NCBI RefSeq assembly: GCF_000151315.2
Contig: NW_011887307.1
Coordinates: forward strand, 624,876 to 688,875
DNA: 64,000 nucleotides
Origin: Capsaspora owczarzaki ATCC 30864
Lineage: Eukaryota; Opisthokonta; Filasterea
Reading direction: 5' to 3'
In this document: positions 1 to 64,000 of the stretch, one piece after another
How positions within the stretch are numbered: position 1 is the first letter of the stretch
How the letters are laid out: every line of letters starts with the position of its first letter
Made by a program: the position numbers and the translations under genes
Notes under the pieces: model-generated
The model's database searches: none
Told to the model about the DNA's origin: nothing
What the model saw: only the letters and a program-made list of their open reading frames with translations

Positions 1-1271
1 GGTGGGTGTTGCAGTTGCTGCGGTTGGGGTTGCTGCTGAGGTTGAGGTGGTTGCTGGGAAGCATACTGCATTGGTTGCTGTGCTTGCTGCTGCTGCGAAA
101 TGGGCACGGCGGCGGGATTGGAATTGGCCATGAAGAGCAGGCATTCAGCACCTTGGCGGGGATCCTCTTCGTGGGAGGGCTGGCGCGAGTGGCTCTCAGA
201 GTGGGGTTGCATCTGCTCATCGTCGTCGCTGCTGTCGAAATGGGACGACAGCAAGGATGCATTGTCCCCATCGCTCATGGCGGCGAGATTCTGGCGATGC
301 TCGGCAGGGATGACTCCTCCCGAGATGCGACGGAGCAGACGCTGGCGCGGCGCTGTTGAGCCGTCCTCGTTGTACTGTGCGGGGCGGAAGGGCAGGTTTT
401 CCGAGTTGGACCTTGGCTTGGTCAGTCCCACGCTGACGCTGCTGGGCGCGAGCATGATGGGCGCCATCGCTGGAGACGAGTATTGCTGTTGAGGCGAGGT
501 CATGCCATTGGAAGTGGCCGCCGCAGCAGCAGCAGGGTGAACGGCAAATCCTGCAGGAGCGTAGATCACTTGGGGCTGTTGCTGTTGCTGCTGCTGCTGC
601 TGCTGCTGTGCTTGTTGCATCGCAGCAACGGGTTGTTGTTGCTGTTGTTGTTGGTGTTGTTGGTGTTGTTGGGCGAGCTGGTAAGGATGGAACATTTGCT
701 CTCCAGCGTAATGTCCGCTCGGGACTTCGATGGGAGTCGGGCGAGGAATACGCTCGTTCAATGTGGATGGTTGCTGTTGTTGTTGCTGCTGCTGCTGCTG
801 CTGTTGTTGTTGTTGTTGTTGTTGCTGCTGCTGCTGTTGCTGCTGTTGTTGAAGCTGCAGCTGTTGTTGATGCAATTGGTGCTGCTGAAGCTGTTGCTGT
901 TGTTGTTGTTGTTGCATCTGCTGCTGTTGCAACTGTTGTTGGTGAAGTTGGTGCTGGTGGAGCTGCGCTTGTTGCTGTGCGTGTTGCTGTTGCGGAGAGA
1001 GCGGGAGCTGAGCAGCGGGCACGTAGTGGACGCGCTGAGCATCATCGTACACAGCCATGTATTGAACGGGCAGTTGTTGCTGTTGTTGCTGTTGTTGAGG
1101 TGGCTGTTGCTGCATGGCATGGAAGATGGTGCCAGGTTGCTGCTGCGATGGCACAGAGTAATGCATGACCTGCTGCTGCTGCGGGTGCTGCTGCTGCTGC
1201 ATGAGCTGCGGCTGCGGTTGTTGCTGGTGCGGTTGCGCCATGCTCATGTTGGGCTGGTACGCGAGCTGCAT
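1..1271 (-). CDS. Glutamine-rich protein, N-terminal part (runs off the left edge)
   Basis: On the minus strand the frame is open from the ATG at 1271 down to base 1 with no stop. It encodes at least 420 residues. The start reads MQLAYQPNMSMAQPHQQQ and is followed by long polyQ tracts with scattered His, Leu and Pro, the longest near 770-850. Then comes a less repetitive stretch with SNSENLPFRPAQYNEDGS, a basic RQRLRRISGG motif that looks like a phosphosite context, and an acidic serine patch (SSHFDSSDDDEQ). No folded domain is visible. Such composition is typical of transcription regulators or RNA-binding scaffolds, but I do not recognise the family. The minus strand is chosen because CAG/CAA-coded Gln is far more plausible than the polyLeu or polyVal of the other frames. 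The C-terminus lies outside the window. Confidence 0.7.
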   Translation of the reverse strand, partial: MQLAYQPNMSMAQPHQQQPQPQLMQQQQHPQQQQVMHYSVPSQQQPGTIFHAMQQQPPQQQQQQQQLPVQYMAVYDDAQRVHYVPAAQLPLSPQQQHAQQQAQLHQHQLHQQQLQQQQMQQQQQQQQLQQHQLHQQQLQLQQQQQQQQQQQQQQQQQQQQQQQQQQQPSTLNERIPRPTPIEVPSGHYAGEQMFHPYQLAQQHQQHQQQQQQQPVAAMQQAQQQQQQQQQQQPQVIYAPAGFAVHPAAAAAATSNGMTSPQQQYSSPAMAPIMLAPSSVSVGLTKPRSNSENLPFRPAQYNEDGSTAPRQRLLRRISGGVIPAEHRQNLAAMSDGDNASLLSSHFDSSDDDEQMQPHSESHSRQPSHEEDPRQGAECLLFMANSNPAAVPISQQQQAQQPMQYASQQPPQPQQQPQPQQLQHP

Positions 1272-1474
1272 TGCTGTCTTGCTATTCCTTTGTGAAAAGT
1301 CCAGAGATTGGTCGTTTTCAGGGGGGTTTGCTTGTTGGTCCTTGAAGCAAGTCCAAAAGTGCGTAGATTGGAAAAAAAGAGGCAGCGGGGACGGGAACGC
1401 GGAGGCAAAAAAAAAAAAAACAGAAGGAAAAAACCACGGAAAGTGTTTTTGACGGGTGGTTGTGCTTGAAAGTG

Positions 1475-1513
1475 GCTTTGGCTTTGGCTTTGGCTTTGGC
1501 TTTGGCTTTGGCT
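1475..1513. repeat. Hexanucleotide tandem repeat (CTTTGG)n
   Basis: About 6.5 perfect copies of CTTTGG lie about 200 nt upstream of the start codon of the glutamine-rich gene, in its presumed 5' leader or promoter. Confidence 0.85.
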
Positions 1514-1869
1514 TGAGTCACCGTCTGGCAAGAAGCAATTGAGGTTTGTGGAGACGGGGAAACTTGGACGAAGGGAAGAAAATCTGTAACAAAAAAAAAA
1601 AAAAAAAAAAATAGAACGGACAAAAAGTGAGGGGTGCGAAAATTGCAACAAAAAAAAATAAATAAAATAAAATAAATAAATAAAAAAGCGGAGAGAAAAA
1701 AAAGCGTGGATGGAACGAACGAACGAGGGAAGGGAGGAGATGGGAGAGGGAAAGGGGAAGGGGGGAAGGGGAAGGGTGAGCAGAGGACGTGAATTGCAAT
1801 GAGAGAGGTGTGAGTGGGGCGAACGGTGCGGTGGGCATCAGCAAAGAGAGGGACAAGCCGTCGAATTGA

Positions 1870-1969
1870 NNNNNNNNNNNNNNNNNNNNNNNNNNNNNNN
1901 NNNNNNNNNNNNNNNNNNNNNNNNNNNNNNNNNNNNNNNNNNNNNNNNNNNNNNNNNNNNNNNNNNNNN
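1870..1969. other. Assembly gap (100 N)
   Basis: Exactly 100 N, the usual placeholder for a gap of unknown size. It lies in homopolymer-rich DNA, which probably caused the break. True distances across it are unknown. Confidence 0.98.
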
Positions 1970-4900
1970 GTCGTGGAGGAGGAGGGCAAACGAGCAAGAG
2001 TACGAAAAGAGCAGGTGAACGCATGCGAGCGAGCAGCGAACAAACAAACAAGAGCGGAAGGGAAGAGGGGGGGGGGAAGGCGAAAGCAGCAACTCAAGAT
2101 CAAAAGGATTTTGAAAAAAAAAAAAAAAAAAAAAAGAGGGAACAAGATTTAGCAATTGAGCGCGAATACAAACCAACAGAAACGAAAAAAAAAAAAAAAA
2201 AAGTGAACAAGAACTAAGAAAGCAAAAAAGCGACAAGTAGATCTCGACACCGAAAAACAGCAGCAAAACCAAAGCAATCAGAACTCAGTCTCATGCTTTC
2301 CACGGCTCGAGTTGGAGTTGAGATTGGAAGGGTGCAAGCTCAAAAAAAAAAAATAAAAAAAACTCACACTGAAAGGGGGAAAAAACCACTCGGCACGAAC
2401 AACGGAACCGCAAGAACAGTCGAGGAGCGTGTCCGGTGTGTCTGCGGACTCAGTTTTGAGGTTTGTGGATTGCTTCCCATTTCGCACCACAAACACGAGG
2501 GGAGAGGGGAGGGGGAAACACATGCCCAGTGTGACGTGAGTGTGGTTGGGCGAAAAAGTCTCACGAAAGTGCAAAATCACAAATCACAACAACAAACAAC
2601 GAGAAAAAAATAAAGAAAAAAAAGTCGAGCAAAAAGTAAAATTTCGCAGCCATTTCAAACAAACTTAAAATTGTGCGAAACTTTGACGAATCTTTTGATC
2701 ACGACGGATTTTGCTGTGTGCAGCACTCTCGCTTGTGTGGCTCAGCAATCCAAACCCGCAAAGCAAATACAAAGAAGAAGAAGAAACAAAAACGACTCGA
2801 GACATGCGACACTGCTGTTTGCGCCAACAAAAGCTGTTTTCGACAGCAACTCAACTTGTCATGTAAAAAACAAACACAAAAACCATAAAACAACATAAAA
2901 GACGAAAAAAACCAAAAGCAATCAAACACGTTTTCAAAGTGGGGCTTTTTTGCGTTAAGGTTTGGGTGACATGAAAAATAAACAGGGTGATACAGCCGAA
3001 AACGTCCCCTTTGCAACAAGAAAAGAAAGCGAAAAAACAGCAAAGGCTGGGAAGTCTAGCTGGTGAGCCGAAAATGACGAAACAAAAGAACCCCGAAAAA
3101 AAAAACAGGGGAAAAAAAAGCCTTGAAAGAAGAACCAACACTCGTGACACTGAGGCTGCCACAGTTGCCTTGTGGACGGACGATTGTGTACGTGCCGAAG
3201 TGTAAAAAAAAAAAATAATAATAATAATGAAAAAATAATACAAATAAAAAAAACACGGAGGAAATCGTGCGAACTTTGACGAAAAGCGGCAAAAACTCAC
3301 ATCTCGCCAGTCGCGAGGCTGCGCTTTTGGTGAAATGACGATGGTGGGGGGGAAAACAGACAGAAAAAGACCTTTCGTAACAATGCGCTGCGATAATGTC
3401 GTGATTGGAAAGCGAGAATCGAAAAAAAAAAAAAAAAACGAAACAAAACAAAAATAGTTGAAAAAACAGTATAAAAATAAAACAAAAATGCGCCGCTGCA
3501 TGCGACAAATCCCGAAACCACAAAAAAAAAAAAAAAAAAAAGGTTGGAAAAGCAACGCCATCGATTTTTTTCAACAGAGTCCTATCCATATTCTGGCGCC
3601 GTCCGAGGTGGCGCTGTCATCTTTGGCGGTGATGCCCGAAGCTGGTCGAGTGCTGACACGGCAGGCCTTGGCCTGTTCGTATGTGCTTTAAGCCGTAATG
3701 GTTGCACACTTTGTCGGCGTCTCTTTTTTTTTTCTCTTTTTTTGCAAAGTGTGCGTTGCTGGGGCAAGCCCCGCCCTATCCGAAACCTCAATCTCGATGG
3801 CAGAGCGAACCAGATCGGCGAGAGAGAGATGGAACAAACAAGAAGAAAAAAAAACACGGCGATGCAACAACACAGACGGGGGAAAGGAGAGGACAAGGTC
3901 CAGAGGAAGAACAAGGGGTCGACGCCACTGAAAGGGGTTGTGTCAGGCGAGAAAAAAGAATGTGTCATCCAGGTGCGAAAAGCAAGCCGAACCAAAAAGC
4001 GAAAGCGCCAGGGCGCACGGGGCTGCGAGCGGCGAAAGGCGCGAGAGAGACTGCACCAAAAGTGCGCAGCAACAAGGCTCGATGTGAAGGGGGGGCGGTG
4101 AAGATGAAGTTGCGATGGAGGCGAGAGACTGAAAAGCAATTGAAAAAACCCTTACGACCAATCACTGCAAAAAGTAGAGTGTGCCGTTACGAAAAAAAAA
4201 AACTAAAAACAAAAATAAATAAAATTATCCGTGTCGGCTCAACGTCGGCTCGAGACGTTCTTTTGTTGTTTTGGTGTGACACACTACGCAACGACGGCTC
4301 CCTTGTTTTTTGTGCTGTGGGTCGAAGCTTGTGACTTTTTGGCTCGGGGTGTCGCTTGGTTTTCGCGCGCTATCGCTCGTTCCCTTGGTCAGGCGCTCGG
4401 CATCTCCCTTGGCAATCTCGTTGTCGCCATTTCGACCTCTCACATGTGCACCAACGAGAAGGGGGTGTTGATTGCTTACATGGCAAGCCGTTTGATTTTT
4501 TAGATGGTGGTGCGCTTTCCTTTTCTTTTTAAAATGTTTGACGTGTTCTGTAGATTGGTCGCTGTTTGGTTGAAACCCCAGACACATACACGACCCGTTC
4601 GCTCTTCATAAATCAAACATTGCCAAGCTGAACATAGGCTGTAGTATTTGGGTGCCCCGTGCGAAAGCGAGATAAATGCAAGAACGCAAAAGCATGCGGA
4701 AAATAAAATAAAGCAGACGGGTTTGGTGGTTGGTTACGTGTGATGTTTTTTTGTTTGTCTGTTTCCCGCTTGCTTGTAAGGGGAGGGACCCACTTGGCAA
4801 GTTGCACCCCTCTGGACTGGATGTGGTGCTGCGAATGCTGCGTGCTGCTGGGCTCTCAACGCGAGCACACGCCAGCACACGGCAGATCGCGCAATCAAGC

Positions 4901-5803
4901 CCAAAACCAAGAACATTAAAAAAAAGCAGGGTTTTGGGCGAAGGCTTTCTGTGTTTGTTGATCACCCGAGATCAGCTAAACCCAGCCCCTCGTTTGGGAT
5001 TCTCATACCTCGCCAGCACCGGTGCAAAGCCGGCACCGCGCAAACACTCTCACACGCACGCTCTCTTCACGGCAGACAGATTCAGCACAACGAACGGCTT
5101 TTGGGGGCGTGCTTTGGAATGACCATTACCTGTTCTGTTTGTGTTGCAAAAGGAAGGAATGAGTTGCGAAAAAAGAATCACAAACAGCTGTGAATATCGA
5201 GTGCGTTCACTTCTCGCTCTCCTCTCGGCTCATCGCAGCCAGCGGCAATGTCTGTGAAGATCGTTGTTTATGTGCTGGGAAGGGTTGGGGTTGGTGTGAG
5301 GCTGAATGTCACACTATTCTGACGGAGTAAAAAAAAGACAACACGAATTTGTACAGCAAGTGTCGTGTGTCCATGATGGGTTTGTTGCCATGATCAAGTC
5401 GCCCGTCATCCGTCCTCCGTGTCCCCTGTATCAACTGGAAACGAGTCAGGCCCCCAGCAACGATGGCATTGGGACGTGTTTGAACTGCTGTCTCCCGCTT
5501 GCGTTGAGCCTTGGGAGTGATGACGAGTGTGAGAAACAGATGGTATGACTTTCCGCGCATAATCAAAAGCGATGCTTTTCTGTTACCACATCCACTTTGT
5601 TCGCATGTTTCAATCTCTCTCTCGCTGTCTCTCCCGTCGCCCTCCTCGCGTCAGTGGCTGCTCTGCCAGTTGCGTGGGTGAATCAGCCGACTCGATGGGC
5701 AATCATGGGTTTTTGGGCTTGGTTCAGCATCAGGTGCTTTAACACCCCAAAGTCAAAAAAACACGCAAAACAAAAAAACAAAAACGAACTCGCTCAAGTG
5801 ACC

Positions 5804-5849
<46 letters not shown>

Positions 5850-5850
5850 T
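5804..5850. repeat. (GTC)n trinucleotide microsatellite
   Basis: About 15 perfect copies of GTC in the intergenic region upstream of MMS19. It would read as polyAsp or polySer if translated, but no supported gene covers it. Confidence 0.9.
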
Positions 5851-6289
5851 GTGAGCTCGTCTGGATGTTGTGGGGTGGCTGCTGGCTCCTCGTCGGTGAT
5901 CTTTCTGGATGGAGTGGCGCCGCTGGAATTTTCCCTGCCTGCGTCGCTTCGCTGGCGGAGGATTCTGTGGTTTTGGGTTTTTGGTTTGATTTTGTCTCAC
6001 GCCCCCTCTGTCTCGCTCGTCTCTTGCGTCTCAAGAGAGGGAAGGGGGCGCTTGAGATGTCGCAGGTGCAGGTGAGACCTGGTTTTGCGCATTGATGCCA
6101 GTTGGAAGCGAGGGAACCAGTGCGCTGCCTCGTCCCACTTTCGCATTGTGCAGATCAAAAAGCTCGGCTGACATGGTTGCTTTGTTGTTAACGTCTTGTT
6201 CACTAAGTTACCATTGAGCAAGAACGAGACGGTGATGAATGCTATGAACGGCGGAAAGGCAAAGGTCATTGGAGAGTATGCAACCAGAA

Positions 6290-6349
6290 GGAACGAAACG
6301 AAACGAAACGAAACGCAACGAAACGAAACGAAACGAAACGAAACAAACC
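6290..6349. repeat. (GAAAC)n pentanucleotide repeat
   Basis: About 11 copies of GAAAC, with one GCAAC variant, about 410 nt upstream of the MMS19 start codon. Confidence 0.9.
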
Positions 6350-6761
6350 GCGCTGTGACTGACGGCTTGGCGGGTGTGGTTTGCGGGGAAAAGTCCAGCA
6401 ACAGGCAGAACAGCGGTTCTTGAGGTCGACTGTAGGATGGAGGTCGGTTGCCAGCTGAGTCAGTAGAAGTCGAGACAACGCTTTTTGCAAAACCCTGCCT
6501 AAAAATCGTCTGTTGCTTGTTCTTGGACGAACGCTTGGACGGAGACGACCTGAAGCCTCCCTCTTGCAGACGTGATAGATCCTACCATCAATGGAGATTG
6601 TGCTACTGACCTTGTACTCTTGATCATTGACGCGAGTTGCTGTGAATTGTGGCTCAACATCCCATCGTTCCATTCTCCAGCCAAAATCCGTCTCCATTGT
6701 TGCATTATCAGTGATACTCAGTGCGCATCTCATTCTTGATTCTGTTGTCAGAGCAAAAGCC

Positions 6762-9700
6762 ATGTCTGCTGCGCTGAGTGAGCTTGTTGCCAAAGCGTTG
6801 AGCGCTGCGCCTGGGCTCGACGGTCGCGACGCCGCCCTCCGCCTCGCCCAGTTTGTAAGCTCACTCTCTCACTAGGCATTTGTTCATCATTTGGGGCTTC
6901 AGCAAGCGCACAGAGAGCGAGACTACTCGGGGACAGGACGTGCTCATCGTCCTCGTGTCCTTCTCCACCATTGCACTGCTCCTCACTCTCCTGCTCCTGC
7001 TCCTGCTCCTGCTCGCGGTTTTCCTCGCTCTGTAGATTGCAGAAGACACATCCCGCCTCACTACCCTGGTCGAGCACCTTGCGCCGCAACTCACGGCGTC
7101 CGCTGGCGATCTGCGAATCCGCGGCACGCAGCTCCTTGCCAATGTAACAAGGCCCCTCAATAGCCTGGCGTTGATCGTCCACCGCTGCGCATCCAAATGC
7201 ATCATAAACTCATACGTGATTGTGCCTATGATTTGGCTGATCCGCAGGTGCTCAAGGCGGTCGATCGCGAAAACCCATCCTCCGTCCCGCTCGCGCGAGT
7301 GCTGCCCATCGTGCAGATCGAGCTGCTCGTCGCATTCTTTATCGACAGACTGCGCGACTTGCCGTGTGTCCCGCATGTTCTCGACGCGCTGACTACGCTG
7401 GCCTCTGAGACCAACTTGAGCAAAGAGCACATTCTCAGCATTCTTCGGTAAACCATTGATCGCACTTCACTTGGTTCCTGCTGGTGGATGGCCGTTCGCG
7501 TGTCATGTCTGGCACTCACTTGATCCATGTCACGCATGTTGTTGTTGCTTTTGACTTGATCTCCCGCAGAACCATGTTCGCAGAAGTGCACGTTCCAACC
7601 CTGCCATTCGGGGCTCGCTACGCGGCCCTCAACCTGCTCCTTGTGATTGTGCAGCGCTACCTGGGATTTGCACAGACGGCCGGCGCCGATTTTGTCTACG
7701 GGCTTGTTCAGGCCATTGACGGCGAAAAGGACCCTCGCAACCTGCTGCTCGCCTTCAAACTCCACGTCCTCGCCATCCGCCACTTCCCGTTCAACATGTT
7801 TGTGGAGGACCTGGCAGAGGTCGTGTCGGTGTACTTTCCAATCACCTTCTCTCCGCCGCCCAACGATCCTTACGGCATCACTCGAGAGGAGCTGGTGCTC
7901 GCGCTGCGCGACTGCTTTGTCGTGTCCCCGCTGCTCGCACCCTTCCTCCTTCCAACTATTCTCGAAAAGCTGGCCTCCACCAGCGCCAAGGTTCAATCCC
8001 TCCAGACGCTCACTGCCTGTGCGTCTGCCTTTGGCAAGGTCGGCCTCGCGCCCTTCTTGCTGGAGATTGGAACCCAATTGCGCGGCGAAATGTTCCACAC
8101 TGGTGAAGAAGACGTCGAAAAGGCAATTTTGGAGACGATGACGGCCATCTCCCGAGTGATTTCTAGCGGTCAAGACCAGTCGCTGTTTGTGACCTTCATG
8201 CAGCCCATGATTGTTGAATGCGCGCGTCACCTGAAAGAACCCGAGCTGAAGCTGGGTGAGTTTAGATTGTTGCGAGCGTGTCGTCGTCGCACGTTGGTGC
8301 GTGTGTGTCTCACATCTGTGGTTTTTGACGGGTTTCGCTTCTTTTTCGTTTCTTTTATATGTTGTTGTTGTTGTGCATAGCACATCCGAGTGCCTCACTC
8401 TTGCAAGCGGCAGCAGTGGCGAGCAGTTCCGCATGGTAACCCTCGTAATTTGTCATCCACACAGTTTTTTGTGTGGCAAACCCGATCTGGAACTCACCAG
8501 GTGTCGTTCTTTTTGCGTTTTTGGTCTCCTTGCAGCGAGTTTGTTCTCCTCAACTCCATTCCAATGCTTTCGGAGCAATATAATGCTGCCACAGATGTCA
8601 CAGTGAAGCGTGCCAATCTCGATCTGCTGCTTGGTTTCTTGAAGGCGTCGAAGAGCCTGCAAGGTTTGTTGTCTCACTTTTTTTCCTGGTTTTGCAGAGT
8701 TCATGAGCGCGATGTGCAATTTTGACTCATCTCTGCTCTTGTTGTTTGCCACTGTTTTCGCTCTTTTGAAATGCTCAGTGACCAACGAGCAGCATCCCCT
8801 GGCGACGTACAGCTCCGTGCTTGCCTCCATCTTTCAAAGCGCAGTCTCGCACGAGCACCCGAACGTTCGCTGCGCTGGCATCACCGGCCTTGTTGGATTG
8901 GTGGGTGAACTTGCGAATCCAGTGCATTGTGTGTGGTTCTGCCCTGGTGCCTGCGTTCTGACTCGATCCTTGCTTCGTTTGAACCCACACAGCTCATTGT
9001 CCAGGGCGTAGCCACTGCCGAACAGATTTCGTCGAGCCTGTCAACCTTTTTGCGCTTGGCCACGTTGGATCTCGAACAAATTGTTCGCACTCAGGCGACA
9101 GCCGCGCTGGCGGTGACGGTCAATGCCGAAGTTGCAGATTTGGTGCTGACCTCACTCTCAGAGTCGCTCACGACCGTGACGCTCGAGCAAGCTGCAGCTC
9201 GTAAACAGCTCTGGGTCATTCTCACTGAGATTTCAAACACGCCGCCTCTCCTTCGCCGCACAGCGCCCTTGTTCTTGAATCAGCTGCAGACGCTGCTGGC
9301 CAGTGCCGTTGCGATGCCGATGGACACGTCGACCACTTCGTCGCCCTCGGCCGCAGCATCATCGTCGCCCGAGCAAGTCGAGTTTGAGGTTGTCCTCGAA
9401 TCAGTGGCCAACATTGTCGCCAAGGGTGCGTCGCAACAGCAAGAAGTCGCCCTCCGTCCGTCGACATTGGCAGAAACAATCCTTTTGCCCGTGCTGAGCC
9501 TCGCTTTCAGTCTGTCTGCCGAGCCAGGAACATTGGGTGGTGTTGTTTCTACCAACCAGTCAGTTGTTGAAACGCTGGCACGCATTGTGCGAAACATTGT
9601 TTGTGCCGCCTCGGTTCAAGATTGCTCGTCGTGAGTTATGATGCACTTTGGTTTGGGATGTGATGCACTTTGGTTTGGGATGTGATGCACTTTGGTTTCG

Positions 9701-10674
9701 GTTGTGATGCACTTTTGGTTTGGGCTGTTGCGATGCATGACTATCTGGATTGCTCACTGCGTTGATTTGTTTTGTAGGCAACTCTCCACTGCTGTGCAAA
9801 CCGCTTTTGCGGCTCTCACTGACCCGACCACCTCGCCCATTCGATCGGTGGATGTGAATGCCGCGACCTCCCGCAAGATTCTTGTGGCTTCGGCAGTTCT
9901 CTGCTGTGGCCCGCGTGAGGTAAATACCCCTCCACATCCCCTGGAAACAGCTGTCGGATGCGGCTTGCATTCTCATATTGTTGTGTGTCTGCCAGCTTGT
10001 CCTGTCACTTCAATCGGATTTCGCTGCAATGCTGCCTAAAATCACTCTGCTGGCACTACATTCGCCCGATGCGGACACTCGGCGTTATTGCTGCATGATG
10101 GCAGGAGCAATCATCAACCATTTGGAAGGTGTGTGTGTGTCCAGAGATGGTCCTATTCCGGAGTAATTTGAAGCGCTTCGCTAACTGTCATCATTGCTGC
10201 CTGCAGATCAAGACCTGTCCAAGCATGTTGAAACTGCTCTGCTCCCGCAGCTCGAGCAACTTTTGCGCGCTGCCTGCACCGCTGCCCCTGCAACAGCAGC
10301 GCAAGACCAGCAACAGCGAGCTGCGCTGGCACTGTGGATTTGGGTGAGTTTCAGTTCAGGGTGAAGCGCCCCGAACGACAAATCTTCAACTGCGCTATTC
10401 TCACGACCTGTTGACACTTGTCTGCGTGACAGATTACCAAGGCTCTCTTCATCCGCGGGCATGCCCTTGGAGACCGCATGGTTTCGCTGCTGCTGACGGA
10501 CTGTGTTCGAGCTCCGCTCTTAGCAGACGTCGCTGCCGCCCCTTCCTCCTTTGCCCAGCAGGCTGCGGAAAGCATGCATACCATTTTGACGGACAGCGAA
10601 GAAGTATTGAGCAAGCGCACGCGAGCAAACTTCCGGGTAAGCGCGAGTTTGTTTGTGGGGGTTGTGTTCTTTTC

Positions 10675-10710
<36 letters not shown>

Positions 10711-11576
10711 GTCGGTGATTGATTGCTGACCATTGTGATATTGGCTCAACCCACACAAATCAGATCATGTACAAGCAGCGTCTCTTTACATCCAAGTCGG
10801 CCTTGATTGTCCAAGGCTATGCCGCGACAGATGATGGTTTGTGTTGATTCAGCTTGCATTTTGTGTGTCCGCAACCTCTTCATGGAGCTGACCATTCTTG
10901 TGACCGTTCTGATTTGGTACAGAACACAAGCAATTCTATCTTACAGCCCTTTCGCACATGCTCCAGAACGTCCCCAAGCAGGTTTTGCTGACAGAGCTGC
11001 CTTCGGTACAAAGCTTTTTTTTTTTTGGCGGGGGGTTGCTTCTATTGTGCTACTTGATTGTCTCCCAATTATTCCTCACTCCAATACGCAATTCTTGCCG
11101 AACGTCTCGTAGCTGCTGCCTCTTCTGTTCCAGTCGCTTTCACACGCGAACGTGGGCCTGCGACTCTCAACCATCAACTCGGTCTATCTCCTTTTGTTTG
11201 ATGCTCCTGCGCTTCTCGCTTCGCACACCCCCACGCTGATCAAGCACATGATGGCGCTCTCGACGTCTCCGGATTCAATGGTACAGCTCGTTTTACTCTG
11301 TCGGGCTTGTTCCTTTGTTTGGTGATTCTGTTGTTGCTCACACTCCTTGAGGTGTTGTATTGTGCTGATGCTGTGATGCAGAAACTGCGCATTGCGGCGC
11401 TGCAATGCTTGGGATTGATGGCAACCGCGCTTCCCGCACAAGCAACCTTCCCCAGCCGAAATGTCGTCGTATCCGGCTTGGCGAAGGCTGTGGATGACCC
11501 CAAGCGCCTTGTTCGTGTTGAAGCAGTCAAGGCACGCAACGAATGGTACTTGCTAGTCAAGTCGACCAAAGGCTGA
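6762..11576 (+). CDS. MMS19: MMS19 homologue, cytosolic Fe-S cluster assembly targeting factor
   Basis: MMS19 is the HEAT-repeat adaptor of the CIA targeting complex that delivers Fe-S clusters to DNA repair and replication enzymes such as XPD and Pol delta. I resolve 16 exons: 6762-6854, 7036-7143, 7248-7447, 7570-8255, 8381-8435, 8536-8663, 8779-8900, 8993-9630, 9778-9919, 9996-10128, 10207-10343, 10433-10636, 10764-10836, 10923-11005, 11113-11280, 11382-11576. All phases close and give 1054 residues, near the roughly 1030 of human MMS19. The N-terminal family signature is clear: ADFVYGLVQAIDGEKDPRNL then YFPITFSPPPNDPYGITREE. The C-terminus also matches: LRIAALQCLG, then DDPKRLVRVEAVKARNEWYL. 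The protein is all-helical with no signal or membrane segment. The ATG at 6762 is the first in-frame Met. Several introns carry T-runs. Confidence 0.95.
9638..9726 (+). repeat. 22-nt intronic minisatellite in MMS19
   Basis: Four adjacent, slightly diverged copies of a unit containing TGATGCACTTTGGTTTGGGA fill most of the intron between exons 8 and 9, starting just after the donor site at 9631. Confidence 0.85.
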
Positions 11577-11783
11577 GCAGCTGTTGCTTGTGCTTTTTGA
11601 TGGTTTGTGCTTTTCTTGTTTTGATTGATAATGCATCAACCCCCGCTGATCAACAAGTACAAGCAAATTAACAAGGGATTTAATTAACAATAACTTAACA
11701 TTGCAACGACCAAAAGCAATTGTTGCGAGGTGTGTGGGGGAACTCGTTGCACCATTTCCGCTCCCCAAAAGATTTGAATTGAA

Positions 11784-12622
11784 TCATAGCCATTGCGGAC
11801 GATGCTCGAGCAGATACACCAGCTCGCGTGTGTCAAACATTTCAATGAATTGTTGATCGAGGATGCGCGCCTTGGTCCCTGCAAATCGCTGATACTCGTC
11901 GAATATGCTCGTTACCGTCCATTTCTGCGAGATTGGGAGATTGCGAGATGTGTAAGTCCGAGCGATTGCCTCAACAACGAACAATGTCTGTCCAAGTCAT
12001 CAGCTCAACAAAATACCTGAATCTTGCGCAAGCACCCGACGAGACAGCCAGTGCGGTGCTTGCCCTTGTTGCAGTGGATGAGCAGAGGGTGGTTGCGGCT
12101 GTCCAACAGCGCGACGAGTGCCGCCCGCAGCGTGGCAGCTGGAATATGCGTGAACGGCTCCTTGTTTCCATGAATCGGAAAGTGCAGCAGCGACAGCGTC
12201 TGGTCGCCGATGAACTGGGCGTTGTCGCCAACGTACGGCTCTGGGCACAGGTACAGGATGGACTTGAGCCCGAGCTTGTTCAGGAACGGAAAGTTCTTCT
12301 TGCCCGGGTAGCCCGACCGATACACGCCAGGCGCCACAATCGCAAAGTTGAGTGGCGGCACGAGCGGCTTGACGGACGAGAAGGCGCGGAAGCGGACCAT
12401 GTCTGGCTGCCTCTGGTCGTGGTCATCATGGTCATCATGGTCGTCTTCGTGGTCATCGCTATGATCTTGGTCATCGCTATGATCTTGGTCTTGGTCTTGG
12501 TCTTGGTCTTGGTCTTGGTCTTGGTCTTGGTCTTGGTCTGGGTCGTGGACGGGGGATGGGTCTGCTGAATGCATTGTGAAGAATCTGAGACACAATGAAA
12601 GATTGTTGTTGACTGAGTTCAT
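11784..12622 (-). CDS. Siw14/PFA-DSP-type atypical dual-specificity phosphatase
   Basis: This family (yeast Siw14, Oca1/2; plant PFA-DSPs) hydrolyses phosphate esters; Siw14 removes the 5-beta phosphate of inositol pyrophosphates. There are two exons: 12622-12017 and 11924-11784. The catalytic loop reads HCNKGKHRTG, the Cx5R signature with a family-typical KGKHR. Upstream lie VAPGVYRSGYP and LGLKSILYLCPEPY, and downstream EYQRFAGTKARILDQQFIE, all hallmarks of the family. The first ATG is at 12622; a second in-frame ATG at 12574 is equally possible. The region before the fold is unusual: about 18 residues of alternating Asp-Gln from a hexanucleotide repeat, then Asp/His-rich sequence. Total length is about 248 residues, larger than core PFA-DSPs because of this tail. 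It is convergent with MMS19 (about 200 bp apart). Confidence 0.9.
12482..12540. repeat. (TTGGTC)n hexanucleotide repeat inside the phosphatase coding region
   Basis: About 9 nearly perfect copies. Read on the minus strand they encode alternating Asp-Gln near the N-terminus of the Siw14-like protein, so length changes by whole units stay in frame. Confidence 0.9.
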
Positions 12623-12972
12623 GTGAAATTGTAACTTGGGAAGATGGTTGATATTGAATACGATGATGATGACAAGGTACAGATGCGCTTTTGATGTTCA
12701 TAGATGAAGAAGCTTGAGAGCCGAGTTCATTGCAGTTTCCATTGAGCTGCTTCCCCATTGCCATTGAGCCTTTTTGTTTTGTTCCTGCACTTCTGTTGAG
12801 TATTTTGATTTCCAACTTTTCAACTTTTGAAGCCAGTTTCTCAGATTTGCAGTCTTTTGTTTGTTTTCCCCCTTGACTACGTCACACTCCACCCCACTCA
12901 ACCCCACTCAACCCCACTCACCACCACCACCCCCAAACAAACAACTCTCTTCAAAACCTCCTTCCCCAAACC
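12623..12972. promoter_or_regulatory. Shared divergent promoter region, phosphatase / SH3 gene
   Basis: 350 bp separate the start codons of two divergent genes. Three perfect tandem copies of ACCCCACTCA lie at 12891-12920, just 5' of the SH3 gene, followed by a CCA/CCC-rich pyrimidine stretch. That this region drives both genes is inferred from geometry. Confidence 0.5.
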
Positions 12973-14053
12973 ATGGCAACTCGTCTTCGCGACTTTTACG
13001 GCGGTCGGTTCCTCAGCGAGGTTGACTTTATGGTTGCCGAGGGCGTCCTGTCGCCTGCCACTGCCGCAGCCGTCCGCGCCGACCTCCAACGCGCCGGCAT
13101 CACCGACCAGCACCAGCACCAGCAGCAGCAGCAGCAGTACCAGGCTCCTCCACCGGTAGCTGCGGCGGCCCCATCCAAGCTGCCGTACCCCGCGCCCAAA
13201 GCCGCAAAGGCGCCCAAACATGCTCCCTATCCGCAGCCCCAGGCGCAGGTCTACCCGCCGCAGCAGCCCGCAGGTAACAGGTCGTCACGACTCATTGAGA
13301 TTGTCATCAGAATAATGGCCATTGTGGAGAGTGTGGAGAGTGTGGAGGGAAAGACCGACCGGCACTTGACGTTGCTGTTGCTGATCCATTGCATTCTGCT
13401 ACTATGGACTTTGACGATTACTAACTGATCATGACAATGATGGTGATGATAATAATAATAATGATGATGATGATGATGGGTCGTTTTTGTTTTTTTGGGA
13501 AATATAGGACTTCGCGTGCGCGCGTTGTACGACAATCCGTCAACCGAGCCGGACGATCTCGCTTTCAACGCAGGCGACGTGATTGACAATGTCAAGGAAG
13601 TCGACGCAGATGTAACAAAAAGAAAACAGCTCACATCAACATTGCTGCTAGTTGGGCAACGCAATGGCCAATCTCATTCGCTCTCGTTTGCTGGGGTTTT
13701 TTGATAGTGGTACCAAGGCTCGCTCGCTGGACGCACTGGCATCTTCCCGCGCAGCTTTGTGGAGCCGCTGTAAGATAGATGTAGACCGAGCACCTTTTCT
13801 GAGTCGTTTTGTTCAAATTTTGCACTCACTCTCTCGTCTTTTCAGTCCCGCTGGTCCTCCGCAGCAACCCTACCCGCAGCAGATGCCCGTGCAGCAAGTG
13901 GTGGTTGCGGGACCTCCGCCGCCCACGAACGTTGTTGTTGTCAAGAACGACAAGCCAAGCACTGGAGAGCGCATGAAGGACCACGCCATGATGGCGGGTG
14001 CAGGCGGTTTTGGCTGGGGAATTGGTCGCGGTCTTGCCGGCAAGATCATTTGA
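12973..14053 (+). CDS. SH3-domain protein resembling yeast Lsb1/Pin3
   Basis: Four exons: 12973-13273, 13508-13611, 13708-13769, 13846-14053; all phases close (about 224 residues). Residues 1-40 are helical (LRDFYGGRFLSEVDFMVAEG), followed by a Q/P/A-rich linker. A single SH3 domain is split over exons 2-4: RVRALYDNPSTEPDDLAFNAGD, then WYQGSLAGRTGIFPRSFVEPL. It carries the ALYD, WYQG and G-IFP-FVE signatures. The tail is Pro/Gln-rich and ends in a Gly-rich hydrophobic segment (GAGGFGWGIGRGLAGKII). This order (helical N-terminus, SH3, PQ-rich tail, Gly/Ala end) is that of yeast Lsb1 and Pin3, which bind the WASP homologue Las17 and restrain actin assembly at endocytic sites. Orthology is inferred; SH3 linkers evolve fast. 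Confidence 0.8.
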
Positions 14054-14231
14054 TTTTTTTCCTCCCTTGTCTTGTGCAAACCGGAGCGATCGCATCTGAA
14101 TAGTGAACAGTTAATGTGATTTTTGTGCCTTGTTTTTCTGACTTTTGTACTCGTGAGCTGCTTTCTTTTGGAATATGGATACTGTATTGGTTTTGATTCG
14201 ATGGCATCAAGGTTTTCTCTTTGAAATCATT

Positions 14232-15084
14232 TCATGGCGCATTTGTCGGTGGCTTTTCTGTGCTCTTGGATTGCTGCTGTTGTGCCGCTTGCTGCTTTTC
14301 ACGTAGTTGCAGTGCAGAATCTTCAAAGAAGGCGTTCGATTTGAGATAGCCAGATTGGTAAAGCCGCGTGCAAAATTGAAACAGAGCAGGTGTGGCCCCG
14401 TATGCGACGCCAGCAACGGCAGCGCCTCCAATGACTGCAGGCACACCCAGAGCAACGCTTCCTAGAACTACCAACGTTACGAGGCCAGGCGAAAAGAGAA
14501 TGTGAGCGGCCACAACAACTTTGGAACGATCTCTGCATGCCTGTCGCCAAAAAAAAATCCACGAAGCTGGTGATTGCGAACAAACGCGACCTACTTTTGT
14601 GACGTGCAAAGCGTGTCTGGTGCAACCGGTAGAGCCAATCACCGTTGCCATACGCGTACAAGGACGTGGCGAACAAGGCGCCGACGCCACCCATGGTCGC
14701 GCGCAAGAACTCTGGTAACTCGTACCTGATCATGCAATGAATTATCAGGGGATGATCACATCCCGCATTGCATGAGTGGAGAGTGAGTGATCTGCATGCA
14801 ACCAGCTCCCCCACGAGGACGAGGACGTTGAACGCATGCTGCTGCGCGACAACGAGCCAAGCAACAACGTACTCCCAGCCTTGCTTGGCGGCCAGCTTGG
14901 AGTTGCGCCACGAGTCTGGGATGTCGTTGCCGTCGGGCACTGCCTGGACGACGACCGGCAGCTTCTTGTGGCAGTGTGGGCAGCGTTGAATGTCTGAAGC
15001 GGGAAGCGGGGGGGGGTCCACGATGACATGAGGCCAGGCATGTTGATCAGCATCAGCATCAGCATTTATCAAGCAGCTTGGCAA
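14232..15084 (-). CDS. Small membrane protein with a Cys pair and an RNF19-like hydrophobic tail
   Basis: I support three exons: exon 1 ending at 14803, exon 2 14718-14595, exon 3 14530-14232. Exon 1 encodes IQRCPHCHKKLPVVV, a zinc-ribbon-like CxxC. Exons 2-3 join to RHKN-RSKVVVAAHILFSPG, followed by a strongly hydrophobic LVTLVVLGSVALGVPAVIGG and a Gln/Ser-rich tail. The exon 2/3 join and hydrophobic stretch resemble the C-terminal membrane region of RBR ubiquitin ligases such as RNF19 (an HK motif before a transmembrane segment with SP and GVP). No RING1-IBR-RING2 set is present, so function is unknown. The start is unresolved: no in-frame ATG precedes the CPHC segment after the upstream stop. 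Either a 5' exon is missed or the G/C run at 15006-15014 is miscounted. The exon 1/2 junction is the least certain. Confidence 0.55.
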
Positions 15085-15519
15085 AAGCGAGCGTGTTGAT
15101 ATTTTGGGGCGATGTGATTGAAGGTGGGGATCAACTCAACTTGTAACGCGGTCCATTGTTGACTGATTGGAGCTTGGTCGTTGTTGTTTCTCAGATGTTG
15201 AGATGACAATTCAATCTCAAATAAAAAAACTCAAACAGAGACTGAGCTATTTTGTTGTGAATGGGGCTGTGCTTGTTGCATTTAAGCATTCAGACGATCA
15301 TCGCACAACGGAGAAACGGAGAGAAGAAACCATTGGAGCAGTCCTGCCGCATCGCCCTTCCGTGTTGGAGCGAGGATTTGTGCCACAATATTTTTGTTGC
15401 AGTGAAACGGCAGAAGGAGCAGGATTTTCGGTTTGGTTTGAAGCCTGAAATTGATTGTCCGTTCACTTTGCCACGACGAATTTACAGCACGTATACCGAG
15501 ATGACCAGGCTACGTTCAA

Positions 15520-15592
15520 GCTCCCATAGCTCAATTGGCAGAGCGCGACACTAGTAATGTCGAGGTAGCGTGTTCGATTCACGCTGGGTGCA
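15520..15592 (+). tRNA. tRNA-Thr (anticodon AGT)
   Basis: A full 73-nt cloverleaf is visible. The D stem is GCTC/GAGC with loop AATTGGCA. The anticodon stem is CGACA/TGTCG with loop CTAGTAA, placing the anticodon AGT at 15553-15555. The variable loop is AGGTA. The T stem is GCGTG/CACGC with loop TTCGATT. The acceptor GCTCCCA/TGGGTGC pairs except for a T-T mismatch at 3:70; discriminator A. There is no intron and CCA is not encoded. A34 would be read as inosine to decode ACU and ACC. Its body strongly resembles fungal and animal tRNA-Thr(AGT). Confidence 0.93.
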
Positions 15593-15599
15593 TCCTCTC

Positions 15600-15606
15600 T
15601 TTTTTT
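15600..15606 (+). terminator. RNA polymerase III terminator of tRNA-Thr
   Basis: A run of seven T begins 8 nt after the discriminator base, the usual Pol III stop. More T-runs follow to about 15640. Confidence 0.8.
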
Positions 15607-15737
15607 GTTTTTTTTTTGGTTTTTTTCGGTTTTTTTTTTTTCTGTTTTGTTTTGTTTTGCTTTTTGCTCAACCTCCTTGCCACTTGTCATGTACACATTT
15701 TTTTTAATTTCCTTTTACTTTAAAACTCAGCTGTCGC

Positions 15738-18365
15738 TCACGCATCACGCAACACAAACTCGACGAGATAGCGAGGAATTTGCTGGGAAGGATCGTACAC
15801 GACCCACTCGTCTTGGACAATGAGGGGTGACGATCCGGCGCGTGCCAGCACAGAGTGGTGGCCGTGCGGCGCCTTGAGGAATGGTTTGGGTCGAGGTGCT
15901 TCGCGCGGCTTGCCAAGAATCACGTCAGAAAGGAACAAGAAGCCGCCACGATCGTGCTTGAGCTTGCTTCCGGCGGCGTCGCTTGGGGGGATGGCGAACG
16001 GAGCCGAGGTCGCCGAGGCACCTGGCCTCAAAGCCGCGCGCTGTGTGAGAGCTGCCGCGAATTTGGAGCCTTCGGCATGGGGCGAGACAGTAAACTGGGC
16101 AGACTTGCGCCAGTCGTCCGCAAAGTACATGCCAGGTCCCAGCAGCGCTCCCGAGATAACCACGCCAACGAGCCACTTTGGCATGACAAAGTTGTTGCGA
16201 AGAATGTTCAGGACGTTGCGGCTGCGCGTGCCATGAAACAAGCACGCCGTGCGACTGTGGGCCATCGCGGATGCACGCCACGCCAGCTGCTCGTCGCCAA
16301 AGCGGCGCAGCAAATCAGGCCGCGCTATGCTTGGTTGAGATGCAACCATGGAAAAGTCCGCTCCACGAGGAACGATTGGACCAGGCGAGACGGAAATGCC
16401 AGCATCATGAAGCCGACCAGCCGTGATTGTCGGATCAAGCTTGTGCGGGGGCAGCAGACCTTGCGGGTCATTCAACAGAGACCGCACGCCCGCGCACTGC
16501 GCAGCGATTTCCACTTGGCGAGCGAGAAACTTTGTTTCGACGGAGGGATCGATGGGTGAAACGTCCCAGACATTGACCAGATCAATACTGAGCGCTTTAT
16601 CGGTGGGGCTGGCAATCGCTGCTTTCCCGCGATGATGGTGTGCATGCGCCCCGGGCACGGGTGGTGTGTCCGTCGTGGCGGGTATCCACTTTTGCAACCA
16701 GTCCAGCTCGGCTGCGTTCTTGGGATGCAAGGATTCGAGGCTGCCAGTGGACGACAGCTGCCGAGATCCAATCAGCTCCAGCCGCAGGCCAAACAAGCTC
16801 GCAGCGCGTTCCAGCTCAAGATTGGATGGCAGCTGCGCGGCGTTGCTGTCTTGCGAAGGAGATCCACAAGCGGCCGCGACAGCGGCGGCAGCGGCCATAC
16901 GCGTGACCCGCGCTCGCTTGACTTGCATTTGCAGTTGTGTTTTGATCAAATCGAGGTCTTCGTGCCATTGCTGCAGGTTTTCCGGAGATAGTACACCCAT
17001 GTGCGTACTAGAACGCGTCCGAGGAAGATGACGAGGAATGCGGGACAGCAGCATGCGAGACAGTTTTTTGAGCTCCGGGTCGTTTGCGTACAAATCCCAG
17101 GCATGCGATACAGTCGGCGTTACTCGCTTTGGCTTGGCCTTCTTACTGTCGTCAGCTGATGCCTTGGCTTTGGAGGGTGACGATTCTTCCTGACGAGGTT
17201 GCTCCACGGCAGCGGTTTTGGTGGCTTTTGCGGATGTGCTTGCGCTGGGCTCTGTCGCTCCGGTTTCCATGAGCTGCACACGCTCGAACGCTTGCTTTAC
17301 AACTTTTTGTGCTTCGACAATCGCACTGACGGTCGGCAGGGCGTCACTCACGAGGGTTGTTTGGATATAGCCTCGCGTTTCGACGAGCAAATCGCTCACC
17401 AATTGCGCCGAGACGGGGTGGAGGGTTTGCGTCTCGCCGTTCAAGAGCGTCTGGACTCCGGAGGGCGCTCGTTCCTGCTCGTCCATTTCTCGAAGGATGG
17501 CTTCCAAGTTGTCATCGTCTATCGGGTCGACTGAAAACAAGCCGTCGCTTGCCACGGGTGCAGAAGCTGTTGAAGTGTCGAGCGGCGCGTTGTTGTTGTG
17601 GGGTGTCTTGTCTTTTGCCACGCGTGGTGGGTGTGGTTGCAGTCCGATGAGCTTGGCGGATGCAAGACCAGTGCTGCGAACAGCCTGAGGACGGACGAGA
17701 TACAAATCTTGATCCGGCTTGGGTTGCAGCACCCTTCCCAAGGCTGGATCGTCCACCCAGATGCCTCGCTTGACATTCTTCTCCATGAGGCAATTCACAA
17801 ACAGAGCTTGGGCGTTGGCCTCAGAATCGCATTCGTACCACATGAACGAGATTGAATTGTCCTGGACGCGCGTGCGGCCCCATTCTGTGTAGACAAAATG
17901 ACGCACGTACTCGCCAGTCGGCAGACGTTCTGGTGGGCTGTACTTGGCATCTGTCGCTTGCTGGTTTGTCGTCTCTGTGGAAGAGTTTCTTGTTTCGCTG
18001 GGAGGCGTCGTTTCGTCTGGAGCTTGGGTCAATTTCTTCTTCGTCTTGGCGGTTTTTCCCGCCAATGGAGTCTCTGCTGGTTGAGCGACCTGGGCGGCCT
18101 GGGCGGCCTGTGCCTCAATCTCGAGCGCAGCGGGCGACGCCTTGGGTACGATCTGCCTCACGACAGCGGCGTGGTAGTATTTGTTGCTCGCCTTCTTGTC
18201 ATCGAGGACAACGCAGCCCAGGTCAGCGATTTTCGCTCGCTCAAAGTCGCCGTCCGCCGTCGCCGCCGGTCCGCTGCATACAAACTCGAGCTCCGCCTGG
18301 TGCGTTGGGTAGACGTTCCGAGGGTATGTGCGCAGGATGCCCTTGCGTCCCAGGCGTATCTTCAT
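15738..18365 (-). CDS. Poly(ADP-ribose) polymerase with WGR and catalytic domains
   Basis: A single uninterrupted exon of 875 residues. The start is the ATG at 18365 (MKIRLGRKGILRTYP); no earlier ATG exists in frame. A WGR-like domain lies near residues 160-235, with YTEWGRTRV. The catalytic ART domain spans about 600-875. It carries the H-Y-E triad: LFHGTRSRNVLNILRNNF (NAD-binding His), GPGMYFADDWRKSAQFT (Tyr) and QDEWVVYDPSQQIPRYLVEF (Glu, which favours true polymer or branch activity). Between them lie Ala/Gln- and Ser-rich linkers and a helical stretch (LQQWHEDLDLIKTQLQMQVK) that may be a diverged helical regulatory domain. No zinc fingers are seen, so it is closer to PARP2/3-type architecture with long linkers. 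Role in DNA-break signalling is inferred. Intronless, unlike most neighbours. Confidence 0.92.
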   Translation of the reverse strand: MKIRLGRKGILRTYPRNVYPTHQAELEFVCSGPAATADGDFERAKIADLGCVVLDDKKASNKYYHAAVVRQIVPKASPAALEIEAQAAQAAQVAQPAETPLAGKTAKTKKKLTQAPDETTPPSETRNSSTETTNQQATDAKYSPPERLPTGEYVRHFVYTEWGRTRVQDNSISFMWYECDSEANAQALFVNCLMEKNVKRGIWVDDPALGRVLQPKPDQDLYLVRPQAVRSTGLASAKLIGLQPHPPRVAKDKTPHNNNAPLDTSTASAPVASDGLFSVDPIDDDNLEAILREMDEQERAPSGVQTLLNGETQTLHPVSAQLVSDLLVETRGYIQTTLVSDALPTVSAIVEAQKVVKQAFERVQLMETGATEPSASTSAKATKTAAVEQPRQEESSPSKAKASADDSKKAKPKRVTPTVSHAWDLYANDPELKKLSRMLLSRIPRHLPRTRSSTHMGVLSPENLQQWHEDLDLIKTQLQMQVKRARVTRMAAAAAVAAACGSPSQDSNAAQLPSNLELERAASLFGLRLELIGSRQLSSTGSLESLHPKNAAELDWLQKWIPATTDTPPVPGAHAHHHRGKAAIASPTDKALSIDLVNVWDVSPIDPSVETKFLARQVEIAAQCAGVRSLLNDPQGLLPPHKLDPTITAGRLHDAGISVSPGPIVPRGADFSMVASQPSIARPDLLRRFGDEQLAWRASAMAHSRTACLFHGTRSRNVLNILRNNFVMPKWLVGVVISGALLGPGMYFADDWRKSAQFTVSPHAEGSKFAAALTQRAALRPGASATSAPFAIPPSDAAGSKLKHDRGGFLFLSDVILGKPREAPRPKPFLKAPHGHHSVLARAGSSPLIVQDEWVVYDPSQQIPRYLVEFVLRDA

Positions 18366-19069
18366 GATGGCGAGGGGTGATGGGCGGTAATAATGGCCCA
18401 AGGGATTTTTTTGAGGACTGAGCAATTGTTTCGCGTTTTCAAACCCATGATTTGAGGCTTGTATTACGCCATTCCCATGCCCCGATTCCCCATGGTGGCT
18501 GCATGAGGTTTGTTGGAAATATTATTTGGAATATTATTTGATGCTTTTTGTTCGGGGCGGAGGAGTCTCTGGAGGTGATTGGCGACGCTTCGCACTGTGC
18601 TGGGTGTCTGAGAGAGGAGACGGGAAAAGAAGTTGGTCTTTTGCAGATAATTTGATGAACTGATTGTTACTGATAATAATGCATGCGTTGAAAAGGCTCG
18701 AATCGCTCATGGTTGGATTTGTCGGAGAGCAATGATCGGCTGTGATCCTTGGGTTTTGGGGACACACAATACTGTGTTTTTTTTTTTGTTTGTTTTCACC
18801 GTCTAAAGCTTTATTACGAATAACAAAGAACAAAGAACGTAGGATATGAGACAGTTGAGTGTCGTCATAACGCACACCAAGGAAGGCATGCGGGTAGAGT
18901 GCTCAAAAGCTAGCAAACGAGCTCGAACAGATGATCAGCCGAGCTGACAATGGAAAGGATCAGGCATTCCACCTATACACCACGAAAGACATGTTGCGAG
19001 CCAACACGGTTCAAACAAGTAGACGGCTTGCAGGCGGTGGGACAGCACACTGTCGTAAGGAGCGACAAT
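18366..19069. other. Intergenic, nothing recognised
   Basis: About 700 bp between the PARP start and the 3' end of the next minus-strand gene. It has short T-runs and a small chance ORF (18534-18875, minus) with no protein-like features. Confidence 0.6.
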
Positions 19070-19906
19070 TCAGAAGTCAGTCTTTGTGCTGGGTAGCTCG
19101 TAGATCGTGTCCTGGAAGGCGAGGGTAGAGTTGATGATGTCTCGATAACGCTGACGACCGTTGGTGAGAGTGTGAAGACTCTGCATCAACTCAATAGCGT
19201 TGCCTATGAAATCGAAGGTGAGCTGGGCTTGGGGAAACCGTGCCAATCGAGAAGCCTCCTCCTTCCATCCTTCTGCATCATTGAGCTCCAGGATGATGCT
19301 CGTGATGATGGTCTCGATGTAAGTCACCAGCAAAATCTTCAACTCGTCATCGACTTCGACAGGAGGTTCAGACACCGGTTGTGGAGCGCAATTCTCGGCA
19401 GCACATAGCGCGCGATAGCGATATGTCTGTTCAGGTTCGGGATCAACCTGTTGACAAATTGCTATCAGTGCAGTGTTAAGATCGACACACATGGACAAGC
19501 AGCGCAATTCATCTCACTTACACCGCAAAGAACGTCGAAGGACTTTTTGACTGCTTCCCACGACGTTGCGAGATAGAAGCCGGTGTACAGTTTGAACGCG
19601 CCCTTGTTGGCCTTGACCTACCACCCAGCAAAACAATAAGCTTCAATGTGCTGGCTTCAGAAGCGGCTCGACACTGATGGCAGTAGTGTATACCTTTGAC
19701 AAATCTTCCCAAGGCTGCCTGATCTTTTTGCGATACACAAACATTGACCGCGTTACATAAGCCTGCACTTTCTCAGACGCGTGCGGCAGCTTGGACAGAA
19801 GTGCGAGAGCTCGCACCATATCGCCAGGCGAGACTTGATGAATGTCTGTGAAAGCAGCACTGACCGCGGCCTCGGAGCGGGGCTCAGACCGAGAATTCCG
19901 AGACAT
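19070..19906 (-). CDS. Unidentified 228-residue helical protein
   Basis: Three exons with closing phases: 19906-19694, 19617-19522, 19447-19070. The protein begins MSRNSRSEPRSEAAVSAAF (ATG at 19906) and is soluble-looking. It contains KVQAYVTRSMFVYRKKIRQP, VKANKGAFKLYTGFYLATSW, an acidic linker with Pro/Val (SEPPVEVDDELKI), and a helical C-terminal half (VTYIETIITSIILELNDAEG). No signal peptide, transmembrane helix, Cys/His cluster or catalytic motif was seen, and I do not recognise the family. An AG just upstream of the ATG could be an acceptor, so a 5' non-coding exon is possible. Confidence 0.75.
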
Positions 19907-20277
19907 TACCTGAACGAAGAGATTCAATAAACGACTGGTTTTGGTTCAAAAAACTGCCTTTGAAGGAACTCGATCATGCAACAAGCGAAAGCTTGTCACA
20001 TATGTCCTGTGCTTTTCATTTCACCATCTGTAACTGGCTCTTGATGTAAGCGGTTCTAGGGATGTCATTCACTGCATATCGCGGTGGTTGGTCTGGTTCC
20101 AGAATGACATGCACATCTTACAAATGGATAACACATTAAAATGATGACAATGATTGGCAAATTGACAGCGAGCAAACAACACAACAAAGGCTGACCCAGA
20201 AGACTCACTCACATCCCAAACCAACAAAACAAACAAACAAACACTAGTATCCATCAACATGCACTCAGGCCCAGCGG
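19907..20277. other. Intergenic, nothing recognised
   Basis: About 370 bp between two minus-strand genes, with a short (CAAA)n stretch near 20220-20242. Confidence 0.6.
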
Positions 20278-23169
20278 TTAGGCCCGCGCCTGTTGTTGTT
20301 GCTGTAGCCGTTTTTTCAGGCCGACAACAAAAGCACGCATTGCACCCGACATGGTCTGGTTGATAATCCACTTGGACAGATTTCCGCGCAAATCGGTATT
20401 AATGACCCAAACAAGACAAGAAAGATGGGGCTTGTTGGGGATTTCGAGCATTGCCCAGCCTACACGAGCAACCCAAGCCAGACTTTCAGCACAACGTTTC
20501 ACGCGCTCGCTAGACACAAACAGCTCAAACAACGCCCCACGTACCTCCTGCTTCGTTCCAACCACGAACAACGTCTGGACGCTCCGGATACTCGTCTAGA
20601 ATGATGCTTTTGCCGGCTCCCATGTAGCTATTTCCAATCCGTCGCCATTGACGAACGTTGATAAAATCGCGAGGCAAGACCATGCCTCCAACAGCCTTAT
20701 TGGTCTGTGTCAAGGTCACATCAGTGTAGTCGTCAATCTTGTAAATCACCTATCAAAGCAAACCGTGTATGAGCACCGAGCGCCAAACAAACAGCGGTAA
20801 CAAGAATCGGACAGAAACATGTCATTGGGAAGAGCTGTCGACGCACATGGTAATCCGTCACATTCTCGTTCCAGGACGGATGATTCTCAATGTTATAAAA
20901 CAGCAACTCGAAGAGCGCAGTTGGAGAAACATCGAGGACGGTCACACTCTTGAACAGAACGACAGTCGGGGAATTTCGCCAATAAATCTGACTCTCGTTC
21001 TGCGCAATTCACATTGCTCACAACAGTTAGCACGGCACACATCCCAGAAACAAGGCAACACAAGTCAAAACAAGCACCCCTCCGCCACCCACGCGAGCGT
21101 ACCTTATCAGACGACAATGTCCAACCGTCGTTGGAGATTGAGTACGACCACATCAAATCCAGCGCTTCAACCGCCAGTCGGCGATACTCCGCGTCTCGAA
21201 CGAGATTCGGGGGGATGTGACGCGCCTTTGGGTTTGGTTGGCTATAGGTACCCACGATAGACGGGCGCTTCGAGGGAGGACCGGAGAACACGGGAACGGC
21301 CAGGCTGGCGCTATTCGGTGCTGCCTGATCCATCAAGGACTTGGTTTCTTCGTCGGCAATGCTTTGCTCATCCAGTTCTGATCAAACAGGTCAGGTAAAG
21401 TGAGCCCATACCAAAGCGATCAAAATAAGAGGGAAAATTTCAACCGCCTGACATAACAGCAAAAGCGGCCTGCTTACCGGGAGGTGTGCGGAATGGGGTT
21501 TCTTCACGCGACAAGCCAGGCAATTGGGCCGTGGTTTCATCCTCATGCTGACCGAATCGAGTGGCATACGCGGGCGACTTTTCAATTTCCCGGAACCTGT
21601 CGCGCAACACAAGAAAAGGACATCCATGTGACTTGAACATTCATTCTGCAAACGTGTGGATGTGTGTCACTGCCGAGCTTTGCAATCGCCTTACACTGGA
21701 GCCGTGCCATAGCGGGATGAGGATTGTGGCGCATACGTTGCCACGCCGTACGAGTTGTTGAGAAGACTCGCAGTCTCATTCAGCGAAGCAGCCAAGGCCG
21801 CTTGACGCTTGTTGCTCCGATTACGGAAGGCTCGCGCAGCCCACATCCACGCTTGGAGCCAGGGCATGACGAACGCGACAATCAACAAAATGTATTCACC
21901 CGGATCGCTGCTTGAGAAGCTGTAATAAAACACCTTTGCCAGCAAGTACGCAGTCGACGCCAGCGTCGTGACCTGTTGGTAGATTTCGATACCACCGACA
22001 AGGAAGCACCGAGTCGTCAAAGCAAACCATGCGCTGTCAGATTGATTTCAACCAGCAACAGACCCCCACTCAGCTGGCGAGATCCTTTACCGCGACAATG
22101 CTCCCATGAGGCTTGGCGATCACGAAGGTCAACAGCAGCACAAACAATCGTGCAGACGCCAGCATCTATGCACACCAATACACAATACAACAAAATGTCA
22201 GTACCACGTGAGTTTGATTTTTGTCCACAAAATCTGAGACCAAAGTTCGTTTTCTCCAAGCGAGCGAGCGCTGCCACAACGATCAGCAGAGATCAAACGA
22301 GCGCAGCCAGGTCTCCGAGTCAAAACCCCCGATCAATGTCGATCCCGGGTGTTTGTCCGTGAGTCAGGATCCGGATTGCAGTGAGGTCATCATCGCACCA
22401 ACTGGACTTTTTCCCCCCACAAACTCCCAATCTCGCCGTTTCCCATTGATTCTCATGTTTGTGTCGATGCACGATCACCAATGACATGGATGCCAGACAT
22501 CATCCCAAGCAAAAGCAAAAGCAAACGAGGCCGATACGCAATGGATTTGTGGCTCCTGACTGCTGACTGCTGACTGCTGACTGCAATGGACTGTGGCTGT
22601 GAATTGGCCTGAGATGTTTGATTGGATTGGATTCAACTCAATCTCACTCAGTCACTCACTCACTCACTCACTCACGTTTCAACAAAGCCCAAGCTCAATA
22701 GTGGAGATGAGATTGAGAGAGAGAGTAGCACTGGATCACGGTTTACCATGACATCAAAGACGCTCGTTGCAAACTTAAAGTGGACGGCCTGCTGGTTGAA
22801 AAAGTCGCTCGCACTGACGCTCTCTGTCTTTGCGACGACGACGAACAGCAGCAGCTCAAACAGCGCATCGAAGCCAGTCATGATCAGGAAGACACGCAGA
22901 AACCGCGAGCTAAACCGCACTCGCAGGCTGGACGACGCCTCGGGCAGCTCCTCCTCGTCGTCCTCGTCCTCCTCGTGCTCGTGCTCGCCCTGCTGCTGCC
23001 CTCCTTCGAGGTCGCTCTGTCGCCCATTCGGATGCTGCTGCTGACGTCGTTGTCCTTGTCCTCCTCCTCCTCCTCCGCGGTGGTGATGACGCTGATGCTG
23101 GTGCGGCGGTGACTGCTCGAGGCCGCTGTTGTGAAGGCGGGTAAAGCTCCCACCGTCCCTGCTGCTCAT
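20278..23169 (-). CDS. STARD3/MLN64-like protein: MENTAL membrane domain plus START lipid-transfer domain
   Basis: Eight exons: 23169-22747, 22165-22091, 21972-21695, 21596-21478, 21377-21103, 20987-20847, 20749-20545, 20459-20278. All phases close, giving 565 residues. The N-terminus is Gly/His/Arg-rich with an acidic patch. Four membrane segments then follow in MENTAL order: RVFLIMTGFDALFELLLFVV, HFKFATSVFDVM, ARLFVLLLTFVIA, and YILLIVAFVMPWLQAWMW, resembling late-endosomal STARD3. The START domain (about 330-565) has WNENVTDYH, DYTDVTLTQTNKAVGGMVLP, GWAMLEIPNKP, VWVINTDLRGNLSKW, and ends in ARA as human STARD3 does. STARD3 tethers endosomes to the ER and moves cholesterol; I could not see a convincing FFAT motif in the linker, so the tethering role is less certain. 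Confidence 0.92.
22554..22677. repeat. Two simple tandem repeats in STARD3 intron 1
   Basis: About four copies of a TGACTGC heptamer (22554-22582) and about eight copies of CACT/TCAC (22645-22677) lie in the first, longest intron (22166-22746). Confidence 0.8.
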
Positions 23170-23536
23170 CTGTCCAGCGTCACGACACACTTGGAAATAA
23201 AAGTGGAAAACAAAAATATGACTGGCAAAATGCAAAACAAAATCATTATTATCATCATCATCAGAGGCAGAGAATCGTAATAACGAGAACAAACAAACAA
23301 ACCATGGGATCAGAAACACTCAGCCCAGCGAGCCTTCCCCCCACCCCCGTGCTCCTTGTGACATTGTGTCGTGCTCAGGCAAGACTTGCCATTTTCAAAA
23401 GGCTGATTACTGCTGCTAGCATGGACTGTTGTCGAAAAGAGAAGTACAGTAGAAACACATGTTCATTGATACCAAACGGGTGCATCTCCAAAACAGCCTG
23501 CATTAGAAACGCAATGCAACATACACTCAAACATCA

Positions 23537-23612
23537 AACACCTAGAGCAGCTCACGAAGCAAAAGGTCCGCAACGTACTCTCAAAACACCAAACACCCAG
23601 AGCAGCTCACGG
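23537..23612. repeat. 49-nt-spaced local duplication reaching into the kinase gene's stop codon
   Basis: A unit containing AGAGCAGCTCACG occurs at about 23545 and again at about 23595. The second copy includes the stop codon of the LRR-kinase gene, so the 3' end of that gene has been partly duplicated downstream. Confidence 0.7.
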
Positions 23613-26600
23613 AACAAAGGTGTGGTTGAATGCGCCCTCCTGGAATGAGGTCAGACGAACTCGACAGATCGGGCAGTTGTCGTGGCGCTGGATCATCACT
23701 TGAGCACACGCAACACAGACGCATGCGTGGCAGCACGGCATCAATTTGGCATTGGTGGGCGCGTCGCAACAGATCAAGCACTCACGCTCGATAGCGTCTT
23801 CCTCGTTTGCTCCGGCTTCTTCGCCCGACAATCGTCTCAAGATCTCGCCGAACGACGGTCGATCAACTCGTGCTTGCTCAAGGCAATCAACCGCAAGATC
23901 TCCCGCCATGACTTGTGCCGCCTCCTTGTCGTGAATGCTCCAATCAATTGCCTTGTCCAGCACCGCATCAATTTTACGGCTCCTTTTCAGCTCGCGTCGA
24001 ACGTTGGCGAGCAGGTCGATGCTGGGCTGCTGTCCAGTCACAAGCTCAAGCAGAATCATGCCGTACGAGTACACGTCCGTTTTGATCGAGACCTTGCCTT
24101 CCTGGTGGTACTGCGGGCAGATGTACTGCAGTGTGCCTTGAACAGTCTGCGTACGAATGTAACTGTGTTCATCGACTTGAGCTGGCACAGAGCGCGTCAG
24201 CCCAAAGTCGGCGACTTTGGCGTGAAAGTCAGCATCCAGCAACACGTTGCTCGTCTTGAGATCCAGGTGGAACAGTGGCTGCCGCGGAATGGCAGTCTGG
24301 ACAAAGTGCATGGCGGTTGCAATATCGGTCGCAATGTTTCGGCGTTGAGCCCAGTTCAATGCAGGCGTGCCACCCTTGCGATCCAGACGCTCGCGAACAG
24401 ATCCGTTTGCCATCAGCTCGTAGACCAAGCAGCGCTCGTTGCCTTCCTGAGCATAGCACATGATGGTGACAATGTTCGGGTGACGGAAACGAGAGAGAGA
24501 TTCCAGCTCTGCTTCGAACTGAGCGACGCCTTGGGTTGAATTGGCCGCCAAGCGTTTGACCGCAACTTGCCGACCGCTCCAGACAGCAGAGTAGACGCTG
24601 CCAAATCCACCGCCACCGATGCGCTTGGACTCTGAAAACTGCATTGTGGCTTGCGACAGAACTTGCAACGACACTCGCGGAATGGTGGCGTTGATGGGTG
24701 CAGCGGACGAGGGCTGAGCTGGTTCCACTTGACGCGATTGGAGTTGTTGACCAACTTGCCGAGCCATCGAATCGGACGCCACGAGAGGTGCGCTGACAGC
24801 ATTGGATGGAGGAGCGGGCGTGGGTGCGACGGGGCCTGGACTCGGGGGAATGATGCTCTGATTTTCCGCCCTGGAAAATGAAGCAAGTCAGAAAGACAAT
24901 GAAGTCTCACAAACACCCACCCAAACAACAAGTGCAACTCACGAGAACTCGCAACCTGCGGGAACGCTTTGGGATAGACGCTGAACAGCACTTGCAGAGA
25001 TCTGGTTGCGGGACAGACTATTGCAAGCACGGACGCGTACAAGGTAAGATTTCAACAGATGCACAATGTTGGTTCGCTCAAGCCGCTGTATCGGACGGGC
25101 TCAATCAGACCCAACCGCCCAAGAGACGCTCGACAGCACACAAACATACTGGAGGATGGCCAGCAGCGGCTTGTTCCGAAGCGACGATTCAATCGCCAGT
25201 GCTCCCGTGTCACCAATCTGATTGACGTGCATCCTAGATCAGACAAACACCAGTAGCAAGTCAGGTTTGGGCAAAGTTGGAGATGCCACTCAAAGGCCAA
25301 ACTTGCGACCACCGTACTTGAAGTGAGTCAACGCAGTCGACGTCTGCAGGCCTTCAGCGATGGCACGCGCTCCGGCATCACCAATCCTGTTACTGCCCAT
25401 ACTATATCAGATCGATCATGTGAGAGCCGTGTGACCAGTAGCCCCTGTGACAGCTACAAAACGTACAGAAGTACAGAAAGGTTTGCTTTGTTCCGAAGCG
25501 CAGATCCGATCGCCTGGGCTCCCACGTCACCAATCTGATTGGCGTGCATCCTAACTCAGAAGGTCATCAGTATCACGCCATTATTGACCAGACCGGGACA
25601 TACAACTAAGTTCAAACATGCGAAAACAATACCAAAGCTGTATCAACGAAGTCGTCGTCTGCAGGCCTTCGGCGATGGCACAAGCTCCAGCATCGCCAAT
25701 CTTGTTGCTGCCCAAGCTGTATCAAAACGGGTACATGAGAGACGCGCGCCGAAGCGACACTTTAGACCACCAGAACGTACTGGACACTAGACAGGTCTGC
25801 TTTGTTCCGAAGCGCAGATCCGATCGCCTGTGCACCTGCGTTGCCGATTTGATTGTTGTTCATCCTAGGCCAGATAGGCATCAGTACCAAGCCATTCGTG
25901 AGCAAAGGCGAAGATGCGACAGACGCTCCAACTTGCAACTACGATACCGGAAATCGGTCAGCGCAGTCGACCCCTGCAGGCCTTCAGCTATAGCACAAGC
26001 TCCAGTGTCACCAATCTTGTTCTCGCCCAAGCTGCATCAAATTGCACAAGTAAGAGCCGTGCGACCAATAGCCCCCTTGACAGCACCAAGACATACTCGA
26101 GGAGGCACAGCTTTGCCTTGTTCCGAAGAGCTGATCCGATGGCCTGTGCTCCCGCGTCGCCGATTTGATTGGCGTACATCCTAAATCAGTCGAACATCAA
26201 TAGCAAGCCATTCTTGAGCAAAACTGGAAATGCGATCAAAGGTCAAACGTGCGACTACCATACCCGAGCTCAGTCAACGCTTTCGATGTCTTCAGTCCCT
26301 CAGCGATGGCACGAGCTCCAGCGTCGCCAATCTTGTTCTCGTGCAAGCTGCATCAAGTTGCTCATGTTAGAACCGTGTAACCGACAGCACCTATGATAGA
26401 ACCAGAACATACCAGAGATTCGTCAGGTTTGCCTTGTTCCGAAGCGCAGTTCCGATCGCCTTTGCTCCCGCGTCGCCAATTTGATTCGAACTCATTCTAA
26501 GTCAGACAAAAATCAGCAGCAGATCATTCCCACGGTCAAGTCAACCGCACAACTACCATACACGAGCTCAGTCAGCGCTTTCGACGTCTGTAGGCCTTCG

Positions 26601-29600
26601 GCGATGGCACGAGCGCCAGCATCACCGATCTTGTTCCTGCTCAAACTGTATCAAATCGATCAAATTAGAGCCGCCCGCATAAGCGACACTTATGGCAGCG
26701 CCACAACGTACTCGAGAGTAGACAGGTTGGCCTTGTTTCGAAGCGCAGATCCGATCGCTTGTGCTCCCGCGTCACCGATTTGATTGTTGTTCATCCTATG
26801 TCAGACCAACATCAAAAGTAAGCCATTATTGAGCAAAGTTGCAGAGGCGATAGAATGTCAAACGCGCAATACCGGAACTTCGTCAGTGCAGTCAATGCCT
26901 GCAGGCCTTCAGCGATGGCACGCGCTCCGACATCGCCAATCTTGTTGTAGCTCAAACTATGTCAGATCGCTCAAGTCAGAGTCACGCGACCAATAGCCCT
27001 TGTGACATCACCATGACGTACTCAAGGAAGGACAGGTTGACCAAGTTCGAAAGAGCAGATCCGATCGCTTGTGCACCCACGTTGCCGATTTGATTGTTGT
27101 TCATCCTACGCCAAACAAACATCAGCAGCAGCCCATTCTTGAGTAAAGTTGGTGATGCAACCAAAGATCAAACGCAAGGCTGCAATACTCGAGCGAAGCT
27201 AGTGCGGTCGACACCGCCACGCCTTCAGCGATGGCACGAGCTCCGAAATCACCAATCTTGTTCCAGTTCAAGCTGTAGGAAAATCAATCAAGTGAGAGCC
27301 GCATGGCAATATCTCCAAATGACGCCGCCCGAACGTACCAGAGCCTGAACAGCTGTGCCTTCTTGTTCCGAAGCGCAACTGCGATCGACTGTGCTCCCAT
27401 GTCTGTAATTTGATTTTTTTCGAGCCTGTTTCAGACAAAAATTAGCAGCAAGCCATGCTTGCGCGAAGTTGGAGGTGCAACAGAGTGTCAAAGGCGCGAC
27501 TACAGTACTTGAGCTCAGTCAACGCAGGTAATGTCAGCAGGCCGTCTGCGATGGCATGTGCTCCGGCATCACCGATCATGTTACTGCTCATGCTGCATCA
27601 AATTCGGACAAGTTAGTGTCGCGCGCCGAAGAGACACTGTACACCAGAACATACTCAAGCGTTGACAGGTTCTCCTTGTTCCGGAGCGCATATCCGATCG
27701 GCTGTGCACCCGCGTCGCCGATTTGATTCGAACTCATGCTAAGTCAGACAAAAATCAGCAGCAGGTCATTGAGCGAAGCTAGAGATGCGACCACAGGTCA
27801 GGTTGATCACGCAACTACAACACCTCAAGTCAGTCAGCGCAGTTGACGCATGCAGGCCTTCAGCGATAGCCCGAGCTCCGGTATCACCAATGTGGTTCAG
27901 TTCCAAGCTGCAACAAGTTGTTCAAGTGAGATCTGTGGGACCAATAGCCCCTGCGACATCAGCAGAACGTACTGGAGCCGCAATAGTTTCGACTTGTTTC
28001 GAAGCGCAGGACCGATCGCCTGGGCTCCCGCGTCACCGATTTGATTGCGGTGCATCCTAAATCAATCAAGCATCAGTAGCAAGCCAGAGATGAGCTAAGC
28101 TGGACTTGTAACCAAACGCTCGAGCACAATACCTGAGTTCAGTTAGCGCTGTCGATCCCTGTACGCCTTCAGCGATAGCACGAGCTCCGGCATCGCCAAT
28201 CTTGTTCTCGTCCAAGCTGTATTAATTCGTGCATATGTGAGAGCCGCTTGACCAACAGCCCCCAATGAGAGCACCAGAACGTACTAGAGTGTGGACAGGT
28301 TTGCCTTGTTCCGGAGCGCAGATCCGATCGCCTGAGCTCCCGCGTCGCCAATTTGATTCTTATCCATCCTAAGTCACGCAAACAATTCAGAAGCAGGTCG
28401 CTCTTTAGCGGAGGTACAGATGTGACCAAAGGTCAAACGCGATTTCGATACCAGAGCGTTGTCAGCAAAGTCGATGTAGTCTGCAGGCCTTCACCGATGG
28501 CACGAGCGCCGGCATCACCAATCATGTTCTCGCTCAAGCTGTATCCAATCAGTCAAGTGAGAGCCAAACACCAAATAGACACGGTACACCACCAGAACGT
28601 ACGAGAGGATTGACAGGTTTGCCTTGTTGCGAAGGGCAGATCCGATCGCCTGTGCTCCCGCGTCGCTGATTTGATTATTTTCCATCCTAAGTCACGCAAA
28701 CACCGGAACCAAGCCATTCTTGAGCAAAGACGGAGATGCGACAGAACGTCAAATGTGCGACTGCGGTACCTGAGCTCGGTCAGCGCACTCGACGTTTGTA
28801 GGCCTGCAGCGATAGCACTAGCTCCCACAGCACCAATCTTGTTCTCTTCCAAGCTGTATCAAATCGGTCAATTAGAGAAGCGTGACCAATAAACCCTGCG
28901 ACACCACCAGCACGTACTAGAGAACAGACAGTTTCGCCTTGTTTCGAAGTGCAGAGCCGATCGCCTGTGCACCAGCGTCGCCGATTTTGTTGGCCTGCAT
29001 CCTGTGTCAGACGAGCATCAGATGCAACCCATTCTTGAGCGAAAGCTGGTGATGAGACCAAAAAAAAAATAGTCAAAACGCAAGTCTGCAATACTCGAAG
29101 GAAGCTAGTGCGGTCGCCGCCTGCAGCCCTTCGGCGATGGCACGAGCTCCGACATCACCAATGTCGTTCATGCCGAGGCTGTTGTTGCCAAGTCAGTCAA
29201 GTGAGAGCCGTGTGACCAATGGGCCCCCACGCGATACCCCAGAACGTACCAGAGCATCGTCAGCCTGGTCTTGTTCCGAAGTGCAAGTCCGATCGCCCGT
29301 GCTCCCGTGTCACCAATGTGATTGATAATCATGCTATTTGACACAATTTAGGTGAGATATCGTCTTGAGCGCCTCGCTTCCATTGCTATAGTCGCTTTCT
29401 GACTTGAGATGTCGCAAGTTGCCATTCTCCATGAGACCCCTGGCAATCACAACAGCCTCTTCATCGGTAATCGAAGCGCAGTCGAGTCTGGATGATGCCG
29501 CCAAACACCAAACGCAGGTCAGCGTGCAGCGCCAACGACCACGCCTGCCAGGTCTTTGAACGATACTTACTCGACATCAGAGGAAGACACTGCGGCAGAG

Positions 29601-29632
29601 TAACGCTGCCACAGTACATGCGTATCAGACAT
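23607..29632 (-). CDS. LRR (NLR-type) - IRAK-like non-RD kinase - RING finger protein
   Basis: One gene of about 31 exons and about 1250 residues. Exon 1 (29632-29571) begins MSDTHVLWQRYSAA. About 28 exons of 84 nt follow (such as 29487-29404, 29333-29250, 26180-26097, 26031-25948), each one ribonuclease-inhibitor-type LRR. Then come a 75-nt last LRR exon (25017-24943) and a large 3' exon (24870-23607). The latter encodes a Pro-rich linker and a kinase with GGGGFGSVYSAVW, VAVKRL, gatekeeper Tyr in CLVYELMANGSV, HLDLKTSNVLLD and ADFGLTRS, resembling IRAK/Pelle and plant receptor-like kinases. The Arg of HRD is Leu, so it is non-RD. A C3HC4 RING of IAP type ends the protein (ECLICCDAP, PCCHACVCVACA, CPICRVRL). 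No signal peptide or membrane segment is seen, so it is probably cytosolic. Immune-type sensing is inferred. Confidence 0.85.
25146..29335 (-). repeat. Tandem array of two-exon LRR units, about 316-bp period
   Basis: Fourteen type-A exons (consensus NQIGDAGAQAIGSALRNKA) alternate with thirteen type-B exons (NKIGDAGARAIAEGLQ). Example: A 26180-26097, intron 65 nt, B 26031-25948, intron 83 nt, next A starting at 25864. Every checked intron is phase 2 and sits at the same point of the LRR. Introns have diverged much more than exons. Confidence 0.9.
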
Positions 29633-31287
29633 CTAGGGAGGAACAATGGATGAACAGATCAGTCAGCCTGAAGTGTGCAGCCCTCCCCTCCCGCCGTCAG
29701 TCCAGGACACAGCAACGTCCCACTCTCGATGTGACTTGTTCCGCCTCCCTCGTCAGCCTTGTCATGCGACTCTGCGACGGGAAGGGCTTTCGGTGCAAAA
29801 GCATTCATTGTGCGTCTCTTTGCGCACCCCCCCCCCCAAACACAACACAACACGCACACCCCACTCGCGACCATCACCGTCGTCTACACAAGCTAGATCG
29901 AGCTAGATCGAGCTGGATCAAGCTGCTCTAGCGGGCACAGTTGGTGCCTGAGAGTGAGCCTTGGGCGATCGCGCGTTTGTTTCGGCTTCCATGTGCGTTT
30001 GGTGCGCACCGACGTGGAAGGCTCATGTGCAGCGTGTGTGCGATGTGTGTGTGCATCAAATCGAAGACGCGACAAACAACAGCAACAGCAGCAACAGCCA
30101 GCAACAAAAAAAGGGGTAGTCAAAACCTGACCTTGAAACAAAAAAAAAAAAAAAAAAAAAGCAATGAAACAGAGAGTGAGCCGTTATGACACGATACCCC
30201 CCCAAAAAAAAGGATGACACATCGTCAAAGGCAAAGCGAATGGCTCGTCTTTCGAGCTGGTCGCGGGATTGTGGCGCGGATTAACGAGAGAGAGAGAGAG
30301 CGAGCGCTGAAAACCAAGCCGCTTTGTGATGGATTCAACGTCACATCTGAGAGCTACCCTGGTCATTCTGTTTGACTAATTGTGTGAGGGCTGTTAAGGC
30401 GCCTGTATCGCTGTTCTCCAAGGACGAAGAACGAAACGCGAGGTAGAGAGAGAGAGAGAGAGAGAGAGCCAAGTTGGATGGCCTCGATCAGGCAGCATCC
30501 CATGGGCCATATGACTCTTTTGACTACCAACAAGTGAGAAGCATTCCCACCGGGGAGCAGAGAAGGGCTGGAGGTGGTTGAGCCTGTGCTAGGGTTGCGT
30601 TAGGGTTGCGTTCAGTTAGGGTTAGGGTTAGGTTTTTTTTGTATTAGGGTTAGGTTAGGGTTTAGTCTTTGTTTCCGTAACCCTAAAACCCTAAAACCCT
30701 AGTTTCATATTGTTTTTGATTGTGCTGCTGCCGTTTGGTTGGACTTGCCGCAACTGCAACGCGGCTGAGCTTGTCTTAAGGCTGACACGTGTCGCAAGGA
30801 TTGAGCCCAGCCACATTGCGCTGCTTGCGACAGAACAGAGCGCGCCGGCGTTTGCAGGCGAACAGGATTTGCAACAAAAAAGAAAAAAAATTTGCGCCTT
30901 TTTTTTCCCCGTCCAGCGATCAGCTTCGCCGACAGTTGGATGCGGTGCGCTGGCGGTATTTCCGACAGTGACACTGTCGCCGCTTCAGCAGTTCTGACAG
31001 CGTGCCGCGCGGGGACGAACGGTCAACCAACCAAAGCACAAAGCAAGCTAAACGCAGCGAAACAAAAGTCGAAAAAGCCATTTCAAAAATAGTGAAGTTT
31101 TCCCGCCTTTTTTTTTTTTTTTTTTTGAGGTCTCAGTTTTTTGATGAACGTTGTCAAAATGTGTAGTTGTGAAAAAGTTTTTATTGGACGTGCGAATTTT
31201 GATTGCTGCTATTTGATGCTTCTGAAAACTTGGAGCTAACGTTTGATGTTCGGATTTTTCTTTCCTATTTTTTATTTTCTTCTCACC
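29633..31287. promoter_or_regulatory. Divergent intergenic region between the LRR-kinase and TRF-like genes
   Basis: About 1.65 kb separating two divergent starts. It holds an A-run at 30138-30160 (T-run in the sense of the LRR-kinase gene), (GA)n stretches at 30288-30301 and 30446-30468, the telomeric-like block at 30589-30702 and a T-run at 31110-31126 in the sense of the TRF gene. No further gene was seen. Confidence 0.55.
30589..30702. repeat. Interstitial telomere-like repeats, TTAGGG then inverted CCCTAA
   Basis: The plus strand shows degenerate TAGGGTTGCG units, then TTAGGG repeats at 30600-30632 and 30644-30663. These are followed within about 15 nt by inverted CCCTAAAA repeats at 30678-30702. 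The two halves could pair as a hairpin. Confidence 0.85.
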
Positions 31288-33709
31288 ATGCACAGGTCGG
31301 AAAGTGAAATAATGCCATCCACTCGAAACAAGGCATCTGCAGCTGCTACAGCCTCAAAGAAGGCCAGTGCTGCAGCCGCGGCAAGTGCTGCGAGCGACGA
31401 CGACGACATTTCAGCGCAAGACATGGTTTCGGACACCCAGGATGCCGAAACGGCGACCATCATGGACGCGATCGCCCAATGGGTGTACTATCGTATTCTC
31501 ATGGATAACATTGAAGGCGTTCCACCGTCTGTGGCTGGCCTAGCCATTGGTAAGGGGGAGCCAAAGTGCAGTCCTCCTTCGTCCCGAAATGTCACACTCA
31601 CTACTGCCTATTTTGTTCGTTTGCAGCGGTCGCAAATTTCCACGCCTCGCCATCATCCGAGGTGTTGGTGCGCAAGAATATGGCCAAGATTGCAGGCCTC
31701 CTGCGCACGCATGCAGCCCCAACGTCCAGTGCATGCGTGGATGCCATCAAGTTGGCCGCCAGCGCGTTCGAGGACCTTGCTCTCAGCCTGACAGAGGCCC
31801 TGGACATGCGCCAGGAGATTTTCAGCCTTGGCGTTGAATTTCGAGTTCAAGTGCGTGTCAAGTTTTGCCCCACCTTGTTTGCTAGCGCGACTTTTTTTCG
31901 AACGCATCTCATCTTGATGCTTGCGACTTGTAGATTTGCCTTCATGGAATCCGCAACAAGACTCCCACGAAAGAGCTTGCGAGACAATTCCACGAGAACA
32001 TTGACGAGCTCTTTCCCACGCATGCGGCGGATGCAACCGACATTGATCCCGCATTCACCGCGGTGGTTGTAAGCAAATAATTGCTCGTTGCCTGTGCCCC
32101 GTTGGATTGCTTTGCCGCGTGCTTGCTTCTCATCAATTCACACATTACCCGCTCGCTCATGCTTGGCTGCCAACCCAACAGGCCAAGACGCGAGAAGAAA
32201 TGCTCAAAGTTGGCGCGCAGACATTCCCGACCGGCAGCTCGGCCAAAGACGTGCCTCACGCATTGCTGACCAAGCACAACTGGGCTGGATTTGCCGCACG
32301 TGTGATGCAGTTCCTTGGCGCAGTCAACGACAGCATGCCACCCTTGTTGTTGGTCTCGGTAGGTTTGTTCTGTTTGGGACGGTTCCAATGTACTGCTGCA
32401 ACGTGGACTGGTTGCCATCACTCATCCAACTCTTGCTGCGGCTGCGGTAGTTGGTAACCAAGCCCTCAGCTTCGAACGAGCCATTGAATGCAACCAATGG
32501 TGCTCAACCAAAGTAGGTGACGTTCGTTGCTACTTGTTGCGGCTCATCAACGCATGCTCAGCTTTGTTCTGTAACCTTTGGATCAGATTGACTGCCAGCA
32601 TGCTTCACCGAGTCTACACTGACTTGCTTGGAGGTTCGAATGACCGTTGGGAAAAGGTCGTGACGCAAACCAAGCTGCCTGGCAACGTTGTCGCGTCCTC
32701 GACCGCACCGGCAGCCCCTCAGCACGCGGCCTCCTCCAGCCGCGCGCAAGCCTCGTCCTCCATCTCCGCGGACACCAGTACCACTCTTCGAGCCCTCGAA
32801 GCACAATCGCGTGCCTTGCTGTAGGTTTTTTTTGTTCTCTGATAATTGGACGACAATCGCCTCCGTGAATGCTGACCGTCTTTTTTTTTTTTTTGGGTGT
32901 TGATTGCAGAAATACTGGTCGAGACCCGCTTGCCGATGTCGACCCCCAATTCCGCAAGTCGTCGCGTTCCGGTATGCAATTCTCTCGAGCGGGTGATTCG
33001 AGTTTGTGAACGTTTGTTCATTTTGCTTCTTGCAACACCACCACTTGCTCCACAAACTGCAGACCAACCCTCGTCGCGCTTTGACGAGTCTGACGATCAC
33101 AATGAAGAGCGAATCCTTGATCAAGTGCGACAGCGACAGGGCATCCAGCCATCCACCCGTCCTTCGCCGCCCGTCGCCGAAGTCACATCCGCTAGACGTC
33201 GCACCGCAGCAGATGCAGCTCTGGACGACGCCAACAACAGCGCTGCCTCACCCCGAGGGAAGCAACCTCGTTTGGCCGCGGAAACCAACCAACGTTCTTC
33301 TGGAAATGTCTCAAGCAGTTCGACGCCCTCCAAACCTTCCCATCCCTTCAGGATCCCCAGTACTTTCACGCCGCCATCTGCTCACAGTCCTCAAAGCAGC
33401 AACGAACAGAAGGACGAAAGCCGCGCGCGTGTCCGCTGGTCTGACGTTGAAGTGCGGAATTTGATTGACGGCTTCCGTCGCTTCGGCAAGTCTTGGACTC
33501 AAATTTTGGGCAAGTACAAGTTTGCCAGCTCTCGCACCTCGGTGGATCTCAAAGACAAGTTCCGGTATGTATTTTGAGGAGTTTGATACATGTGAAAAGG
33601 CTGTGCGAAGGGACTCACGAGTGTTAATGTCGACTATTTTGCTACTAGAAATCTTGAAAAAGCCGGTCAAATTTAAACAAGTCTTTTCAGGCTCCGTTCA
33701 TTGTCATGA
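31288..33709 (+). CDS. TRF/Tbf1-like telomere repeat-binding protein with telobox Myb
   Basis: Nine exons, all phases closing: 31288-31549, 31627-31850, 31934-32068, 32182-32358, 32451-32512, 32587-32820, 32910-32971, 33063-33564, 33691-33709 (558 residues). A second in-frame ATG lies at 31312. After an Ala/Ser-rich start, residues about 50-300 are all-helical and compatible with a TRF-homology (TRFH) dimerisation domain (MDAIAQWVYYRILMDNIEG, ICLHGIRNKTPTKELARQFH). A low-complexity Ser/Pro linker follows. The last 50 residues form a single Myb repeat at the extreme C-terminus (VRWSDVEVRNLIDGFRRFGK, SWTQILGKYKF) ending in the telobox VDLKDKFR (consensus VDLKDKWR). A C-terminal single telobox Myb plus TRFH is the layout of animal TRF1/2 and fungal Tbf1/Taz1. 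AATAAA at 33805-33810 suits its poly(A) site. Confidence 0.85.
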
Positions 33710-33881
33710 GTGCGTTGCTTGTGTCTCTTCTGCTGGGATTTGGACTGATGGTATGGCTACATTCTGTTTGCAGTTGTTGAACAAAAAAAAAAACATGGTC
33801 GTTCAATAAATTTTTGAAAAAGTAGTGATGCTTCTAACAAGATATTTTCAACCAATGTTAAGATGACAGAGTTTTCAGCGC

Positions 33882-36800
33882 TTAGGCCATCTTGGACTGC
33901 AAGTAAGACTTGGCCTTCAGCTTGACGTGGTCAGCCGACTGCTTGTTGCCGTGAATCTTCTCGAAATCAAGCCAGCGCTTGAGGAAGTACTTCATCTTCT
34001 TGGAGGACATGTTCATGTTGGTGACCTTTTCAAACACGTTCCTGTAGATGACAAGAGCAATAGAGGGTTGAGCAAGCACGCTCATTTCAAACACACCACC
34101 ACAAGCCAAAAAATCACATCCGCAAACTTGCCTGGTCGCCGACACGTCGCCGTTACGGATTTCCATGTCAAGATACACAGACCACAAGTCGAGGCGCTTC
34201 GGGTAGGTGGCGAGAATGTTTTCAAAGATGGTGCGACCACGTTCGGGCTCGCCGTGCTTGAACTCCATTTGAGCAAACTTGGAAATGGTGGCAATATCTG
34301 CAAGAAAACAAATGACAAAAAGAAGCGAGGAGATATGAGTGCAACGGATGCAGCAGCAGCAGCCCATTAGAACCCCCCCCCCCTCCTCAAAGTAGTCCAC
34401 TCGCTTACGTTTGCGCTTGGGCAGGCTCTTGAGGGAGCGCTGGAGAATGGCACGTGCGCCTTCAACATCGCCGTTGCGCAGCTTAAAGAGACCGTACTGG
34501 ATCCAAACCTTCTTACTGTCCTTGAACTTGGTGCAGGTAGTCTTGTAGAGTTGCTCGGCAGCCTGAACACGCAGAGACAAAACAAAAACAACCCAGATTC
34601 AGCATCAAACAACACTATCATCATCCACAACAAAAAACCACCACCCCCAAAACAAAACCCCGGACTAACCTCCTTCTTGCCAGGGGTCTGCTCATAAATG
34701 CCAACAAGCTGCAGGTGAACGGCCTTGGGGTCGCAGTTGGCGACGGCGCGATCAAAGGTTTGCTGGACGGCGTCCTTGCCGCCAAACTTGTTTTCGAGAT
34801 TGAGCAAGGCAACCCACACGTTGAGACGCTCGCGCTCCTCGCGGTACGAGATCGTCTTGAGCGCCTGGTCACCCACTTGACGGGCACGATCGACCTCAGA
34901 CAGACTAAGATGGAAGGCCATGAACTTGATCCACGCGTACGAGCTGTTGGGCGAGGCGAGCACCAAACGCTCAAAGTCCTCAACAGTTTCGGGCGCAGCG
35001 CCATCACGAGTGAGAAGCGCCTGCTCGGCCTGGGCAATTTCGGCCTCTTCACGCTTCTTGGCGGCCTTGCGTTGACGCCGGGCAGAGGATGCAGAGGTGC
35101 CATCCTCTTCGTCGTCGTCGCTATCGTCAGAATTGTCGCCATTCTCATCGTCTTCGCCGTCGTCGACTGCATCGCCTTCGTCATCGCTGTCGGTGGACTT
35201 GCGAGTCGTCAAGCCATACATGGCGTCAAAGCCAAAACCAGCAGCAACCGACAGAACTGGCACATCGGCAGCGCCGGCAGGAGCCTGGGGAAGCACGAAA
35301 GGCTCTTCCGTTGCAGCCTTCTTGCTGGCACGGGACTTCTTGACGGGCTGCTCCACGGAGGAGTCGTCCAAGCCGATAAAGCCACTGTCAGCCGCGTCAG
35401 CTTCGGATTCGGCCTTGCGCTTGCTGGTGACCTTGTCACTGCTGGCCTCAGCCTCAGGTTCGACACGCGCCTTCTTGCCCGTGCGGGCAGCGGGCGCATT
35501 ATCGGCTGCTGGGGCGTCGTCGGCGCGGCGCTTGCCTGGTCGTTCCTCACCAGCCGTCTGCTCGTTGGCGTGCAGCGCGAGGAGCTTGCCATGAAGCGAG
35601 TCTGCGTCAGCCTCGGCTTCCATCTCGTCGGCAAAATGGGAAGGCTTCATGCTAAAGTTGATCTTGGCCTTCTTGCCCTTCTCGCGCACAATCTGCTTGA
35701 TCAGAACGCGCACACTGTCTCCAACCTCGAACAACGAGCCAAAGTTTTCGGGAGCCTGGTGGTCGGCAATCTCGGACGCGTGCACGAGACCAGCAATGTC
35801 GCTGTTCTCAATCTTGACAAACACACCGTACCGCTCGACACCAGTGACCTTGGCATTGTACTTTTGGCCTTCCTCAATCTCCTTGAGGCTGACTGCGCGA
35901 ACAAAATGCTCGGGATCAATGTGCTCCTTGCGGAAGGAAAGCTCAATCTGCTTCTTGGCGAGATCCACGGCCAAAACCTTGGCCGTGACCAGCTGACCAG
36001 TCGAGTAGGCGGTGCGCCACTTGAGCAAGAAGCGATCGGACAGATTGGAAATCAGCACTCGGCCAACCACGTTGACACCAAGATTGACAAAGCAGCCCTT
36101 CTCGTCCGTGTGACGAACAAAGCCGCGAAGAATCTGGCCCACACGAACATCCTCAACAGAGCGGATGACCGGGTCGCGAACGTTAGCAGTCGGCGCTGGG
36201 GCCGCAGGCGCAGCCGCAGTCTTGCGGCCCTTCTTGGTGGACGTGGCTGCGGGGGGCCCAGCGAGGGTTGCAGCAGATGCAAAGTGACTGGGGCGCAGAC
36301 TGAGCTCCAGGCGGTCATCGCCCGATGCACGCACTACGCGACCGACCACAATCGCCTGCATGAAGGTCGAAGACGGGGGACGGAGATGGCTCTGGTCGCC
36401 GTAATCATCGCTCCAGTTGGTAATGTTAATGTAGCCTCTTGTGTTGTCCGACAGTTTGACAGTCAGCTCTTGGTCGTTCGCCAGGATGCGCTTGACGGTG
36501 ACGATCGATCCAAGTGCGTGCTCGCCAGTGGAGCGCTCCTCTGAAATACGCAAGGTGGCCTCAACGCGCTTGTTGTGGCGGTTGACCCGCAGAACGCGGA
36601 CACGCACATGCTGCTGTGGCTTGTAGATGGCAGCCAGCCCAGTTGTTTGGAGCTGGTCGTTCTCGTCCGATTCTGCATCGCTCTTGGCGTCTTCATCGTC
36701 TTCATCATCGTCGTCGTCGTCGTCGTCTGCGCCATCCTCAAGGTCGCTGTCATCCTCCATGAACGAAAGAGGGCGCTTGGCGTGCGGGAAAACAATGGTC

Positions 36801-39800
36801 TGCAAAACCTTCAAGTCGGAAGTTGCCTCCCAGTCCGCCACGCGGACTTTGATGAAGGGGGTCACGGAGACCTCCACCTTGTCAGATCGGACTTCGTCAA
36901 CATAACCGTCCAAAAGCTGGCCTTGTGTCAGGGACTTGATGGTAATCAACTCGACAGACTGGGCAGCAAGCAGGGCAGGTCGCATGCACAGCTCGACCAG
37001 CTTGCGGGTGCCACCGACAGTGTGCGAGATGGGAAGGTAGGTGTGCGAGTGCTTGTCGAGGAAACCGACAACACGGGCGGAAAAGCGCATGCCGGGCTGG
37101 AAGGACGCCAGAGGGTTGTTGCGGTCGATCGTTGCAACATTCACCTCATCCGCAGCAGCCGTGTGAGAAGGAGTAGAGCGCTTGTTGGCAGGTTGCTCAA
37201 CGTGAGAGTGATCCAGAATTTCCGTGATGAAGAGGCGAGCATGGACCTTGTTGCCAAGATCAACATTGACGTGCATTGCCGACGTCGAGATGACAGCGCC
37301 TTGAACCATTTGGCCAAGCTTGACGTCATCGACAGACTTGAAGCCGTTGTCCATCGTGGGACGAGAAGCGCGCTTGGATGTGGCGGCGGCGGCGGCGGAG
37401 GCATGGCCGTTGGTTGCTTCAGCGGCAGGGGCGGCACTGCGACCCTGCACAACAGCCAGAGCGCGTCGCGAGGACAGGTTGGCAAGCACGTCAACACTGT
37501 CTGAAGCGGCGGGTGCGGCAGCCTTGCCCTTGCCCTTGTTGGTCGCTGCTGGGGCAGAAACTGCCGCTGGCAAACGCGTGAGAAGGACCTTGACGGCGTT
37601 GCCAACGTTGTAGTGCGGGGCGCCACGAACGGCAGTGTTAAAGTCCTTGCACGAGGCGAAAAAGTGAGAGCCAGGAGCGGCTGCCGATGAGAGAATCAAG
37701 TACTCGGGCTTGACCAGCTCGACGATCGCGTCAATGGTGACACCGGACGCAGGGGTAGCTGCAGCGGCTGCGGAGGCAGCGCCTTTCTTGGACTTTGGCG
37801 TCGAAGTGCCAGACGGCGCCGGAGCGGCAAAGTGCGCCTGGAGCGGCTCGAACGGGTTGGCGCTGGCCGAGACAAACTCAGGCTTGAGCGACAGATCGAC
37901 GAGATTTGCGATGGGATCAACGTCGAGGACGGCGCAGGTCAGCTTGCCATTGACGGCAGGCTTGCTTCCAGCAAGGTGCTCCTTGGAAACCCAGCCATTC
38001 ACACCTTCACCGAGGTCGAGCATGGCGCCAGTGGCCTTCACTTGGGTCACAGTGCCCTCAACAGTAATGGAAGTGGCAATTTCCGACAGACGCTTGCGTG
38101 CCGCAGGAATGGCGAGGGCGCTTTCATGGGGCTTGGCGGTGGCGCAAAGACGGCGAATAATGGTGTCTTGCTCGGCAAAGAAGGTCGAGACAAAGGCAGA
38201 CGAGGAGCTGGAAGTGACGGCGCTGTCGTTGAGGGAAAGCGTCAGCTTGCTGTCTTCGCGGTCCACTTCGACGACGGCAGCCTTCACAGACTGACCGACG
38301 GCAAACTCCTCGGCAGGGGCGGTGACAAAATGGCCGGCAAGGCGCGTCAGGTGGGTGAGTCCGGTCAGGCCATTGAGGAAGCCGACAAACACACCGTAGG
38401 GCTGGATTGACTTGACAAAGCCGGGCAGCACAGCGCCAGTGGCCAGGGTCGAAACGGCCGGCAGCACCTTGGTGCTGGCTGCGGCTTCCAGCAACGAGGG
38501 CTTGAGGGAGAGCTCAATTCGGCCAGGTGCCGGCTTTGCAAGAACAAGGCAGCGATCGAGGACAAAGCCCTTTTCAGCGTACACGCGCAAAAGCTGCTTC
38601 TCGTGGCAGACGTGATCTGTGAGCTGGGACGACGGAATGGTGATTGAGCCCGTCTCGCCATGCGAGTCCTTGACCAGGACGGTCAGAGACGTCTCGTCAA
38701 AGGAGGTGACTGTGCCAGAAACAATCGAGCCGACTTGCAAGTCCTTGCCAAAGGCCTCGGAGGAGACGCGCTGGGAAGCACTCTCTTCGTTCCACTTGAA
38801 GGAGGCAATCAATCGACGACGCTCTCCAGTGAGATCGAGCTCGAGAATGCGCACCTTCATGACCTGGTTGCGCTTGAAAAACTTTTCGGGGTCTGCCGCG
38901 CCCAAGCTCAACTCGCTCTTGGGCACAAAGGCGTGCACCTTGCCAAAGAAGGTGACGACACATCCATTCGGCTTGACGCTTGTGATGAAGCCTTGTGTCA
39001 CCAAGCCTGGTTGCGCCTCAGTGTAGGCCGCGACAATGGGCAGCGAGGTCTTGACCAGCGATTTTTTGTGCGTGAGGAAGACGCGACGGCGCTCAGTATC
39101 GACCTCAAGGACGCGGCACTCGACGGAAGCACCGGCGCTCATGTGCTTGGGCGCCTTGGTGAGCTGCACGTCCGACATGTGGGAGCCGGGAATGAAGCCG
39201 CGAATGGTGTCTGTGAGCTGCACAGTGACACCGGCAGGCACAACATCCAGCACCGTTCCAGTCACAAGCGAGCCGGGCTTGATGTGCTCAATGCGCAGGA
39301 AGGGCAGCTTCAAAACCGAAGGCTGGAGCGAGACCAAAAACAGACCGTCAATCAGACTGTAGCCAATGACGCGGGCGCGGTGTTGTGAGTTGGAGGCAAA
39401 CTTCTTGCCAAGTAGACCGATGCGATCATCCGACAGGTTGGAAATGTGCGCAAAGCCAATGTGGTTGCCGACAGGCAGGTGGAGAACGAGGCCCAGCTGG
39501 GGGTCGGCGGTGAGCACGCGCGTCTTGTCAATGATATCGCCAATATGGAGGTCGGTGGCAGGCTTAACATGGTGAGTCAAAAGACCGGGGCGAATGGTGA
39601 ACGCAATGGTCTTGGCCGAGGCGTTGACGAAAAGAATACGAGCCGCGAGTTCGCTGCCGACCGGGCAAAGCTCCTTGATGGCTTCCAGTGTCTTGGCACC
39701 TCCCTCAGCAAAGCTAGCAGGCGTGTCGCCCAAATGATACAGGTCGATGGTACCGGCAAATCCAGCGTACGAGACGCGGACACCAGAGTTGGACACTGAC

Positions 39801-41425
39801 GTGACGCGCGCCTTGACGCGCATGTCAGGCAGCAGCGACGAGGCTGACGGGGTAGCCGTGACCTAAATCAAGAAAAGAACAAGGGAGACAAAACAACAAC
39901 AACATGGAGAAAATGAGTGCAAAAACAAAAAGAGGGCAACCCCGCATCAATACACGTTCCCAGGATCAGTCGAACAAAGAGCGTCCAACGCCGAGTGTGA
40001 CATACCACAGCGGAGGTGAGAACAGCAGGATCGACCGTGACAGTAACGACTTTGGACATCTTGGATGCAGAAACGACGGCACAACGAACATACGAGCCCG
40101 GCGCCAGCGCTCCAGAACCGCGAGCCTTAAGATATGCGGTGCTGTTTCCCTTGGGAAGGAAGGCATGCACTCCCTCCAAGCCGATAGACAGCACATAACC
40201 GTGATCTTCCACGCTCTTGACCGAAGCCGGGATGATCTGTGTTTGCAGGCAATTTGGGACGACGATGATGAGGAACAAATCGAACGAAAAAACACGACAG
40301 GGGAAAATGCCTTCTTTGCTTCATGCGCCTGCTCATACCTGGTTGGGAAGAATGGTCTCAAAGGTGAGCTGGCGGTTGATGGCTGAGGGGAGCAGCGTCA
40401 AATGCACACGGCGTTTGACGGGCTTGTCAGAGGCGGGCTTGGATTCGCCGGCGTCTTCGTCCACCTTGCCTTCCACGCTGGAGACGGCGCACTGCACAAC
40501 GTCGCCAACGGAGAACATGGACGCGAGCTTTGGGAGCTTGTCTGTAAAGTCTTCGTCGTCGGTGGCGGCGGCTGTGATCTGGGCGACGGTGGTCTTGAGC
40601 TCTTCCGTAATGTCCGTAATGCGGACGGAGCCAGTCAGCGCGTTCGGGAGCGACACGAGAAGATCAATTTCACCGACCTCTCGGATGGCACCGAGCAACA
40701 CCAACCCGGGCACAAGGCGCTGCATGATTCCAAACGAAAGAGATGTTGAGTGTGAGTGAATTAGAATTTGGCTGACATACAAGAGAAAAAGACTCTAAAA
40801 GAAACCCTACCTTGAAGGACAGGGCCTCGATGGCACCAGATTCGTCCTCAGAGGCATCGGCAGCCTTGGCAGGCTTCGTCTTTGTGGCGTCTGACTTTTT
40901 GGGAGTGGGTGCTGCCTTCTTTTTGGGCGTCTTTGGCTTGGGAGTGTCTTCGTCCAAGTCCATGTCCATCGGAGTGGCGTCATCTGTCTCGTTGGCTTCT
41001 TGGAAGAGCGCATCGTCCTTGGCTTCATCGCGAGCAGTCTTCAGCTCGCGCGGCGTGAGAACGGCAGCACCACCACGCGGAAAGTTGTCTGGATCGACAA
41101 TCTCCATGGGAGTGGCGGTCTCTGCAGCAGCAGCCGCCTTGCGCGATGTCTGCTTGCCTGCTGCTGGCTTGGGAGGAGCACTGTCTTCTTCATCTGGCTG
41201 TGCGATCTTGGCGGCTGCGACTGCTGCTGCTGGCTTGGCTGCTTGTGATGGCTTCTTCTTCTTGTTGGCCACTGCAGCCGCTGCAGCCGCGGCCGAGTCG
41301 TCCAGCGCGGCGGGCGCACTCGGGGCGGCAGCAGCAGCATGTGCTGGCTTGCCTGCGCTTGAGCTTGAGCTTGAGTTGGCTGCTGCGGGCGGCGCGTTGT
41401 CGCGCGATGGCTTCTTGGTGACCAT
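33882..41425 (-). CDS. RRP5: RRP5/PDCD11, ribosome biogenesis factor
   Basis: Seven exons: 41425-40811, 40719-40339, 40236-40006, 39862-34670 (5.2 kb), 34562-34409, 34297-34132, 34041-33882; 2299 residues. Rrp5 is the large nucleolar scaffold needed for both 18S and 5.8S rRNA maturation. Residues 1-205 are Ala/Ser/Lys-rich with acidic patches (nucleolar-type). From about 206 to 1817 runs a series of S1 RNA-binding repeats, for example AKVTGVERYGVFVKIENSDI AGLVHASEI. An acidic/basic linker (about 1820-2020) follows, then HAT/TPR-like repeats to the end (YAWIKFMAFHLSLSEVDRAR, LWSVYLDMEIRNGD, KYFLKRWLDFEKIHG). S1 array plus C-terminal HAT is diagnostic. It is longer than human (about 1870) and yeast (1729), mainly through low-complexity linkers. 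The last intron uses a GC donor. Convergent with the TRF-like gene (172 bp apart). Confidence 0.95.
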
Positions 41426-42348
41426 GTGTGCAGAGAGAGAAGAGCTCGAGAACGAAAAGCGCGAGAGAGAGAGAGAGAGAAGAGGGAAGTACGATTCTGT
41501 CAACAGTGCATCCATACAGTGAGTTCCGAGTTGTACTGAGTGGCAGAGTGAGTGAACTGAGTGGCAGAGGGGTACATGTGTGTTTGCTTCGCTTCCATTG
41601 CGTTTCAGCCCCAGCGTCTCTCTCTCTCTCTCTCTTCCTTGCTGCACCGTTGGTCTTTTTTGAACACTTTGTACAGGTTGACAATGGCAGTCACTTATTG
41701 ACGATTGTTGAAGAGGGGGGAAGCCTGAGCCAAGTTCCCCGATTGAAAAGGGGGCAACCGAGTCTTCCATCTCCACGTGGAAGTGGTCCTCACTCACTCC
41801 AGCGCCCTTCCCCTTCCCCTATCTTCCTAACCCCCAACTCAAACCAACCCCACTCAAAATACATCAAACAAGGTTAGGAATAAAAAGCACTTAAAAAAAC
41901 CACTTGAATTCAAACAAACGCCGCAGAGATCGGAGCAGAAAAAACCTGGAAAACCGATTCCAATGCAAAATCCATACAAAAAGCAGAGAACTTACAAAAA
42001 AGAGAGAAAAGTGAGAATGATGGGAGCTGATCCTGAAATGATCAGACAATCATACAAATAATACAATCATACAATAATACAATCATACAATAACAACAGT
42101 TCAAAACAACAACAACCAAATCTCACTCAAATTCTGAGCGTAACTCGTTTTTGAAGTGATTTCGTTTCATCACTCAAAATTTCGCCAACGCTGGTTTTTG
42201 AATCGTTCGTTCAAACGACAAGTGGCTCCTCGTTTTCCAGGCGAATTCTTGGACTTTGTACTTGCATTGGAACTCCAATTGGCGATCTGGAAGTGGAAGT
42301 GGAACTGGGCGAGCTGGGAAGGCAATCCGAGTCGAGTCGAGGTGAGGA
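41426..42348. promoter_or_regulatory. Divergent promoter region, RRP5 / transporter
   Basis: About 920 bp between two divergent starts. Contains (GA)/(TC) runs at 41464-41481 and 41617-41634 and an (ACAATCAT)-like short repeat near 42050-42090. No gene was seen. Confidence 0.5.
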
Positions 42349-44394
42349 ATGAGCAGCAGCCCGATCGGAGAAGCAGCGGTAGGAAGCGACGTTGCGTCGT
42401 TCAGCACCACCCCAGCGCCCGATTTCGTGGATGCTGCGAGTGCCAGTGACATTGCCAGTGCCAGTGCGGGTGTCAGTACGACAAGCAGTGCGGTGGAGGA
42501 CTGGCAGATCGGACTGTCCAACCCGTTCCAGCCATCGCCCGCTTCGACCTCGAGCTTCAATCCGTCGAGTAGCATGCAGGGATGGCCATACACACACCAC
42601 CCCGCCGCCGAGCATCAAGGACAACAGGCACAAGCACCATTGCCAGCGTCGTCGCCCGTGTTCCAGCTGCAAGGGACCACTGCAACCGAGAGCGACTTGG
42701 CGTGGACGGCGGCGCATGATGCGAATGCGGCTGCGAATCCCAATGCGAATCCCGCTGCGGGCAACCAGCACTGGCCACCACAACAGGACGTCAGCCAGGC
42801 CCAGATCCGACCGAATGGGACCCACCAGCAGACATCAGAGCAGCAAGGCGGCGTCGCACTCGCGCAGTTTGCAGCGCCCACTTCGCCAAGCCACTTTGCG
42901 TCTGCACCGTACCGATTCCGCACGCCGTCAACGTCCTCCCAGCGATCGCCTCGCAAGAAGCGCTCACCGCCAAGTACCAGCGACCAAAATGGCATCATGC
43001 GCATGGATAACGATGATGATGATGATGACGACGACGACGACGACTACAATGACAACAACGATACCTCCGTAAACGGCCACCAAGTATTCTCAGACGACGG
43101 AGCAGGAAGCAGCGCCGAGTTTGGCTCGGGCGGCGGCCGCAAGCACCATCCGGAGGCAGAAATGACTCCCGCACAGCGTCGAGCAGCGCGCTTCCTCGTT
43201 CCGGGTGCAGTGTTCAACCTCATGAACTACATTGTCGGCGCTGGCATTTTGGGATTGCCGTTTGCCTTCCGTCACGCGGGTCTCGGCGTTGGCCTGTTCC
43301 TGCTCTTGCTCGTTTCCTTCGTCACCATCTACTCGTTCGCCCTGCTGCTGTGGAGCGCCCGAATGGGAAACGCCTTCACCTACGAGACCCTGGCGCTGCG
43401 CTCGATGGGTCCACACGCCGCAACCGCGGTCAAGGTGATTATCATCATTGACTCGTTTGGGCCGCTATCCGCTTACATGGTGATTGTGACGGATGCCATC
43501 CGCGACTTTGCACTGAGCGTGGCGGACGGCTCGGACTCCGTGATGACCAACCGCGCCTTCCTCGGCTTCCTCTGTCTCGTGTGCTTCATCTTGCCTCTGT
43601 GCCTCCTGAAGAACATGCGGTACCTGGAGCTGACGTCGCTTCTCTCCCTGCTTCCGCTGGTCTACCTGATCATTCTGCAGCTCGTCTACTTTGCGGAAAA
43701 CGGCATTGGGGGCGACCTCTCGTTTGGCGGGACGATCGCTGGCTTTTTCCAGTCCCTGCCCATCTTCATTTTTGCCTTTTCTTCGCAACAGGCCTTGTTC
43801 CCGATCTACAATGAGCTCAAGCATCCGATCGCTCCAGACGATCTGCAGCATCGCGACTCGCTTGCGCGCAAGGTTGTCACGTTCTCCGTCGCCGCGGCAG
43901 CCAGCGCGTACGTCTTTTCTGGCCTTTTTGGCTATCTCCAATATCCTCAGACTGCCGAGGGCAACATTCTGCTCAACTATCCCGACTCTACTGCGACAAC
44001 CATTCTGTTGCTCTCCACGTCCATCAGCATCATTCTGTCGTACCCTGTCATTGTCTTCCCATGCCGCTATTCTGTCGACCGATTGCTCTTCCCGAACAGC
44101 CAGCAGTCGTATCGTCGCTTTGCCATCGAGACTGTCTGCATTGTCTCTGTGGGCTATCTCGTGGCGATTGCCGTTCCGGAGCTCGCGACCGTCATTGGCC
44201 TGTTTGGCGGACTGACCAGCACTACGATTGCCTATGTGCTTCCTCCGCTGTTCTACATTCGCATAGCCCCGCTCAACATCCGTGCAGATCGGCGCAAGAT
44301 GGGCGCGATTGCCCTTCTCGTGCTCGGCTCTGCTGCAGGTCTGACTTCCGCCATTATCATTCTCCAGCAGTATATTGAAGAGAAGACTTCTTGA
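42349..44394 (+). CDS. SLC38/AVT-family amino acid transporter
   Basis: A single exon of 681 residues starting at the ATG at 42349. Residues 1-260 are a hydrophilic, Ala/Gln/Pro-rich cytosolic tail ending in a polyAsp stretch (about 225-235) coded by GAT/GAC repeats. From about 283 the AAAP fold begins: GAVFNLMNYIVGAGILGLPF is the first helix, with the GAGIL break typical of SLC38/AVT proteins. About eleven membrane segments follow, including VIIIIDSFGPLSAYMVIVTD, FAFSSQQALFPIYNEL, and SIILSYPVIVFPCRYSVDRL. Closest in layout to the yeast AVT5/6/7 and animal SLC38A7-11 group, which export or sense neutral amino acids at vacuole or lysosome membranes. Substrate and membrane are inferred, not visible. 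Confidence 0.9.
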   Translation: MSSSPIGEAAVGSDVASFSTTPAPDFVDAASASDIASASAGVSTTSSAVEDWQIGLSNPFQPSPASTSSFNPSSSMQGWPYTHHPAAEHQGQQAQAPLPASSPVFQLQGTTATESDLAWTAAHDANAAANPNANPAAGNQHWPPQQDVSQAQIRPNGTHQQTSEQQGGVALAQFAAPTSPSHFASAPYRFRTPSTSSQRSPRKKRSPPSTSDQNGIMRMDNDDDDDDDDDDDYNDNNDTSVNGHQVFSDDGAGSSAEFGSGGGRKHHPEAEMTPAQRRAARFLVPGAVFNLMNYIVGAGILGLPFAFRHAGLGVGLFLLLLVSFVTIYSFALLLWSARMGNAFTYETLALRSMGPHAATAVKVIIIIDSFGPLSAYMVIVTDAIRDFALSVADGSDSVMTNRAFLGFLCLVCFILPLCLLKNMRYLELTSLLSLLPLVYLIILQLVYFAENGIGGDLSFGGTIAGFFQSLPIFIFAFSSQQALFPIYNELKHPIAPDDLQHRDSLARKVVTFSVAAAASAYVFSGLFGYLQYPQTAEGNILLNYPDSTATTILLLSTSISIILSYPVIVFPCRYSVDRLLFPNSQQSYRRFAIETVCIVSVGYLVAIAVPELATVIGLFGGLTSTTIAYVLPPLFYIRIAPLNIRADRRKMGAIALLVLGSAAGLTSAIIILQQYIEEKTS

Positions 44395-44803
44395 GGAAGG
44401 ATGTCGTTTGTGTTTGTTCTGAAAATCAATGTCACCTTGTGTTCATTTCTTGTTTTTGGTTCCAGTCCAACTTTTGTTCCAGTCCAAATGTGAAAAAAGC
44501 CAATGTTTATCTCGTGAAACAACAAAGGCAGGTCGGAAAAAAAAAATGCAACAGCGCGAAGGCAGGACGACGACAACAGCGGGAGCAAAAGAACTACATC
44601 AAAAGAGCAAAGAGGACACCACAAACACACTCACACGAAAAAAGGGGGACAAAAATCGCACACAACAGAACAGGACAGAACAGGACAAAAAGAAAAAACC
44701 AAACAGCCAAGCATAGCACCAAGGCGGATACAATGAAGGAAACAAAAAAGTTATGTGGAACAGGGGAATATAAAATGAACAGAACCAAGAAAAGGGGGTG
44801 GGT
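44395..44803. other. Convergent intergenic region
   Basis: About 410 bp between the 3' ends of the transporter (plus) and CK1 (minus). A-rich on the plus strand with short imperfect ACAGAACAGG repeats near 44660-44690. No gene. Confidence 0.6.
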
Positions 44804-46427
<1,624 letters not shown>

Positions 46428-47635
46428 GGTGGTGTGGGGATCAGAGTTTCGTTTGTTCTACAATCGGTGTGGCAGAGAGAGCGAGACAGAGCGAGAACAC
46501 GTTTTGGCAGTTGCTTCGTGTCTAGGTCTGTGTCAGAACCAACGTTCAAACGAGTGCAAGAGTGCAACAGTGAGTGAGTGAGTGAGTGTTGCTCGTAGAG
46601 GGAGTGCATGCAGCTTGGGCTTGGTGGGCGGGAGCGAGAAAATGTTCCAATCACAAAAATGGCCAAGAGCGCGGTATGTGTCGGGCGAATGAAGCAGGTT
46701 GACAAAGTAGAAGCGAGAAAAGAAGAAGAAGAAGAAGAAGAAGAAGAGAGGCAGCAGAGACAGAGGGACGAGGACGAGGACGAGGACGAGCTTGAAGATG
46801 AAAATAAAAAAAAAAAGAAAAAAAAACAAAGAGAGGGAAAAACACCAGATTCGACACAGCTCAGATAGCACAAAAGCGAGTTGAGCAGACTTCCGAAAGA
46901 GAGAGAGAGAGAGAGAGAGACAGGATGTGAGAGTACAAACCACACCCTCATGCTGCATTTGGACACTGGAGAAAGAGAAAGAGAGAAAGAGAGAGAAAAA
47001 GGGGAAAAAAAGCCGCGAACAAAAGCCAAGCGAATGGAAAAGCTAGACTTCAAAAAAAAAAAAAAAAAAAAAAAAGGGAAAAAAAAGCCGCCTTTTTTTC
47101 AAAGTGTGCTGCAGCTGCTCGTCGGCGTCACCGCTGCTGGGCAATGGCGGAGCAGACCAGCTCAACACCAGTGTGACGCCGGGTCACAGAAGCCAGCAGC
47201 ACGAAGAGGGGGTGGAGGGAGAGAAAGGACAAAAAAGAAGCAAAGGCGTCGAAACGCAAGCAGAGCGTAGTGACCTCTTGGCCAACGACCCTCCGAAGCA
47301 AGGACGCGGCTCACCCTCCCCCCTCCTCACATGGCAAGCACAGGCCCTGCTGTGTAAGAAAGGGGAGAAAAGGGTGTTGCTCTGGACGCGGGACCGAAGC
47401 GCAGAAACAGCCAAACCCGCGTTCGTTCGCCCTCAAGCGAAATGAGCACGTCCTCGATAGAAGCCACTCTTTTCCTCAGTTGCTGCTGCCCACCCCCGCT
47501 TGCCGCATGCCACAAAGCCACTTCCCACCACTCTCAACTGACGTGCGTCCTCACGTGCGACGCGCAGGGAAAACGCAGGCACACACTCAAAGAAAATGAC
47601 GCAGACTTCAAAAAAAAAAAAAAAAACCTGACAAG

Positions 47636-47673
<38 letters not shown>

Positions 47674-48645
47674 CGTTTTGCTTGCCACTCGTTCATTCGT
47701 CCGCGCCGTTTTTGCACAGGGCGAGTTCCCTGCTGCAAGTAGGCCCGTCCTCGTCGCGCCGGGCAGACGAGCAATCACATGGCGCGAGTCCTTGCGGTGC
47801 GGTGGCGATCGCAGCGTGCGTGTGTCGCGCTGAGGCAGCCGCCGCGTTCGAGCATGTGGAGCGGTCGCTTTCATCACAACTCGACTCCCAAAAAAAAAAA
47901 AAAAAAAAAAAGCGGAAAAAATGCGAAAAGAGATACGAGATCTCACTGTGCCGCAAAACTCGACATTAGAAAAACATAGCCCTTACCAGAAAAACAGTGA
48001 GCAACAAAGTAAAAAAAAAAAACCAACAAAAAAACACAAAAACACACAATAAAAAAAAAAAAAAAAAAAGGAGACTGGATTTTGACAAAGTGCGAGTCAA
48101 CGTTCGTGATGCGACGGAGTGCTCGCGTTTGTCAGCAAACCACTCGACTCGTCCAAAAGATCATCAGGAGACTATTCTCATTTCTCACGGGGGAAGGAGG
48201 GAAAGAACGCCGGCGCTCCAGGCGGGTTGTGCTGAAAGGACAGATTTTGACACAGTGTATCACTTGGAAACTAAGACAAGGCGTAGACGAAACCTGCCAA
48301 GCTCAGAAATGGCTTCAAAGACATGGGTAAATACTAGGTGAGCGGTCTGGGGACCAAATGGCATCTCACGGTTGACGATTTTGGGCCAACAGACAACCCC
48401 CATCATCAACAAGCCCCGACAAACAGCGATATGAAAGCCTTGGTCGATATCTCAAAGAACGAGTCCGATGAGAGCAATCAGTAACAGAAACGAATAAACC
48501 AGAAAAGCAGTGGACAGACGGAAGACGACAAAGGAGAATGAAAATCGTGCTTTATTACCAGAACAACAAGCAATGCGGGGCAAGCAAACCAGCAAAACAG
48601 GAAACTTGGCCATGGGTTTGAATGGAGCAGCAAGCCGAATGCAAC
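46428..48645. other. Homopolymer-rich intergenic region upstream of CK1
   Basis: About 2.2 kb with (GAA)n at 46722-46747, an A-run at 47050-47074, a T-run of about 35 at 47639-47673, an A-run at 47890-47910 and another at 48052-48069. No protein-like ORF or RNA gene was seen. It includes the CK1 5' leader and the 3' flank of the LIM gene. Confidence 0.6.
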
Positions 48646-49800
48646 TTAAGCCCGCTGGTGCGCTTCGCAGTAGGGCTTTTGCTCCCGCAGATAGATCTTG
48701 TCGCCCTCGCTGAATGGCGACTGGCAGGTCTGGCAACGGATGCAGCCAGTGTGGAAGGACTTGTTGTCTTCCAGCTGCAGGTAGACGCCGTTGATCTGAA
48801 GATTGCAGTGACTGCAGCTCACGCCATGGTTGCTCTGGTAGTCGCGCTCGCAGTAGTTCTTGCCGTTTCGCTCATAGAACGAGCCAGAGAGCTCGCACTT
48901 GCACACATCGCAGCTGGCAAAATACAGTTGGTTGCGTCATGGTTGAGTCACGCGTCCGTAGCTCTAGATACCGTCCTTCCAAGCACCTTACCGGAAGCAC
49001 GAAGAATGGAAGTGTTGGTCCAAGGCTTTGATGGCTTCGTTCTGGCCAATCGGACGACGGCAGCAAGCACAGTCTGGTCATGTCGCAAGATGGGAGAAAA
49101 GAGTCAACATCACAGCAAAACAGCTCGCACAAAAAACACGGAAACGAAACAAAAACGACCAGCAAAACAATACCAGTGTCGGCGTCGTGGTGGGCTTGCT
49201 GAACCTTGGGAATGTCAGCCTCGCAGAAAGGCTTGCCGTTGAACTCGACAAACTTGTTGGTGCCGAGGGCGCAGCCGCACTCGGCGCAGCGGAAGCAGGT
49301 GCTGTGGAACTTGCGGTCGAAGGCGGTCAGGTAGTCGGAGGTGATGACCAGGTCGCAGCTCGAGCAGCATTGCGAGCCGCAGTGGCTGCACAGCGGCGCG
49401 CCGTTCTTGTAAACGATAGTGTCGCCGGGCTTGATGACATTCGAGCAGTGGGTGCACGTGAAGCACGACGCGTGGAAGTCCTGGCCGCTGACCAAGATGC
49501 CCTCGTTGTCGATCAGCAGCTTGCACTTTGCGCAGTACTTGCCAAACTTGCGCACATAGTCGGCAGGGCAGTAATACGAGCCGTCGCGATCGTAGAAGGC
49601 GCCATCGAGTGATTTGCTGCATTCTGGTAGTTTTTATTTTGTTATTGTTGTGAGTTGTTGAGACTTTTAGCATGAATGTACCACAAAAAGTGAGTCAAAC
49701 GTACCAGCGCAAGTCAGGCAGTGGTTGTGGAACATCTTTCCGTTCTCGAGCTTGAGGCCATCGCCGTCGACATCGGTGTGGCACTTTTGGCACTTTTGGG
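48646..49800 (-). CDS. Five-LIM-domain protein (5' end unresolved)
   Basis: Four exons are secure: 49800-49705, 49623-49174, 49073-48992, 48913-48646. They encode five consecutive LIM zinc-binding domains and almost nothing else. LIM1 starts CQKCHTDVDGDG with HNHCLTCAEC; LIM2 CAKCKLLIDNEG with HASCFTCTHC; LIM3 CSSCDLVITSDY with HSTCFRCAEC and NKFVEFNGKPFC; LIM4 CACCRRPIGQNE with HSSCFRCDVC; LIM5 CSHCNLQINGVY with HTGCIRCQTC, ending KPYCEAHQRA. Five LIM domains recall PINCH, while spacing and wording also resemble paxillin-type LIMs, so I leave the symbol open. LIM proteins scaffold adhesion and actin complexes. The first exon must supply the ATG and one base of phase; no convincing candidate was found between 49801 and about 50250. 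Confidence 0.85.
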
Positions 49801-51132
49801 CTGTGGAAACGAGCAACAGGTTGAAAAAGTGAGACACGTTCTCAACTTGGCGGTTGAACAAACGAGGTGTTTTTGCAAAATGCTTTCCGACTGCACCCCA
49901 TTTGCCCCATCTGCCGCCTTGATTGCTGAGCTCAATCCATGAATGGCAACAGACAGTTGAAATGGCAAGTACACACCCCCTTTCCCACCGCTTTCTGGAT
50001 TTGGGAGTTTGTTTGTCGGCACTCAATGTTCAATTGGCAAATTGCTCGCGAGATTCATCACAAAAACCCGACACTCGAAAGCAACAAATCGATTCAACGA
50101 AGACCGAAGAACGAAGAACGAAGAACGAAGAAAAAAAATCACTGAAAATAAGAAAAAAGGAAAGTAAAAAAAAAAAAAAAAATAAAATAAAAAATAATAA
50201 AAATAAAAATAATAAAATCTTAAAACACTGAATTCGACCGCAACGACAATCCATTTCATGCTGGAATTGCGTCGCGCGGTTCTGCGCTGTGAAACGAACG
50301 GCTGCGCACATCAATTATGTGTGCGTGTGCGTGTGTGTATGGACGTTTGCACGATAATGGCTGGAACTGTGAGCCAAAAAGCGCCTGCAGCAGCAACAAT
50401 GCTTTTAACAAAGTATGAAGAATAGAATGAGAAATGCATGGCAATGGCGTTTTGAGAGCGAGGCAAGCACAGGAGAGCACCACCACCACCAGGACGAGCA
50501 ACGTGGTGGTTGCAAAGTGCAGCGAGTTTCGCTCGTTGCGTACACGATGCAGTGTTCACCCACAGAACGAGAATGACAGCAGCGACGAGAAGGATTGAAT
50601 TCAAAACGTCGCTTTTTTTTTCTCTTTTATTCTTTCCTTTCCTTTCACTTTGTTTTGCAACCCAGTCGCATTGCAACCCAGTCGACGGGCAGCAAAAATG
50701 CAAGAAACAGTGTTCCAATGAAGCGACGATGGAAGGTTGAACGATTTGGTGGTCAATCTCAGGGTCATACACATGATTTTGTTGCAGAATAGTGGGAATA
50801 AGACTGCACTGGATTAGGAAGGTTGATCTGCCCCAAGCCATTCGAACGTGCACATCAAAGCCCTTCCGCCCCAGTTGCCGAAATGGTCGCAGCATACTGA
50901 ATTAAGGCAGGGCGTGCGGAGAGGAATGGGAAAAAGGCACACTGTGATTGTGACGTGCCGTGCCCTGCTCCACCTCTCTTGTTCCCCAAAACTCGCTCAT
51001 GCCACACCCCAAAGTGTAAGCGAATCTCGACGAGAATGAAAGGACGCAAATGAAGAGTTGACGCAACAGGAAAGAGGCAGCGAAAAAACCAGGAATAAAT
51101 TCAAAAACAACGACATTTTGTTTTTCGCCACT
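49801..51132. other. Intergenic region, LIM gene leader and SEC31 3' flank
   Basis: About 1.3 kb. Probably holds the missing first LIM exon. Shows GAAGAAC repeats at 50100-50130 and an A/T-rich tract at 50160-50225 (T-rich in the sense of the LIM gene). No other gene supported. Confidence 0.5.
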
Positions 51133-53485
51133 TTAAGCGCCACCACGCATGAGACCAAGAACACCCTTGATGCCAATAATCCAATCACCGCCATCCGCAA
51201 CAGACGTCACGAGCATGTGATGAATCTGGCCAACGGCAAGAGCATTGTTTGCACCGAGAGCTGCAAAAGCAAAACACACACAAAAACGAGGAAAAGTATG
51301 TCGAGCAGCGTGAGCGAACCAAGTGTGTGACAACAGTTCCGAAAACATCCAACAAAGAATGCCACAAACCCCTACCTTGTGCAAGCTGGTTCAAAAGGGT
51401 GATGCCGTGCTCAGACACTTGACGACGACGGAGTTTGGCGTAAAGCGCCCCGAGGCGACGACGAATGTCTTCCACCTTCCTCTGTGTTGCGCGAAGAAAA
51501 ACAAGGAAACAAAATCAGACCATTTCAAGGAAAGAAAAAAAGCTCTCAACATTCAACTTTGCCACTTTGTTCTACTCACAGCTTGCGTTGCGCGGAAGGG
51601 CTCGAGAGCGGCATCCAGAGCGGCGACAATGGGCGCATATTCCTCCGGCATGGGAGGTTCGGGCTCGGCGACGGGAGCAGGCGGAGCAGCAGGGCGCGCT
51701 TGTTGTTGCTGCTGCTGCTGTTGTTGTTGTTGTTGGGGTTGCTGGAACTGGTGCTGCGGCTGTGGCTGGCCAAACTGGTTGAGCTGCGGCTGTTGCTGGG
51801 CAAATGCTGGCTGTCCGACGAAAGGGGCGCCAAACGGAGCAGAGGCGGGCTGCTGCTGGTGTTGGACGACAGCAGGCGCCTGGTAGGGCGCATCAAACGC
51901 AGTAGTGGCAGCAGCTTGCTGCGGCACGCCGACTTGCTGTGGCGGCGCAGGTTGGGCTGGGGCAGGCTGCGAGAACCCGTAAGGCGACAGCTGCTGGGGC
52001 AGCGGCTGCATCTGGTGCTGCTGCACAGGAGGCGCAGGGCTTGCAAAGGGCTGACCCGGCGCGCCCGGAGCCGGATAACCGGCAGGAGCGCCGAGCGGAG
52101 ACATGATGGGCGCAGCGGCAGCAGCAGACATGCGAGCAACCGCAGCAGGCTCGGACAGCAGGGCGGGAGGAGGATCGTTCCAGCGCTTGTCGGCGACCGG
52201 CGGCGGTCCAGCGGCGACAGGAGGCTGATTGGCAAGAGTTCCACCGACGAAAGTGGGTCCCGCGTTGAACGTCGAAAGCGGGGCTTGCATTCCGTTCACA
52301 CGGCCAGGGGAGGCGCTGGCCGCAGGATTCCACGGGACGTTGTTGTTGTTGTTCAGAGCGGCAGAGTTGTCGTACGGGGAAGCGAATCCAGCAAATCCAT
52401 TGCTCGACGCAGGAGACTGGAAGTGCTGCTGAGGCTGCTGAGGCTGCGATGGGACGCCATATTGCTGGAAAGGCGATGGCTGGGCGAAAGCTTGCGAGTT
52501 GTAGCCGCCGTGAGTTGGGGTCTGGAACGACGAATGAGCAGCAGCATTCGGCTGCTGTTGGAACAGCTGGTTTGGTTGTTGATACGCCTGTCGTTGCTGC
52601 TGTTGCTGCAGTTGCTGTTGTTGTTGCAGTTGCAGCTGCTGTTGTTGCTGTTGCAGTTGTTGCTGCTGCAACTGAAGCTGGCGCTGCTCTTGCGCCTTCT
52701 TGGCAAGCAGTTCATCGGTTGAAACGAGCTGCTTGATTTCAAAGGGCGCAACGGGCTTGCCACCGGCTCCAGTCGCCACTTGCAAACGGTAGCGCAGCAA
52801 AACAGAATCGGCATCTGCCGCACTGGTCATGTTCAAGTATGACAACGCCGTTTGCAGACGACCCTGGGAGGAGAGCAAATCAGCGTAGTGGCGGTACTTG
52901 GGCTGGAGCAGTTCCTGCTCCTCGGCGCTGACTTGCTGGCCTTGACGCTCGCCCGTAAAGAGCAGCGATTGGCGGAAGACAAGAGCCGTCTCCATGGTGT
53001 CTTGCAGCGCAAACGCGTCCGCGCGATCGCCGTGCAGGGCGAGCCACAGCTCTACAGACTTGACAAAGTTGCCAGCATACATGTAGCACTGCAGTGCATC
53101 CATGCGCAGAGCGTCGCCGCCCTCTGTGAGCAGGCGCTCGGCAAGGGAGCCTGAAAAAAAGAAAGAAAAAGAAGAAAAAAAGAAGCCGCAAGCATCAAAC
53201 AGGTTCCGAAACAACCAAGTCAGGACCACATTTTGAGCGACGCAAACAAGAAAATAAAAAGAGTCATTTGCAGCAAATAACTCGTACCGGCGAACTGGGC
53301 AAAGCTATGGGGATGGGACGAGCAGAACAAGGCAAGCGCCTCGCGCCAATGTCGCAAATCAACCGAGCTGACAAGGCGAGCGTAGCTGTTGTGGGTGATG
53401 ATGGACAAAATCTAAACCAAATCGAGAGAAGAGAGAAAGAGAGACAAAAATCCGTGAGCGCCACGAACAAAAAAAAAGCCCAGTC

Positions 53486-53525
<40 letters not shown>

Positions 53526-56183
53526 AAAAAAAAAAAAAACCCTTACGCGAGTAAAGTCGGAGGGCTGACGCTTGAAATAGGCATTCTGAGTCCGTGCAAT
53601 GAGAGCGGGGCCACCAAGCGGAGCAATGAGCAGCGCGTCCGAGAGACGGTTGTTTTCAATGCACAGCGAAACGGCGCGCTCAAAGTCGCGAACAATCAGA
53701 GCCCGGATGATGAGCGACTCGTTCTCGTCGTGAGAAACGAGCTGCAACGGCCGCGATGAGGCATCAAGCGAGCCAGAGTCCAACTCTGAACCAAGGGCGT
53801 CGCCATCCGCAATGTTGTTGCTGTGCGACGCTGCTGGCGAAAGAGGGGAGGACGCTTCGAGCGAGATGCCGAGTGCTGCAATGCGACGCTCCAGATCGGC
53901 GGAATCAAAGCCGAGCTGTTGGGCATGCCCGACACCGGACAGACGAGCGTGGATGAGCTGCCAGACATTCGTGTCCAGCTTATCGCCCGTCTGCTGCGCA
54001 GCCTGGAGCTTTGCCACGGAAAACTCTGCCAGGGACCGCGGGCCATTCTGACCGACCAGCGCAGCCTGAAGCGCATCAACACGCTGGAGCAGCGATCGTT
54101 CGGTCGCGACCACCTGCACCTTGACAGATCGGGACGACGCATCAAACGACAGCAGCTTGCCGCCAAAGCCAAACGAGACACCGCATGGGCGACGCAGCCA
54201 GCGCGGAGCATGGTTGCGCAAGGGCGCAGGATGAGCGAGAGCCTTGGCAACTTCAGGATCCATTCCAGGACGCAAGGGCTGCTGCGCCTGTTGTTGCTGC
54301 TGTTGCTGCTGCTGCTGCTGTTGTTGTTGCTGCTGCTGTCGGTGCTGCGAGCCAAACAAGTCAGAGCCGGCTGCCCCGCCAAAAAGCGACGAGACATTTG
54401 CCGCATGCTGCGAGCTCGAGAGCTGGGCATGGTGCGAGTCAAAGCCATGGGCCCCGCCTGCGCCTGTCGCATCAGCGCCATCCTCTGTCATGGAGTGGAC
54501 TGAAATGCGCCCGTCGAACGACGCGACAGAGACCAACGAAGGGTTTTTGGGGCTCCACTTGACATCGAACACCCAGTTACCGGCCTGAGGCAACTCGCAC
54601 ACGGACTTGCCCGACTCCGGGTCCCAGCACACGACGCGGTTGTCCTTGCCTCCGGAGAGCAGCATGCTGCTGTCCTTGCCGCACCAGGCCAGGGAGAGGA
54701 CGCCCTTGGTGTGACTCTCGAGGGTGCGAAGGGGCGAGTACGCGTTTCGCAAATCCCAGATGTGCACGACGGGAGCGCGGTCTTCCTCGCTGGCGGTGGC
54801 CAGCATGGTGGCCACGTCGGGGTTCCATTCAATCGCACGGCAGCGGCACTTTGTCGACGGGTCGGAGAACTGAATCGCAGGTCGGCTGTTGCGCAAATCC
54901 CAAATGACAGACTGGCCCGTCTGCGACGTCGTGGCCAGAATGTGCTGGGCAAGCGCTTGGCGGTTCCACGCAAGCGACACAATGTCGCCCGGGGGCTGAG
55001 TGCGAGCGCCGGGGCTCATCGGCTTGGAGATGTTGTTCAAGTCCCAAATGAAAATCTCAGACTCGGACGCGCCGGACGCAAGCAGGTTGGCCTGGAACGG
55101 GTTGAAGTCGACTGTGCGAACGGGGCCCTTGTGTTGCTCTGTGCGCGCGACGATCGCCGCGTTGATGTCACCACTGGATTGTGAAAACAGTGCAGAGTGA
55201 GAGATAGATGTGGATGAGCGAGCACTGCAGAATGAATAGAATGAACGAATGATGAGCCGCCTTACCGGGCGATGGCAGCAGCCGAGAAGAGCTGGAGAAC
55301 GCCGCCATCCATGCCACCCGCGATGAATCCAGCTGGCAACTCGTCGTCGTTTGCACTGGTCGCCTGCGCACCCCAAGCGAGCGATTGGAACCTGTAGCAA
55401 AGAGGTGGGGAACAGATCAACAGTGAGTTTGTTGGAAACACCCACCCCAGCCCCCAATTCAAAATGCAATCATTTTCAACAAGGGGTAAGAGGTCGAAAA
55501 ATTCGCAGTCCGATGAAAATGGAGAGAGAGAGGAAGAGGGCGAGAGGTGAGAAGGGCAGAGATCTCAATCGATTTGCATTGGAAATCTGGCCGCTCGTTG
55601 ATGTTCTCATCCTCGCCCGTCTGCGTTCATGGCCGAGTGTGAATGAATGTATGCATTGAGAGTAAAACAAGCTGCCGAGTGAAGTCGAGAGTGAAGTCGA
55701 GAGTGAAGTAGAGAGTGAAGTAGAGAGTGAAGGAGCAAGATTGAAAGAGATCTCGTTTCTCCTTTTGTTTGATAGGGGAAATGGTATGGGGATGGGGTTA
55801 GGGGTGGGGAGGGGTTAGGGTTGAACTGAACGCGAATGCAAGCGGATGATGAACGCAGGCGCGCAGAGGAGGAGGAGGAGGAGGAGAAGGGGGAAGAGGG
55901 AAGAGGGGTTGAGTGAATGAATGGACGAGATGACGCACCGCTGTGAGATTGGAAGAGCGCCAATCGGTTTGCTGCTGGTGCTGGTACTGCTGCTGCCCTC
56001 TCCATGATGCTGAACGGATGATCCAGATGCGGATCCGGAGGACGGTCCGACGGCGTAGAGCTCGAGCACGGCGCTGGTGCTGAACGTCGCATCGAGCTGC
56101 TGCGCGGCCGTGCCTGCTGCAAGAAGCGTCTCCTGCGGGCTCCACGCCACACACGACGTGCGCTCAATCTCGTGAAGGCGCAT
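51133..56183 (-). CDS. SEC31: SEC31, outer coat subunit of COPII
   Basis: Seven exons: 56183-55939, 55391-55266, 55173-53547, 53411-53288, 53150-51580, 51481-51376, 51260-51133; phases close, 1308 residues. The ATG at 56183 starts MRLHEIERTSCVAWSPQ, the usual short Sec31 N-terminus leading into the first WD40 blade. The seven-bladed propeller follows (ASGASESEIFIWDLNN, HILATTSQTGQSVIWDLRNS, GVLSLAWCGKDSSMLLSGGK, VCELPQAGNWVFDVKWSPKN), then a polyQ insert and the helical ancestral coatomer element (SLAEFSVAKLQ, FERAVSLCIENNRLSDALLI, YADLLSSQGRLQTALSYL). A long Gln/Pro-rich region binds Sec23 in known Sec31s. The C-terminal helical SRA-like end (VEDIRRRLGALYAKLRR) closes the protein. It forms the COPII cage with Sec13 at ER exit sites. 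Confidence 0.95.
53487..53540. repeat. (CAA)n plus A-run in SEC31 intron 3
   Basis: About 12 CAA units followed by a run of about 17 A, immediately downstream (in gene sense) of the exon 3 donor at 53546. Confidence 0.85.
55677..55733. repeat. 14-nt tandem repeat in SEC31 intron 1
   Basis: Four copies of a GTGAAGT(C/A)GAGA unit, slightly diverged, in the first intron. Confidence 0.85.
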
Positions 56184-56603
56184 TTTCTGAGAAGTGAAGT
56201 GGAAAAAAGGAAGGAAAAGCAAAAAAAAAAAAATGAGAAAAAAAAAAAAGAGAAAAAAGAGAAAAAAGAGAAAAAAAGAAAAAAAAAAAAAAAAAAAAGA
56301 AGAGTGTAAGAAAAAGGATGAAATTCTACATTCACTCCCCACTTTGAAGCAAAAAGACCAAAGTGCTGGGTGCAATCGAAACAGAGGAAGGGACATCGCA
56401 GGCACATCTGGTGGCAGGCGAATCGCAAAAAAAAAAATTCCCAAAACGATGGAAACGGCGCTGAGAAAGTCGAACATAACACGTAAAAATGTCAACGTGG
56501 GATTGGGCCAACACGACACACAATACACGCCATACAAGGGAAAAGGAAACAAAAGGGGTTCAACAGGCACAAAAGGAAAACGCAAACAACAACACCTCGA
56601 GTT
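56184..56603. other. Short A-tract-rich spacer between SEC31 and POLR1C
   Basis: 420 bp holding the SEC31 leader and the POLR1C 3' flank. The plus strand is dominated by A-runs at 56221-56300 (T-tracts in SEC31 sense). Confidence 0.6.
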
Positions 56604-58289
56604 TTATGCGGTCGTGTCCACAGACGACGTGGCATTGTTCAAGTGTGCAAGAATGAGCTCGCACTTGGACTTGAGCTTGAGCACGGATTCAAACAAGAGA
56701 TCACCCGGTGGCAGAGCGCCCGTCGATTCAATGGAGACTGCGCAGGGCACGACGCAAGCGTGAGCATCACTTGTAAACAAAAAAAAAAAAAAAAAAAAAA
56801 AAAAAAACAAGGCCCGCCGCTTCCGTCCACGAGATTGCCAACTTCACGTCATGGTTGGGCGTGCAGCTTCACCAACAAAACTTACACAAAAAGTGGTCGC
56901 GAACTCGTCGCATCTTGACAGCAGAGGCAAGACGTTCGTGACGGAAAATCTCGCGGCTGCACGTGTCTCGACGCGCATCAATAACATAGGCAGTGGGCAC
57001 GCCTATGAAACGTCCAAGGGAACATCCAAACACACAAAGATACCATTATCGTTAGACCGTCTTTCATAAACAAAAAAGCAAAACAAAAACAAATGCGAAA
57101 CTGCAAGAAAACCCTTACCATTCTCGTTGCGGACGCCAATGGTGCCTGGCGAGAAGCACTTTTGCAACAAGTAGGCATCGTCGCCAGTGACTGGTCGTGT
57201 CAAGATAATTTCAGGCAACAGACGATACGAGGCAGTGCCGACCGGCGAGAACTTTGCGTGGTCTCGACCAATGCTCTTGATGCAGTGCATCTCGCAGGCG
57301 ACAGCCTGACCAGGGCGGAGCTTGGCAATAAGAATATCGTCGTGCACGGGGGCGATCGGAGCGTCTTGGAACTGTGCTTCTTGATCGCCCTTTGGCACCC
57401 AGACAATATCCGACGACAAGACTCGAGAGTTGATGTACTTTTCCGTGTCGTCGGTAGCGTTAGGAGATGCGTGCGGGTTCTTTGTGCACTTGACCTGAAG
57501 TGACCCCCAAAACAATCAAAAGACGAAACAAAATGAGAAACACACACCACAAGAATGACGAAATAATGCGGCATCCAGCAGAAATGATACAACTGATCCT
57601 CCTCTTCACTGCCATCGACAATCCATCCATCAATACTCGATGTTTGCGTTTGTGCTTTGTTTTGCGCGTACATCAAGGGTAAAGACCAGGGTGTTGCGGT
57701 CGGTGGCTTGAGTGTCGGGTGTGTCGCGCGTCTCAAAGTATCGGGGATCGGCGCGGATTGGCACAAGACCAAGCCGGTGAGCAAGGGCCTCGTCGTGGAT
57801 GATGCTAGTGTTGTTTGTGAAGAAGACAGTCTCGATGGCCATGGTGGGGACCTCGGCGATCAGAATACGGCGGAAGGCATTAGCAATGGCCGCATCGACG
57901 CCCACCATGTCGAACGTGACGGCCATGGGATCGTCCGGATCCGTCTCGATGCGCTCAATGCGAAAGCCCGCTGCAAACTTGCCAAAGTCCCAGGCGAGCT
58001 CGGCGGCCTCCTCGGGAAAGTTGGCTGGGAAGTCAATCGAGGCTGCGTTTTCCACGCGGTCCGCTTCGAGCACCACCCGCGAGCGAATCTCCTGCATGGC
58101 GCGCTTTCCGGCGTCGCGGCGGTCCTCCACCGAGCCCAGGTGTGCAGGCGACATTGAGGCCTGGGTGGTTGCAGCCGCACTGGCGCCCGCACGTGGCTTG
58201 CTTGAGCTCTTGCTGCCGGTGGGAGCCAAAGACGACGTGTCCATTGCGCCGCCAGACGACGTCGACGTGGTTCGCTTGCGGCCAGACAT
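56604..58289 (-). CDS. POLR1C: POLR1C/RPAC1, shared subunit of RNA polymerases I and III (AC40)
   Basis: Four exons: 58289-57672, 57494-57119, 57002-56886, 56737-56604; phases close, 414 residues. This alpha-like subunit pairs with AC19 to nucleate Pol I and Pol III assembly. The alpha motif is unmistakable: FDMVGVDAAIANAFRRILIA then EVPTMAIETVFFTNNTSI and EALAHRLGLVPIRADPR. Exon 2 continues with PVHDDILIAKLRPGQAVACE and GRDHAKFSPVGTASYRLLPE. The exon 3/4 join restores RVRDHFLFSIESTGALPP, exactly the family pattern, which decided the acceptor at 56738. An N-terminal extension of about 70 Ser/Thr/Ala-rich residues precedes the conserved VVLEADRVENAASIDFP; human RPAC1 (346) lacks it. The ATG at 58289 is the only in-frame start. 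Confidence 0.96.
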
Positions 58290-59107
58290 TGTGGAAGAAG
58301 TGTGTCAAAGAAGGAAAAAGATTGGTGAAAATGGGGTTTCGGAGTGGAAAGGGAAGAGGGGGAATAGACACAAGGAAAAAAAAAAAAGCAAAGAAAAGCA
58401 AAATAGAAAAAGAGTGAGACTGCACGTATAGAACAACCTGAATAAGGACTAAAAAGCAAGCATGCAGGTGCAGAAGAAGCGAGTGATTGAAAATAGAGTC
58501 ACAATTGAAGGCCGGGGGGGGGGAGATAGAGCGAAATTCGTAACAGGAGCCAAGACTTGTTGCTCGCGCCAAATGCTCAAAGTCAAAATTTCAAAGAGCC
58601 AGAGGCAAGGGTGGTCTCAAATTTTTGTCCGGTTGCTGGGAGCAGTTATTTTTGTATATCGCTTCAGTTCAAATTGTGCACCCGCTTCATCATGACCGAG
58701 CCGTCGTACCTGACAGACGTATGTTTTCTCACCGAAAAGTTATGAGCGAACGGAATCGAGTCGGGCGGGCACGCTGTTGACAACGTTCTGACAACGCTGC
58801 TTTTCTCGTGTTCTTTCCAGTCAGTATCTACGTAGGAATCGAGAGCAACACTTTTTTTTTTCGCCATGGGCGCTGGCAGCATTTTGGTTTTCCGAGGAGC
58901 AACACTTTTTTTCATCGCCGACATTTTGGTTTCCGCAGAGCAACAGTTGGTTTTTTTTTCTCCGCCAACAGTGGTTTCACTTTTTGAAATAAGGGGAGAC
59001 AAAAGACAAGGAGAGGGCCGCAGAGAAAAGACGAGAGATGGGAGGGGTGGGAAGTGCAGTTTCCAATTTTTATCAGGAGTTGAGACTCTCGTGCGAGGAC
59101 TCGATAA
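58290..59107. promoter_or_regulatory. Divergent intergenic region with a diverged tandem repeat
   Basis: About 820 bp between POLR1C (minus) and the next plus-strand gene. Between 58840 and 58975 a unit with GAGCAACAC, a T-run, CGCC and CATTTTGGTTT(T)CC occurs twice, with a partial third copy. An A-run at 58377-58389 lies in the POLR1C leader. Confidence 0.55.
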
Positions 59108-59245
59108 TTTCTAAGATATGAGGACGGTGCGGCAGTATGTGAAGTTCCGAAGCGTCAAGTCTGGTCTGATGCATCCCAGTCTGTCAATGAACTTTTTGCT
59201 TTCGCCCGCTTTCGCTTCAACGCACGTTTCGTTCACATTGACATA

Positions 59246-60133
59246 ATGGACCGTACTCTTGGAGACGTCATCGACCAACACCTCATCCTCAGTTCCATTT
59301 TGAACCTTCCGGCTGACCACGAGATACGCAAGTGGCCGGTTGCGGACGTCGCTCTCGTCGACTGGCCAGTGATGCAACAGCTTTTGAATGAGGAACTGCC
59401 AGTCGACGACAAGCCGGCCACGAAGGCCAAGAGGCTCGTCGCCTTCAACCTGCTCCAACATTTGCTCGATCAAGCGACGATTGGAGCTCCCCCCGTGGTG
59501 CCTCACCTGCGCGAATCCGATACCCCGACGCGCTTCAAAGGCGTCGTGAACGGAGTGCTCTCGCTCACAAACGGCGCTGTGCTGTCCGCGGCCGCTGTCG
59601 TTGACAGTTCCACTCAACCGTTTGCTTCCATGGACCTGCTTCAGCAGTATCTCGAGGACCGCCTTGGAAATCTCGCTCGCTTGGAGATTGTGACGCTTGA
59701 TCTCTCTGGCAACGACTTGCGGAACAGTGACATGCCGTACATTGTGACACTCGTCCAAGCACTCAAGTGTCCAGTCGTCAAGTTGCGCTCCAACCGCCTT
59801 GGGATGGGCGTCCCAACCACGGATAATAATTCCCCCGTCCACTACCTCGTCTCGCTCGCCGCAGAGAAATACGTGCGTTTTCTTGACATTGTTAACAACT
59901 ATGTCTCTGCAGTTGATTGGGATCCGGCGTATCGGCAATTCACAAGCAACAACGAGACGACCTGGCGCAAGCTGGTGTACCTTCCTTTGTCCTGGGTGTC
60001 CACGCACAAGTGGCAGTCGAGTATCTGTGGTGAACACACCGACGCAGCAATGGACTGTCACAACAAGTTCTACTGGGCCGGTCTGACCGATCCTGTCTTT
60101 ACGCGGTCCGATCAGCTGCCAGAGCTCAATTAA
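59246..60133 (+). CDS. Unidentified protein with a leucine-rich-like segment
   Basis: 295 residues from the ATG at 59246 (MDRTLGDVIDQHLILSS) to the stop at 60131-60133. Around residues 150-185 it has IVTLDLSGNDLRNSDMPYIV and KCPVVKLRSNRLGMG, a short LRR-like pair with LDLSGN and L-SNRL. The rest is mixed helical sequence with a Trp/Cys/His-rich C-terminus (WVSTHKWQSS, CGEHTDAAMDCHNKFYW). No signal peptide or membrane segment. The same frame stays open upstream to 59108 and reads as protein-like sequence, so an upstream exon or earlier start is likely. It sits near a CR-type NTPase gene; a link to CR/Crinkler-type proteins is only a suggestion. A longer ORF on the opposite strand is judged an antisense shadow. 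Confidence 0.6.
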   Translation: MDRTLGDVIDQHLILSSILNLPADHEIRKWPVADVALVDWPVMQQLLNEELPVDDKPATKAKRLVAFNLLQHLLDQATIGAPPVVPHLRESDTPTRFKGVVNGVLSLTNGAVLSAAAVVDSSTQPFASMDLLQQYLEDRLGNLARLEIVTLDLSGNDLRNSDMPYIVTLVQALKCPVVKLRSNRLGMGVPTTDNNSPVHYLVSLAAEKYVRFLDIVNNYVSAVDWDPAYRQFTSNNETTWRKLVYLPLSWVSTHKWQSSICGEHTDAAMDCHNKFYWAGLTDPVFTRSDQLPELN

Positions 60134-60332
60134 GTTACTTTGCATGACCAACCTCGGAAGGAAGGTGGTGTAACTACGCGTTTGTGTCGCGGCGATTGCC
60201 GCTGTTTTTGATGTCGTTGATTGTTTTCTCTTTTTGGTTTTCTGCTGTCGTTTGCTGTGGGATGTCACATAGAGGATTTGCCCTGCTTGCATGTCAAGAA
60301 GAAAACACATTCATTCTCGAGAACGATGTTGC

Positions 60333-61289
60333 TTATTTGAGTGCGTTCAGGATCGCGGTTTGCAGCTTGGCATACAGCACAAAAAAGTATGGACGCGGTG
60401 AATTCTTGGTTTCCTCGCTCTCCATCCAATTGGTCCACACCTCCACCACTTGCTGATTGATAAAGTAGTCTCGGTCCTCCTCTGACGCTGCTTTCAACTT
60501 CGCGATGGTGCCAGTCAAGATGGATAAATCTTTTGCTGCAAACCCCAAACTACCCACCGTGCTGAACAGCTGCACACCAGGCAAGGGGATGTACTGCAAA
60601 ATATTCAGTGCATTGCGCAGACCCGCTTCAATCACCGTCCATACCGTCTTTGAAAAAAACTCGTTCCGTATTCGTGTCAATCCGGAAATTCACGTACGCA
60701 ATCATCGACGCACGAATCATCAGCATTTCTCGCGATTTATCAACATTGATTAACTTATTCAGCTCCACCGGTAATAATCGAATATCAGGTCCAATGAATT
60801 TATTGAAAATATCAACATATCGGCTGGGAACACTCGGAACCATTCGCTTGAAGTAAGTCATCATTTGTGGCCAATACTCTTCCCCAACTTCATCTCGTAC
60901 ATAGTTCAGATAATTCAGCACCTGAACTGGCTGCGGATTCATTGCTTTGATTCGCCCAGGTGTCGTAATCAGCACACCAAGGCTCAGTTTCAATCGCTCG
61001 TCTTCTTTCAAATTTTTCAACCCTCGAATGGCATCAATCAGCTGGTTGACGTGCAGATCCATCCAGAATTTCGGGATGCTCGGGTCGGATGGTTGTAGAG
61101 AATAGTGAGGAAAATACGGTGTCAAGTCTTCGCCGGAAGGATTGGGTAAATCCCCACCTACTTTTTTTGAGCAACCAGCATCATTCCGCCCTCCACCGTC
61201 TTCAAATACTTCTCCAGCTGCGCACCCTTCTTGAACTCATCCCAGTCCGGCTCCGCCAACGGCTCCATCTGCTCTGGATCCATTCCCAT
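60333..61289 (-). pseudogene. Unidentified gene with interrupted reading frame
   Basis: A minus-strand protein-like sequence of about 320 residues, starting near MGMDPEQMEPLAEPDWDEF and ending LYAKLQTAILNALK. It is spread over more than one frame with about two interruptions and no convincing introns. Segments such as VNQLIDAIRGLKNLKEDER, LNYVRDEVGEEYWPQM, KFIGPDIRLLPVELNKLI and IPLPGVQLFSTVGSLGF are clearly biased like real protein. I do not recognise the family. It looks more AT-rich than its neighbours by eye. It may be a decayed gene, an acquired element, or an intact gene with assembly errors in homopolymers; sequence alone does not decide. Confidence 0.5.
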
Positions 61290-61432
61290 GGAAAGAGTTG
61301 TTGATGGCGGATTTCCATTCGCTTGCTCGCTCCTCCTTCCCGCACCGGCTCCATCGCCGTCGATTGTATGGTGCAATCTGATCACAAGCAGTGTATTGAT
61401 CGGAGTGTGCCATCTTCCTAAAACGAGTCATG

Positions 61433-64000
<2,568 letters not shown>

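What the first reader, a model, noticed from the sequence alone, without database searches (positions are those of the whole stretch)
23607..29632. LRR array fused to an IRAK-like non-RD kinase and a RING finger in one cytosolic protein
Seen: about 28 ribonuclease-inhibitor-type LRRs, a TKL/IRAK-like kinase with HLD instead of HRD, and a C-terminal C3HC4 RING of IAP type, with no signal or membrane segment. Known: NLRs use such LRRs for sensing; non-RD kinases of the IRAK/RLK clade are enriched in innate immunity; RING fingers mark E3 ligases. Inference: a one-piece sensor-kinase-ubiquitin ligase, an immune-type design in a unicellular relative of animals.
Basis: partly seen in the sequence, partly recalled or inferred. 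Interest (0 to 1): 0.85.

Follow-up and report, generated by a model that had tools for sequence, protein, structure and literature searches.

The report
Shuffled leucine-rich sensors on kinase-ubiquitin-ligase chassis
A single-celled relative of animals carries dozens of kinase genes of this type in which a fast-changing, exon-by-exon built sensor is joined to a constant kinase, often with a ubiquitin ligase on the same protein, a layout that looks like a home-made repertoire of internal receptors.

Summary
On the minus strand, 31 exons (29632-23607) make one 1252-residue frame in Capsaspora owczarzaki: 28 ribonuclease-inhibitor-type LRR exons (25 of exactly 84 nt, all phase 2), a non-RD (HLD) kinase of RLK/Pelle/IRAK type and a C3HC4 RING with an IAP-like T-F-V-x tail. 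It is not a lone gene: the genome holds at least 80 strong kinase matches and 30 RING-linked loci. Other front ends ride on the same chassis: LRR-Roc-COR or SH2 in Capsaspora, ankyrin or armadillo repeats in unnamed metagenome contigs. Between this gene and its two nearest paralogs the kinase-RING end is 96% and 92% identical and under purifying selection, while the LRR arrays differ in number (27, 15, 21 full repeats found) and order, except for the last five. Concave LRR positions are nearly unconstrained, core positions strongly conserved. Best reading: cytosolic sensors whose clustering switches on a kinase and a dimeric E3. Immune use is plausible, not shown; selection above neutrality is not established, and a public 'variant' that looked like exon skipping is not a clean splice. 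Eight library searches with Capsaspora as a term listed no paper on this family. New variant of a known kind.

The parts
29571..29632 (-). exon 1, start codon ATG at 29632
   Evidence: similar N-cap in annotated paralogs
29404..29487 (-). exon 2, N-terminal cap and first partial LRR
24943..29333 (-). array of 28 RI-type LRR exons (25 x 84 nt, 2 x 87, 1 x 75), alternating A and B types, all introns phase 2
24943..25864 (-). last five 84-nt LRR exons plus the 75-nt cap: the block that is matched in register in the two closest paralogs
23607..24870 (-). last exon: Pro/Ser-rich linker, kinase, RING, stop at 23609-23607
23835..24635 (-). protein kinase domain (residues 911-1177)
   Evidence: Pfam 6.4e-42; AF2 plus Foldseek; coordinates
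24555..24557 (-). VAVK lysine, residue 937
24261..24269 (-). HLD catalytic-loop motif (non-RD), residues 1033-1035
24201..24209 (-). DFG motif, residues 1053-1055
23664..23780 (-). C3HC4 RING, first to last Zn-ligand, residues 1196-1234
23661..23663 (-). Arg 1235 directly after the last Zn ligand, invariant in the eight RINGs aligned; place of the RING 'linchpin' (role recalled)
23610..23621 (-). C-terminal T-F-V-P tail; Phe 1250 is third from the end, as Phe616 of cIAP1 (618 residues, recalled)

Best explanation
This is a cytosolic receptor of a large Capsaspora family. A long RI-type LRR solenoid, rebuilt from gene to gene by gain, loss and exchange of one-repeat exons, holds the binding surface; the C-terminal kinase and RING are a constant output module. 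Shown: the gene structure, the domains, the family, intact catalytic and zinc-binding residues, the conserved tail, the contrast between changing array and constant output. Inferred: a ligand on the concave LRR face (microbial or self) brings two or more chains together; the HLD kinase, which like other non-RD kinases should not depend on activation-loop phosphorylation (recalled), phosphorylates partners or its own chain; the paired RINGs, each tail phenylalanine reaching the ubiquitin on the partner's E2, ubiquitylate the same target or the receptor. Coupling both steps in one chain would replace the adaptor-IRAK-TRAF relay that animals assemble from separate proteins (relay recalled).
For: One frame, 31 exons. 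Purifying selection on kinase-RING: dN/dS 0.16-0.30 against each of the 19 paralogous loci compared, dS only 0.088 to the nearest. HLD in 66 of 75 distinct related proteins. The eight RING zinc ligands, the Arg after them and T-F-V are invariant in the 8 RINGs that I aligned, two of them from unnamed organisms; of 24 proteins matching a loose RING pattern 18 end in T-F-V-x, and T-[FY]-V is the tail in the 20 loci (window gene included). In cIAP1 the equivalent Phe acts in trans across the RING dimer (PMC6349121, passages). LRR concave positions pN/pS 0.78 (A) and 1.16 (B) against 0.08 and 0.19 in the core. Array turnover: last five repeats 81-100% identical and in register, upstream repeats out of order; DNA identity to paralog X falls 97, 91, 81, 67, 51% in 400-bp steps away from the kinase. 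Front-end swapping.
Against: No expression, ligand, kinase or ligase data. Array turnover is a normal outcome of tandem repeats and needs no selection for diversity. For A-type repeats concave pN/pS is below 1 (bootstrap 0.65-0.94) and for B-type it does not exclude 1 (0.97-1.40); synonymous sites are close to saturation (pS 0.69 and 0.51). Many LRR kinases of the clade lack the RING: in the tree 23 Capsaspora rows do, 18 of them one subclade and 5 scattered among RING-bearing rows, so the ligase is not needed for whatever those do. Six of 24 RING-pattern proteins do not end in T-F-V-x: P0166 has two further residues, P0021 a longer extension, P0012, P0022, P0278 and P0284 no such tail. The best solved RING match is RNF141, not an IAP. 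RING dimerisation is inferred from the tail alone.
Confidence: 0.5

Rival explanations
1. Same protein type, but for self-signalling: recognition of cells or internal cues in aggregation, encystment or feeding rather than defence.
For: Capsaspora has stage-specific gene regulation; differentially skipped exons and filopodial-stage retained introns there are enriched in kinase genes (PMC3870316, passages). NF-kB levels change with life stage (PMC8677719, passages). An SH2 front end on two members suggests wiring into ordinary phosphotyrosine signalling.
Against: Developmental receptors are usually few and conserved (general knowledge); here there are dozens of copies with rebuilt sensors. No stage data for these genes were reachable.
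Confidence: 0.3
2. The LRR arrays change neutrally by unequal crossing-over and serve only as a scaffold or spacer; the kinase-RING does a housekeeping job.
For: Tandem 316-bp units should recombine readily; variation without pN/pS clearly above 1; array lengths from about 10 to 28 repeats in the loci read.
Against: Core LRR positions are under strong constraint (pN/pS 0.08 and 0.19), while the concave face is the least constrained class of positions, which is the pattern of a binding surface; 25 of 28 LRR exons keep exactly 84 nt.
Confidence: 0.15
3. The kinase is the only output; the RING is a self-destruct tag that removes the activated receptor.
For: A large RING-less subclade keeps the kinase, with LRRs in the members scanned, as if the ligase were an accessory; the RING lies on the same chain as its obvious substrate.
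Against: RING-bearing rows of the HLD clade outside the main Capsaspora group (P0021, P0022, P0131) suggest that the fusion is old and was lost later.
Confidence: 0.25
4. Two neighbouring genes (LRR protein, kinase-RING protein) read as one.
For: No cDNA of this locus seen.
Against: In-frame splice junction and the same junction in annotated paralogs P0002 and P0125.
Confidence: 0.04

Closest known systems
Animal NLRs with RI-type LRRs (for example NLRP3)
   Same: RI-type LRRs; LRR exons of constant length with the border always at one place in the beta-sheet, described as a precondition for alternative splicing (PMC6642158, abstract and passages); cytosolic (recalled)
   Different: human NLRP3 LRR exons are 171 bp for two repeats, here 84 nt for one; no NACHT; output is a kinase plus RING instead of a death-fold domain (latter recalled)
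IRAK/Pelle and plant RLK/RLCK kinases
   Same: nearest solved kinases: BRI1, SYMRK, BAK1, FERONIA, IRAK1 and IRAK4 by sequence, BRI1 and IRAK4 by fold; non-RD motif common in immune members (recalled)
   Different: no death domain, no membrane segment; own clade with 99/93 support
Plant U-box kinases such as PUB33 (P0283, P0295, P0308, P0311)
   Same: kinase of the same broad group with an E3 domain in one chain, after the kinase in the one I read, P0283
   Different: U-box instead of RING; no LRR domain listed for them; USP-like front end (recalled); separate branch
Dimeric IAP-type RING E3s (cIAP1, XIAP, BIRC7)
   Same: C3HC4 ligand pattern, C-terminal Phe two residues from the end (lengths recalled); matched weakly by sequence
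   Different: no BIR, CARD or UBA domains found here
Roco/LRRK proteins
   Same: LRR plus TKL kinase; sister proteins in this family are LRR-Roc-COR-kinase-RING (P0010, P0012)
   Different: the window gene has no Roc or COR
Choanoflagellate Kinase TLRs and Kinase TIRs
   Same: LRR and/or TIR joined directly to a kinase near the base of animals (PMC6040629, passages)
   Different: those carry TIR and, for the TLR type, a membrane segment; no RING mentioned in the passages seen
Brown-algal LRR-ROCO and NB-ARC-TPR genes with shuffled repeat exons
   Same: candidate pathogen receptors with dynamic exon shuffling (title in the reference list of PMC4053784; details recalled, paper not held)
   Different: other output modules; unrelated lineage

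Membership tests
RI-type LRR proteins | 28/29-residue repeats, horseshoe of strand and helix | tested here: met
   LRR_6 3.4e-102; model of paralog P0002 (mean pLDDT 76, LRR part mostly above 80, kinase part poorer), best matches ribonuclease inhibitors
NLR | NACHT or NB-ARC domain | tested here: not met
   no such family in Pfam scans of the two halves of the protein
NLR | one-length, in-frame LRR exons | tested here: met
   25 of 28 exons 84 nt, all phase 2
IRAK/Pelle | kinase domain of RLK/Pelle type | tested here: met
   BRI1, IRAK1, IRAK4 among the best
IRAK/Pelle | N-terminal death domain | tested here: not met
   none in Pfam scans
IRAK/Pelle | groups with animal IRAKs in a tree | tested here: inconclusive
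   separate clade; only two IRAK rows, long branches, midpoint root
non-RD kinases | residue before the catalytic Asp is not Arg | tested here: met
   HLD
RING E3 ligases | eight zinc ligands C3HC4 | tested here: met
   zf-C3HC4_3 39 bits over cut-off 27; ligands invariant in eight aligned relatives
RING E3 ligases | ubiquitin transfer with an E2 | not testable with these tools
   needs biochemistry
IAP proteins | BIR domain | tested here: not met
   none in Pfam scans
IAP proteins | C-terminal aromatic tail acting across a RING dimer | tested here: inconclusive
   tail present; dimer not tested
Roco | Roc-COR tandem | tested here: not met
   absent in this protein, present in sisters
Plant U-box kinases | U-box | tested here: not met
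   RING instead

The most novel reading that the evidence does not exclude
Capsaspora runs an NLR-like repertoire without NACHT or TIR expansion: dozens of cytosolic sensors whose LRR arrays are continually rebuilt from interchangeable one-repeat exons (by DNA recombination, perhaps also by splicing) in front of a constant output, a kinase and, in about thirty loci, a dimer-gated ubiquitin ligase. The chassis is older than this lineage and accepts LRR, LRR-Roc-COR, SH2, ankyrin or armadillo front ends.
Probability: 0.35. Interest if true: 0.9.

Novelty: new variant of a known kind. Interest (0 to 1): 0.7.

Why it matters
Capsaspora has NF-kB but, by the literature seen, no homologs of TLRs, IL-1R, TNFRs or IKK (PMC8677719, passages), though some intracellular TLR-pathway components are said to be present (PMC9621439, passages). 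What signals upstream of NF-kB there is open. A large family of one-chain LRR-kinase receptors, part of them with an E3, offers candidates in a unicellular holozoan that is cultured in the laboratory. If the arrays vary between isolates, it would show a diversified receptor repertoire before animals, with exon-modular RI-type LRRs like those of NLRs. The kinase-RING chassis with swappable front ends is also a natural example of how sensing, phosphorylation and ubiquitylation can be put in one polypeptide.

Tried and rejected
Exon skipping as shown by a public isoform: P0125 and its 'variant' P0124 are identical except for 112 residues, the length of four repeats, which at first looked like skipping of four exons. 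Mapping to the DNA puts the junction inside a stretch shared by two repeats, at any of 31 points, with no GT-AG pair (one GC-AG). That fits template switching, transcript-assembly collapse or a recombined allele better than splicing, so I do not count it as evidence.

Positive selection: a first pass over positions 2 and 3 alone gave dN/dS 1.6 and 2.2. With the concave positions defined by the LxxLxLxxN consensus, the split codon included and a bootstrap, the values fell to pN/pS 0.78 and 1.16. I report the second. Repeat types A and B were assigned by a rough rule that breaks the alternation at a few places, and the 87-nt and 81-nt exons were left out.

Viral origin or spread: one scan of viral contigs with alignment A2 found no relative. 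Telomeric position: exact TTAGGG triplets match at 12 places in the genome, seven of them in one stretch of C10, none on the window's contig; dropped. One fetched region, L042, lay on the wrong side of its kinase and gave no LRR exons. L045, a neighbouring paralog, was fetched and not analysed. Literature: ten searches of the held library, eight of them with Capsaspora as a term (the other two are); none listed a paper on this family by title or abstract start. The Capsaspora genome paper is not held, nor is the brown-algal exon-shuffling paper, so prior mention there cannot be excluded.

Rows dropped or chosen: the tree used rows that I picked; P0011 and P0284 fell out because the matched kinase piece was too short; P0166 sits on a very long branch and its place is unsure. 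In the census 102 rows became 93 loci; 80 reach 190 bits, three of which are the kinases of one gene. Only 100 of 311 first-look candidates were scored, so counts are lower bounds. Two of the 30 RING-linked loci (C10:1097659, C10:1322751) matched over the RING end only. One search compared 20 loci, not all 30.

Full report
What is there. The window lies in the genome of Capsaspora owczarzaki: the best protein matches carry that name, and the length of the window's contig equals that given for two of them, 798668. On the minus strand a start codon at 29632 opens a 31-exon reading frame of 1252 residues ending at 23607. Exons 3 to 30 are RI-type LRR exons: 25 of 84 nt, two of 87, one of 75. Every intron of the model splits a codon after its second base, so by the LxxLxLxxN consensus the border always falls in the beta-strand of the repeat. 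Repeats alternate between two types (72% identity within type, 48% between) and the DNA repeats with a 316-bp period: the array grew by copying a two-exon unit. The last exon holds a Pro/Ser-rich linker, a kinase (Pfam 6.4e-42) and a C3HC4 RING (7.1e-10). There is no membrane segment or signal-like N terminus.

One gene, not two. No cDNA was available. But the annotated paralog P0002 aligns at 83% over residues 359-1252 of the model, across the LRR-kinase junction, and P0125, another annotated LRR-kinase-RING protein, maps to eight 84-nt exons with GT/AG borders in its own locus. No protein identical to the window gene is among the best 120 listed in two searches covering 231-2191 aa, so it may be missing or mis-modelled in public sets.

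Kinase and RING. Nearest solved kinases are BRI1, SYMRK, BAK1, FERONIA, IRAK1 and IRAK4 by sequence, BRI1 and IRAK4 by fold (mean pLDDT 80.7). The catalytic loop reads HLD, and so it does in 66 of 75 distinct relatives examined (68 from Capsaspora, 7 unnamed). The other nine: HFD in two, HRD in two, HLN in one, and four where the pattern found nothing, two of which read HFD on a looser look. Lysine and DFG are intact in the window protein. All eight RING ligands, the following Arg and a T-F-V tail are invariant in the eight sequences I aligned, six from Capsaspora and two from unnamed sources. Over a wider set 18 of 24 end in T-F-V-x. In cIAP1 Phe616 of one protomer packs on the donor ubiquitin held by the other, and F616H is defective (PMC6349121, passages). 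Phe1250 here has the same spacing to the end (cIAP1 length recalled). This is a specific, testable sign of a dimeric RING; weak sequence matches to cIAP1, cIAP2, XIAP and BIRC7 agree with it, but the best RING match is RNF141.

A family. The kinase-RING exon gives 102 match rows in the genome, 93 loci after merging, 80 of them with 190 bits or more, and 30 have a RING in the right place; these are 30 of the 63 C3HC4_3 matches of the genome. By contrast NB-ARC, NACHT and TIR give 2, 4 and 4 matches; those searches read exon by exon and are a rough yardstick. Seven Roc matches lie just upstream of kinases of this set. Architectures seen: LRR-kinase-RING, LRR-Roc-COR-kinase-RING, SH2-kinase-RING, LRR plus three kinases, LRR-kinase without RING. 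Two unnamed metagenome proteins have ankyrin (P0131, 49% identity) and armadillo (P0022, 43%) repeats in front of the same kinase-RING. In a tree of 59 kinases that I selected, the Capsaspora rows and five of the six unnamed-source rows (P0022, P0131, P0157, P0270, P0278; not P0166) form one clade (99/93). Of 23 RING-less Capsaspora rows 18 form a subclade (100/100) and 5 are scattered among RING-bearing ones, while RING-bearing P0021, P0022 and P0131 fall outside the main Capsaspora group. So the fusion is probably old and the RING was lost more than once, or is missing from some gene models. Root and long branches make this tentative.

Variable front, constant back. The two nearest paralogs, X (96%) and Y (92% over kinase-RING), differ from the window gene by dS 0.088 and 0.205 with dN/dS 0.19. 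Yet I found 15 and 21 full repeats in their arrays against 27. The last five match one to one (X: 89, 81, 99, 93, 100%; Y: 93, 82, 94, 92, 96%), whereas repeats further up have their best matches at 73-88%, out of order (one 81-nt exon of X and the 87-nt exons of the window gene could not be scored). DNA identity at equal distance from the kinase exon falls from 97 to 51% over 2 kb towards the 5' end for X, and from 95 to about 65% for Y; loss of register adds to the fall. Sensor arrays thus turn over far faster than the output module.

Selection. Over 71 repeats from four loci, core positions have pN/pS 0.08 (A) and 0.19 (B), concave positions 0.78 (0.65-0.94) and 1.16 (0.97-1.40), other positions 0.42 and 0.56. 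The fold is maintained and the binding face is the freest part. This fits diversification, but positive selection is not shown.

Splicing. Human RI-type LRR exons are modular and NLRP3 uses that for alternative splicing (PMC6642158, abstract and passages). In Capsaspora, differential exon skipping is enriched in kinase genes and two thirds of such exons overlap domains (PMC3870316, passages); whether these genes are among them is in a supplement I could not open. The one isoform pair I tested is not a clean splice. Splice diversity remains open.

Verdict. The discovery-level content is the family: a shuffled LRR sensor set on a constant kinase chassis, with a ligase in about thirty loci, in a unicellular holozoan.

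Noticed in passing
G000:C2:2630238-2633369 (protein P0001, 1270 aa): LRRs followed by three tandem kinases of the same clade; the third has HLN instead of HLD, so it may be a pseudokinase.
   Followed up: partly
G000:C16:621532-622395 (L045): Another kinase of the family lies about 2.5 kb outside the left edge of the window, 26 kb from this gene; fetched but not analysed.
   Followed up: no
P0126 and P0129: SH2 domain in front of the same kinase-RING, an unusual pairing of phosphotyrosine reader, TKL kinase and E3.
   Followed up: partly
P0010, P0012; genomic loci C4:1132393, C4:1432642, C8:1148641, C19:101154, C9:849336: P0010 and P0012 are LRR-Roc-COR-kinase-RING, that is Roco proteins ending in a RING. 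The five loci have a Roc match upstream of a RING-linked kinase of this set.
   Followed up: partly
G000:C19:101013-101330 (P0127): Two RINGs in tandem after one kinase.
   Followed up: no
window 30590-30662: Short degenerate TTAGGG-like tract about 1 kb upstream of the start codon.
   Followed up: partly
P0124 against P0125: Public 'variant' lacks exactly four repeats' length with a junction inside shared sequence: artefact, recombined allele or odd transcript.
   Followed up: yes
P0152, P0235, P0237, P0262, P0242, P0258: Members with HFD (first four) or HRD (last two) instead of HLD.
   Followed up: no
P0015: Roc-COR-bearing member (domains as precomputed) with GFG instead of DFG, a possible pseudokinase.
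   Followed up: no
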